Below, one piece after another: positions 1 to 64,000 of a stretch of DNA of 64,000 nucleotides. Below the pieces are notes generated by a model. It made no database searches, had not been told where the DNA came from, and saw nothing but the letters and a program-made list of their open reading frames with translations. This DNA comes from Membranipora membranacea (lineage: Eukaryota; Bryozoa; Gymnolaemata; Cheilostomatida; Membraniporidae). The translations under genes and the position numbers were made by a program. The stretch lies in NCBI GenBank assembly GCA_914767715.1, contig OU612071.1, positions 14,814,948-14,878,947 of the forward strand, in the 5' to 3' direction. How positions within the stretch are numbered: the first letter of the stretch is position 1; the number at the start of each line of letters is the position of its first letter.

Positions 1-536
1 CCTAATATCAAGTTAACCTGATGAGTGAAATTTGAGTCATGAGATGTTTTTTTGTGTTCCTTCGTGCGAAATCTTACTGGTTAGTTTTCAGCAATAACTG
101 TCTCGATTGAAGGTTTCTCAATACTTCTCAATGAAGCCTAGTTTGGCAAACCTGCTGTTTTCTTACTAGTAGCCATGTCTTTGTTTATGGGCTTTGCCCT
201 TATCTCTCTAAGATTTTATCAAAATCTTAGTCCAATCATAGCATATACCGCCAAAATCAGCCCTATAGTTCGCAGTTTGTTTTCCTTAGATATCAAAATG
301 CAGCTGGCTTGAACAAAATAAAAATACTGACGCTGTCAGACTTCTGAAATTGGTCTTGCAAGAGTCTTGAGACTCCTAAGACTTCAATATTTTTGTGGTT
401 CAGAACTGCAAAACTGTTGCAAGACCTTGCAAGACCCCTACTCTTACAATTTTGCTGCAATTGGGTAGCAGGCTTTATACAGCCTATATTTCAGCACCAG
501 CAGACTACCTTCATTCTGTTTTCTCTCTTTCCATAG

Positions 537-2408
537 GTGTCTAACTGGTTTGGTAATAAAAGAATTAGATATAAGAAGAATATCGGTAAGGCTCAGGATG
601 AGGCGGCCATGTACGCAGCTAAAGCAGCCGGGAGAGAGGCCACCAGAGCTCCGGGTAAGTGTACACTCTGAAATATCACTCATCTCATTGGAGTGGGAGG
701 TAGCTCAGTTGGTTAGAGCGCCTGCCCTCTAATGGGCAAGCCTTGGAGGTCTTGGGTTCGAATCCTGCTGCAATCTACCGACTACTGACTGGGCTCAATT
801 GAGGCCCATGTATGCTTCGACCTGCCTACAAACTGAGAGCAACTTGGCGCCTAATACGACGGCGGCGGCGCCCTTAAGGCACTGATATTTCTCAGTCTTT
901 GGACAGAGACAGACTTGCGATTTAACCCCACTTTTCAATTAGTTGGTTGCCAGTTACCTAATAAAAGCTACTCACCTTTTGAGTTTTCTGCAACTTGAAG
1001 ACTGATATTATGAATATAGTGATGTTTGATCAAAAAGTGACTGCTATTCCTTGGTTTGATTAAGATGTGATATATAATAAGAGAATCAGTTTTCATACTC
1101 ACCTTTTGTCAAAATTTGGGGAAAGCGTGGCAATGGTATACGAATTTGACTGAAAAAAGTTATTATAACCCAGTACATTGCAAACCATCTGCTGAATGAG
1201 AATTATGCTCTCTCTTTTCATGGGGAGGCGATCCTCATTGCATCTACTTAATACTGACAATACATCATTTATTGAAAAATTGGACGGCTTTTAAGGGTTA
1301 CTTTTCATCATCATCATTTCACAAGCTTTTCTTTTGTTTTGTTTAGCTTACTCAATGGCTCCAACTAGCCTCAGTTCCCCACAACAGTTTATGCCCGGAC
1401 TGACGGGTGGTGATGGCTCGTTCCCTGCTGATCAGGTAGCCGCTAATATTCAGTCGTCCACAGCCTCAATGAGACACATCATATCACAAGCAGCCGGATA
1501 CAATCCTCAAGATATGTACCAGCTTATGGCTGATCAAAGAGTGAGTCAAAATTCACATTCAGCATACACTACAAGCATTTGTATCTCTAAACTTTTGTAG
1601 TTCATTGATGAGAAAATATGCTGCATTAAACAATTGAATATAGAGCTGCTTCCCTGGGGGGTCTTTCAATTAGAAAGAGTGATCCTTTACTAAAGCGAGT
1701 TATCACTATCACATCACTATCACATCGCTCAAATTATCACTCACTTGGTGTTTCAATTAGAGAAAATCGCTCCCAAATCGCTCACTCAGAATGTATATAG
1801 TTCCATCAAGTGACTGAGCGATCTGAAAGCGAGACCCCTAGCAGGTATCGCTCACTCAGTGAGTGAGCAATAATATTGCGATTTCGGCTGTTTCTAATTG
1901 AAAGACCCCCCTGGGTAACAATTTAAATTGAAATAGGGTAGGAAATTATATATGATGTTTATGAGTTACTACTCGATGCTAAAGTTTGGGTTAAATATGA
2001 ATTGTTGCCGATTGTTGAAACCAGACTCACAAGCTCGTAGTTCGTCTATTGCTACATCACGCCAGAAGTCTAATCTTGGAATGAATGTTGATCCAATGTT
2101 TCAGTTACGTGAGCATGTTTTGTGTCATGTTGTATAATCTGTCTTGAAAATGTTGCTAACCTTCAATATTTTGCTTGCTCTGCCTCAAAGTTTACGGAAA
2201 AATGAATGAAATACTGAAATGGACAGTCCATCTGTTTCACTGTTGACTTGAGGCAGTTCGTCATACGCTAACAGCCATGTGAAATAATTGTCTGAAAAAA
2301 GAGGATTGTTTGTTTATTAATCCTGGTTCTCTTTTGTTTTCACAGCGCATGGATGAGGCACGCCGGTACAACAGCCCAGGAAGTGATACGAAAAACAGTG
2401 GAGCTTAG
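537..2408 (+). CDS. PBX: PBX/Extradenticle (PBC-class TALE homeobox) protein, C-terminal exons
   Basis: Three exons join in phase: 537-654, 1347-1540 and 2346-2408 (TAG), giving the last 124 residues. The first exon begins inside homeodomain helix 3 with [20 protein letters not shown], the PBC-class recognition helix and its basic extension. The second holds the conserved PBC tail (VAANIQ, then [17 protein letters not shown]), close to the vertebrate PBX tail with RHVISQTGGY. The last exon is a short Ser/Asp-rich end. PBC proteins are nuclear DNA-binding cofactors of Hox and MEIS proteins; this role is known for the family and inferred here. All introns are GT-AG; phase is 1 after the first exon and 0 after the second. 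The N-terminal PBC domain and most of the homeodomain lie upstream of the window. The intron at 655-1346 carries a SINE-like copy and that at 1541-2345 carries a MITE. Confidence 0.93.
690..880 (+). repeat. tRNA-derived SINE-like copy
   Basis: An RNA polymerase III A box, TAGCTCAGTTGG (701-712), is followed 42 bases later by a B box, GGTTCGAATCC (755-765), the internal promoter of a tRNA-type head. The acceptor and T stems do not pair properly, so it is not a working tRNA gene. The tail contains ACTGACTGGG and CCCTTAAGG blocks that recur in the minus-strand copy at 11760-11890, so the two look like one SINE family. It lies in a PBX intron. The 3' limit is approximate. Confidence 0.6.
1656..1911. 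mobile_element. MITE with 21-bp perfect terminal inverted repeats
   Basis: The 256-bp segment starts with GGGGGGTCTTTCAATTAG and ends with its exact reverse complement; the match covers 21 bases at each end (1656-1676 and 1891-1911). The interior has many copies of ATCGCTCACTCA-type words and no reading frame. The size, perfect termini and lack of coding are those of a non-autonomous DNA transposon. I could not settle the target-site duplication because the flanks are C/T-rich. It sits in the PBX intron before the last exon. Confidence 0.7.
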
Positions 2409-3849
2409 GCTAACGTCTGCCAAACTGTGTTGAAACATAAAGATCTGTTTATACTTATACTTTTGAATTTGTTTGTTGAATATTTCGGGGAATCATAATT
2501 AGCACTCTTCTCCTCTCTCTCTCTCTACCCCCACCCTGAAAGTATTGCTTATACAATATGAATAGCTTTACTGTATCTAGAATACGTATTCAATTGTTTG
2601 TTCATAATATGATTTATAGTAGTATCTACTTTGTTATACTTTGGTATACAAATCCAAGCACGGCCACAATTAATAAGAACGCAGAATTACAGTGGAGCAA
2701 TGTTGTACATTTTCAGCGAGATTTTCAAATCTTAGCGATGTGTTCTATTATATTCCTAAGCTAGCAAAAGTTATGTGTTCTTTTTTTTCCAAGCCAGTGG
2801 AACTTAGCCTCACAAGTTGAGTCTGATAACCCTGGTCAATATTATACTTTGATAGTCTGTCTAGTCTGTTAACTCTGTCTGTTTTGTCGGGTGGTGCTCC
2901 AACCCACCCCGTAAATCTTATCTTGACCGGCTAGTCCCCCCCCCCCACCATGAGTGAACGAACTTAGTACAGGGCTTTTCTTGCCAAAGATGTATTATAT
3001 TGTGTTAGTTGAGGTTTATATACATCCATGATCTATTTTTATCATTTATTCTTGACAATATTCTTTCTATATAGCAGAGTGTTTTTTAATCTAAGTTTAC
3101 ATTTTTCTCTTTCACAAACGACGTTACATTTCATATATATTTCATATATCCATGCTATTTTTGTTTCTCTATATTTCAATGAGAATTACATCATTCTTGT
3201 AAATTTACTTTTTGAACATTTTTAGACTTTATGTTTTAAATTTGTACATGTTACCATGTTACTTGATGTTACCATGGCTATATTATACTGTCAATACAAA
3301 CAAAGTAAAAACATGATAATTGCATTCCAATAACCCTGATACCAATGCCAATACAGGGTCGTAGTTAAGAAAAGATTGTAGGGGAGACAAAAATCCTTGA
3401 GGGTGTAAAGTAGCACCAGGTTGGGTGTTGTAAGCCCCTCCTGAGTCTCCAGCCTCTAAAGCGATTTAATAATATAAATAGCAAATGAAAGTCCCAACTG
3501 AGCATTTTTAGGCCACTCTATTGAGCCCAAGCGTCCCTGCCACCCCTAGAACTGTTGGCAGGCAATACGGTTTTTCAAAACAACCAAACATGACTTTAGA
3601 ATAACCATTTTCTCTAGTGAGCCAATCAGAGGATTAGAGGTCACCTGATCACCATTGTTGGTCACATGACATACAGCTGGTATGCAGACATATATTTCCA
3701 GAGAAGTGTAGTTGTATCAGTTTCCAGTCTACTGTGTAGAGTTGCTGTTGGTGCATTGGCAGCTTCTTTCTTGAGAACACAACGACTGCAGATTGTACCA
3801 GGGAGATAGGTAAATTTGTGACGACAGCGCTGCTGACTAAAGACTCAAC
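2409..3849. other. Intergenic spacer between PBX and the innexin gene
   Basis: This stretch holds the PBX 3' untranslated region and the innexin leader. Short open frames around 2558-2764 and 3028-3225 are AT-rich, with no splice logic and no recognisable domain. A C-run lies near 2937-2947. The innexin 5' untranslated region probably covers about 3716-3849. Nothing else is recognised. Confidence 0.5.
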
Positions 3850-6800
3850 ATGGCCAACAAACCGGTAAGTTTGATAAGATGAGATAATAATTTATTGAAA
3901 CTCTTGGGTTTGTAAAAGAGTAGCTTTAAATAATTAAAAGGAAAAATTTCAAAAATATAGTGTGACACTAAAACTTGATAGCATATTTTACAAAAAAACT
4001 AATGGTGTACTTTGCGGTCCCGCACTTAGGTACACAGCTCTTGTATTGATAAACCAACTATACTTGTTGTGCTTCAGAATTTTACAACTGTGAGGTCCTA
4101 ATTAAAATTGGCGTTCACTCAACTGTATTTTCAAAATGGGTTTTTGATATTGAGTGCGGAAGTAATTTTGTTTAATGATATCAGACGCTTCCACTTGTAA
4201 AACTAATATATTGAGATTTTTTTTTCGGCACTCTAGTGAACAAAATCTTGTGCAGAAATCAGTTTTTGTGTTATATTATTTATGCCTCTTCTCGACATGA
4301 AACATGTTGTGAGCATAATCAGGTGGTCACATGTATAGATAGAGACACATGTCCAGTCATAAGTTATTTGGGCTTGAAATGTACACTCAAACACAACCAA
4401 TAATGCACCCCCTTTCTCGGCCGAAGAGACAAGTTAGGGCTACAAAGCTGTATATAAATTTTATATATCCGAAACCATATTTAAATTTAGCACATTTCCG
4501 CTCTGATCTGGTAAGAAAATGTGTTATCATGTACACGCTTTTTATCATACCTAAAACTTTAGTTCGAAGTCATATTTTATTATTAGAACGTACACGTTTC
4601 GTATCCTGAAAAGTCTGGGTTTATAATTTTTAATTTACTTCAAAAAGTACGTTTATTCACCAAGAAATAATCAGACAATGGTATGAGAATCGCTATTTAT
4701 TCTCTTGTCACATTGTGTTCTCGTGTAAACGTATTGATTTGTATCTGTATATATCCAGTGTTATCCAAAAATAAACATTTGAGTTTAAATGGAGTAACTG
4801 TTTGGCAGATTAAAAAATGCTGCATTTCAAAGACTGTTAATGAGGGAAAATGATGAAATCAATCTAAATTTGGTCACCCAGTTTCAATTTAATATTATGT
4901 GCCATTTTGATGATCAAAATTGCATTGGGAGCAGGAAGTTTTAGGTAACTCAAAACTGTGTCAATGAAAATACTAGATTCAATTATGCAGCTAGAAATTA
5001 TCTGACATCAGGTTTTGAGGTCGTTAATTTGCAAATGAAACAATTAAGAGACAATCTACTGTAATAGAATGTCAGGGGGGGCCTCCCCACTACTACCAAT
5101 ATTTTTACACCAAACGCTAGCGTAACCATTGGTCCAAAAACATGACAGCGTTATTACGTTATGACACCATTGTGTGTCATGTCAGTGTGTGGTCCAGGAT
5201 AGCCTAAGAACCAAGTTTGGACACAGAGGGTGGGTGGAGACCCGTCCCCCCAACGAGTAGCAATGATTTAAAATGTGCCTGTGCTAAATAATGATACCTT
5301 TATTATTTTGTCTGGTTGCATAAGTATTAGAATGTTTTACCGGTAGACCACAAAGGCATCCTGTTTTTCAGACCTTGACTTGCAAATGCTTTAAACTGCA
5401 AAAAATCTGTAGGCTTTTAATTTATTATGGTGAACATTGTAGTCCTCTGCAAGTTTGAGGCAAAAAAACTGATTACTAAAGTTTGAATCAACAGTCAACA
5501 GTTTCTGCATGTAATTTTGGAAAGGGTGGAATTTTGTCAGAACCTTAGAAAAAGATTTTATTATAGTTAACTTACATTATCGATTTTGGCTAACAGGTTT
5601 GTGGGAGATACTTTGTTTCTATTAATTTCAGTATTTACAGGAAATTGTGGGACGTTTGGTCATTAGTAGATCCATTTGTGATAAGGCGAAAGTTTGTTCT
5701 AGTCCAAGTTTACTCACTATCTATGAACTATATAAAAAAACTCATAGATTATGCATTAAAAAGGTGAAATTAGTTTTGTATGCGTCCTTACGCCAAGGTT
5801 ATTTTTGCAGCCTTGGCTCACATTCTAACCAAATGATGCATCATTATCAATACATTCAAAACCACAATCAAACAATTCATCTAGCCTGAGTCACATGCCT
5901 GATGACCACATCTTCAGTCTAAAACAGCGACATTATTCAATTACATCTCTTGTATTATTCATACTGGTCAGATGTAACCAGATGTTTCCTTTGAGTAACA
6001 ACATAATGATGAATAAAATTTACATTGGTTAGATGTGTGATTGTTGGCCTTTTTTGAACCTTGCAGCTAGAATCTAAGAACCCCAGAATGCAACATCTCA
6101 GTCTGAAGTTTTCAAGGACCCCAAGATAAATTTTAAGATTTATTATGAATCATAGCCTATTTTCCATTGGAATTCCATTTGCATTATTGGATCGTTTTCA
6201 ACTGTCCCTCAACCCTGAGGGGCTGTATTAACTAGAGCTTTGCTTGTGTAAGGGTGCCCCGATATTAGCTACCACCAACTACCCTGGCTAAGGTGCCTGT
6301 TAACACAGCCTGCTGAGGTGGTGTAAATGATTGCAAGCAATATATTTCATTGATTGAAAGATGTTACATCTGAAGGGAATTTGTAATTCTTACCTCGTAA
6401 GATTCTATGACACTAAATTTCCTAACTCAACTAAACTGGCCTACTGATGCAGTTTTTCATTTAGATTGTGTCTGGCCAGTTTATTTGATCAATGCATATT
6501 GAGATTGGGGCACTGGGGCACGGTTTTGCTATGCAAAAGTTTTTGTTCTAGTATTTTGATAAATACGATTGGATGCAATACAAAAACCAATGACTGTAAA
6601 TACAAAAGGTTTTAATTGATTTTAATTTGTTGCTGCAAAAATTCTTCCCATTACAGCCAGCCATTGAGGGTGTTCGTGACAGCGATCGCGGATCTAGGTG
6701 GTTGATGTACCACCTTTGGTCGCTGTCACCTTCCCGAACACCATGAAGGGGGCGCTGTGACATGAGTTAGGACATTATAAAGCATGCATTACACTATAAA

Positions 6801-9800
6801 CTATCCTTAAATGCACTTCTATACAGATCCTAGGGCAGCATCAATAGGAATTTAATCCAAAAATGATTTGGTTTTGCTGTCAGGAGTATCCTATACAATA
6901 ACAGCGGCTACCTGTGATAATTTCACAGGCTGCCGAACCATTGCGCAATTAATACTTGGCTTTGAACATGATGATGTTTAGATTTAATCTTCCATTACAA
7001 AATAAGTCTTATAGCCGCTTACCATGAGAACATTGTCTTGCATCAGATAAACTTTTAATTGATGCTAATTAGCCATAATCGTCTCAACTCATTATTTTGG
7101 GGCTGTCAAAAGTTTTTTTTGGAAATTTCCATTGATGAGATGTTCCTGTGGAAAATTTTTGTCTGTTGTCAAGGTGGCTACCATTTCATAATCACGTAAA
7201 ACATGTCACAACAAATGTTCACCGAGTAATGATAGTCTAAAGGTTTAGCAACACACATATTTTCAATTGGATATTACAAGGCATGTGTAGCCATAGCTCT
7301 ACTCTGTGAAATGTTTATTGCGGCTCAAAAAAAATAAATGGCTGGCCGCAATAAAAGTTTTTGTTTACTCTATTATTGTGGAGCTGTATTGTCATTGTAT
7401 CAATTTGGGTGATCATAAGTTGGCTGCCAATGAGCGATCATGGGAAATATTGAGACTCGATAGATGTTAGGCCAATCATAACACAACCAATAAAAGGCCA
7501 TTTGTACTACCGTATTTTTTTTTATCTTGGTTTTATTGTTTGATTTCCGAGGTTACAGGACAGAAAACATCACACTTTAAAATTACCTATCATTTCCGCT
7601 TTGAGCTTAAATTTTCTGTCATAGAAGTCAGTTCTGATTTTCTGTAGAAAACAACATGCTTCAAAATATTGCCAGCAAAAAGCTGCCTCATATGTTTTTG
7701 AATTCGAAACAAATCGTGTTTTCATGTTAATCTGCAACAACGAACTTTAAGTAGGCATACCATAGAGAAGTATAGTATTTGCAGCAGGAAAAGTTTTTCA
7801 CATTGCCCATTCCTGAAAGAGTGAAATCTATAGCTAGCTTGGACTTACTCACCCTGTAAACTTTTTGTAAGCAGCCACCTTAGCTAGCTGAAATTAGTGC
7901 TAGCTAACATAAAGTCATCCTCAAAATAGCTAAACTAAGCTGTAGCTAATATTTAGGTTATTCTGAAAAAAAACTGCAAGGCATATGCTGTTAATGAGAT
8001 TCATCATAAAGTCGCTGCCAATAAGTTACCATGACTTGACCACAAAGGATAGAGCTTATATCCTATTTTTACACTGATGAGTTTTTAAAGAAAACATTCC
8101 GATCCATTTCCCATAATTATCCGGAGCAAAAAGAAACAAACCACAAAACACTATCATCCCCAGTGTCAGGGATGACAGCACCAGGAGCATGTGAAAGTTT
8201 GATCTAGCAGGCAGGATATTCTATCCCGTGCCAATAACTTGGTGTATCAATTCGATAAATGATGAGTAAACAAATTGCTGTTTCTCATGGATTGTTTTCA
8301 CACAGAGTTGTTTCTCCTGTCATTTGAAACTCGGGTGACTTTGAAAGAGAGCCAAGACATACTTCAAGTCCATTGTAATTTGAGCTCTGATTCAAACTAT
8401 TCTCTGTACCAATAATTCCTTGGCATCTAAAATTAACGAAAATTGGTCTTTGCATTTATACTTTCATCTATCAAGATATTTTATGCAAAGCTTATGGAAT
8501 AGTATTAGTAGCTGGCCTATAATATTTTGATGCAAATTCTACCAAGTCACTAAAATGCCTTCTATAAAATATACCTCCTTCTAAACCTATATTCTGAAGA
8601 GAATTTCAAGACTTGTCTCCCTTGCTTTGAAATTAACAGGGGGCTTGTTTTGATTGATTTTGTAGCTGTCTACCTTCGTATCAGCTCTGAGAAACGGAGC
8701 TAAGATCCTGGAGAGGAGAGATGATGATGGGTTTGATAGACTGAGTAACAGGTACACTGTAGGTAAGAAAAATTATTATCTATTGTTTTACCTGCATATG
8801 CGCTTGCTGTAATTAACTAGATAGGCTAATTTTATTCATTGAATCATTATTCAGTGAGAATGGTGAGTGAACACTATATGGTATCATAACAGCAATACCA
8901 CAATGCAACACATCACATGTATGCTGTCATGAGCCTGCTATGATACTTGATGTCAGATTGTTCAGTCCATTACACTCTTTCGAAATGTTTGCTTTCCAAG
9001 ACCCAAGGGGTTCACGCTTCACGGCCTATTGGCTAAGGTCAAAGAGTCGCTGCCAATGGCCGATTAGTGCCAGTTCAGTTTTGGCAGCCTGCTACACACC
9101 CACGGTTAGGTCTTCTATGGCCTCACCTCTAGGATGCATTCTAGTTTTCTAGGATGTATCACATTCTCAGTATGAGGATTTAGGGCAACTTGCGTCCCTC
9201 TTTAGGGGCAGCCCAATCTTCTGTTTCTTACTAAAAAGCAAGACCCAAAAGGTACCTTAGATTGACACTTGTTTTACACTTGCTAGATTCGGTTTGACTT
9301 CATTTGAGCTAACACCAATATTTCATTAGCAGCGATGTTTAAAATTAATGTAAAGAGGTTGAGCAAAAGCAGACAAGACAAAAATTGTGTCAAAAGAGAG
9401 CAATTTTCCTTTTAGGTTTTGTGTGTGACCATTTTTTCTTTCTACTGCAGGTATAATTGTTATGATGGCAGGGTTTATCGGTGTGACATCATTTGTCGGT
9501 CAGCCAATTGCCTGCTTTCCTCCAGCAGAGTTCACTATACAGTGGAGAAAATATGTGGATAATATGTGTTGGGTAAGTCAGAAAAAAGGGCAAAGAGTTT
9601 GAGCCCCCCCTCCCCTGAATATTTTTCCCCACATCAAACAGCTCTTTGGAGCACAGGCCACACCTTTGAAAATATAATGCGCACAAGAAGTCATAATTTT
9701 GGATATGCTGCTATCATCATGTAGATTGATGAAATTTTTACCCATTAAAAGAATTTGAGCTTCAAAAGTAATTCTCTGTACACCATACCATAATTAACTG

Positions 9801-12800
9801 CCGCTATCTGAGGGCTCTTTTTACCTCTGCAATTCTAGGAGTTGCCATTCCCTGAATACTGATAAGACAACTTCTAATCGTTTCTACTTCCCAATAATTT
9901 CCAATCCCAATAACACTTACACAACCTATCGGATTTTGCAGGCAGCGAACACTCCAGAGTGCTTCGGTACTTGTTAGAGCCAAATCGAAGACAAAATTTC
10001 TTATTAGACATGATTGACATTTCCAATTTTCTAAATAGACAATCCTAATATCATTTCATCCTTTTTAACATAATATTAAGTAACCATAATCATCATTTGA
10101 TATTTCAATTCTGTGCATTTTACTGCTAACTCTTTTTTCCTATTGAAATTTAACCCAGTACATCACACTGCTGATTTTAGGAGGTACACAAAAACATACA
10201 TACATACTTACGATATCCGTTTGATATTTCTCTATTCCATAGACGGCGAACACATACTACGTACCGTTTGATAAGAACGTACCTGCAGACTATGCCCTGG
10301 TACACGACACAGGGTTAGATAGGTACTCTCAGACTATACAGTATTATCAGTGGACGCCTATTTTGCTCACATTCTGTGCTATGGCCTTCGCTGTACCAGG
10401 TAAGTGATTTTAGTATATATTGCATTATACATTTATCAATAAATTAGCAAACTTTATTCATGACGAAGAGCATATCTTTAACAAGTATTATGTTCCAGGT
10501 AGGAAAACATTTTTATCAGCAAAAGTGCCACACAATTCGTTTTTTGAACAGCTTCATACATCTTAGTGTCACACTTCTAAATGATAACGCCTTCTTACAG
10601 TCACAATAATTTTGCTTCATCATTCAATTCAATTGTTCTTTTACCAATATCTATACATTCGATAAAAGGTTAAATATCAATGTTAGCTCCATACATTAGT
10701 ATAGGAGTTTTCTATTCCTTTGGGAGAGATAATGACATCTTCATTGATTTGAAGGCTATTGCAATGTGGCTATTCGTTTCCTGGTCAGCTAGGGTGAATT
10801 GAAGCCCCCACAACAGCCAAATCGAGTAATTCACTCGAGTGATTCAAGCGAGGTTCAAAGCCAGGACCTTGTGATCATGAGTCGGTCCACCGCACTTACC
10901 CCGTTATACATTACTTACTCCTCCGGACGGTTAAGGTGCATATGAAGAACAATCAAAGTTTTACTAACACACCCAAGCATCACAACAGTCCATGTAACTG
11001 GCATGGATATTTCCCTATTTTTGGGACGTTTATAGGGGGAGGCAACTCTGAAAGGCTGGTAGCACTGAAAAAAAATCAGGTTTATTTTTGATTTGATAGT
11101 TGTGGGACTTTGATTCCCAACACATTGATTATGTAATTAGCCACATTCATTACAGTAAAGCAACCTCAAATTTATCATCACATTTACCATAGATCTTGCG
11201 ATATCTGTATATATCTGGTTTGTTTATTATTATAGCTCGTTTCTGGTCATGGGCAAGTAACTCTGGGGGATATGATGTGGAAGCTATGGTCAAAGCTACC
11301 AAAGGTAATATCATCTCAAGCATTATGTTTCTAAGTTTAATTTGACATTTTATTTAAACATACGGCAAGTCACCATGGGAATTCATAAATTTATAGTACA
11401 CCATGTTGGATATGACGTTGATGTGTGTAACATCCTAGAGGAGTAAAGTATATGCAGGTTGGCTATTCACACTGGCTTGAAACTGTGAAAATTATGAATT
11501 GGTAACATTTAGTCAATCTAAATACTTGCTACAAGCTCTAACCTTAGCGGGTTTAACTTGATGCTAGTTTACATTTACACATCCCAAAGATAGCGAAACA
11601 AATCAATTGAGCTAGTAATTACCACACTAGAGGAGAGAAATCCCTAACGTAGCACCATATGTAGCACAATAAGAAGCACCAACAAATTCACCTATTCTTT
11701 GTTGGGTAGAAAAAATTGCAAGGTTCAGTAGCTCTCCACATTCCGAAGAATGGGTGGCAAATTAGTCGGTACCTTAAGGGCAAGGCCGCAATCTCCCAGT
11801 CAGTGGACTACAGTGGAATTTGAACCGGCGACATCCAACGCTTGCATGCTGAACACCGGCGCTCTCGCCAACTGAGCCACCTCCTACTCCCATTTGTACA
11901 TCTTTGTATTCATTTTACCATTGATATATATAATAGGTACAGCTAACTTGAATCCGGAGATCAGAGATAAGACAGTGAGATATCTGGTGGCTCAGATGGA
12001 CAGACTATTAGGATACAGGAGACCGATATCTAAAAAGGTAATTATTCAGGTCACTTAAAACTTTTCAGGCACCAAATAATTCACTTCTTGAAGGTTTTTC
12101 TCAGAAAAAATTTGTTCACAAGACAGGCCCAAAACATCGTCTCGAAATTTTTTAGTCTTTGTGCTCAAATAGAATAAAGTTTTATTGAGTTGAAGTGTGA
12201 AGAATGGCAATCAGATTAGAACAAACAAAAGTGAAATTTTGAAGCGCTGCCATTTTTCAACTGACAATCTATTCAGAGTTGTGATGTCACAAATAAGAGT
12301 AGGACAACCACACAAAATAATATAAAGATAATTGGTGGGAAAATGGCTGGATACCACTATCTTCAGTATAATTATTTGAAGTTGCCGTTCCCATATGGAG
12401 TGATCTTTCCATGTGAAGAAAATTTTATATTTTTGCATTTAACAGGGTGTTGTGGGGAAGCTGAGACAGGAAGGGAGAGTTTTAGGGGTCGGTAAGAGAT
12501 TTGGGAGTTTTCTGTTCTACATGTATCTCTTCACCAAAGTACTCTACATCGGTACATGCGTCAGTCTCATCTATATCATCAACGCTTTTATCGGTGAGTT
12601 CAATAAAATGTTTATATATATATATATCATATTGTATATTCATTTATTTATAATCTATACTTATAAAGAGGTTTCCTTTGAGACCAAAACAAATTATCTC
12701 CCCTGTGCGCGGTTCAATATGCGTTGCATTACTTATAAAGGTTGTTTAATCAAAGACTAAAATAAGTTAAAGTAGCGTATCAGAGTGCAAATGTACAAGT

Positions 12801-15002
12801 GTATCTTAAAAATCTGAATGGTAAGCTTGCCTCCAGTGGGAAACACCATGGAAAATTTGTATCATAAGTTAAAAAGTAGCAAAAGTAAAGGTTGTCTTCC
12901 ACCTTTAATTAATCATTGCTCTCCGTTACCACTTCTCGCAAGACTTCAAAGGTTTGTGCAGCTCAAATTTATTCTAGTCTAGTCTGTTCTAAGTATTCAA
13001 GTAGCAGCTTCTAATTAATCTTGATCTTGCAGGGCGGGATTATCATCTCTACGGGATCGATATGATAAGAGAACTTCAAGATGAGAATTTTGAGGGTACT
13101 GTAAGATTCCCGTATACCGCCCTATGTGATTTCTGGATCAGAAGGACTGGACAGAATGTTCAGAGATATACAGTACAATGTGTACTCGGTGTCAATCTAT
13201 TCAACGAAAAGGTGAAATCAATCAGACCATTCCCTGTCTCGGAAAATTGGGCAGAGTGCATGTTTCTGGTGTCAATTGTTGAAATCATATGGTTTTCTTG
13301 TGTGTACTTAATTATATTGAGAAAAGATAATCTGATAAATTAGGTAACATAAATTATTGTGATCAATATTCCACAAGGGGGGAGGGGAGGAAAGTGAGAG
13401 AAAATGATACTGTGTAAGCCCTAAATCCCCAAATCAAATATTATTGTCAATGGTCACCAATGATCCGGCGAATTTGAAAATTTGAAATTTTTTCCAGTTT
13501 GGTTGCATGCTACTCTCCTTCCACTAGTAATGCTGCGTGACCAGTGGAAGGGGAACTACTCCGAATACAGGCAAATCAGCCAAACTTGTTCAATGGTAAG
13601 TATCTTTTGTTGTTTATTTTACAACTTCAAACTGATGACAACTGCAATCCCTTATTGTAGGTGTTTATGGTACTGTGGTTCTGGCTGATCGCTGTGGCCT
13701 GTTTGAGTTTTCTGGGTTTGGTTCTCTGGCTATGCACGGCATCGTCTTCTATGAACAGAAGCTTCGCTAAGAAGTACCTCACTATCATGGGAAGGGCTAA
13801 CCGAAGTAAGTATCTTAAAGGTGTATTTACACTGCAGATTCAGTTATTAAGCTGCATTTACAGATTTTCGTATCAGTTTGCTTTTATAAAATCTATCATT
13901 GGGAACGACCCATAGCCTGAATTCCGTGACAATGTCATAAAGAGCAGATATTATTTTTCTTCCAAAGGTTGAAAAATTGATTAAATTCTGGTTGAGAAAT
14001 CTGACAGAAAAATCTGCATCGTAAATATGCAACAATGTCTCATTAACAAAGTGAATAGAAACATAAGATGAACTTTAATAAATAGACTTCAAATGCAGGC
14101 AAATGGATCAAATTAAATTTGATCAATAGGTATATCATGTATAATGCTTCTCTAGGATAGTAGGCCTTCTACTATGAAGTATAAATTGACTTGCTAACCA
14201 GTCTAACTGAAATATGATGTAGGTTATAATTTATTAATTCACTCTTTTAGGAGATGATGAGCTATTGGATGATTTTGTACATAACTATCTGAGGATGGAT
14301 GGACTCTTCTGTATGAGACTCATAATCAAAAACACCAATGATGCTATCGGTAAGTTGTCACAGTGTTTGTCACTTTGATTGTCAGCTAGTTTGAGGAGAT
14401 TTAAAGAAAAATAATGACCTTGAGGAAGTGTTAGCTAGCAATAAATCTCAATTTTTTGAGCTTTTGCAAAGACGGCCAACATTTGCTCTTGCTTATAATA
14501 ATAAAAGAGGAAATCACAATATAAATTTCAGGTGCAGGAAACTCTTATCGAAAAATTAATACAGTGTATTAGCAGCTCAATTAGCTATAAGCTTGAATGG
14601 AAAATCATAACATACCTAGCTTATCTCCCTACACATATACTGTTTAGGAAAGTATCGTGTGTGGTTCTTTTACATCAAAAAAAGCCCCACAAAAAGTCGA
14701 ATTGACATCAAAGGTGGGGGATGGGGTAACAATTGGTTCACCTCAAAATTTCACATCAGTTGTCAGTTATTGATCCATATTGACCATATGAATAGAATGA
14801 TAAGTATTGATTATATTTTTTTACATTGTGCATTGTGATTGAAAACTTTCAATCAATTAATCAATGAGATTTTTCATTACCAGGTGGAGAAATATTAGCT
14901 GCCTGCTGGGATCACTTCTTACACACAAGAAAAACTCCTACTTTTGACCCAACGACCTCTTCTGATATGATAACAGGACGTCATGCAGAAGAGAATGTGT
15001 AG
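3850..15002 (+). CDS. Innexin gap-junction/hemichannel protein, complete 11-exon gene
   Basis: Exons 3850-3864, 8666-8762, 9451-9572, 10243-10399, 11236-11304, 11937-12037, 12446-12593, 13033-13211, 13661-13805, 14251-14349 and 14884-15002 join in phase to 416 aa, a normal innexin length. Four membrane spans are visible near residues 38-55, 116-130, 212-236 and 297-318. Extracellular loop 1 has two cysteines (C59, C77) and loop 2 has two (C268, C286), as the family requires. The innexin signature YYQW is at 112-115, just before span 2. Innexins oligomerise in the plasma membrane to form gap junctions or hemichannels for ions and small metabolites. The C-terminal tail of about 95 residues is cytoplasmic. 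The start MANKP is chosen because it is followed at once by a GTAAGT donor and the next exon opens with the conserved N-terminal region. Intron 1 is 4.8 kb. Confidence 0.95.
3865..8665. other. Innexin intron 1, no gene recognised
   Basis: The 4.8-kb first intron is AT-rich. Its open frames (for example 4349-4609 and 5647-5889) lack domains and splice logic. At about 6660-6757 there is an imperfect hairpin: GTGACAGCGA recurs inverted as TCGCTGTCAC and GGTGTTCG as CGAACACC, with a smaller palindrome (AGGTGGTT...ACCACCT) in the middle. This is probably a small palindromic mobile element. Confidence 0.45.
10795..10920 (-). repeat. Possible degenerate tRNA-like SINE
   Basis: Read on the minus strand this segment contains GCTTTGAACC, similar to a B box, preceded by a GGTAAGTGCGGTGGACC block that may be a decayed A-box region, with spacing of about 35-40 bases. 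It lies in innexin intron 4. The resemblance is weak and it may be unrelated to the other SINE copies. Confidence 0.3.
11760..11890 (-). repeat. tRNA-derived SINE-like copy
   Basis: On the minus strand the A box TGGCTCAGTTGG (11868-11879) and the B box GGTTCAAATTCC (11815-11826) have tRNA-like spacing. The tail reads ACTGACTGGG and then CCCTTAAGG, matching the copy at 690-880. It lies in innexin intron 5, just before exon 6. Confidence 0.6.
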
Positions 15003-16658
15003 GAGTGATCATCTCATATAAGAATCACCTTTATATTGGATGAATATCACATATGTGCTGGAGTTGTCTTCTCTAATAATACTCATCAGTTCAAAAGACA
15101 TCCTATTCTACTCAAGATGATAACTCTATGTTGAGGGTAATACAATAGGGTAGATGTTTATCTGTTTACGATGACGCCTCTAAGGTGATTGTGAACAGAG
15201 AATTACCATTCCCAATGTATGCCACGAGTTGACTTAAAAAAAAGCTCTATTAATGTTGACTCAATCAGTTTTTTGAGTTTGTTATTTTGTTAAAATTTAT
15301 ACCAATGTGACTTTGATTGAATGTATTTTTTATTTTCACATCATAATATTGATTGCAGCAAATTTTATGCTTCTAAATTTTACCCACCACACATCACACG
15401 TATTGCTTGCATTGTGCACATCACATCACTGTTGACAACACACTTTTCGCATGCATCACACATTTCTCATGCGTTGCACGCACTGCACATACTACACAAA
15501 TTGCACGCACTGCATGCACTGCACACACTGCACGCACCTCACACACTGCAAGCACACAAGCATTGCACACTGCATGCATCACTTTGATTACAAGCCCTGC
15601 ACACCTTTTATGCACTACACTCTGCACACACTACACACACTACACTCTGCACTTTGCACATTGCACATTGCACACCTTTAATGCACTGCACACAAAAAAT
15701 ACGAGAAGTATATACATTTTACAAGCACCAGCTGTACCACTTACTATTCCGAATAAGCCATGATCTCTTTTTTGGAGATTCCAGGTTTAACACAAAATAC
15801 AAAAATTCATTCTTGTGGCACCAATAACTTATAACTCAAAGTATGCTAAGTTTTGGTTAAGGTCAATACATATGTGACTTCATTTGGTATCATTATGGAT
15901 TGATTTGAGCACTGCATAATCAACCATTTTCAATTGTCAAAGTGATTTGTTCAAAATATTTTGATAAGATTTCCTTTGTTGCTTATGCTTATCCGTTGAC
16001 ATTATTATTGTTTCACATCTATAAGTATTAAGGTGAAGGTCACACTACTGTATATACTGATCAATCAAATGAGTGAAAAGAATAAATACCGGTTAACAAC
16101 CACAAGACCATCTACCGATTACTTATTTAATTTTCACTTTGAACAATGTTTTCCATTAGGAGTCAAAAATATAACAAGGACAAGTCATAGACATTATTGT
16201 ATACGTAAAGATTTTGATGTATTACAGTTTTGCTTTTGTTGCCCATTGATTGGGACAACTATTCAAGCACTGAATGTCAAAAGAGAGGTTTCGAAATCTT
16301 GTGATTTTCTTCCCTCGGCATAATCTGTCGTAATGCGCAAGCTCGGTTTTTCACATTGGCATGGTTTGGGGTTACACCATCCCGTCAATAGAGAAGACAA
16401 CCTCTTACAATATATTATATTGTACCTGTATACGGTACAATGGATACCATATTGAACGTGAAACATGATGTATATCAGGGACAAGATGTTGTCGCATCTT
16501 GTATCAATCCACATCCCCGTACAGTTTTTCAACCTCTAAATTGATTTAAAAAGCTATGATAATCTATTACTCATAATGATAGCTTAGCATTATCACTGCC
16601 GGTAGTTGAGTTGTCAGCCTGATAACTTATAGCAATATAGACACAATCATCACTTTAC
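15003..16658. other. Region downstream of innexin with a TGCA-rich tract
   Basis: After the innexin stop there is 3' untranslated sequence, then a degenerate tandem tract at about 15400-15690 made of ACTGCACAC/GCACGCACTGCA-type words. It leaves frames open on both strands (the longest 118 codons), which are repeat artefacts. From 15700 to 16658 there is AT-rich sequence; the open frame at 16033-16323 has no domain I recognise. Confidence 0.5.
15400..15690. repeat. Degenerate TGCAC-rich minisatellite
   Basis: The tract is built from variants of GCACTGCACACACTGCACG in an irregular 9-18 base rhythm. It has a strong strand composition bias (C and A on the plus strand) and is open in several frames on both strands, as expected of a repeat whose unit lacks stops. 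Confidence 0.7.
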
Positions 16659-16732
16659 TGGTATGAAATACCATCTGCTTGATTTACACTGATCGTGGGT
16701 TGTCAACAGAGCACGTGAAGTTAAAGTTGTTG
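16659..16732 (+). repeat. 74-bp inverted repeat, left arm
   Basis: This segment (TGGTATGAAATACCATCTGC at its outer end, GTTAAAGTTGTTG at its inner end) is the near-exact reverse complement of 21754-21827, with only a few substitutions. The two arms enclose the whole Pao coding region. The right arm lies where the Pao leader should be, so the left arm may be a displaced, inverted copy of that leader; alternatively both are arms of a host element into which Pao inserted. Confidence 0.75.
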
Positions 16733-17749
16733 TTTATATGTTCTTCAAAGAACTCGTGACCTAAATAAATCACAATAATGATGAAATGGTGTTAACATGG
16801 TGCGAGATAAAAAAGACATCATGTTTAAAAGTTTTGTCAGAGATCATGAAAATTTACAATTCCAATGACAATAATAGGTTGTTCAATTATTCAAGTTGCC
16901 CATGCGATGATGGCAATCGCAGTTCCAGACCAACAATAAAAAAATAGAGAAAACATTTCACACACACTTACAATTAATGAGCCGATCAGAGGTTAAGATA
17001 ACTGAAAATCCCAGCATTAACAGGCTTGGGGAGTGATGACGTATAGGATAATGTCAGCCAACCAAAAAATACGTTGCTATATATAATACATTATATTGCT
17101 GCTACATATTTAACTTTCACCAATTGTCATATAAATGATGTATCACAAATGTCTTAAAAGCTCAATTTTATAGAAACAAAGGAAAGAGATTATTCATTGA
17201 AATATAGTTAACATGACAAAATTAATAGTATATGCACTTACATGACTCCATAAAATGTTAATCCTGGAGAAAAGTTTGTACTTTGGTGAAAAGTTGCCAC
17301 AGTGGCCTTATTGGCATGGCTGTATCCTCAACACTGACATAAAAATTATCATTGTCATGAGTCGTGCCCAAATACAACAAAAGGAAAGCTGTGGAGCATT
17401 TCAGCTTGTTAAAGCTATCTATACTTAATTATAGGTTATGATGGTAAATCTAAATGTGTGTTAAAGTATTATTTTACATGGTTACAGTCATTGCATCAAT
17501 ATCTAATAATTATAAAAAAAAACCTGGCATTAACCGTCCTAAAACACTCCTACCCAGGGGATTGATGCAATGACAATTCAATATCGAACTACGGTGTCTG
17601 TGAAAAGAAAATATTAGTTGGGAACAGCGCGTAAAAAACAATGGAAACATTAACCAAATCTGCTTACGCATTTTTGCATTTAAAACCACTCAATCTATGT
17701 CCTCTTGAGGTTGAACCGCACCCCCAGGACCCAAACCCAACTAAGACCT
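16733..17749. other. Non-coding sequence 3' of the Pao coding region
   Basis: Between the left inverted-repeat arm and the end of the Pao polyprotein no reading frame is recognisable, and no copy of the Pao LTR seen at 21.9-22.3 kb can be found in direct orientation. Part may be the element's 3' untranslated region. Confidence 0.4.
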
Positions 17750-18010
17750 AGTCAGACCCCTGACACCGGACCGGGACCAATAAGGCTAGTCTCTGAACAC
17801 TTCTGGTAACCGTTCTTTCACTATCAGACCCATGATACTCAGTTAACCCTTTACCCTCTCTGAAATTTTTGTACACTACAGAAACAGTCCTGACCTTTCC
17901 ATCAGGCCCAGGAAAAACCGCTTTCACTTTAGCGATAGTGAACTGACCTCTCAGAGAATTAGAATCGGAAATGAGAACTATGTCACCAGGACAGAGGTTT
18001 GGGGAAGATT

Positions 18011-18829
18011 TTACCCACTTTGACTGTTTGACAATGGATGGTATATAGAGCTCGATCCATCTTTTCTTTTCTTTAGTAGGCTACTGTCATAACTTTTAGT
18101 CTCATACAACTGACCTGGGTTTTCTGATAATGACCTACCCAAGAGTAAACAATTAGGAGTCAGAAGGTTTATCACAGAGTCACTACTAGGGAGAATACCA
18201 ATAGGCCTTTCATTTAACATATTAGCTACCTGATAACAAATGGTGTTGAATTCAGATGGCGACACTCTTCGGTTGTCAAGTGAAAACTTGAAGCCTCTCT
18301 TGGCTGTTTTGATTAGCGACTCCACAGCACCTTGCCTCCATGGGCTATCTGCAGCTCCAAAGATCCATTCCGTTCCCTTGATAACTGAGGTCTTTAGAAT
18401 CCCTTCTCTATTCATCTTCTTCCAGGCCTCTGTGAGCTCCCGCTCCGCTCCTATAAGCTGACTACCAGGATCAGAGTAGATGGTTTTTGGCCATCCACGT
18501 AGACTGGTGAATCTTGTGAGTGTATACATGAACGACTGTGTATCGTAGCCATACACTGGTTCAATATGTACTGCGCGAGAGCATAAATCCGTAAAGCACA
18601 CTGCCCAGACTTTTCCTGAAGTTCTCTTCTGAATTTCACCCTTGACTGTGAACGGTCCGAGGTAGTCTAACATAACCTTGTTGAATGGAGGAGCGGGTTT
18701 CAACCTGTCTGTAGGGAGTTTTGCCATTTCCTGTCTGAGTAGTGTAGGATCCCTGAGCTTACATTTCTGACAGCTGAGTTTCACTGAGTTAGCGAGTATT
18801 GATCCTTGAGGAGTCAAAACTTGTACCAA
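18011..18829 (-). pseudogene. Pao integrase core
   Basis: This 272-codon open frame is the best-preserved part of the Pao element. It shows the integrase catalytic triad in context: D in MLDYLGPF, D in IYSDPGSQLIGA and E in RQGAVESLIK. An upstream zinc-binding region is partial (SCQKCKLRDPTLL). The frame shifts near its end into the DUF5641-type tail. Integrase inserts the reverse-transcribed element into the host genome; here it belongs to a defective copy. Confidence 0.9.
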
Positions 18830-21133
18830 AATCTGGTGAGAGTAGAGTCCCGTCCTCTATGTCCACATTCTATATGTGCCGCAACCACAGCTAATCTGGT
18901 GTATGGATGGTCAGAAGGTAATAGTGTTTGAAGATCGTCAGAAGATCGTCAGAAGAGTCGGAACTGAAAGGATTGTATCCAGATAACCTTCCTCCTATCA
19001 CCCAATTCCCACGCTCATTCATAACTGGCTTCGCGGCTTGTACTTCCCTTTAGACTTAGTTTTCAAATCCAACATGGTTGATTGAACGTCCCGAATGATG
19101 GCTTCCCTTGCCTGTTGAAGGATAGCTGGAGTTCCTTGAATACCACATCCCTTCTTGAATCTGCTTTTAACAGCAGATATGACTTTCGCTAGGGTCCACA
19201 AAAGTCTGTTGTGAGAACTGAATTTCTCATAAGCTATCAGTGGTGCAGGTTGCAACTTTGCAGATGTAGTATGAACCTTCTCTCCCAGGAGGGAGGCTAC
19301 TGGATTCAGTTCACTGTAAGACTTGATAGGCCAGTCGGACATTGGTTGAGAGAGGAAGTTAGGTCCATTATACCAGATTGAATCTGGTCCTATCTCCGCT
19401 GGAGACTTTGGTCTTGTGAGCCAGTCAGCAATGTTCTGCTTTCCCTCCACCCAGTGCCAATCAGACATCTGTCCACTGCAGGCAGCTTGCACCTATCCAA
19501 CACGCACACCTTCATACAGTTTAAAGCGAGTTGCGACGCTGTTCAGCATACAAAGTATAATCTCAGAGTCTGTCAGATAAACAATCTCACTTCTTTGTCA
19601 ATCACCTTCTTAGCTCTCTTTGCCAAAAGTGCGCCGCTCAGATCCATCTGTGGTATAGTAACCTTTTTGATAGGTGCTATACGATTCTTAGCAAATATCA
19701 GTCGGCTCCAGAACTTTCCATTAGTCAGCTTCCATCTGATGAATACAGCTGCTCCAAATGCTAGCTCACTTCCATCACAGAAGACAATCAGCATTGGTTT
19801 TCCATCCGAGTTTTCAGGTTTCACTCATCTGTTGCAACGAAGATCAGATACAGTAACCAGTTGAGTGAAGAATGTTATCCATCTCTTATGCAGATCCTCA
19901 GGTAGCGAGTCATCCCACTTCAGCTGTTGAGTCCAGGTTTCTCTCAAGTTATACATGGCGGCTAGCAAGAATGGACTCAAAAGTCCCAACGGGTCAAAGA
20001 CATTCATAACTTGCTCTAGAACCTTTTGTCTTGTGAGAGTATAAGGAAGAGTATACGGAGTTTATACTGAGCCTAATCTTCTACTCGATTCTATTCATTC
20101 CATTGCTGTAGGTCTGCTTAGGTGAGCTTTCTGCAAACCTGCCGATTCACCATGTCCTGTATTTGATCTGAGTAGATCTTAGACCATTCTTGGTCTTTCC
20201 TGAGAGTACGCTCTGTGTTTTTCAGCGTGGCTAACGCAGAGCAGTAGTTGTTTGGCAAAAAGATGAGGATCCTTCACCCATGGATACTTGGTTATCCAGC
20301 GCTTATTCTCTTTATCATAGGTTAGGTTCTGTCTGATGATATCAAGCTCTTGTTCCTCAGTGAATGAGAATGAATGCCCGACAATTGGACATTTGGAACA
20401 TCTGCAGCCACCACACTTAGGTGTGATCTCCTTACCCAGCTCAGCTCCAATTATGAAGTTGTAAGCGATCTCATCATTCCTGGCTGTCATGCAGTTTGAA
20501 GGAGGATTTTAAAACTCATCATGGGAATGGTAAACAGAGAATTGCACCGAGAGAAAATGATGTTGGTGTTGCTGATGTCTATCAGTAATGTTGTGCATGC
20601 TGTCAGGTCAGGATGTACTCCTTGTACAGTGCGTCCGAGAGGCCTTTCCAGAAACCTCAGATTATCTCCTGCTTCAGCTAAAATCTCCTCTGGATGCAGC
20701 CCCAGGTGGTCGTTGCCCAGAAGAATATCTACCTTGGTTGAATCTCGCTTCAGTGAGTCCAACTTCTGACCAGGAAACAGCTTAGTGAGAGTGTCCAGAT
20801 CCGGGGGACTGACAGGTCCAGTAATAGTATCCATTCCAAAAGCTCATACTCTCCTCAGCTCTCCATCTGTGTCTCTAACATGAACTTCGTACTGGCAGGT
20901 GTTATACTGTGTATCAACGCCTCCCATAGTCAGGATGTTCAGAGGTACACGCTTCAGCTCTCTTGCTTTAATCCTAGTTGCAGCAGAGTGAGTGATGTAA
21001 GACGAGTCAGAACCTCCATCAAAGAAGATAAGTACCTGGTTTGTACTGTCTGGTGCTTGAACTTGATTCAGAGCATAGATGGAAGCAGGATCACGCTTAG
21101 TATTGTTACTTTCTGTAGTGATGGATGACATAC

Positions 21134-21436
21134 TTACTTACTTACAGGGGAAACTTTAGCTGATGCACAGTTTTGAGAAGTTTTGTTAGATTCAGTTTGA
21201 GACTGATTACTACCTGCACTAGGCTTTCTACACATAAGAGAATGATGATCAGTGCCCTTACAAAAATCACAAGGATCCTTAGCAGAGCAATCATTCCTCA
21301 TATGCCTACCAAAACACCTAACACACAAGCCAGCCTTTCTAAGAGCGTTGGTCCTACTTTGTCTAGTCATAGATTTGAAACCTCTACATGATGCTGTATC
21401 ATGTGTTTTGTTTGACTTGTGGACAGTACAAAACAA
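21134..21436 (-). pseudogene. Pao Gag zinc-knuckle region
   Basis: The frame carries two cysteine/histidine knuckles (CVRCFGRHMRNDC, CDFCKGTDHHSLMC) that bind RNA in the Gag protein of Pao elements, preceded by the basic stretch TRQSRTNALRKAGL. It runs into the protease frame at 21131. Gag sequence upstream (about 21440-21660 on the minus strand) is in another frame, so it is frameshifted. Confidence 0.85.
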
Positions 21437-21753
21437 AAACTCAGAGGTAAAACTCAGTATTAGCAGTATTACTCATAGCAGTATCAATACTCAACTCAGG
21501 GGTTTCCTCTGAATACCCATGGAAACTTTTACTAGTCTTAGGCCTTGTAGAACTGCTTGCGTCAGATTTTAGAGCAATGCGCTCACTCATTCTAAGTGCG
21601 GCATCACGTTTGTCTTCAAAAATAGCATGATGGAAGAAAATGGTCTAACCCTAGATTGGCCTGATAGTTTACGATGAACGTCTAACCATTCCCATTGGAG
21701 ATTGGAGGGTAAGAGGTCAGAGAGGTTGTCTACTTTATGTAAAATTATATAAT

Positions 21754-21827
21754 CAACAACTTTAACTTCGCGTGCTCTGTTGACGACCCACGATCAGTGT
21801 AAATCAAGCAGATGGTATGTCATACCA
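21754..21827 (-). repeat. 74-bp inverted repeat, right arm
   Basis: Reverse complement of 16659-16732. It sits between the Pao LTR and the Gag frame, the position of the leader. The outer end is followed by a second near-palindrome (GGTATGTCATACC at 21814-21826). Confidence 0.75.
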
Positions 21828-21879
21828 CTGTGATAAACTACCAGATGGTCTGGTATGTCACATAAACTGGGATCGCTGC

Positions 21880-22330
21880 CAGAAGATTGAATATCGATGG
21901 TGTGAGACCAGTAATTGCAACTTGTATAGATTTTAGCTTGCTTGATGGTTTTGAATGGTCATCTACTTCTTGTAATCTAGGCAACTATAATTTGCTAGCT
22001 CAAGGGTTTAATCTTGTAACCAGGAGATTATACTATAGAAATACTGAGTAGATATCTTTCCAACTCTAGCTATTAATCCTTGCTTATATTGCCTGGTTTT
22101 ATAAACTGGTTAGAGAACCTTGTTTATTAATCCTGGTTTATATTGCCTTGTTTCATAAACTGGTTAGAGAACCTTGTTTATTAATCCTTGTTCCTTGTTC
22201 CAATAATAAGTGAGTTTATTATTCAGTAATCCTTGTATTGTAGTGTAGGAGTGAGAAGCTAGAGAGTTCTACTTAATCAAGGCCCAGTATGCTCCTTATA
22301 TACCGGGGGGGGGGGGGGGGAACAATAGGA
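21880..22330 (-). repeat. Probable 5' LTR of the Pao element
   Basis: On the minus strand the segment begins after a 16-G run (22305-22320 on plus), carries the TATA box TATATAAGG (22294-22302), and then a 54-bp unit in tandem (starts at 22071, 22125 and 22179, each with TATTAATCCT) about 100 bases downstream. It ends before a possible primer-binding region (TGGCAGCGATCCCAG near 21868). The position upstream of Gag supports an LTR; the boundaries are approximate. The matching 3' LTR is not found. Confidence 0.5.
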
Positions 22331-23271
22331 GCGCACACAATCTAATCAAATAAAAGATTAGCCAATAATAGCGGCTGTATCAGTCTTATAAAGCATGAGT
22401 GGAATTGGCCCAAAGTAATACTATGATTCACTTGAGTGCATCTATTTAAACAAAGGAGCTGGCCTTAATACAAAAGATAAACATTGAGTGCATAGCATAT
22501 ACTCATAGCGTTCTCATCACCACTACCAGTACAGTGACAATTAGATGACACACAGGAGCACTCAACGTTACACCTTCGCCTAGTCTATTCTCTATCTCTA
22601 AATATCCACGGACCAGATTACGCTTGGTATTCTTGATATTGGATATGAGAGATGCATAGCTGTTAATCGGGTTGTCATGTATTGATTTACTTGGATGTAT
22701 ATAATATATATTTGAATATAGTTTAGCTGACCATACACTGCCTGTGTAGGAGTTGTCTTTTCAAACATCAATGTGTGCACAACTTTTAATTACATCAAGT
22801 ACATGCTACTCAGCTCTCTCATTCACAGCAAAGAGTGAGTGACTTCTTTTATAATTATATAACCAAATACATATTGTGTTTGTGGCAGCGGATGACATCT
22901 TTTGTTAATTTATATCCGTCAGGATCTAACTTGTGATCAGTTTTAGTCCAAGCCTAAGCTACAACAGTAGCTTTTCATGTGAATTGAATAATCTTTGCGT
23001 GTTGTTTAGAGTGAAAAGAATTATCCTATTGCTATTAGGTTTTTGATTCAATTGATAATCATAGGCAACGGCAACTCTCTCTCTGAAGTAAATGTTTCAG
23101 GAAGAATGCAGAAAGTTTAGGATTAAAGGTACAAATGATTTTATAAAATAAGGGGTTTCTCAAGAGAACACAAGAATAACAGTGTTAAATCTATTGTATG
23201 GAAATGTTGTTGACATCACGTACTAGCTCATTACATGATTAAGATGTCAAATTCATTTCATATCATGCAGT
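22331..23271. other. Intergenic, nothing recognised
   Basis: AT-rich sequence between the Pao LTR and the MITE at 23281. The short open frame at 22598-22780 on the minus strand has no domain or splice context. Confidence 0.4.
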
Positions 23272-23280
23272 CACGGTAAC

Positions 23281-23609
23281 CGTTCTGAGGCATGAGCTTA
23301 TCTCTGCAAAATTCAGTCTCGAAATCACAAAGCAAATTGATTGGCGACCTGCTCTGGTGGCTACTCTTGTCAATGCGTGCAGATTTGCTAGCAAAAGTTA
23401 TCTTCTACTGTACCTATTAACCCTTGTTGCTTCTCAGTAAATGCAGGGGTTGTGTTATCCTTCCTATATTGATATCAGAACCCTGAACAAAACTTCAAAG
23501 TTCAAGGTCGCGCATCATGAACACTTGGCCTTATGACAACTCCTTTGTGGTATTGATAGCCTAGTTTATCAGTGATCTACATGCCAGTCAGATCATGAGA
23601 GTCAGTATG
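23281..23609. mobile_element. 329-bp MITE with 9-bp target-site duplication
   Basis: The element is flanked by a perfect direct repeat CACGGTAAC (23272-23280 and 23610-23618). The body matches each arm of the fold-back element at 38948-39667: both contain GCATGAGCT...ATCTCTGCAAAATT, CTGCTCTGGTG, TGATAGCCTAGTTTATCAGT and GAGAGTCAGTATG. A 9-bp duplication is typical of Mutator-like elements. No coding frame is present, so it would move only with help from a transposase elsewhere. Confidence 0.8.
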
Positions 23610-23618
23610 CACGGTAAC

Positions 23619-24981
23619 AGAAAGAGGTAAAAGTCATTTTTTCATTTTTTATGACTGGGTTGTTGAACAAAAACACTTTCTCTCCACGTCACTACAAAAA
23701 TAGAAACCACGCTGATCTAAGTGATCTAAGTAATAAAAAGAAAAAATCTTGAGCTTAGATAGATAAGGATTAATTAAATGGCTCATCAACAGGTGTGAGA
23801 AATGAGGATTTAGATGGAAAACAGAAATTAGTGCGGAAAACAAATTGTAATCAATACAAATCATGATCAGCTAACCAATCGGATTCAAAAGTACATTCAA
23901 ATTAACTTGCAAGATATCGTAAATATAAATAAAAGGTTTAAAAAGTTTTTTTCATTTTTCTGGCATTTGCTTATCCAGTTAAATCCTGTCACCAGGCAAA
24001 CTGAACATCTGAAGACAATGATTTTCAATTCTTAGCTACTATTTAATTAATCTATGTCTCTAAAAAGTTTTTAAAAAATCAGCCTCGTTGGAGGAAAGAA
24101 GATGAGAGATGATTAAGAGTATAAGCTTATACAAGGATGGCTTCATGATGTTTTCGGCAGTGATAACTCTTTTACAAATTTGTCTGCCCAAGTCCAAATC
24201 ATAGATAAAAAATCGTTTCATCTTTCTTATAAAACAGTGTTGACCAAAGAGAACATCGAAAAAAAGAAGAGAACTTTTGACCTGAGAGATTTCGAAAATT
24301 GATCAGAGAACAGCGCATGAGTTGACTGCTATACAAATTGTCTACTCTGCAGAAAAGCTCATCTCACCGATCACACCAACTTAACGAAACACAGTTACAA
24401 TTGCAATATACAGAGATAATTCGGGCAAAAAGTTACAGTAAGCCTTAAAAGTCCCTCACATGCAAATATGTAACATCTCTTGTGGGCAACTATGTAAAAT
24501 CCCTCATAAGCAAGCAATTTAAAAGATTGCCACCGTTAACGATAAAGAAATAAATAAAAGTTCAAGTTGGATGATTACTTAAAAACGCATAAATCTGCTA
24601 CTGGACACAAAATTTTGTCTGTCAAAGTAAAAGTAATAGTAATATTTTTTATGTGATATTTGATCAAATCTACCCTCATTCAGATCAACAAATAGACCTT
24701 GCCGTAACAGAGAAATACTTATATAGAAGTTGCAGTTATTTGGGCTTGTGCAGTACAGTCAGCCACAACAATATCTGCAATTTAAACAGGGAAAGCGATG
24801 GAAGATTCACTGCTAAAGTAATGAATAACTACAACAGTTGCCGATCCTTAACAATAGATTGCCATAGTATGTGTAAATTGGTAAACACAGATCTATCATA
24901 CAAATTCTTTTCCCCTGTCTCAGTCATCCATGCAATTTAGCTAAATGGCTCACATGTCGCCACTTCTGATCCGCTAGAAGG
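23619..24981. other. Intergenic 3' of the WSC gene, nothing recognised
   Basis: AT-rich. A 95-codon open frame at 24653-24940 (+) is cysteine-containing (several CxxxxC spacings) but has no splice partners, no secretion signal and no known motif, so I do not call it a gene. The 3' untranslated region of the WSC gene lies at the right end. Confidence 0.4.
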
Positions 24982-27900
24982 TTACGGGTTGTAAAGTTTA
25001 AATCCTGTGATGTGATCAATTTTGAGGATTTGGGACATCGGCTCAGAGAACTCAGATTGAATCCTGAGGCTGTTAGCGGTAGCTGAGCAGATGTAGGTGT
25101 ACCATATTCCATAATCATCCCCCCTGTCTACAGTCTGTGTACACTCCTTCTTCAAATCTAATAAAACTGCAGCCATAGTAGGTCCTCCTGCATAACAACA
25201 AATACCTATTACCTACTAATAGGGGTTCAAATCTTCGCATTTCGGTAAGGATGTGTATATAGAGACAAGTTTAACTGATTGGTTTTTATATTCAGGCCAA
25301 GTTTATGTATCCAGGGAGATATACCAATAACGGTGTAGGTAGGAGGGGAACAATATCTTTATGAGGCGCAAAGTATTTTATTTTGGGGGCAAATATTTTC
25401 AGGTTTGGGTGGGCCTTGTTTGGTCTAGAACAAGTTTGAACGGACATAAACGCACACTTATTAAGGTTCCATGATGCATGTTGGACTGGGGGGACAAAAA
25501 TGAGCGTCTGTCACTTGTTACCACTATGGTACCGTGGTACAATGTTATTATGCAGTGTGTAATGTGACAGACTAAAATTAAGTCCAATACGAAGCTGTGC
25601 GAATATGCAAAGTCATATGGTCTGGAGGAAATGATGAGTCATTCAAGTAACCACAGTTTGTGCCACAAAATAAACAGGACAGGACAAAATAGAAAACCTG
25701 ACTGCTAGTCATGAAATACAACCAAAATGACGGCTGACTAAAGTTCAGTTGTTAAAAACATGTTACCTTGGTTTCAAACATGCAAGCAGGTGGGTGAAAA
25801 GGATCACTACAATCCAATATGTGCATGATCAGTGGTTCTTAGGCTTTTATACAGCATAATCACACTATGAGCAACTACTGTAGTAGGCCTACTTTAGATC
25901 GCTTCGCCCTCTCATGTGTATTATACATAACACAGGCAAAGCTATTCAATAATCGATAATCGCCTAACTCAACTGGTTGAGCATACCCTAAAAAAACTGA
26001 AATCTAATTTGTAATGCACCTATTGAAGCCACTTACTATATAGTCTCCACACAGAGTTAGCTCCATGTCCACCACAGGTTTGGTTAATGTCTCCATTACA
26101 TGGCATGACACACTCAGTCTCAATATGGCTCCCGTATTTACCGTAATCATCATCACAATAACATTCTCGTCTGTACTGAAGTCCCATGTATATGAAACCT
26201 GTGATAAAACGCATACAATGCATTTTAACAGAAGACCCACTCAGGCTGATGTACTTGGTCTCTTGGTCAGCGTATTTATTGTTACACATCTGGACCTCAA
26301 AGAAAATATCCTCAACTATCGACATTGAGACTTACCTTTCAAAGCACAGTAAACTGCGCATGAGCTGAGAGTCATGTTGTCATTAGAATGGTAGACAGAT
26401 CCATTCAGGTCCCTTGCAAAAATCATATCGTGGTAACAGCCAATATAGCTTTCTGCATCTGCCCAAAATAATCAACCATATTAGTTGTTTGTGGCGGTTA
26501 ATGTAAGATTGAATTATCAAGCCAAAATTTTCTTGAGGCTTCAAGTTTCATACTCATAATTCTGCTTGATTGTGCATAGTTGACATTGAGAATCATTAAT
26601 GAATTAAAATCCTTTGAGGCAACTATTTGTGAAGCATTTGCTTGTGTATATTTTCTATGTTTCTGGCACATCGTGTAAAACATCCATGTTGATGAAAATA
26701 CACAAATTAAAGAAAATACTATAACATGCACCACAACCTGTAGTCATTATTAATTGTTTTTTTTAATGGCTTGTTTCGGTTTTTCATCTAAAAGGCGCCA
26801 TTACAGCATGATATGGTGACCCGTCTAATGCAATATATTTCATGAGCGCTCATGGTTGGAATTGGCGTCATTATGAATAAGATATAACTTTTAGATTGTG
26901 TAGCTCAAAACATACAGATTCATTTTTTAAAAGATTTTTGGATCAGTGACCCTTTAAAAAAAACCGGGCCATGATAAAAACTGGAACATATTGCACTTCA
27001 TAAGTATATCCATTGTATGAAATTGAAAAAAAGATAATCAAATTGTAAATGAAAATTATTTTCAATCAATATTGGTAATGGCCTCGTGAAACGAAGTTCA
27101 TTAAATAATTCACCGTAGCATGTTGTATCCAATTATTCAAACAGATATTAGATAGGATATGTCATCGCTGACAATAACAACGTATTTATCAGCCATATTA
27201 ATTACTGCTAGCTTATAAAGGATATTAAGTTTGATAAAAATAGTGATTTAATTTCTGGTGGAAAATCCTTATAGACTTTAGTAAGTTATCAGGAGAGACC
27301 CCACATGCTATCATGCTCTTTAACTAAGACCCCATATCGTTTGACACGCTTCAAAAAGGCGCCTACATGCTTTACTGCTATAAAATGTTATATTTTCCAT
27401 GGATGGATGAATTTTTGGAACGATTGGAAAGCTAAATCAGTCCACAAAATACGGTTTAGTTAGTTATCTATCTTCTCTTGCCTATGAAGGTCACATGGCT
27501 TTAATGACACATCTTTATGAATGTCAAAGCATCATATACATTTCATTCTAGACTCTTGATTCTGAAACTAATTTGTAAAATAAACCTTGAAATAATAAAT
27601 AGTATTGATCTTCAGTCCCCATGTGTAAATCTCATCTGAGCTTTTCTCCAGTAAAATTCATAACATTACAAATATCGCTAGGAATATTATAATATTGTAT
27701 ACTATTATTGCTAGTCACAGGCCACAAAGAGGGTATCAATATTGAAAATATTCGAAATTTAATTAGGTTTGTTTCAATCAGGGAGTTAGAGAGAGGGAGT
27801 GGAAACGAAATGTAGCCTGTGACTTAGCAAGGCAGTTTCCAAGGGTTGTACTAATATGGTCCCTCCATTAAAATTCATTTAAGTCCTCAGTCTTTTTATA

Positions 27901-30176
27901 TGTCTGTCTCCAGTTGAAAATTATTAAAATATTTGAGATGTTTACTCAATGGTATATTCAGACACCCAGAGACAATATATCATGATGTAAATCACCACAA
28001 GTGTAGATGAGAAATAGCTAGTAATATAGTAACCACTTTTGCAGGGTATTGAATTATAATTCCAATGCAAATGTTTGATGGGGGATAGAGAGGCTGAAAA
28101 TAAATCATTCATTCACCATTTAAAAACCATGTGAGGAACTTAGACCAGATAAAAGTAGTGAAAGTACTTAAATAAGCCCTTTCTAACACCTAAGTGACAA
28201 TGGGAGGCATAACATACCACGTTTGACTGATGAAAACCGCCATTGATTACCAAATTATGAGGCAAATTTATGGCCATGTCTGCAGCTGAACTTTCCCTTC
28301 CCATATAAGTAGCAGAGGGCTTTGGAGTCCCAGGTAAAACTAGACTATAGTTTGAAACATGGACTATACCTGAGTGCTATTTATATCTCTCTGCTACTTA
28401 GTTTAGTTTCTTTTCAAGAGGTTCAAACACTTTAGGAAATTTGTGGTAGAGCCCATCTTGATAAATGGGATTTCACAACTATTCTCTTGCTGATTGGACA
28501 GTTCATCAAAATTGTTACAGCAGCTCAAGTTGTACTTCTTTTTGGCAGGAAGTCACTCTCTGCAGTCTCTGCTCTGATTGGCTGTGGTCATGAAAAAGCT
28601 TTGCTGATAAAGAGAGGACAATTACCAGTAGAGACAAACAACAATTTGAAATGAGAGGCCGTTTCCACTCCTTTTTCAAACTCCTTGTTTCAATACTGTA
28701 AAACTTTGCAATAGAGTCACCAGATTTGTAAATGAAGGTGACTTATATAATGCTATGTGTAGACGCGACTCATATCTGAATCATTTTTTTCTTTTTGTTT
28801 GCCATAGACAGTGACTTGCAAGTGAATAGATTTATCCCAGACATCTGTCAAAGAAATTGTGTAAGTGGGTTTAAATGTGTGATGACTTATAACTGTGTGC
28901 TGACTTCTAAATGTAAGAATTTTGAAAAAAAAGCATATCACTTATAAGCCTGGTGACTTCATAATGAGGATTCACAGAACATGGATGAAGTTATTGAAAA
29001 CATACGTTGTAAGGAGCGGATATGCAGAGTGACTTGACACACCAAGTATACAGATTGGAACCTGATCTCAGTCCATGGATTCAGCTCTTCATCAGTCACA
29101 ATACTTGTTATGATGGTACATTCGGAGCTGCATTGGTCGTCTAGGTGATATGTTGACTGCAATCTGGTTAAGCTGCTCTCATGCTCCAAATCTGGTGGGA
29201 AACAATGAGGCCTGATTAACAAACTGATATTCACACTTGGAATATGTTTAGACTGGAGCACTCAACAAGCGCTTGCTTAATAATTGTAAAATACTTTTAC
29301 ATAATCACATACAACCAGCTTAATCCCCTTATGAATAGTGATAGGTATATGTATATGCAGTAGATTAGTACCTTAGTGGTAGGATGTAGATATAGATAGA
29401 AATTCCCTTTAGTCTACAAATAGGGTTAACTGGACTGAAAGAATGGACACTATGTGTAAATTTGAATTCTACCTTATAAGTCGAATGTACCTGTTTTCAC
29501 CGTGTGCGGACCATCTTCCTTCCTCATTATGATGCGACCTAATGTATCCGATGAACAAACAGGCCCATAAATGACACAGTTGTAGTTCTTGTAACGATAC
29601 CCAGCGCAGATTTCCGATTTGTGACACGCCACAGCACATCTGAATACAGATTTGACAGGCATCTCGTCATAGACACTCAGACCTTCCTCAACATACTGGC
29701 TGTAGAAATTTTCTTGCTGATCTAGGTTGCCATCTGAAATATAAACACATATATTTCCCATTGTAACTAGGATTCAGACTCTTGTAGGAAACCGCTCCAA
29801 TAGAAAAATTTACTACTCCATTACAAACCAAATGGTTTCTGTGAGAGTTGCAACCATTTTTCATCTTATCATTTCTTATTCATTTCTGCTTGCTCATAAT
29901 AAATAAACAAACTCAAATTCACAACAGAAGTCTTTCTGCTTCGAAGTGACTATCCATTAAAGCTCTCTTACGCACAATTATTCTGCGTACTAGAATCATC
30001 ATTGTTCATGTTTTTTTGTTCTATCCAAGTGAATTTGTTGATCCACCAAATAATCGACATCAGAAATGATTCTTAAAGTTACATAAAAGTGAAACACTCA
30101 GTGTTAATTACTCACCAACAAAATCAAATATAACACATATAGATAATGTCAGCACACCGCAGCTAGAAAGTCTCAT
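24982..30176 (-). CDS. Secreted PAN/apple, FTP-like and WSC domain protein, complete 6-exon gene
   Basis: Minus-strand exons 30116-30176, 29491-29733, 29006-29191, 26336-26458, 26037-26198 and 24982-25187 join in phase to 326 aa. Residues 1-20 (MRLSSCGVLTLSICVIFDFV) are a signal peptide. Residues 22-101 form a PAN/apple module with spacing CAVACHKSEICAG...NYNCVIYG. Residues 102-164 resemble part of a fucolectin/F5-8 (FTP) domain: CSSECTIIT, NPWTEIRF, VTLHIRS. Residues 165-258 are a WSC domain: YIGCYHD, FIYMGLQYRRECYC, CVMPCNGDINQTCGG. The last 67 residues, with three cysteines, are unassigned. WSC and FTP modules bind carbohydrate in known proteins and PAN binds protein or glycan, so an extracellular lectin-like role is inferred. 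There is no membrane span. Every intron is phase 1. An exon completing the FTP-like fold could be missing from the 2.5-kb intron 26459-29005. Confidence 0.85.
25955..25990 (+). repeat. Weak A-box-like SINE relic
   Basis: TAACTCAACTGGTTGAGCAT resembles a tRNA A-box region, but no B box follows at the right distance. If real it is a short relic in a WSC-gene intron. Confidence 0.2.
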
Positions 30177-31459
30177 TTTCTGTGTGTTTATCTGACCGGC
30201 AGTAGCTTGTGTTGATGATTAAGTCTTCCACATGTGGTTAAAACAGACTTACAAATGAATGTGTTAAAAAGTTTGTAGCACCAATACTGAAGGTCCTGCC
30301 TGAAGGATGAATTACACAACACGGGTCACTGCTCCTAATCACATCACATCACATCATAATGATATGTTGATATTCGGATCGGTCTTTGACATTACAGAAA
30401 TCTCGCAACATCATTAAACAGGCTGACTGATCCTTTTAGCACCTTGAAACATTACAGTAAAGACTGTGGCACATATATATGCTTCTAGGACTAGATAATA
30501 ACCATGATAAAAGATTCAAATTTCATTGAGGACCTGTCAACTATTAATTAGTTAATGCAAACTAGTGAGCTGAATTGAATATAAAGGAAATTTAATTAAA
30601 TCATTTTTGCACTAGAAAACTTTCCACGATAAGTAAGGGGTTACACCCAACCTGGAATTGAATCGAAAAAAAATCCACCAACCTTCCGTTGACAATTTGT
30701 CTATATACTTGTCTACCGGCTATATTTTTATGACATTAGCTTGGACATCAGCGTGGACATCAGAGTGTCAAGTCTCATTTTTAATTATCATGAATATATT
30801 TCATAAGCATTTGAACCATAAAAGTTTTAGTATGTAAACTTTGCGTTTTCATCAACTTTGAACTAAAGAAGATATTTGATTCCATTGGGAGACATGCAGA
30901 GATGTATGATTGAAATTTAGATTCTTCAATGCATCACGGTTATGTGTAACATTGAGCGCTATGAGTCTACCCCTGAATTGTCCTTCATGCCACTGGCCTG
31001 GCTGTGACAGTTGGTTGCATCACCAAGCTATATCATATATATATAAGAGGCTTACTCCACCATATGTTACGCTTTATGGATCATTGACAATAAGGATACT
31101 AGGATACAGGAAAGTTGGCCTACCATCGCTCTTAGATCTGTGTAATTATGCATGCTAAAAGCATGATTGTTGCTATTTCTACTAACCCCATCTTAGAGGA
31201 TAGCGATTGTCAGCTATACACTCTATAATCAAATATTTTCACTCTAAGAAGAACTCCGTCAGACCGAATTAATAATCTGTGTTTTCTCTAAATGCGAAGA
31301 AGAAAAAGGCTTCTATACTCCTACCATTACTATAGAGCATCGCATCATTTGTTTTGGAATGTCTCACTGACCAAGAACCAGCGAACTTGCCAGAAGTTTG
31401 TATTACGCATCCAATTTCATGGTGGCGATAAAAATTAATGCTCACAATAAGGTAAAATA
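30177..31459. other. Intergenic between the WSC gene and a LINE
   Basis: This contains the promoter side of the WSC gene (minus strand). No TATA box or other element can be assigned with confidence. The open frame at 30910-31158 has no supporting signal. An ACATC/ATCAC tandem patch lies near 30340-30356. Confidence 0.35.
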
Positions 31460-33358
31460 ATGACAAAGAGTGGAGATAATCCACTTAACTTTAGTTTTTC
31501 AACAAAGCTTCTGTTCGGATGGGAGGGTTCATGGCATAGGCACCTGGGAACTTGCGGGCCATTAACTTTTGCCCGAATTAAGTATAAACCACCACAAACT
31601 TGTATTGGACATGGGCAAACTACAGGCTGCATAGTTGGTACCCAGGAAGATCAAGGATTGGCTGTTTGTAAATCTCATAGCTACAAACCAGAGCAGGACA
31701 TGGAAAATAGTCTGTCAATTTTTATTATGTTGAAAGGAAAATGGATCAGAATGTGCAGGGCGGTTCGCAACCACAAAACGGCCAAATGTCAGTCTTCCAT
31801 CCAGCATGAGATTAGGTATGCCAAGCGAACGTTAGCCAATCAAGTAGACGTGAAGTTCCAAACAGACAGTAAGACCGCTTGGGCTAATTTGAAATCTCTG
31901 CTTAAATTGAATGATAATCGTGCTGAGTGCTCTGTGAACGTCAATACCTTGAATACTCTTTTTGCTAGATATGAGACTGATTCTGTGATAATACCTGATC
32001 TGCCTTCTGTAGATCCTAATGTTGAATTTTTTACTATCAGTGATGTGTACAATGTGTTCAGGAACGTAAACGTTGGTAAAAGTAGTGGCCCTGATGGAAT
32101 ATCGGCACGGATGATAAGAACACTAGCAGATTGTATAGCTGCTCCTATGTGTACTTTGTTCAATATCTCGCTACAAAGTGCCACTGTGCCCGATATTTGG
32201 AAAGCTGCCAATATAGTGCCTTTACCTAAACTGAAAGGCGCAACAGAACCTAAAGACTTTAGGCCCATCGCCCTGACACCATTCCTCGCTAAGTGTCTTG
32301 AGAAACTTGTAGCGCCCCACATCAGTGCTCACATTGCCGATAGTAACCAGTTTGCCTATAAACGTAACAGCAGTACAGACGATACACTATTGTTGTTACT
32401 TGACAAAATCACTAATCATCTCGATAGCTCTGCAAAGAATTATGTACGCTCGATTTTCATTGACTTTAGCAGTGCTTTTAATACAATCAACAGTAACACC
32501 CTAGTCCAAAAGATGTCATCTCATAAAGTAAACCCCAACATCGTATCCTGGTCATATAACTTTCTGTCATCACGTACACAGCGAGTGAAAGTAGGTAATA
32601 CTCTATCTAACAGCATCATAACACCAACTGGATGCCCTCAGGGATATGTCCTCAGTCCCATCCTCTTCTCACTTTACGTAGACGACATGGCAGTAAGTGA
32701 TGATCACACCATCATAAAATACGCCGATGACACTGTGATATTAGAATTCATCTCGCCAAAATCACCATCATCACTGCAAGTTGAAATCAATAATATCAGA
32801 TCCTGGTGCACAAGAAACAGTCTGCTCATCAACACAAAGAAAACCAAAGAGCTTGTTTTCTGTAATCTACGCGATGATCCTGACCCTCCACCCATCATGA
32901 TCAACAACTCCACCATCGAACGAGTAGATGAATACAAATATCTTGGCACCACACTCAATCATAAGCTTAACTTCAATACGAACACCAAAAACATCATCAG
33001 CAAAGCTAACAAACGACTATTCATCATGAAGCAGCTAGCCTTTATGAATGTCAAGACAACTACCATTAAGCTGGCATACACCTCATTTCTCGAAAGTGTC
33101 CTACAATATCACCTATGTATTATATACGGACACCTCTCATCTGATATTAAGAACCAGTACAATCACCTCATCAACACAGCACGTAGACTAAGCAAAGGCA
33201 GGCTTGAAGTTACAACCATAGACAATATATTCGATAAGTTCTTCAAAACTAAATGCCTGAGAATGTTCGCTTCGGGCAAAGACACTGTCATAACGCTAGA
33301 ACAACTCCCTTCTGGTAGATACAGAGTGCCAGCCTACCGTGTAAACTGCCGTAAATAG
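31460..33358 (+). mobile_element. Non-LTR retrotransposon (LINE), reverse transcriptase frame without endonuclease
   Basis: A single uninterrupted frame of 632 codons, by far the longest in the window. The reverse transcriptase motifs appear in order: GKSSGPDGISARMI, PKDFRPIALTPFLAK, QFAYKRNSSTDDTL, FIDFSSAFNTIN, GCPQGYVLSPILFSLYVDD and the catalytic KYADDTVI, then EYKYLGTTL in the thumb. The layout is that of CR1/Jockey-type LINEs. The apurinic endonuclease expected at the N-terminus is absent, and the first 80 or so codons do not look like LINE protein, so this is a 5'-truncated copy. Because the frame is intact it is probably young. It shares the ending PSGRYR with the copy at 53408-54850, so both belong to related families. 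Confidence 0.93.
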
Positions 33359-33504
33359 TGTTTTCGCTCATTATGTGTAAAACTGCTCAATCGAATAGCT
33401 TGATTCATTTATTATAAATCTAGTCAATGTTTTATTATAATTTTTAAAACTTTATTTTATTCACAGAGCACAAGAGAAACATTGATTTAATCATGAGAAT
33501 TGAT

Positions 33505-33535
33505 ACAAATATATACATACATACATACATACATA
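33505..33535. repeat. Tetranucleotide microsatellite (ATAC)n
   Basis: A short tandem tract of CATA units, directly downstream of the LINE. Confidence 0.85.
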
Positions 33536-33692
33536 GCAGGTATCACCATGATAAGGAAGTGCAGGTATTTTCTTTTGCCCACAGTTGAAAGTTGTTCTGT
33601 GTAATCCGTTTCAAATAAGCTAAATTATCTGAATTAGAACATATTTCGATATTGGCATGGTAACATTATCAACCATAAATATAGGATATCCG

Positions 33693-33697
<5 letters not shown>

Positions 33698-33730
<33 letters not shown>
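33698..33730. repeat. (AT)n microsatellite
   Basis: Uninterrupted alternating TA dinucleotide tract of about 30 bases. Confidence 0.9.
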
Positions 33731-33734
<4 letters not shown>

Positions 33735-36700
33735 GTACTGACTACTTACGATGACTTTTTTTATCCAGACGTATACCTATGGACAAGCTGACAGGAGGAA
33801 ATACAGTAGGCGATTTTCTTACGTCTTTAAAAATTCATATATTTTTAAGATTCAGATTTTTATATTCCGATATCAAGAATTTCTGGACTTCAAGTTAGTG
33901 TTTTTGTTTGGTAATCGCTACTACAAATGGCAGTTTCAAAGCCGTCAACCATTCACCTCCAGTCAGGTTTTCCACAGGTTAGTTGTAAACCATGGAATTC
34001 ACTGCCATTGACTAGTACTGAAAAGATGAAACAAACCCACCAGTGGTGTAACAGTACGTAGTTGACACAGGACACACCTAATATGGCTGGCAAGAACTAT
34101 AGTGTCAAGAACCAGCCTGCCTAATTACGATTTAAGATGATGAGTTTGCGGTTGAGATATTGGCTTATTTTAATGGGCAAACACAGCAGGATTTTCCACT
34201 GACTGGTAGACGACAACCTGTGAGTGAACTGCCTGGTGTGGGCTTAATGTGTGAACCTGTCTGAAAAAGATGCCACGTATAGTGATCTCGAAAACTACTT
34301 TTTCAGGCCAAAATTTAATATTCATTATGACAACGTTGATGATACATGTAATGGATAATAGGCGCGTGCAACCAGAATTTTTTTGGTCATGGATTTACAC
34401 AGAAATTAAATAGGGCAGCGACAACATCGTCCACTCTCGAGTTCATAGTTCATAGTGGCCAAACTTTGGAAATCTGAGAAACCTGAGAATTCAGTAAGGC
34501 TTGCTCATACGATTTATATCTTAATTATTATGGCTCATCCAAAGTTTCAATAGTAGGTCTTATAAAATCTTTCCTTCATTATTCATTACATACAGGGTTA
34601 CTAGTGCCCTGCACCCAACTCTAAATGGTTGTGTCAACGAAGTGTTAGGACTATAATCCAACTTAAACACAATCTATAAATATGTACATTCTCAAACTCA
34701 GAACACCCACCATATAAGGTTATCCAATATAAGCACAGCAATATACAGGTCGGGGTACAGAGACACCCTGTCTCTCCTGGTCCAAAAGATAAATTGTTGA
34801 CAGTGTATTGGATGCGTGTAAAGGAATAAAAAAATCCCCACTTTATTAGATATTTACCAACTGCTACACAATGAAACAAGGTAATCAAGTAATTAGGAAT
34901 AATTAGGGTAACCTCTCTGTTTATGACACTCAAGCTATCAGCTTAACATTCATTGTGGCAATCATGTTGAATCTAATTTCAACATTTAACCGGGTTTCTG
35001 TTAGCATAAACATCACTCACACAAGGACCAGCAAAGGGAGAGAGAAGAACAGCTACTTATGCACCATTACAACTGACATAGCAGGAAGAGATAGAGAGGT
35101 CTTTGGCTCAATTTTACACAGGTAGTTATATATTCCAAGTCTACAATACATTTTTGCATATGTACTATTCAGTGAAGGAATATCCTTAAAAATTTTATGA
35201 TATTAATTGAGCTATCATATACCTGGAGACAGTCAGTTAAGGATAGATAACCAAGTCAACATGGAAAGATGGAACTTATGCTGTAACTAACTATCTGGCA
35301 TTCTTCTTTTTTAAACAGTGGCCTAATTCAATAACAGAGATAACAGAGATATGTTCAGGTGTTGATTTAAACAGGGATTCCACGTGATAGATAAACACTC
35401 TAGTTCTCTTCTCATAAACCTTGCAGTGGTGAGAGGACTGTATGTCACATGGTCATGTATAGGTATCTTGAAGCATGAATTTGTCAAGTTCCCGTTGGCT
35501 GTCAATACAGCCACGGATTTATAGTTATCTGTACAAAATCATCAATGTTGTCCATCCAGTGTACCTATCCAGTCTAAATACTCCTACTGTTAATTGTAAT
35601 TTCCATCAAGTTGAATTTCAAGGTCATGCTAAAGTCAATGAGTGCAATGCCATAAGACGTTGTGTTCACCTTCTATCTAAGTTGAAAATTGAACCAGACA
35701 TACGACAAGTAAAATGCCTGCATTTATGAAGCAGCTGTTATTTGATTAGTCAATGTTAAATTCAGTAAAATCCATATCATCATCTTGCGATGTCTACACC
35801 ACATGAAAGAATTTTCATGATGGTATGAAACCTTTCCCTGAGATATCAACACATATATTTGCGGCTGGCGTAGATTAACAACTAACTCATCCCATTCCCC
35901 CACGAATATTTGGAAAACTCTTCATGTTCACGAGAGAGTTGGCAAAAGGTGCTAACTGTTTTCGCAGTCATATTTTTCTGATGAATATACATAGTTCTGT
36001 CTAGGTTAACTATGATATTTATCTTTGATTTAAAGTAAAGTAAACACTTTTTTTATTTAGATGCTCTCCAGCAATCTTTACATTGAATATAATGATACAG
36101 ATACATATAAGATCGATGATACATGATACAAGATACATAAGATACATGAAACACAAGATTGATGATACATGATACGACTCATCTGATTAGCGCACCCTTG
36201 TACAATGTAAGGGTGGGCAAGCTATGCCATTGATCGGAGAGCTCACCTCCTTCAGCAGAATGGGTAGCGACCGGGATTCGAACCTGCAACTCTCAGATTG
36301 AGAAGGTCGAATCCTAACCACTACACCACCCTGCCTGCCTGATAGAACATGTTCAGATGCTTTGACTTATGCAATAATATCATTTACACTTAGTTTGAGA
36401 CATCATTGTGCTTTATCAAAAACTATAACCGCAAACAATGCTATGCTCTTGTTGACGCTGCTTAGTGACATCCCCAAGCTTTGCTGTTATTGCCCATTGT
36501 CATTATAATTTTCCTATTTCCACTTTTCTTCTATTGTGGCATTTCTCTGTTTTCATCAGATATAGAAAACTTGCGGAGGTACTGCAAATTTAGAAAAGAA
36601 CAAATCATTAGCAACCAAAAATGGCTAACCAAGAACACAATGAGGTTTGTTGAGACAAATTCCAAAACTAAAGGGAATCATCCACTTGTTAAAGAAATTT

Positions 36701-36866
36701 GACTACCTATACGAAATGGTTATAAGATTGGAAAGATTTAACTCATGTTAATTGAACCATGGGACCTAATTAGGTCCAATCATTGCACCCTGTTTGGCAG
36801 AAAACATGAAAGGTCCCTCATATCTTATACAGGTCATTACCAACAATTCACTTTTGTGATTTGTAG
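33731..36866. other. Intergenic 5' of the Tnp2-like gene
   Basis: Several open frames of 60-100 codons (33751-34011, 34634-34933 minus, 35475-35729, 36481-36702) show no domain and no joined splice sites. A patch of GATACATGATACAAGATACA-type words lies at about 36090-36180, next to a SINE-like copy. Upstream exons of the transposase gene may be hidden here. Confidence 0.4.
36185..36345 (-). repeat. tRNA-derived SINE-like copy, second family
   Basis: On the minus strand GGTGTAGTGGTTAGGATTCG (A-box region, about 36310-36330) is followed by the B box GGTTCGAATCCC (about 36273-36284). The head differs from the copies at 690, 11760 and 45825, so it derives from another tRNA. The acceptor end does not fold into a tRNA. 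Confidence 0.6.
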
Positions 36867-39800
36867 TTGGAGCAGTCTGAGATGGCTCGAAAGATTCTTC
36901 GACTCTCTTCGCAGCATAATATGTCGGAGCGCGCAACACAAGAAACAAGTCGCCTCTTCACCGAAGTCACTAAAACTTGTGTGCCTGTCTCATCTAGAAG
37001 CCTAAGGAACGCAGCTGGTGAGCTTTTGTCAATACTGTAGACGCACACTTGCAGACAAACGGATTGCTTTAGGATAATGAAATTGCAACTGAGCATGAGT
37101 TGGGTTTTTTTGCTTTTCTGACCAGTTAGAAGGGCCTTTTGAAGACAAGTTTTAGTAAAAAAAAAAATTTGTATCGCAATGTACAAAGTCAGATTAATTT
37201 ACCTGCATATCCAATGACTGTCATAAACCCTTACTTTTTGTGTCTATCACATTGCGGCATGTTTGTTCCATCTGCATGAATCTTACTCTTTTTTACTCCT
37301 CTCTTGATATAGCTCGTTTTAGACAATTTATTGTGTTGGCTATACTTTGTTTATGACTTAATTGCTAATATCATTTTTCCTGTTTGTAGACATATCTGAT
37401 GGATCTATGACAATGCCAATTTGCCCGATGTACAAAAGGGTTTATCCTAACAGCTTTCCAGAGATATGTAAGAATATCCGATATGACGGAAGTGTGTGTA
37501 ACTCACCAAAGCCTATAAGGGTTGAACTGTTTGCCTACAAGCCAGTATCTCGAGCCCTGACAGACATCACACCGAGGATACCAAATTTCAATGAACTGTG
37601 AGTATCTTATTTTCTAAACATCAGAGATACAGGGAAACTCTAGTTTAGTGACCTGTCTGAACAGTATGTATGTTGAGTTGAGTTGATGGGCTCACTGGGC
37701 AAAACATCCCAGACATAATGTACCTCAATGTTTTGGACAAGAATGTACTAAGCATGCATTAGCTTCAGATTGGACAGAGGCTTTTCGGTTCATAGGCAAC
37801 TTTCGCCTTTGCCAGTATGATGTTAGGTCTGAATAATTGTGAACAGCTGTTGAGTTGCAATGTGAAGATACTCGATCAGTACAAAAGGGCTTGATTTGGC
37901 AAATTTGGTTTTTATTTGATTTTTAAAATGTACAAAATTCAGAAGTTTGTTGTGATAAGTTGAATGTTGATTAATATGAAGTCGAAATCAACTACTCACA
38001 GAGTTTTTATATAAATCACTGTTTTTCAACTGCTTCTATTTTTAACCATGTAGTTTTGGCAAATTTCAAAAACAAACAGTGTTGATAATCACAAGAACAT
38101 TCTTGTCCGGCAATCTGCTGTCATGATAACTAGTTCCTTTCTAATAAGCTGGAGCTGGTAGAATAAACCATGGAGTGGTTTAGAATTATTGCAGGCACTG
38201 CCTCTGCTTTCAGGATCACTGTTTTTTGGTGTAGGATTGGTGGCACTCTGTATTAAATCAATCAGCTGTCGTCAAACTGTGGCCTTTGTGCCAGTGCGGC
38301 CTATTTGTGGTCTTATGTCTGTCCAAAAGTTGATTTAATTGTGCATTATTTTTTTCAAACCTGTCAATTGACTAAGAAAGGTAGCTTTGTATCAAAATGT
38401 TCTCATGGTACATGTGCTCCTGCATTTGGCTAAAATGTTTCACATTGCCTCGCATTTCATATTCATTTGCTAAAATTTCCCCCTTGCTACAGCACTCCTC
38501 CCTCACCCACCCTGCTCTTTGCCATATACATGAAACACAGGGATACAGACATGTACAAATCAAATCTCAAAAGCCATGAGGTAACATGTTATCACAAAAC
38601 TTCAGAATATTAGATAAACCAGCATTTCTGTACAGCTGGATTTTTATTACGGATAAATCTGTTTTAGTTTGTACAAAATAGGAAGTGCCAATATTGTTAC
38701 TTCTGCTTCAATTTTTTGTCTGAAAATGATGATGCAGTCTTGAGTAAAATTTCTGTGCACAATTTGGCCTATTTTAAAAAAAAGGTTGGCCCCCATGCTC
38801 CAAATTAAAGACAGAAAACAGCAAGCTAAAAAGCTTAAACACTGTTTAACAGGGAGGCCCTGACAAAATAAGTATAGCAACTCTGGCATATATTTCAAAC
38901 TAGGCATGCAGGTAAAATATTGACTTGATTCCAGATCACCATATTCACATACTGACTCTCGTGATCTGACTGGGCACATTCTGGGCATGAGCTGATCTCT
39001 GCAAAATTGAGTCTCGGAAGTCCGAAGCCATCTGATTGGCTACCTGCTCTGGTGACATACTCCCTAAAGCGTCGGATTTGTTATTAATAGTTATCCTTTC
39101 TTGTTATTATTAGCTGATTTTGATTGACAGTTTATGCAGGGGATATCCCATTTCCCCTTTCCAAAGTTACAATCAGAACCCAAACTAAACTCATTGTTCT
39201 TGCACATGCGCAAATTCAAGTCACGCATGATGCATACTTAGCCTTACGACACCTGCTTTGTGGTAATGATAGCCTAGTTTATCAGTGATCTACATGCCCA
39301 GTCAGATCACGAGAGTCAGTATGGACTGGGCATGCAGATCACTGATATACTAGGCTATCATTACCACAAAGAGAATGTCGTAAGGCTAAGTATGTATCAT
39401 GTGTGACTTGAATTTGCGCATGTGCAAAAACAATGAGTTAAGTCTGGGTTCTAATTGCAATTTTGGTCTAGGGAGATAGGACACCTCCTGCATAAATTGC
39501 CAGTCAAATTTAGCTAATAGTGAAAATAGAAGATAACTCTTTCTAACAATTCCGCACGCATTTGTGAGTGTGCCACCAGAGCAGGTAGCCAATCAGATGA
39601 CTTCGGAATTCCGAGACTCAATTTTGCAGAGATCAGCTCATGCCCAGAGCTGAGCATGCGCATAATGCCATATTCATTTAGATGTTTCTAAAGATTCAAA
39701 CTCATAGAGTCTTCTTTTTTTTTTTCTTCTCTGGGGTATCTATAAAGATAGTGAAATATTAGCACGCCACGCTACAGGTGTAAATTCAGAATGTCAGACT

Positions 39801-42797
39801 ATAAAAAAACTACAGAAAGTCTCTTTCTTCACCTCACTCACCTCCCTGATAACTTATTTAATTTTGCTGCAGTGCGCCTACAAAAATATTTTTAGGATTT
39901 CTATTGGAGAGCAAATTTTGCTGAGGTAAATCAAAAGGAATATCAAGCCTTGAGTTTATAGATGAACTGTTCTTGGTGTTGCAGTCTTAACATTTCAATG
40001 ATATCATACTCAGAATTTGGCTTTACAAAAGAAATAAACTATAAGGCCCTACTTTTTTATTCAAAACAACAGCTCAAACTTAAAATATATTTCAGGTGTG
40101 ATTTATGGAGAGCTCGTGACTCAGGATGTCATTACGCAGATGTGTATGATGGACAGAAGTGGACTGAGCAGATGGCATGGTTAAATGAGCCAGGACATAC
40201 TAACCTCCAACTATGATTCAACATTGATTGGTTTAACCCTTTTAATCGAGGTGTTTACAGTTTTGGTGCTATCTACATGTCGACTCTGAATTTGCCGAGA
40301 CACCTGAGATATGAAAAAGAAAAGATCCTCATAATTGGTAAGATTCATTTCTTGTCAGGTTTTCCAAGTAAACTCTCAATCCTGTAAACTCCTGTTACGC
40401 AAAGATGTGCAGGTGTGACAGGTAGAGGAAAAAGTATACCTTTAGTAAAACTTAATCACATCATAGGGATGATTTTTTTAAATTGAATATGCACCCAGTG
40501 GACATGATTGCCAGTGGTGTCCCAAGGCCCGAACGAACCCCAACGCCGTTGGGGAAAGAGATTTTGGCCCATACACAACCCCAACGGTCGTCGGGGTAAG
40601 AAAATTTGTTTATTATTCTTTTTTGTATCATCATTTTTGTGGTCACTTTGGGCAGCTGACAAGCTCCTGACCGTAACTACAACTGTTACTGAGGAAGTAC
40701 AGTAGTGAGTAGGTACATATTGTGGTAAATGCATTGTATAGCCTGGGTTTTCCAACAAAATGAAAGTTCTGCTGAGCACTGATCAAGAACTATCTATATT
40801 TTTAAGTTATTGTTGTGAACGAGTTTAGATGAATGTGGTTACGCGTAATGTGAATCCTAGTAGAGATTGTGAGTATGAGGAATTTTATGTATTACATTTG
40901 CTAGTTGCCTTCTCGTGTACGAGAGAAGACAACTACAAAGTACCACAAATAAGTTTAACAGTATGAATGAGAAGCCCTAGTTCATACATGAATGAACATG
41001 GATGATTAGGGAGAGTGAGTGAGGTATTAATAGCAAGTAAAGAGTTTAGCTCGGGGAATCTTGATCCACCGAGAGAGCTGAGCACAACAAAAATATTAAT
41101 TGGAGCTGAAATATGTGGCAGGGTTTACATTGCTTACATTATTCTGATCTCAGATTCCAGCTATCTGACCAAAAAAAAGTCCAATTTTCCAGTTTGTCCA
41201 GTTTCTCTCTTGCAGAATTGGGAATTCCCCATTATCTGTACCGCAATCAATAATTTGCCCCAAAAGTTGCTAAATAGACATCATGATTTAAAGGATTCTT
41301 TGTCACAACAGGTTCATATCCATGAACCAACTAGCCAACCAGTCACAATAACCGTTTCCAATTTTTTTTATACTCAAAGGTGCAAGATCTCATCCGAGCT
41401 CAAGAGTTTACCATTGGTGAAGAGAGTTTCAGGGTTCGTCTCTTCAACTGTGTGTCTGATTTGCCTGCCACAAGAGCTGCAATGGGACTTATGGGGCACA
41501 GTGCAGCACAAGGTTATTACCTAGCTAACTATAACTGTAGTTTTACAAGGTGTAAAACTGATGCATATTTATGTGAATTTATCAATTATAATGTTCTCCT
41601 CAGTCAGACTCAGTTTGCGTAAAGTGAAAAAGTAAGATGTCTTGATGTCTTGGCTTTATCACCAAGGAAGGAGCATTAACATTTTTTCTTCTTACAGTCT
41701 TGCAATTGTCCAATGAATTAGTGCTTTAAAACGGGTATAGGTCACAGAAATTCATAAATTGCATTTCAATGTTTTATAAAGAAATCTCACCTTCATTTTT
41801 GTTTTGCTTAGGTCATTAATATTTTCAGCCAAATGCTTACTAACTGTCACTAATTGCAGGTTGTTCACTCTGTGATGCCAACCTTCTCGTGGATAAGAAA
41901 CAAGTCGGCATCGACAGATCACATCGGAACCACATCAGGGTTGCCGCTGAGATATCAGCTGCCCACACCAAGACTGAGCAAGAAAATATTTCTAAGACAA
42001 CAGGTTACAAGTATGTACCTATGTATTTAGTATTATTCAAATAAAGCTCATTTCAGAACTATCAATGATAGCGTCATACTACAAGATGTAAAAAAACCTA
42101 CAAAATGCCAATTACATTTAACATATTCAACATTACCCAGGAATTGCCATATCAACAGTTTCAGCATCAGATTCTTAGATAGACAGTCAAACAACATGAC
42201 TTTATTTACGACTAGCCTCTTAAGATTATGTTCACCCGTTCTGAATATTAATTTTTCCAATGTCCCATTTTTTGATGTATGTTGTGTTATAATTCTCTTT
42301 TCAGAGATACTGCTATGTTAATGCTGCCGTACTTCCAGCCAGTAAATGACCATGCAGTGGATACAATACATAATCTCTGTTCAGGTAACCTTTGTCTAGT
42401 TTGATAATTACTAATTTTGCGCCATGATATGAGTTATGTTTTTACCAAATTTTCACAGACTATAGATCTTGCTGCATGTCTGCGGCCTAGCTTGGGTTTG
42501 AATGAAAACAGTTGAAATTCTGATAATATGTTCACACTTACACCATCAGTGATTGCTTGTAAACATATTTCATGTACTTATGCTGGGTATTTTTCACTCT
42601 TAGGTGTCGCAAAGAGACTGTTTTTATTGCGTGATCCGAATCTGCAGGTGCTAAGTGTTAACCTAACTAGTGCGCAGGCACCCCAACCGCTGATCGGCAG
42701 ACTGGTGTCTGGCTCAAGTCTCACGTCTAAAGACTTCAAAACTCTCTACGAAAGCTACTCTCACACATTGCATGGGACAGTCAGCCTCCGCAAGCAG
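36867..42797 (+). pseudogene. Tnp2-like (EnSpm/CACTA-type) transposase gene with introns and one in-frame stop
   Basis: Exons 36867-37017, 37390-37597, 40096-40337, 41380-41512, 41860-42010, 42305-42384 and 42604-42797 all have GT-AG borders. Phases close at every junction except that joining 40337 (phase 1) to 41380 (phase 0), where an exon may be lost. Family marks in order: CPMYKRVYP with downstream cysteines; CDLWRARDSGCHYADVYDGQKW; FNIDWFNPF, then GAIYMSTLNLPRHLRYEKEK; NCVSDLPATRAAMGLMGHSA; GCSLC; LPYFQPVNDHAVDTIHNL. These match the Tnp2 transposase plan (DLPAxRKVCGFxGHxAxxGCxKC; LPYFDPVRFxxxDPMHNL). A TGA at 40214-40216 breaks exon 3 just before the conserved FNIDWF block. The second C of the usual zinc cluster and the D of DPMHN are changed (DTIHN). 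Probably a decayed transposase or failed domestication. Confidence 0.65.
38948..39667. mobile_element. 720-bp fold-back dimer of the 329-bp MITE, with 9-bp target-site duplication
   Basis: Two arms of about 330 bases (roughly 38948-39310 and 39325-39667) are reverse complements of each other around a short centre near 39298-39330. Each arm matches the single MITE at 23281-23609. The whole unit is flanked by the perfect 9-bp direct repeat CCATATTCA (38939-38947 and 39668-39676), so it inserted as one piece. It lies in the intron between the second and third exons of the Tnp2-like gene. The arms could form a long cruciform or hairpin RNA. Confidence 0.85.
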
Positions 42798-42832
42798 GTG
42801 TGTCTTATCACGAAAGCTCCTCATTCTCACGC

Positions 42833-42870
42833 AAAACTTTTATTACCATAACCGGATATGGTAATAAAAG
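42833..42870. repeat. Short perfect hairpin
   Basis: CTTTTATTACCATA and TATGGTAATAAAAG are exact inverted repeats around a 6-base loop (ACCGGA), just downstream of the last joined Tnp2 exon. Function unknown. Confidence 0.6.
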
Positions 42871-43599
42871 TGTAAAGCTGGGCTGTTAGAAAAAAACAAG
42901 CTAAAGTCCAAAGGTCATCATTATTGCACATGCGTACTCATGAGTAACTGTATAATTGAAACACTGACCAAGAGGTAGGAGCACACAACTGCTCACAAAA
43001 TCAGCTTTTTTCAGTTCACAAGCAATTCTGTTAGTTGTCTTATTTCTTGTTGGAGACGCACAACTACAATTCAGAATGCACATTTGAGCAGAGCAAGGGG
43101 TTTTAAATTACAAGTAAGGAGTTTATGTATGTACTTACATTTTTCTGTGCTCCATTGGCTGCCAAACAGAGATCAGAAGTGTATTATCCCTTTAAGAAAT
43201 GAGCATAGAACATGTCAAAAATGAAGTCAAGGCAGATCTTTGGATTTTTCTAGCTGGAATGGCATAGCCCAGTATTGATCTGATGATAGTCAAATAAAAC
43301 ATCAATAATCCCTGCTAGTCTAAACCAATAGTCTTAAGTAACTTCATTGGGAAAAAGTATAGAGCTACACTTTGTAACTAAAGATCTACACGTTTGTTTA
43401 GTGATAGCTTTTTTCAAAACTCCAAGGACTTTTGTGTAGGCATTAGGGGACACTGAGCGATCATCAATCACTACATCTTGTTCATACTTTAACCTATAGC
43501 TAATATTGGTGTTCATGACCTCAGGCTTTTCAGAATTCTGCTGCATGTTATTATAAGCGGCCCATGTTTGTGTCGTTAAGACTGAGGCCGCTGACGTGT

Positions 43600-44980
43600 G
43601 GCTGAGGTTAACAATAGAGGTGTAAGACGTTGTACCGTCACATATTTTATGTGGTTAAAGCCATCCGCAGACAGGTTGTTGGAATACAAGAACCATAGAA
43701 TTGGTCCTAGTTTGGTACCTGAGGAGCGCCAACCTTGGTGCTACTGTACTGTGACTTCTCATTACCAAGTCCGAGCCCCCAGACTTTCCCCCCCCTGCCG
43801 AAAAGTTATATATAAGTGAGATGATACGAGGGTTTGAATTTGTATCCTTCCAATTTCTTGATGAGCACAGCAGGTTGCGGTCGATCGAATGCCTTAATAA
43901 AGTCCAAGGTGGCACTTTGAATGTACTTTACATTTGAGTCAAGCTCTGATGTGGAATCATCATGCAGTTTGATCAAGGCGTCGACTGTCTCAGTGTGCGG
44001 CTGGTAACAAACTGTCTTCATGACTATACTATTATCATGTGTAACTCTGATCGTTAGAGTTAATTTAGTACGAGTACCTATCATGTACCCGCTCCTAATA
44101 AGTAAAATTAACTCGGGTCGTCACACCAATTTCCTTGTGATGGAACTCATGCTAAGTGAATTAGTTCACTCTCTATCGATCAAAGATTTTCATTCTTACG
44201 TGATCAGTGTGGGCTGGCAAGCAAACTGTGATGGCTCTATTACTTCTGCGAATTTTGATCTCATTTTGTTTATTATTACCTCCTCAGAAAGCTTTCCCAG
44301 GTGAAACAATATTGACACTGGCCGATAGCCTTTGTAATTGGACGGGCAAGCAACCTTAGGGATTTGTCAGATTTGCATTCTCTTCCATTCATTTGGAAAT
44401 TCCGATGCAAACAGCATCCAATTTAATATATCATTAGGAGGCAAGGAACCCATCTTCTTTACCTTCTACTGAGACCCATGTTGGAAAGTCTTCAGATGAT
44501 GTTGACTTCCCAACATCCAAATTGTTCATGAGATGTTTAGTTTCACCGAGACTTAGAGGCTCTGAATGCATGTCATACTCCAGTATTTGAACAGATGGTA
44601 GAGGCAACTGTTGAGTAATAGCGATTTAGTTTTCCACAGAATGAAGAGGTTCTCATTACACTGCCGTCTGTTGTAGGAAGCCTGTCTGCACGGTTTGTTT
44701 CATTGGGATCTGTCACTGATTTTAATTTTGAACACCACTCTATAGTTTTCTGGTTTTCATTCAGTTTATTCCTTATTAGTCCCTTTTACTGCCTCTGATA
44801 CTACGTTGTACCAAAGCACGGAAAACTTTCCAGAACTTGCATCTTTTTTTGAATGCCTTATCCCTAGCTCTAATGAGCTTTTCTATGGCAGTAGAAATCG
44901 ACAGTGGCCTGTCTGTTTTATTTTCAAAGTGCGATAGGGGCAATGTTTATCCGGAATGTTGTCAATAATTGAATGATTTA
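43600..44980 (-). mobile_element. Degenerate LINE reverse transcriptase fragment
   Basis: On the minus strand, translated pieces in shifting frames match non-LTR elements: a basic pre-RT part around 44700-44960 (PLSHFENKTDRPLS, then IEKLIRARDKAFKKR), a linker near 44460-44560 (SLGETKHLMNNLDVGKSTS), and an RT motif at 43806-44084 (ATLDFIKAFDRPQPAVLIKK, compare LDFSKAFD in intact LINEs). There are many stops and frameshifts, so the copy is old. It separates the last joined Tnp2-like exon from the exon-like frame at 45127. Confidence 0.65.
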
Positions 44981-45126
44981 ATTCTTTGAATTGAAATGAG
45001 CTGGTGCGGTCAAGTGAGAAAGATAAAATAACTCCTTACCATGCTCATAGCAAAGATATTTTATTCTGTCTTGAGTAAGTTACCTTAGTTCTACATAAAT
45101 ACTCAATTTATTTTGTGGTTCTTTAG

Positions 45127-45355
45127 TTCTGATCGATTATTGAGAGCCTCTCTTTCTAGCTTCCTGTCAGAGAATAATACCAGAGTAGCCCTACTCTTCA
45201 CTGATGCCATGACGGCAAGAGGCTACTCGAAAGCTGACAGCTTGACCATCTCGAAGATCCGACAGAGCGGTAGGGTCAAGTCGGAAAGAGAGATTGTGAG
45301 GGAGAGAATTAGTAAAAAGAAACATCTGTTAAGACAAGGGGTTTCCCAACTTTGA
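45127..45355 (+). CDS. Unrecognised terminal exon
   Basis: An AG acceptor after TGTGGTTCTTT precedes an open frame that ends in TGA at 45353-45355. It gives 75 residues starting SDRLLRASLSSFLSENN; the second half is strongly basic and helical (SGRVKSEREIVRERISKKKH). It needs a phase-2 intron upstream; the last joined Tnp2-like exon ends in phase 0, so at least one exon between them would be missing. It may be the C-terminus of that gene or of another gene disrupted by the LINE at 43600-44980. I do not recognise the family. Confidence 0.35.
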
Positions 45356-48300
45356 TATATTAACATTGTATCATTGAGGCGGGAGGATTTACATCAGTGT
45401 ACATTAGAAGCATTGCTGCTGACCCATTGGGTTTCTTGTTTGTTTTGCAGCACTTAAAAATAGGAATATAGGAATATATGGGTTGGTTGGCAACGTTTGT
45501 ATACAGGGATGAATTGGGCATTTCTATTCAATAAGTTGATGACAATACCTCCAGTTATTCCCAAGAAAATGATACATATACCTAATGCATTTGACTCCAA
45601 AACAAGATTTCAGCAACAAATTATAAATGCTACTTTATAGAAGCTTGAAGGTCGAAAAAGGGCACAACTGCCGGAAGAGGGTAAACTTTTTCCGTTAGCG
45701 TATGAGCTTATGAGCTCTGAGGATGAAGCACTTTAAGATTTTCGGCAGTCATAGTGTTGTTGGATAAGAGTTCAACTCATATAACAGTGTGAATGTTCAT
45801 ACCCAGAGAGTGGAGAATGTAAACCATGATGAACGCCCGAAACTCGTAGTTGATTGACTGTGTTGGGATTTGAAGCTGTATGCTGAAGGAAAGGCGCTCT
45901 AACCAACTGAGCCACCTCCTTCTCTTGAACCTGTACCTATTATTCATATCGGTTTGTTCTCTTTAAGCTTGACAGGAGACGAGGTGTGATATGCCTCAAG
46001 CAAGAGAAACTGTCAAAAAGAGTACCTTCTCTTAAAATCTGGACCAACAACTGTGTGGTGAAGTCTGATATTTAATGTTTTGTTTATGTTGCTGTTAATT
46101 TTTTATTTAGCTTAGTCTGACTATGTATCATCAAAGAGCATTGTGCAGGTATCATCTATTCTACAATAAATCTCTTCAATTTGATGCTGAGAATGCTGAC
46201 TTAGACCAGTAATTTTGTCGCAAACTCCCTTCTTAGATCATGATAGCACAAGAGCTGCCCCCTCCTTCATAAACAGAAGACAATTCTTTGAGCTTATTAG
46301 TGATTTGTTATTAGGACAACATACAATACTCCAAAGGAAATTTATAGAGGCTAGACTATATGGACAGTGCACTATTACAAACTCACAAATCAAGAGGGGG
46401 CCTACATATTTAACAGTGTATTAACTTATACCTAATGTTATAAAGGGCTCCGAAGAAATGCTTGTCGATAAGTTGCCAGGGTGTAAACAGAAAGGGTTCC
46501 CATTTTCTACTGCATTTGGGCTGTGCAGACAAAGCAGACATAGTCATTCTCATTGCTGACAGTCTGTAGGTTGATATCAAAGTGTCACTGTCAGATTTTT
46601 GCAGATTTTGCGCATTCATTATGAGAAGACTAGTGACATCTCAGTTCTTGAATGTATCCTATTCTCGGATGTATCACAGCCTCAGTACAAAGATTTAAGG
46701 CTCCTTGTGACCCTCTTAACAGTAAGTTTCAAGCTATTCAATTTGGCCAAAACCTCATGCCCCGATACCAACCGAATCAAATATGATTCAGCCAATGTAG
46801 AGGTTACTGTGCTCACATTATACATTGGCTATAACCAATTCTTGGAAAGATTATTTTAAAGTGCTGACAATCTTTCAGTCACAGTAAGAACAATTATAAA
46901 ACGTTCTTCCAGATTGAGAAGCTATGGATGCAAGTGCACTCCTCTACACAAGTCCAAATTAATACAGGTACAATATTAAATAATAGCATTAGGTTGGTAA
47001 TAGGAACGTTTTCAGAGAAAAATGCCTTTTTACATATGAATGCTATATCGGTACATAATTACAAGATAAGTTAAAAGACATGCTCCGTTAACCAAAAATT
47101 GGTTCTGTTAGTAGTCAACAGAGGCAGTGAGTTAAGTTAGTTTCATTTGCTAGATTAGTTTGCCTATATTAAGGACAAATTTTAACTGCACTGTTTTTTT
47201 AGCAATGTGCCTATAGTTGAGGCAAACTGCATTATGCAAAAATATCCAATGGACGTTGGCGATGTGATTGTATTAGGAAGTTTAATCTGAATCTAAATCT
47301 TTAATCTAAAAGAGTTGTCTTATCTTCTCTCAAATCAGCCAATCAGATTTGTGCTAGCCTCATCTGTCAATTCAGTTTGTGTAAGACTGGCGAACTGTCA
47401 ACATCAGCCAGCACGGTTATTTTAATGTCGCTCTAAAATATCCTGACTCAGTGTATCTGAATTTAACCATATTCTACATGGTAATTGTATTCAATCAACC
47501 ATCACAATGAATACTCTGAACAGTTTATAATGGACATCGACCACTGAACACTAAAGCTAGACACCTCTCAATATGGTGGTGAGTTTAATTGTACTCATTT
47601 TTCTTATCGTTTTTGGCACTATAAATGTTTTAAAGTTTGGGAACTAAATTAGGTATTAACAATATTGTGTTTAACTCTCTGTGGCAATTCAGCAGTAATG
47701 ACAGACGTTTTATCCATCGTACGCCTATCTACAACATGTTGCCTGAGTAATATCGATCTAGAAATACCACACTATACTTCGATCCGATCACTTCATCTCC
47801 AAGTGTATATCATCAGTAATCATATCGATATGATTATTCAATCACTTATAATGCGGCATCGAGGTCAGGCTCTGCTCGTCGATCACAATCAGTTATTGTC
47901 ACTGCTTATTATTTTCGTTTTCAGTTGCATCAGGAATTTTAAGAGTGCCTTTAGAGTACAAACTCACCCCATTGCTCGGTTTGACACTTATCCCACCAGT
48001 AATTGTAAGTCGTGATTATAAAATCTAAATGTATAATTTTTGTGACGATGATTAAGTAATCCGCAAAACATTGATCATTGCAATTCGACAATATAATTTC
48101 GTTTCATGTTTAACTTGATAAAGTTTATCTTCCTAATTCCCGGGATAATATTTTAAATAGTTATCCTGTTTTTTAATATGGCAAGAGATTTTTATTTCAC
48201 CATTGAAATCAAATCCATACTGTGTTTTAACCATGCACTTTTGTTTTGTCAACAGGGTACAATATTTCATTCAATACAAGAACACCATCTCTTATGACGA

Positions 48301-48842
48301 TCTATTGTTGCCAATAATCACCATTGTCCTATCCGAGCACAGTGATAGTACAGCTGTATTGCTTATCTTAAACAATTCAGAGGACAAAACAGTATTCATA
48401 TCATTCCAGCATGTGAGGTGGGGTTTTTAAGTTACAGATGGACAAAACACTAGCCTTGTCAGAAAGCTACTTATACTTTTCACTTTTATACAAAATTATC
48501 CGAGTGGCAAGGCTTACAAAGCACAACTCAAGCTATGATGTGACAGGATGTTGTAGATATCACTTCATAATGAAAGTTTTTTTATCTTGAGAGATATATT
48601 ACATGAAATTGAGTGTTGTATGCAGGAAGAAAAAAAATTTCCAGATAGGGCTTGGGCTATATTTTAAACAATAAAAACTGCTAGCCACTATATTGTTTTA
48701 ACCAGTCAGCCAACTTTTAAACAAGCCACTATAATTTAACGCATACTTTAAATTACGACGTTAAATCATATTATCACAAACTATATAATCTTATCTTACA
48801 TTATAATATATATTTTGGTTAGTTATACGCCACACTGAATTT
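45356..48842. other. Spacer between the Tnp2-like gene and the ITAM receptor gene
   Basis: No gene is confirmed. Two exon-like open stretches with GT-AG borders are at about 47939-48009 (GILRVPLEYKLTPLLG) and 48257-48416 (RVQYFIQYKNTISYDDLLLP), but they do not connect in phase and match no family known to me. The frames at 46215-46424 and 46599-46859 look like chance. Confidence 0.35.
45825..45925 (-). repeat. tRNA-derived SINE-like copy
   Basis: On the minus strand the A box TGGCTCAGTTGG (45903-45914) and a decayed B box (GCTTCAAATCCC, 45865-45876) have tRNA-like spacing. The head matches the copy at 11760-11890. Confidence 0.55.
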
Positions 48843-51800
48843 TTATGGCAGTACATCATAAATGTGATCGTCCATGTTCAACTCAGCGTATGTCTCATCT
48901 GGGCTTTCCTCCTGACCAGCTTGATTCTTCTTGTTGCTTTTTTCACTCCCGACAACGTTCATATAGATACCAGCTGGACTGTAAGTAGTATGATTGGGTT
49001 GTACAGCTCAGTGTCAAGAAAGTCATTTAAATTATTATGATTATATCAAATCATACATAATATCAACATCTGTTGACAAATTGATGCACAATAATAATGA
49101 TCTGATATCATTGTTGAATGGAAGTGAAGCTACATAACAAGATGTACTGTGAACTGCGACAATGAATCATGTCTGTATTCAGATGTTTGGTCTTGCTGAA
49201 AGCTCTGTGGATCAATATGTCATTAACTCCTGCCTGAGAAAGAATCAGTTGAACAAAACTTACACATTATTCCTGTTGTTTGTTTTGGCCCTCAGTCTGA
49301 TGATATAAAGGACAAGTATAAGCACAGAAATAACGACTATAATCACAACAGCTAAAGAGATTAATGCGATATGTAGACTTGATATACTTGGAACTTCAGT
49401 GAATTTCCTGGTCGTCATTGCGTGGTTTCCGTCTGAAAATAAATGGTGGGATGTTTCAAAAGTTAGATGTGATTATTGCTGTTTATACCTCTTGACCAAT
49501 AACAGAAAATGACCTCCTTTAAAGGATCAATGATTGTTTCTCCTTTTACGGTTGAGTTCTGCATTCAGCCAAATCAAACTGACTCTTTAGGAAAAAAAAT
49601 TGCAAAGCTCCAAACATTTTGCAAACAAAATTTATAAGAAACTTAAAAGCAGATTTTATGCTTGTTTCAAATTTAAATCAATTAATCCGTCCTATGAGCA
49701 GTGTCAGCATTTTATTCAGACTCTGATTTTACCTATTCTTATGTACAATGCTGAGCTATGGTTTCATTCATGGTACCGAAGGTGAACGTAACATGCTGCT
49801 CAAACCTTTTACCCGTGCTAAATTCAACTGTGGTATTAAGGAGCTAGTCACTCAACACATTTTTAGAACTGCAGCAGATTTTTATAGAGACCCAGATCAT
49901 ATTTTAAACCACTGTTATGTGAGCCATAGGAACTATTTTATTTGTAGCAAATCGCGAACTGTACGCTTTTTTAACAGCTTTGTGCCGAACAGTATTCGCA
50001 TTTTAAATGACGCAGCCTTCATGCCACACTAGTTTTACCTCATCATTGATATTGTGTAACCAATAAATCTTATCTTATCTTAACTTAAAAGCAAATCTAT
50101 AGCCAGTGATAGAAAATACAAATTATCACATTTTTTAGATTTTGGTTCAGGTTTACGAGATGATGTACCTATAGTTCTTGATTTCATTGGCAGCCAACCT
50201 GTTGTATTAGTATTTGTATAGTATAGTGCAGTGCAGTGCAGTGCAGTGCAGTGCAGTGCAGTGCAGTGCAGTGCAGTGCAGTGCAGTGCAGTGCAGTGCA
50301 GTGCAGTGCAGTGCAGTATAGTGTAGTATTTGTTGTATTTGTTGTATTCCCTAGATGAGGAGTGATGTGATATCTCAGATGTGAGCACTGACATATGAGA
50401 TCCTTAAAATACAAACAATATTTATGAATGATCCTGATTAAAAATAACACTGAATTTTTTATATACCGTGCTCTATAGAGACTATATGAACAAATGCAAG
50501 CAAGTTAGGCTTATAGTTTTGCTTAGCTTTTAGAGTTTCAGAGTCATGAAATATAAAAACAAACATTTGTTGCTGTCGTTCCAGAGGAATAAAAGTCAGT
50601 AATGTTAAAATTAATGAGTTAAGAGAGGAAATCTGATGACTTGTTGATAGTAGTATGAAGTGGCAGTATCAAACTCAAACAAGGAGTTGACGTTAATATC
50701 TTTGAAGGCTAGTAGCCGCATTCTGTATAGCAAGTCTACACAAAGTATTCTCAGTGGCATATTGCATCCCTATAACAGCAGTTGGCATGCAATTTCAAAC
50801 AGCGGAGATTGGATTACGGAAGCATCACTAAACTCTAAAATGCTATACAATTTATATGAAATACACCTTAAAGTTATATAGGCTAGTTATATTATTGTAG
50901 ATGACAGTTGTTTTGTCTGTGAGTTCTCTCAAGCTAACATCTTCATTCATTTGTAGCATTGAATATGAAATTCAAAATAATTTAAAGGTTTAAGTATGGT
51001 AACCTCTACCTCACATCATTCTAAAGCCAGCAGCATTAGGTACTTGTTGAGGAGAGAATGAAAATAATATTAGGTATTAATAGAGTAGGATCGCTAAGAA
51101 CTAGAATTGCAAGTTTCTTCAACTAGAATCATAATTGGCACTGCTAGACAGAAATCTTCTTCAAGTTGCTGCATCAAATTCATATTTAACATGATATAAA
51201 GGTTAGTCGCTGAGGAGTTTGTTAACTAGTATAAAACCGGTTATGCATGCCAAACTACCTTCTGGAAAATATTAATACTAGTGATCACCTCTCTAGTTCA
51301 CATTATCGCATTGCTAATTACCCCTACCTGAAGCACAAAGCCTCACCACAAAGTAAAAGTTTTTTGTCAAGCTACAACACCGCATTGAAATTGATTTTGC
51401 TCATTAAAAACTTCTAGAAAGAATTTTCAACAACAAACCCTTTTATTCTTCACCTCAAGCCAAATCTATGGCCCTGACATGGTGATACAGCATTGTCATC
51501 ACCACCCAGGCGGCAATGCAGATTTAATTAAGAGTTTTTATAGCAGTATTCAATATTCACCAACTGAAAGGCAAACCCGCTATACTATTAAAGTTTTACA
51601 AATGGATTCATATCATGTCATTTAATGACCAGAATTTTTTGTTGTGTTAATAAAAATTGTCACCACCCTAGAAATTCTGTATAACATCCTGATTTACATC
51701 CGCTTCTAATCCTATACACTCAAATTTATATTTAATTAATATCTTTAGTAAAGGGAACAGTATTCTGAAAATTACCCCTGAATTTTCAGCTACTCTCATC

Positions 51801-54800
51801 ATATTTGTTTACGTTTGTAGATTTTTAATCCCCTGAGAAATGATAGTACAAATTAAAAATCATTGGCAAAGATGATCACAATAATTTTAATCATAAAATT
51901 TTCTTCTGCTCCTATTTTAAGCTTGGTATTTTATGTGATCAATAGTGATGAGCTAAAAGAAACAATGCAGATTACCACCACCAACAACTTCTTCAAACCT
52001 TAGCCTATTATTGCAGATGAAGAATTACACTCCAGAATTATTTTCTCTGGGTACCAATAGTTCCAACAGTTGATGACCCCTAAATTACAAATTATAATTA
52101 CAAGATTAACTTCAATAGTGAATTTTAAAATGACGATTGATAGGATTAAAATTTTCCCCTTATTCCAAGGCATGAATAGGTCACTGAAATGCAAAGGAGC
52201 ATACTTCCTAATATGTCAATTTAGTGGTGTAAACTTGCGATACAAAATGTGGTGTGCACTTTCAACTTTCAACAAATTTGTTGAGAGTTTTGTGCCATTG
52301 ATTGAAAGATTCTTAACAGTATTATATGAGAGATTCTTGATTCCACAGTATTTTGTATTTTGTCTTTGACTATATATCATACACTTAATTAACTTACCTT
52401 TGATTTCAACAGTGACATTACACGTATTATCTCCTCCGACTATCTCATACTGATAATTACCAACAGGTAACTTCATTCTGTGTGTTTTACCTTCTATAGC
52501 CAGATCAATATCAGCTAATCCAGTAGCAGGGGAGACAACTTCTCGCATAGTTTCTGGGCATGTTATATCTAGCTTGGAGGTGCCTGTCCGAAAATATTAC
52601 AACATTATTATGGATTATTTACTTGCTTCTGATCAGAAAGATTTATTAACTTCTCAGCCACAATCCAGTTATTTATTTCATATTTCACATAGAACACATT
52701 AGGGTAAGAGAACAAAACTACCTAACGTAAAAGATGATGTGCTGAACATATGTACATTGATTGACTAAATGCTGGTAAATGCTTGGTAATTGGTTAACAC
52801 TAGAGAGCAACAGCAACTGAGAATAAGTTGAAACCATTACATTTCAATTTTAATACTCATCGCCACTACTAATCAGGCAGTAACAAATTTAGGCATTTGT
52901 TGGATCCAAGCCAGCAAGGTAACACTAGGTAGCTAAATGTTGGTTGGGTGTTTAAAGCTTGGTATATTCATACTCACCATTATTTATGACTATGATGTTT
53001 TTAGTACAATTGTCTCTATGAATGGTGTGACTACCCACAGCAAATCTAGTCTGTATGTCAGGAGTGACCTCCAGTAGTGCTCTCTCCCCATCAGATGTCA
53101 CATAGAGTGTCACGTTTTTGTCCTGGCAAGCCGCTTGTGTCAAAGTTATCTGCGTAGTAGTTGTCGGTGTGGTAGTTGTTTGTGTGGAGGTGGTCGATGT
53201 GCTAGTTGCCGGTGTTGTTGTTGTTGGTGTGGAAGTTGTATTTGTTGGTGTGGTTGTCAGCATGGGATCTAAAAAATTGAAAACTGTTCATGATGATGAT
53301 GAGGATTTATTACTATCATAGACAAAAATTTGTCACGAAATACGTTGTTAATACTGACAAGAAAGAAAAACATGGAGAAAATCAGATCTCTGTTGTATAA
53401 AAAGTTTTTAGAATAGTATGTTATTAAGTGTATGTATGAGATGTCTTAAAAAGCTGTCTCTACCCCATGTACCCCGATATTTAACGGTGCGGTAGCGACC
53501 TGAGGGGCATTTAGTTAGAAAGTCATTGATAAAGTGCTCTTCATCGTGTATGTACCGTAGTCCAAGTGTCTTGATCTGGTTGGCCACCAGAGCATCTATA
53601 TCGGGGTGCTCAATCCCTAACTTGGCGGCATCTTTAAATATTTTGCGTAAGGACTTCTTGTCGCTTGCATGGATGCTTGTAAAAATTATGGGGAGACAGT
53701 AAGTGATGAGGGATACAATAAAACTCTTGAATAACATATGAGAAAGGGGCTTTGAGCTATAGTATACAAAATTTTTCACAATATACATGCGTTGAGATGC
53801 AGTAGTCACTATGGATTGCACATGATCATGATAGCGGAGTTTATCGTCAACAGTAACACCAAGGTATTTTACTTTGTCACAAAAATCAACTTCCGTGCCG
53901 TTAAGGATGAGAGTAGGGGTAATGGGCCTAACAAGCTGAGTAGAAAACATCATTTCTTGAGTCTTGGAGGCGTTTAACAATAGGTTTAAATCACAACATT
54001 GCTTTGAAATTCTACTAATCTCATCAAGATAGGCACTAAGATCTGATTGATTTGATATGCATCCAATTATACAGGTGTCGTCTGCGTATTTAATGACAGT
54101 TATATTGCTCAAGTCTGAGGTAATCCTATTGGTATATATTGAAAACAAAAGTGGAGATAAACAGCAACCCTGGGGAGTGCCAGTGTTGGTTATGATGGGT
54201 TTTGAGATATTGCCATCTACTATTGTTCTTTGGGTGCGATTCGTTAGGAAGCTGTATATCCATTCAGTGACATTGGAGTCGAGATGTGATAGTTGCAAGA
54301 TTAAGTCTGGAACATGTATTGTGTTGAATGCAGAAGAAAAGTCAAGGAACAGACACCTGGCATAATTTGAAGCTTTCTTGTCAATGAAATCTGTGATGGT
54401 AGTAGTGAGGCATAAAAGAGCATCTTGAGTTGAGCGGTTTGCACGATAAGCAAACTGAAGGTGGTCCATAGCTGTATGAGTAATAATGTAATGTTTAACA
54501 AGTCTCTCCATCATTTTGCACAGGCAACTGGTGAGCGCTATTGGTCTGTATTGTTTAAGTTGATTGGGATTCTTAACTTTGGGTAGGGGTTTGATAATGG
54601 CCGATTTCCAGGAAGTAGGGGTTGACTTAGACGTGATAGATAAATTGAACAGTTTCGTTATGACAGGCGCCAGTTGATAGGCACATAGCTTAAGTACTTT
54701 GGGGATGAGGCCATCAGGGCCTGGACCTTTCCTCGAGTTGTTGTTGTTGAGTTACTTTGATGGTACCGATTTTCTATCGACGGTGCTGCTGTTTTGATTT

Positions 54801-56520
54801 ACAAGTTGAGCATTATGAGTTACCATTTTCAAATTAATTTTTTCATGCGAACGAGTGATAAACACGGTACATACACCGACAGAGACATATTCATATCAAT
54901 GATGTTAATACTGTATACTCACATATGAACTTCTGGATAGTTAGGTATTGTCCGACATACAGAGAGTTGTCAGTGATAAGAAGAGAAGAGGGATAGGTCA
55001 GACATCCTGAGCAGAGATCTAGTGTTGACACTCTGTCTGCTTTCATGTCTACAAGTCGGGTCTTGTTGTTATCCTTGTCAGCAACAAGTAGGATCTTATT
55101 ACTGATTAACACGAGGTCATAAGGGAAGTTGAATAGAGAGCTAAGGAGCGAGTTATCACTGTAGCCTCTGTTTCCAGGTGAGCCCGAGATCAGCCTGATT
55201 GTCTTCTCTCTGTATGTGATGTGGTACAGTGCGTGTTGATCTGCTGCTGTAACAAAGAGGTCCCCGTTCTCATTTTGTGTCAGGTGACTGATATGCAGAA
55301 GGATGCCAGACTTTACGAAAGTACTGACATCTTCTGTGTTTATGTCTACAGTCCGTACAGCACTGTTTTCAAAGTCAGTGACAAGGAGCTTCCTCTCATC
55401 ATTTCTGTCTCTTATTACAGACCAGGGTTTGAAGAACTGACCAGGACGACCATCTGAGTATCCCTTTGCCTCACATTCCCCGCTGAACTGAGAAGTGATC
55501 CCTTGTGGGCGGTCCACCATTCTCAGACAGTGATTTTTGTGGTCTACTACAACCACACGCTTCTCTGTGATCTGTGTGAATCCAAATATATAGTGGAACC
55601 GAGCCTCAGATCCCCTTCCCTCTTTGTATCCCTTCTCTTGAGTGTACCCAGCTATGATGGTGGAGGAGGTACCATCACTTGTCTTCATTGAGTTATAGTC
55701 TGTGTAGATGACTTGACCCGGTTTGTATAGATCCATTTCAATATGATAAACATACCAAGCAGCCGTGGTGAAGTTTGAAGCAGTTGATCTCTCTAGTCTG
55801 TAAATAATAATTCTTTATGAAGTGTTGCTCTTTAACATATATTATTTTCTATATTATAATATGACCTACATTGCATAGTCATCCCTGGTGTTAATTATCT
55901 TGAGTTGTGCTATACTATTGCTACAAACACAGATTTTTGTCCATAAAAACTGTGAGTATCCAACCAAACTGCACATGCCACGCCGATATCTGCTAATAAG
56001 ATGATTTCAGCATTGAAATTTCGCTTCCTGCACAATCCCAAACAAATGTATGCTGTAATCTCGCTTGGAACTCATGTCATTCATCACAGCAACTGCATAC
56101 CAAAGCTTAATAAATGGATATTATTCAATATGGATTTGAGTTAAAAAGACCATAACTCACTGATCAACTAGCGACTGTGTATCCTGATCCGTACACCAAG
56201 CACACATCAGAGTCATGCAACAGACAGCCTGTAACAAAGTAAACCTTGACAAAACTTCAATGCTCTTTGGTATAAGAGAATTTACCATGACAAATTATGT
56301 TGACGAGGGACAAATCCCATAGATTGCGAAATCTGTTTGAACATAATGAGATAGATGTAACAGCTTCGAACACTTCATCAAATTGGTGTCACCGTGTCAT
56401 AGCAGCATGAAAACAAGTCAATTTTGCTTTAAGGCTTGATATTTCAGATATAATCATGTTTAATGTAGTTATCACAATTCTTGTTGCACTTACAAGAAAG
56501 AGAACAAGTCCCAACTCCAT
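48843..56520 (-). CDS. ITAM-bearing NHL-repeat/HYR-like transmembrane receptor, complete 7-exon gene
   Basis: Minus-strand exons 56494-56520, 56161-56228, 54923-55797, 52978-53268, 52398-52583, 49264-49432 and 48843-48978 join in phase to 583 aa. Residues 1-21 (MELGLVLFLAVCCMTLMCAWC) are a signal peptide split over two exons. Residues about 50-323 form an NHL-type beta-propeller (GYKEGRGSEARFHYIFGFTQ, VVVVDHKNHCLRMVD, KGYSDGRPGQFFKP, GYSDNSLLSSLFNFP, LLVADKDNNKTRLVD). A Thr-rich stalk follows at 327-365. Two HYR-like beta-sandwich modules lie at about 369-420 and 422-482 (FAVGSHTI...CTKNIIV; LPVGNYQYEI...CNVTVEI). One membrane span lies at 503-527 with a basic stop-transfer end (RLRAK). The tail has YMNV (Y544, a Grb2-type SH2 site) and YAELNMDDHIYDVL (Y569, Y579), which fits YxxL-x6-YxxL. 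A signalling receptor is inferred; the ligand is unknown. An in-frame upstream ATG at 56640 exists, but the internal start gives the signal peptide. Confidence 0.88.
49600..50085 (+). mobile_element. LINE 3' fragment
   Basis: Two overlapping frames encode the C-terminal part of a non-LTR element (YKKLKSRFYACFKFKSINPS, LILPILMYNAELW, then ILNHCYVSHRNYF and a stop at 50030). A frameshift separates them near 49760. The end ACCAATAAATCTTATCTTAT resembles the short tandem 3' tail of CR1/L2-like LINEs. It lies in the intron between the span and HYR exons of the ITAM receptor gene, in the opposite orientation. Confidence 0.75.
50222..50316. repeat. (GTGCA)n pentanucleotide microsatellite
   Basis: About 18 perfect copies of AGTGC in a row, within the receptor intron. 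They open long spurious frames on the minus strand (repeating YCTALHCTALH in translation). Confidence 0.95.
53408..54850 (-). mobile_element. LINE reverse transcriptase nested in the receptor intron
   Basis: A 368-codon frame (53408-54514) plus upstream sequence in another frame to about 54740. RT motifs in order: IALTSCLCKMMERLVKHYI, QFAYRANRSTQDALL, FLDFSSAFNTIH, GTPQGCCLSPLLFSIYTN, KYADDTCII, and KVKYLGVTVDD; it ends with KCPSGRYRTVKYRG. The conserved start of RT (KVKNPNQLKQYRPIALTS) is in the upstream part, and the endonuclease is missing, so the copy is 5'-truncated. It lies in intron 3 of the ITAM receptor gene in the same orientation, between the NHL exon and the Thr-rich exon. Confidence 0.92.
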
Positions 56521-57564
56521 GACTGAAAACTGGCAGAATTTCTCTGTGGAAATGAAACAACTTTTTTCTGCCCCTCTAGACGCACCAAGGTAAGGTGAGG
56601 GAATGGAGCTCCAGCGAACATACACGCATTTCAGAGTCATGTGGCTAATGAAACCTGGTATCTTTTATGTGCGTCAAACTTCAGATAAGATAGAAAAGTA
56701 AACATTTGTTCACTTGGTACTGATAGCTGTTAATTGACTCTCTTATCTGTGTAAATATCCTATAAAGAGCTAGTTTAAGCAACGGCATATCTCTTGTGTA
56801 AGCATTTGTTTTGGTATTATAAAGTGTTCTATTTTAAACTGCACTAATCCTATAATTGCGGCATTACAGCTTTTAATAACCAACCATATTTATTTGCATA
56901 ACAATAGATTTAAACTCAGACCAACATACCATTTTTATAAACATCAGTGTCATTTGAGTTGCCAACCTGGCACATCCTAACAAAGAACTTTATACCTTTA
57001 CACCTTCTCCTATTCTATTTTATGGAGTTTTAAGCCTACACTATTTGATACTATGCAACATGTAAGTAATACTATTGTGATGAACTTGTTATATTTGATA
57101 TAGATGATTTTTAACTTTATTGCAATTTGATGTAAAACTCTAATGACAACGTTAATTATGTAAACACTGCAGTGCCACCTTTTCATTGATCAAAACTTAT
57201 AATTGTTAATTAATTTGTAGATGACACAACACAATCACAACACGATTCTGTGATCTTAATATACTATCTGATTAATACTTAGCAGCTGAATAAGCTAATG
57301 TTTGTAAATTTATAATTATTGCCAGCTTTTATTCGATCTGTTCTATTTTTATGTCACAAGCTTACTATTTATATACCGTTATCAATGTCATGTCATTTTG
57401 TTAATTGACCTATTTACATACACACACACACACACGTTTTAATCACACTTTCCTTATTATACAGGGTACAATAATAAAAGCAAGAAATCACATCACTATG
57501 AGCAGCAATTTCAGCCTTGCATGCAAAGGCAACCCCAATCAACCTCCAAATGCTTTCTGATTCT

Positions 57565-57921
57565 GGGGCTCCCTGCACAGAAAGCTGTCTTCAATTTCTT
57601 CAGAGAAAATAGAGCAATCTTCAATTTTAAAACTCTCATCTTCAGACTTAATTCTTCAAAACAACTGTACCGTGGTGTTATCTACTCATTTCTGCTTAGA
57701 ATGACCCATGCGCTTGAGTTTTGGTAGGCTGATAAGTTTAAGTTTGTTATTGCTTGGAGTTGTTTGTCCAAAACACCTAATCTGAGGTAGCTAACTCCAA
57801 ATTGTTGGACTGAATTTTAGTCTAAAATCTTTTATCGATTTTTCATTTAACCTGACTAAATCTTTTCTTCAACTTTAAAACACTCAATCTTCAATTTTCA
57901 GTAAAATACGCGGGGAGCCCC
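57565..57921. mobile_element. 357-bp MITE-like element
   Basis: The segment begins GGGGCTCCC and ends GGGAGCCCC, an exact 9-base terminal inverted repeat, and is flanked by the direct repeat GATTCT (57559-57564 and 57922-57927). The interior is rich in ATCTTCAATTTT-type words and has no conserved frame, so it is probably non-autonomous. The superfamily is not clear: the duplication could be 6-8 bases depending on where the termini are drawn. Confidence 0.6.
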
Positions 57922-58289
57922 GATTCTGATGTGACCTGTGATATCTTTTCTGATTCAAAAGAGATCAAACCTAGGCAAATCAGCCTTTTTGAATATTTTT
58001 CATACATTTGTAACTAAATCAACCAAGCCTCATGAATCATTATCATTTAATCCTACCTAATGTTGTTAACTTGTATTTTTGTTCGCCACTCTCTGTTTCT
58101 TCTTTTCTTTTTTCATCATATTCATGCAATTTATGATACCATGCTTTCATTATCCTACACACTGTATAGTATGTGACACCCTACCACTTATATCTTTGTA
58201 TTGAAGTCATTTTTTGTATCTATGTTAATGTGTGTGAGGTCAACAAGTTATTTTTAATTTGCTTTAATTATAAACTTATAGAAAACCTC

Positions 58290-58316
58290 AATAAATAAAT
58301 AAATAAATAAATAAAA
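58290..58316. repeat. (AATA)n microsatellite
   Basis: Six or so perfect AATA repeats. Confidence 0.9.
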
Positions 58317-58699
58317 CTGGAGAATAAATTGCAATAGTTGTTAATTTATTTTAGAATAAGGGTTGTCCGATTTTGTTCTATGGTCTACTGGTCATGTGAT
58401 CACAACTGAATTTAAATGAATCTACTTCACTCCAGCCAGTCTCTACTAGCTAAGCCTAAGTAAATAGTAGTTTTACATACCAAATGAACAGGGGATCACA
58501 TGGAATAAGAAGAAGAATCGAAAGGTCAAACCAAAGACTACTCCTTCGTTAAACTAACAAAGATATTTGTGTTAGTTAAGTCTATATTGTAAAATTGATG
58601 AAAATGATGGACAGGTCTTTGTCGTGACCTAGAAGAGGTCACGGCAGATTTACCCAGGCTGTCCCCCCTTCCCTATCCACCCCACCCTGACAGCCTGCC

Positions 58700-59060
58700 C
58701 AGGCTTACATACAGGTATCTTTCGAAACTACTCATCAAACTGAAAGCAAAGAACAAAGAATTGTTAATGATTTAGGAAATAGTGGTGGAAGATGGTGGAA
58801 GACGGTCAACAAGTTATGTGGCAAGGATAAAACCACACCTGACAGCAAAATATTAAATGTTGTATATGGTATGACAACTTTGAATTAGATGAGCACTTAG
58901 TCGGTGTTGGAGGTGATCTAAAGAATGTTGATGACAAGATCCCAGATAGATCCTTAAATATGACAGTACATAAATGGCGGGTTAGATCATCACTGTCAAA
59001 GATTAAATCGATCAAGTCTATTAACTCTGCTCATATTCCACCTTGAATAAGAAGGGAATC
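58700..59060 (+). mobile_element. Degenerate LINE linker fragment
   Basis: Frames with shifts encode NDLGNSGGRWWKTVNKLCGK, then DEHLVGVGGDLKNVDDK and VHKWRVRSSLSKIKSI, ending in NSAHIPP. These correspond to the stretch between endonuclease and RT of CR1/Jockey-like LINEs (xxWWKxVKxLxGK, then the target-fixed SPGxDGIP part). The RT itself is missing. Confidence 0.5.
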
Positions 59061-60196
59061 TGCTGATTTTGTTCGCGAAACTATTATAGACATTCAAGTC
59101 CACCGAAAAACACGTTTTGGAATACTGCAAAATGCAGTAAAGCGTTTTCCCTTGATGGCCCTACAAAATTTTTATGATATCAAATTTTGTTTTTCACCAG
59201 AGCTCACCAACTGTTTTATTTGATACCCCGGGGTATTTCAACACTTGAATAAAAATAAATCACTAATTGTGGAGGTACTGTAAAAAAGGACCATCTTACC
59301 TGGCATCGGTACCCACCAGCCGATCAGAGCCAGAACACTGGCTTGGATAGGCTGGTAAATACAAGCTTTAAGTTTTCTTAATTGTAGATGGCTTCTCATT
59401 TTTATGAGACTGTATCTCCCACTTCTTAGCCGTGAAATTTGTAATGGATGTGTACATGATTTTCTTCTATTGGCCACGACATTATTTTTTTAAGCGTTCA
59501 CACTATGTAAGGAAATATTTGGATGTCTTTTATTCTATTATGCCTGCAAATAGAGGCTTCAATGGCTTCAAGGACAACGAAATCAACTAAACGAAAAACT
59601 AAACAGAAAAAAAGGACGTGAATGGAAATTTATCGAGTTCATTTGAGTTTGAGAAAGTGCACTGTTAAGATAGTAAACAATGTATCACCCAATGTTACAA
59701 TGCGCGAAAATGATGCAGCCACATTTTCCTTATACATATTGCAGAGGGAGTCCATAGCTTATGAATCATTTAGGTCTTTGATCTCTAATCAGATCTAGGA
59801 TCATTAAATAAGTTATATATTTGGTGATAATGTAAAACATCTGAGCTAATTCAGCTGGATTCTGCCGTGGGAATATGTCATACATATGGCATATGTCAAT
59901 GATAACTTATTTCATCCAGGTGATGAAAGGGCTTTACACAATTATGTTGTTGTGAAATCATCAGATATATCTTAATTAAGCTTTCGGCATTAGAGTTTGG
60001 CTGATGCTCCGTTTTTTCTTCATTTTTCTTATCTTCACATCGCCTACGGTGATAAATGTTGAGCTAGTTTGTCTTGCTGATGAAGAGTGACCAGTCTTCC
60101 TCTTCTTCTTTTTCACATCCTTATCCTGTTGTGTAGGCTCTGTTTGAGGGGCAGTAGCTCAAGTCCCCACATACTTCTTGGCTATCAGTATAACAG

Positions 60197-62912
60197 CAGC
60201 AGTTAATAGCAGGGTCAACAAGGTCACCAGGATATCAGAATGGGGTTGGAGGAGATGCCAGGTTTGATAACATCAGAGGTTTCATGCAGCTGTCCCCTGA
60301 TCAGGTTATCATCGCTGATCTAATGAATCATTGTCTGAGATCTGTTGATCGTGCAACAAACAGGACATCAGACTATGCAGGGAATTGTACATCAGGAGGT
60401 GACAAAGATGGATTTGAAGGCTTACTTGATTATCCCGCATCAGTTTTACTCGATGTAAAGAATCCCAATCGACTCATTATTGCTCAATTTTGGGCTTTGC
60501 GATCTCTGAATATTGTTACGAAAAGTTTATCAACCATTTTGCGTGGGGTATACACTATGATTCAAGAGAAAGTCACAGGGAACATTTATATAACTGGTTA
60601 TAACCTGATTGGTTATTACAGCCTTGATAGTAATACTTTGACAACACTAAGTAGTGATGGGGATTATTATTCGAATGTCCAGTTTTTAGATGAACACACC
60701 CTCCTTCTGTCTGGGAATTCAGATAACAGACTAAGAGTCCTCAATCTTAAAACAAATACATCCTCCTACATTTGCTCCGGTTTCAGAGGACATGATAGCG
60801 GTAACTTAACCTCCTGCAGATTATTTGTTCCGCGGGGACTGCTCATCCTCAACAATACTCTCTATATCGGGGAATACCAGCGAATAAGAACAGTCCAGGG
60901 TAAGTGCAGTTGGGGTGTGGAACCTGTGTTTATCTTTTGCTAAATTGACTCAAAAATTAATGAAATTCAGGTATTTTAAGGTTGTTGTTGGTGCTGAGAT
61001 CAAAGATGATAATTAGGCATGGGTAATTTTTGTTTGAATTTTCTAAAAAAGGTATTTTTATCTCTCCAAACAATGGTTGCATAACTCTACCTTACTAACT
61101 CTAACTAACCTGATTGCAAGCAATCAGGTTTGTCAAACGCTCATATCATATGGTTTAATTTATAATTGTGTATTGCTTTTAAATTAAACAAAATTTTGTG
61201 ACTCATATGCTAAGAAGCACTGATTTATTTATGTGTTGATGTATGCTGATGAATTTAAAATGATGATCATGAGTAGGACCCATTAAATGCTGACACGGAA
61301 AGCCTTCAACTTCAGACTGGGGTTTGTGTACAAGACCTCATTGATGATTTGAATCGGCGATCAAATATCAGTGGTATCAAAGGTTTTCACTACTGTGGCA
61401 CATTATGCTATGATAGGTCATCATCTCTATTCTATCCTTTCCACTCTCTATGTTTAAACAGGAAAAATTGTTCAAACATCACCAGGAAGACCTACATCAA
61501 CTTATCCAACATCTCCAACTACTACAGCAACTCCAACAACACAATCTGTTCCCACTACCACAACTACTTCAACTACTACAACTATTTCGACTACACAAAC
61601 AGCCACTACTTTTTTAATTACCACAAAAACACATTCTACTACAACAGCCACCACTGCTTTAACTACTTTGACCGCTTCAACTACCACAACAGCCCCCCAT
61701 ACTTCAAAAGCTTCCACTGCTACAAATTTTTCAACTATTTCTACAGCTACCACTGCTACTGGTAAGATAACATTGAAATTGGGTTATTTGTAAGTCAAGC
61801 TTTAGGAATTTGTAAAAAAAAGTTAGTGCTTTGTTTTAGAGTTTTGAAGACTAAGTCAACTATGTGCCTATTCGACAGTTCAAAGAAACTTCTGCGCATG
61901 TTGATGGTAGTGCCATCTAGCATTATTTGAAAAGGATGTTGCTGTAATTAGATAGCTTTATCTATCTGGTATAAGGTATTGAAATCATATTCTTGAAATT
62001 GATTAGTCCAATGTTCTTGCAAAATGTGAAAAAAGTGATGATTATTCAAATTGTTATCCTTAGCCAAAGACTCATGCACCAAAACTAACACAAAGTCATC
62101 ACCTTCTACTGCCCAGATAGCAATTATATGTTCAACCGTGGCTGTTGTACTGTGTACTCTTATCATTGGAGTGGTGATTGTTAAGATGAAAGCCAAGCCG
62201 CCAACCAGATCCTCAGCTCAGAGGTAAAGTGGAACAGGGAGCTGATTCTGTAGATATATTTTGGAACCATAATGGACACAAACTCATTCTTATACAGTAT
62301 ACAACAACGCTGTCTTTTCTTGTAAATGATATCGCACTGGTAATTCAAACAGCGTCATATTCAAACACTTTCTCATTCACAATATTACCATCAAGATCCA
62401 AGCTTAATCAGGTTATTTGTACAGTTATTTGAGGCAAATATTAGTATTAAAACCTGATTTGTAAACAAACCTAGGCCTTATCATTTTAATCATACTTTCA
62501 GCCCTTCTGAAGCTGATGACATTCAACTGGAAGTTACTGACACTGCTTCCATGGTCGGGAATCAGGTAACTATGCAAGATGAAGAAGATGATCGGAACTA
62601 CCAGACAGATATGAGTCAGCCTGATCCTCATGTATACAGTTCACTAAGGTGAGTTGTGAGGAAAGTTATATTACCCCAAACATTACTTCTAAGACAAAAA
62701 CATTTGGTAAAATCATAGGTAAACTATTTGATGCAGTATATAATTCCGATCGTAGCACGCATAAATTTTCATAGCCAAATGTGTTCAAAATGAACAATAT
62801 TTTGTTCTCTTACTTCAGCCCTCCTACCGCTGATCACAGTCATCATGAAGTTGCTGAAGCTGCCACTGGAATCAGGAATCAGGTCAGTGTACAAGCTGAA
62901 GAAGATGACTGA
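60197..62912 (+). CDS. NHL-repeat, Thr-rich transmembrane receptor, paralogue of the ITAM receptor; 5' end not found
   Basis: Exons 60197-60899, 61462-61761, 62064-62223, 62502-62648 and 62819-62912 join in phase. The first encodes the NHL propeller (GGDARFDNIRGFMQLS, VIIADLMNHCLRSVD, GGDKDGFEGLLDYPASVL, LFVPRGLLILNNTLYIGEYQ) and aligns along its length with exon 3 of the minus-strand receptor. The second is a Thr/Ser/Ala stalk of 99 residues, mucin-like and probably O-glycosylated. The third has the membrane span (AIICSTVAVVLCTLIIGVVI) and a basic end (KMKAK). The fourth is a cytoplasmic tail, acidic (DEEDDRNY) and ending VYSSL, a single YxxL motif. The fifth repeats the fourth but stops at TGA 62910. 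There are no HYR-like modules. The acceptor before 60197 is weak, a stop lies just upstream in frame, and no signal peptide was located, so it could be a partial or broken copy. Confidence 0.72.
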
Positions 62913-62966
62913 GAATACTGTGGCCCAGATCCGGCTGATTATCACCGATACAGCTTGCCCCTGTAA
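62913..62966 (+). pseudogene. Out-of-frame remainder of the duplicated tail exon
   Basis: After the TGA at 62910-62912 the same frame stays open for 17 codons to TAA (62964-62966): EYCGPDPADYHRYSLPL. It aligns with the end of the previous exon (NYQTDMSQPDPHVYSSL), where the residue at the TGA position is Arg. So a CGA-to-TGA change probably cut off a second copy of the tyrosine-motif tail. Confidence 0.6.
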
Positions 62967-63729
62967 CGTACAGGGAAGGTTATTTAACAATTTCAAACTT
63001 TATTTGATCATATTGAAGAAATATATAATTCCACATAAATTATTATTCTCTAAATTTATTCACACTTTTTTTGTCTTCGATTGAACCTATATACTGATGC
63101 TAGAATTTGCCCTCACATGATTGAACAAACCAATATCCTACTCGAGACCTTGAGCAGAGAGCAACACACAGTTAATCAGAGGGAGTGGTTCTGATGCGCA
63201 AAAATGTACAGAACAATTGAGATACTTATTTTTATCATACTTCATTATACTCAATTGTTCAATTTTGTTTACATAATTTCCTTTGTGAGGTCAATTTCTC
63301 GACTTGCCGCTGATTTTTAAAGATCTTTAAGAATTTATTATATTATCCTCTTACAATACCTAGTTTTTCACATTGTTTTCAAACATCACTACCCAATTTT
63401 TAATTCATTGTCTTTGCTGTGAGAGAAATTTATATGCCGGTCAATTACTGTTATACCAGCTAGGTTGGAGTTCAACCAATGTCATGATATATTGTGAAAT
63501 ACAAGAGTTCAAAGGTGATCTGAGATGTAACTGACAATTTAAAAGACTACAAACATGCTTCAATATTTCTAATTTGTAATTGATAATTCATAAACTCAAT
63601 AATGTACTATATACTATAATAATTATACCACTCTCCCATCTAAAACATGGATGAGTAAATAACATTTACAAAATTTCAAAAAGTTTCTCGTCAATATCAT
63701 TGAGAGGATGATTCAACAACCTTTAATCT
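62967..63729. other. Intergenic between the NHL receptor and VPS52
   Basis: AT-rich convergent spacer holding the 3' untranslated regions of the two neighbouring genes. No features recognised. Confidence 0.4.
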
Positions 63730-64000
63730 TTAAAAATTAAATTTATGTTTCTTCACTTCCACCATGATGTTGTGGATGTTTATAAGCTCATTTTTGATTG
63801 GCCAGTTTCTGAATGGTGCTTGAGACATGATTTTCTGCAGTCTGTGATATATCTGTATAAGCTGAGTGAGGGCTGCTTGTAGTATCTGTGTACCAGACTT
63901 AAAATTAGTGAAGCTTCTCATAACATCAGCGTTTATATTATCTATAGCCCTCTTCCAGTCTGAGTTGAAACCGCGAATAAGCTGAGTTATCTTCTCTAAA
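63730..64000 (-). CDS. VPS52: VPS52 homologue (GARP/EARP tethering complex subunit), C-terminal exon
   Basis: The 89-residue frame (minus strand, stop TAA at 63730-63732) reads LEKITQLIRGF, then DVMRSFTNFKSGTQILQAAL, TQLIQIYHRLQKIMSQ and ends ELINIHNIMVEVKKHKFNF. This is the conserved C-terminus of VPS52 (human: TQLIRGF..., DVMRSFTNFRNGTSIIQGAL, ELINIHHLMVELKKHKPNF). VPS52 is a core subunit of the GARP and EARP complexes, which tether endosome-derived vesicles at the trans-Golgi network and recycling endosomes. The rest of the gene lies beyond the right edge of the window. Confidence 0.93.
   Translation of the reverse strand, partial: LEKITQLIRGFNSDWKRAIDNINADVMRSFTNFKSGTQILQAALTQLIQIYHRLQKIMSQAPFRNWPIKNELINIHNIMVEVKKHKFNF

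Follow-up and report, generated by a model that had tools for sequence, protein, structure and literature searches.

The window, as the whole 64-kb stretch of DNA analyzed here is called, carries on its minus strand a gene of seven exons. All six of its introns are bounded by GT..AG, and the exons join in phase to encode 583 amino acids followed by a stop, a reading frame of 583 codons without an internal stop or frameshift. The same model had been proposed in a sequence-only reading of the window, and it held on rechecking. The gene and its features are as follows.

56494..56520, minus strand: exon 1, start of the signal peptide (ATG..GT donor)
56161..56228, minus strand: exon 2, remainder of the signal peptide (VCCMTLMCAWCTDQDTQSLVD; a similar exon lies 5' of the propeller in paralogs)
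54923..55797, minus strand: exon 3, complete six-bladed NHL propeller, residues 32-322 (Pfam NHL, AlphaFold, Foldseek, and genome matches)
53408..54751, minus strand: reverse transcriptase ORF of a LINE-like element in intron 3 (447-aa ORF; Pfam RVT_1, 6e-35)
53135..53268, minus strand: exon 4 (52978..53268), part 1, Thr-rich stalk (from the sequence)
52978..53134, minus strand: exon 4, part 2, first extracellular module of ~52 residues (CQDKNVTLYV..; paralog modules)
52398..52583, minus strand: exon 5, second extracellular module (CPETMREVV..; paralog exons, Pfam HYR negative)
49264..49432, minus strand: exon 6, membrane span (about 49299-49376) and start of the tail (homologous paralog exon)
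48843..48978, minus strand: exon 7, cytoplasmic tail (19 matches in its own genome, itself included)
48963..48965, minus strand: Y544 of YMNV, private to this gene (comparison of tails)
48849..48890, minus strand: YAELNMDDHIYDVL, strict ITAM (Y569 and Y579), private to this gene (comparison of tails)

Paralogs were counted in the window's own genome (339 Mb), and gene structures were read from genomic sequence alone. Four of the paralogs (L039 to L042) have the signal-peptide exon 2, the propeller, the membrane exon, and the tail exon in the same order, over spans of 3.7 to 4.4 kb. Because they repeat this order, we assigned the tail exons (49264-49432 and 48843-48978) to the window gene rather than to another gene, and a chimeric model of two fused genes was ruled out. 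An exon resembling exon 2 was located upstream of the propeller at 29 of 29 paralog loci. The first extracellular module was present at 24 of the 29, at most 1.5 kb 3' of the propeller, and counterparts of exon 5 in L012, L023, and L027 were 82 to 85% identical to it. The label "HYR-like," given earlier to the two modules, failed the Pfam sequence test and was dropped: neither module, nor two joined paralog pieces, matched Pfam HYR with HMMER filters that lose most matches above an E value of ~0.1. On sequence grounds, these are small two-cysteine modules.

Identification of the ectodomain as an NHL propeller was confirmed. Pfam PF01436 scored 25.2 bits over the whole protein (cutoff, 20), with all single repeats below the cutoff; no other Pfam family exceeded its cutoff in this protein, and no EMI or EGF domain was detected. 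The structure prediction that the sequence-only reading had recommended yielded a six-bladed NHL propeller (AlphaFold pLDDT, 96.7), which Foldseek matched to the NHL domains of NHLRC2 and TRIM71 with a probability of 1.00. Of the propellers of NHLRC2, SOQ1, TRIM-NHL proteins, and the PknD ectodomain, those among the matches listed had query-normalized TM scores of 0.69 to 0.80, with 12 to 20% identity to the window propeller. NHLRC2 and the TRIM proteins are intracellular, and PknD, a receptor, shows that an NHL ectodomain can belong to a signaling protein. To our knowledge, none of these proteins bears a tyrosine tail.

The receptor architecture that the sequence-only reading described is present, but it is not peculiar to one gene; it characterizes a large family that has undergone expansion. 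We detected at least 135 propeller-exon matches in the genome, including the window's own, a lower bound in which 134 of 509 candidates were scored. At the level of an E value of 0.01, 26 of 30 aligned family members matched Pfam NHL. A cluster of ~2 Mb (C8:19.8-21.75 Mb) holds 44 of the at least 135 matches, two of them being pieces of one exon; the window gene lies apart from it, on C7. Some relatives are broken, with stops in the propeller (L019 and L025) or in the membrane exon (L044). Compared with its paralogs, the window propeller had a median dS of 0.80 and a median dN/dS of 0.32.

Variation among the paralogs is concentrated on one face of the propeller, as expected for a recognition repertoire. 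Using the 28 open exons of 30 loci, with loops that we assigned from DSSP, we obtained mean entropies of 1.86 for BC loops and 1.03 for DA ends, compared with 0.73 (AB) and 0.68 (CD) on the opposite face and 0.50 for strands. Entropy was 1.35 on the top face (54 sites) and 0.71 on the bottom face (51 sites; permutation P = 0.0002), and of the 30 sites that varied most, 23 were in BC loops or DA ends. An external set (A1) gave the same contrast more weakly (top minus bottom, 0.31; P = 0.058). Depending on the dS cut, pooled dN/dS was 0.92 to 1.02 for BC loops, versus 0.47 to 0.63 for the remainder. Because this ratio is near 1 and not above it, and because dS is raised there too, variation at the BC loops may be neutral or driven by gene conversion.

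The tail of the window gene contains Y544 (YMNV), Y569 (YAEL), and Y579 (YDVL). YAEL-x6-YDVL, residues 569 to 582 (YAELNMDDHIYDVL), fits YxxL/I-x6-8-YxxL/I, so the consensus ITAM claimed for this tail does exist. No NPxY was found in the 56-residue tail. Only 0.17% of 200,000 shuffles of these residues yielded the pattern. By itself, however, the motif proves little, because translating the window in six frames gives 14 ITAM-pattern matches (its own included, some overlapping) in the 77,260 residues of ORFs 20 aa or longer; given these, the argument from chance based on the motif alone was abandoned.

We read each of the 19 tail exons matched in the genome, that of the window among them. The ITAM was found in one, the window copy, and was rejected as a family trait. 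The first YxxL is kept in 11 of the 19 tails and the second tyrosine in 10 (10 of the 12 with any tyrosine), 6 of these as YxxP; outside the window copy, the spacing from YxxL to the second tyrosine is ten. The predicted family tail is a YxxL with a second tyrosine ten residues on. DETYAEL or variants of it were seen in tyrosine-bearing tails, with an acidic run upstream that is shorter than that of CLEC-2. A hemITAM is a single YxxL after acidic residues, and the ITIM consensus has I, V, L, or S two residues before the tyrosine. The Grb2-type YMNV noted earlier is present at Y544 but in no other family tail, the remaining 18 bearing G or R at that position. Nor is the ITAM conserved in relatives: it is missing from the other 18 own-genome tail exons, and when orthologues sharing this tail were sought by protein search, propeller relatives reached at most 66% identity and tails at most 71%, with an ITAM in none of three external tails.

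Seven of the 19 tails (L048 and L056 to L061) lack tyrosine. An early idea that they form a second signaling class was given up. They may be relics, since the 3.3 kb of L048 sequence examined showed no membrane exon and the others were seen in short stretches (521 to 561 bases). L048, which has the lowest dS relative to the window tail, gave a dN of 0.30 and a dS of 0.35, indicating little constraint on this pair; the comparison with L039 gave a dN of 0.09 and a dS of 0.55 over only 22 synonymous sites. In L037, the nearest propeller relative, the tail exon ends after 20 residues without a tyrosine. Among seven paralogs without a tail match whose downstream part was read, six had a different C terminus and no membrane-exon match. 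By prediction, some family members have a membrane span with a tyrosine tail, and others end in a different C terminus.

Candidate signaling partners are encoded in the genome. A Shark-type kinase gene (SH2-ankyrin-SH2-kinase), located on C11, was read exon by exon from genomic sequence; the 11 best PDB matches of one SH2 exon were all SYK or ZAP-70, and a second SH2 and ankyrin repeats lie upstream, with a tyrosine kinase domain downstream. For that kinase domain, one EGFR-named PDB entry and a designed Src-Abl ancestor scored above SYK. A SHP2-type tandem SH2 unit, of which the SH2 part only was read, is also encoded (best PDB match, E = 2.4e-73). The proposal that NHL-domain recognition is wired to Src/Syk-type kinases therefore stands in part: the window copy has an ITAM behind an NHL ectodomain and a Shark-type kinase is encoded, but there is no support for a whole class of receptors that an ITAM couples to Syk, because the motif occurs in 1 of 19 tail exons.

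We consider it likely that the window gene is a member of an expanded NHL-propeller recognition family and that no receptor class was founded on its ITAM. The motif is private and probably derived, since 12 missing bases and two codon differences create the strict ITAM and the YMNV. In this family, the variable propeller face would bind varying ligands, and binding would cluster the receptor, whose tail could then be phosphorylated by a Src-family kinase. Family-wide, one SH2 domain may be recruited by the YxxL, and the tyrosine of the YxxP may be a site for a Crk-type SH2; in the window copy, the Shark-type kinase could engage the ITAM through its tandem SH2 domains.

The same differences could have arisen as a neutral accident, by the loss of 12 bases and a P-to-L change in a copy off the main cluster, leaving a tail with its ancestral function or none. 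The restriction of the ITAM to 1 of 19 tails, the truncated tail of L037, a family tail that is few changes short of an ITAM, and the 14 six-frame matches all favor this account. However, separate differences (the 12 bases, P to L, and the G to Y that gives YMNV) jointly produce two recognized SH2-type sites, few shuffled tails (0.17%) fit, and the remaining tail sequence shows conservation relative to L039, so that we regard the question as evenly balanced. We consider it unlikely, and a good deal less probable than any other alternative weighed here, that the window copy is an unexpressed duplicate in decay. Its position on C7, the LINE in intron 3, its age (median dS, 0.80), and its visibly broken relatives L019, L025, and L044 are compatible with decay, but 583 open codons, six intact GT..AG introns, and the propeller dN/dS of 0.32 speak against it.

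Two further explanations concern the family, and both seem to us rather doubtful. The tails may work in a hemITAM or ITIM mode, with a single YxxL after acidic residues recruiting Src, SHP2, or a kinase SH2 pair from two chains and the second tyrosine being incidental. The residue two positions before Y569 is E, not one of the ITIM residues, and 10 of the 12 tyrosine-bearing tails retain the second tyrosine; on the other side, YxxL is the commonest tyrosine element (11 of 19), the genome encodes the SHP2-type unit, and ITIM and hemITAM motifs are described for Botryllus fuhc receptors in a passage of PMC12065747. Alternatively, the family may serve adhesion or the matrix, its variability coming from duplication and gene conversion rather than from non-self recognition. 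This would agree with the different C terminus of six of the seven paralogs read downstream and with the rise of dS in the same loops as dN, but variation on one propeller face is unlike uniform relaxation.

Draper is a single gene with an ectodomain of the EGF/EMI type, and EMI/EGF domains together with NPXY mark Draper/CED-1. In the sections of PMC4503800 concerned, the ITAM of Drosophila Draper-I is phosphorylated by a Src kinase and recruits Shark, and Draper-II has an ITIM and uses the phosphatase Corkscrew. The likeness lies in an invertebrate ITAM receptor and in the Shark-type kinase and SHP2-type tandem SH2 of the window's genome; the window family differs in its NHL propeller, its at least 135 exon matches, the ITAM in one member, and a tail without NPXY. 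Hydractinia Alr and Botryllus fuhc are, in the relevant portions of PMC12065747 and PMC11999971, expanded or variable allorecognition-locus receptors with ITAM, ITIM, or hemITAM tails, and the first of these articles reports ITIM plus hemITAM for fuhc. Their motif bearers belong to the Ig superfamily, whereas the variable domain of the window family is an NHL propeller. We know of no allorecognition phenotype for this family. The oyster surface receptor CgIgIT2 has a classic ITAM (in a section of PMC11999971) but carries five Ig domains and no propeller, unlike the window gene. In the sponge Halichondria panicea, a figure legend in PMC8242945 places NHL repeats among the domains of pattern recognition receptor candidates; the passage around it mentions no ITAM, membrane tail, or expansion, unlike the window family. 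A literature search with most subscription journals outside its reach found no paper pairing an NHL repeat with an immunoreceptor tyrosine-based motif.

Most of what is known of recognition repertoires in animals concerns the Ig, LRR, lectin, and SRCR folds. As a speculative and rather unlikely extension of the favored reading, the C8 cluster and its dispersed members could form a recognition system of a non-Ig kind, with hypervariable propeller tops reading self or microbial ligands. Its tyrosine-bearing and tyrosine-free tails would then resemble those of paired receptors, and individual members, the window copy being one, would be turning into ITAM receptors for a Shark kinase. A perfect motif in a single gene is not a family feature before its siblings are read, and the private ITAM is true of the window copy only; the expanded propeller family is of larger import than the original ITAM finding. 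If the interpretation is right, a propeller family that has tyrosine tails and varies mostly on one face, in a genome that also encodes Shark- and SHP2-type parts, would add a fold to those of recognition repertoires. An ITAM would also have arisen in one family member by few base differences from a YxxL-plus-YxxP tail, and close paralogs would allow the origin of ITAM signaling to be tested.

The seven-exon anatomy proposed in the sequence-only reading was confirmed on the minus strand (56520..48843), with GT..AG splice sites and a continuous frame encoding 583 residues, as follows.

Exons 1 and 2, minus strand: signal peptide
Exon 3 alone, minus strand: propeller
Exon 4, minus strand: Thr-rich stalk and a module of ~52 residues
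Exon 5, minus strand: second module
Exon 6, minus strand: membrane span
Exon 7, minus strand: tail

Intron 3 harbors a LINE-like element whose reverse-transcriptase ORF is 447 aa long, and a five-base unit (GCACT) is tandemly repeated in intron 5 (window, about 50226 to 50317). Elsewhere in the window, a reverse-transcriptase domain (PF00078; 6.5e-30) is encoded within a 635-aa ORF at 31451 to 33355 on the plus strand. The retroelement remains at 17751 to 21472 on the minus strand consist of an integrase-like ORF (PF00665; E value of 0.0023, below the family cutoff) and a gag-like zinc-knuckle ORF; judged by eye, they appear BEL/Pao-like. A second, divergent NHL-propeller gene (60194 to 62960, plus strand) is arranged head to head with the first:

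To 60899, plus strand: propeller exon (30% identical; first blade not found)
61462-61761, plus strand: Thr-rich exon
62064-62223, plus strand: membrane exon
62502-62648 and from 62819, plus strand: tail exons, with NYQTD and VYSSL

The propeller is an NHL member, as had been read from the sequence: the whole protein scored above the Pfam NHL cutoff, and the AlphaFold fold (pLDDT of 96.7, pTM of 0.93) and Foldseek matches agreed. A profile built from 30 homologous sequences hit PDB chains of NHLRC2, SOQ1, and TRIM-NHL, the same families that headed the Foldseek matches, where the PknD extracellular domain was also listed.

The propeller exon has at least 135 matches in its own genome, including that of the window, a lower bound given that 134 of 509 candidates were scored. 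A single region of genome sequence C8 (19.8 to 21.75 Mb) holds 44 of them, two being fragments of one exon. A signal-peptide exon was located upstream of the propeller in all 29 paralog loci, and at least one small module lay ≤1.5 kb downstream in 24. Four paralogs (L039, L040, L041, and L042) carry signal-peptide exon 2, propeller, membrane exon, and tail exon within one short stretch, with modules between them in all except L040. This shared arrangement places exons 6 and 7 in one gene with the propeller and settles the earlier assignment of the tail exons to it. At the protein level, 29 homologues (E values up to 1e-5) were found on contigs of ≤8.5 kb; 28 were 31 to 66% identical to the window propeller, and the remaining one was a distant propeller protein.

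Other C termini also occur. When the downstream parts of seven further paralogs were inspected, six (L010, L012, L013, L023, L027, and L028) had conserved exons ending ..SCV instead, with no membrane or tail exon match in those parts. The seventh, L037, whose propeller groups closest to that of the window in the tree (support of 0.93), differs from these six; its membrane exon is present, and its truncated, tyrosine-less tail stops after 20 residues. The alternative conserved C terminus of the six (stretches L049 to L053 and L055), which follows the same propeller and modules, also matched no Pfam family above the cutoff. At L045 (G000:C7:27694500-27699000), family membrane and tail exons are present with no recognizable propeller in the 3.4 kb upstream; this locus possibly carries a different ectodomain on the same tail.

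Variability is concentrated on one propeller face. Among 28 open propeller exons from 30 loci (L019 and L025 left out), with strands taken from DSSP of the AlphaFold model and loop classes assigned by hand, mean entropy peaked at the BC loops of each blade (1.86), followed by the D-A connection ends (1.03), the opposite-face loops (0.73 and 0.68), and the strands (0.50). In a propeller, the BC and DA loops share one face; of the 30 positions that vary most, 23 fall in these two classes (top versus bottom face, p = 0.0002). The contrast ran in the same direction, more weakly, in a set of propellers from outside this genome (p = 0.058). Among pairs with dS no higher than 0.2 (151 of 351), pooled dN/dS was 1.02 at the BC loops and 0.83 over the entire face, compared with 0.46 on the opposite face and 0.63 at the remaining sites; over all pairs, the values were 0.92, 0.80, 0.54, and 0.47, respectively. 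The dS of BC loops was elevated too, a possible sign that conversion homogenizes the rest. For the whole propeller exon, window versus paralogs, median dN was 0.26 and median dS was 0.80.

All 19 tail-exon matches in the genome, the window's included, were read. The ITAM and the separate YMNV described earlier are both present in the window tail, and neither recurs in the other 18 (YxxL-x6-YxxL, 1 of 19; YMNV, 1 of 19). The ITAM rule, YxNx (Grb2-type), and YxxP (Crk-type) are consensus motifs. First-site YxxL occurs in 11 tails and a second tyrosine in 10, as YxxP in six and as YxxL (window), YxxS, YxxV, and YxxT in one each; the spacing is ten in all nine nonwindow tails with a second tyrosine. 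In three tails taken from other data sets, the corresponding sequences are YADL..YQVP, YAEL..YDVS, and YAGL..YDVT. Seven of the 19 tails have no tyrosine: the first of the three sites is C or S, the second F, and the third H in six tails and D in one. These tails (L048 and L056 to L061) contain no earlier stop and may be paired-receptor decoys or relics.

In a DNA alignment covering 12 of the 19 tails, the window lacks 12 bases carried by the other 11, has CTG versus CCG or CCA in 8 of those 11, and has TAT versus GGN or AGA codons in the others. The outlying member L046 (propeller 27% identical) has the long form, which points, on the strength of this one outgroup, to a derived state in the window. 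Tail-exon dN and dS were 0.09 and 0.55 for the window versus L039, and 0.30 and 0.35 for the window versus tyrosine-free L048.

Candidate signaling partners are present as exon pieces among 44 SH2 exon matches. For one SH2 exon on C11, the 11 best PDB matches were SYK and ZAP-70; upstream of it on that strand are a second SH2 and ankyrin repeats, and downstream is a kinase domain, for which a single EGFR entry and a designed Src-Abl ancestor were the best PDB matches, followed by SYK. We take this SH2-ankyrin-SH2-kinase order to be the layout of HTK16/Shark. That gene is described as Syk homologous, with an ankyrin region, and restricted to invertebrates (PMC10253181); Syk-family kinases are reported as far down as sponges (PMC9601881). 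A tandem SH2 on C9, read as the SH2 part alone, best matched SHP2. In Drosophila, the Draper ITAM leads to Src42A and Shark, and an ITIM isoform to Corkscrew, according to passages of PMC4503800. ITAM, ITIM, and hemITAM tails are reported for invertebrate receptors of other folds in sections of PMC12065747 and PMC11999971, and a figure legend lists NHL repeats among the domains of sponge receptor candidates (PMC8242945). No paper pairing NHL repeats with immunoreceptor tyrosine-based motifs was found in a literature search that covered a minority of subscription journals.

We lean toward a receptor family as the better account. The sequences directly establish the anatomy, the family, the variability on one face, the motif, and the partner genes as exon pieces, whereas ligand binding, phosphorylation, and docking are inferred. 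Most likely, a ligand would be bound by the propeller face, receptors would cluster, tails would become phosphorylated, and the family tail would signal via separate SH2 contacts. Within this receptor-family account, the odds that the ITAM is not simply accidental are about even; in the window copy, both tyrosines additionally fit the ITAM rule, so that docking of a Shark-type kinase could occur there.
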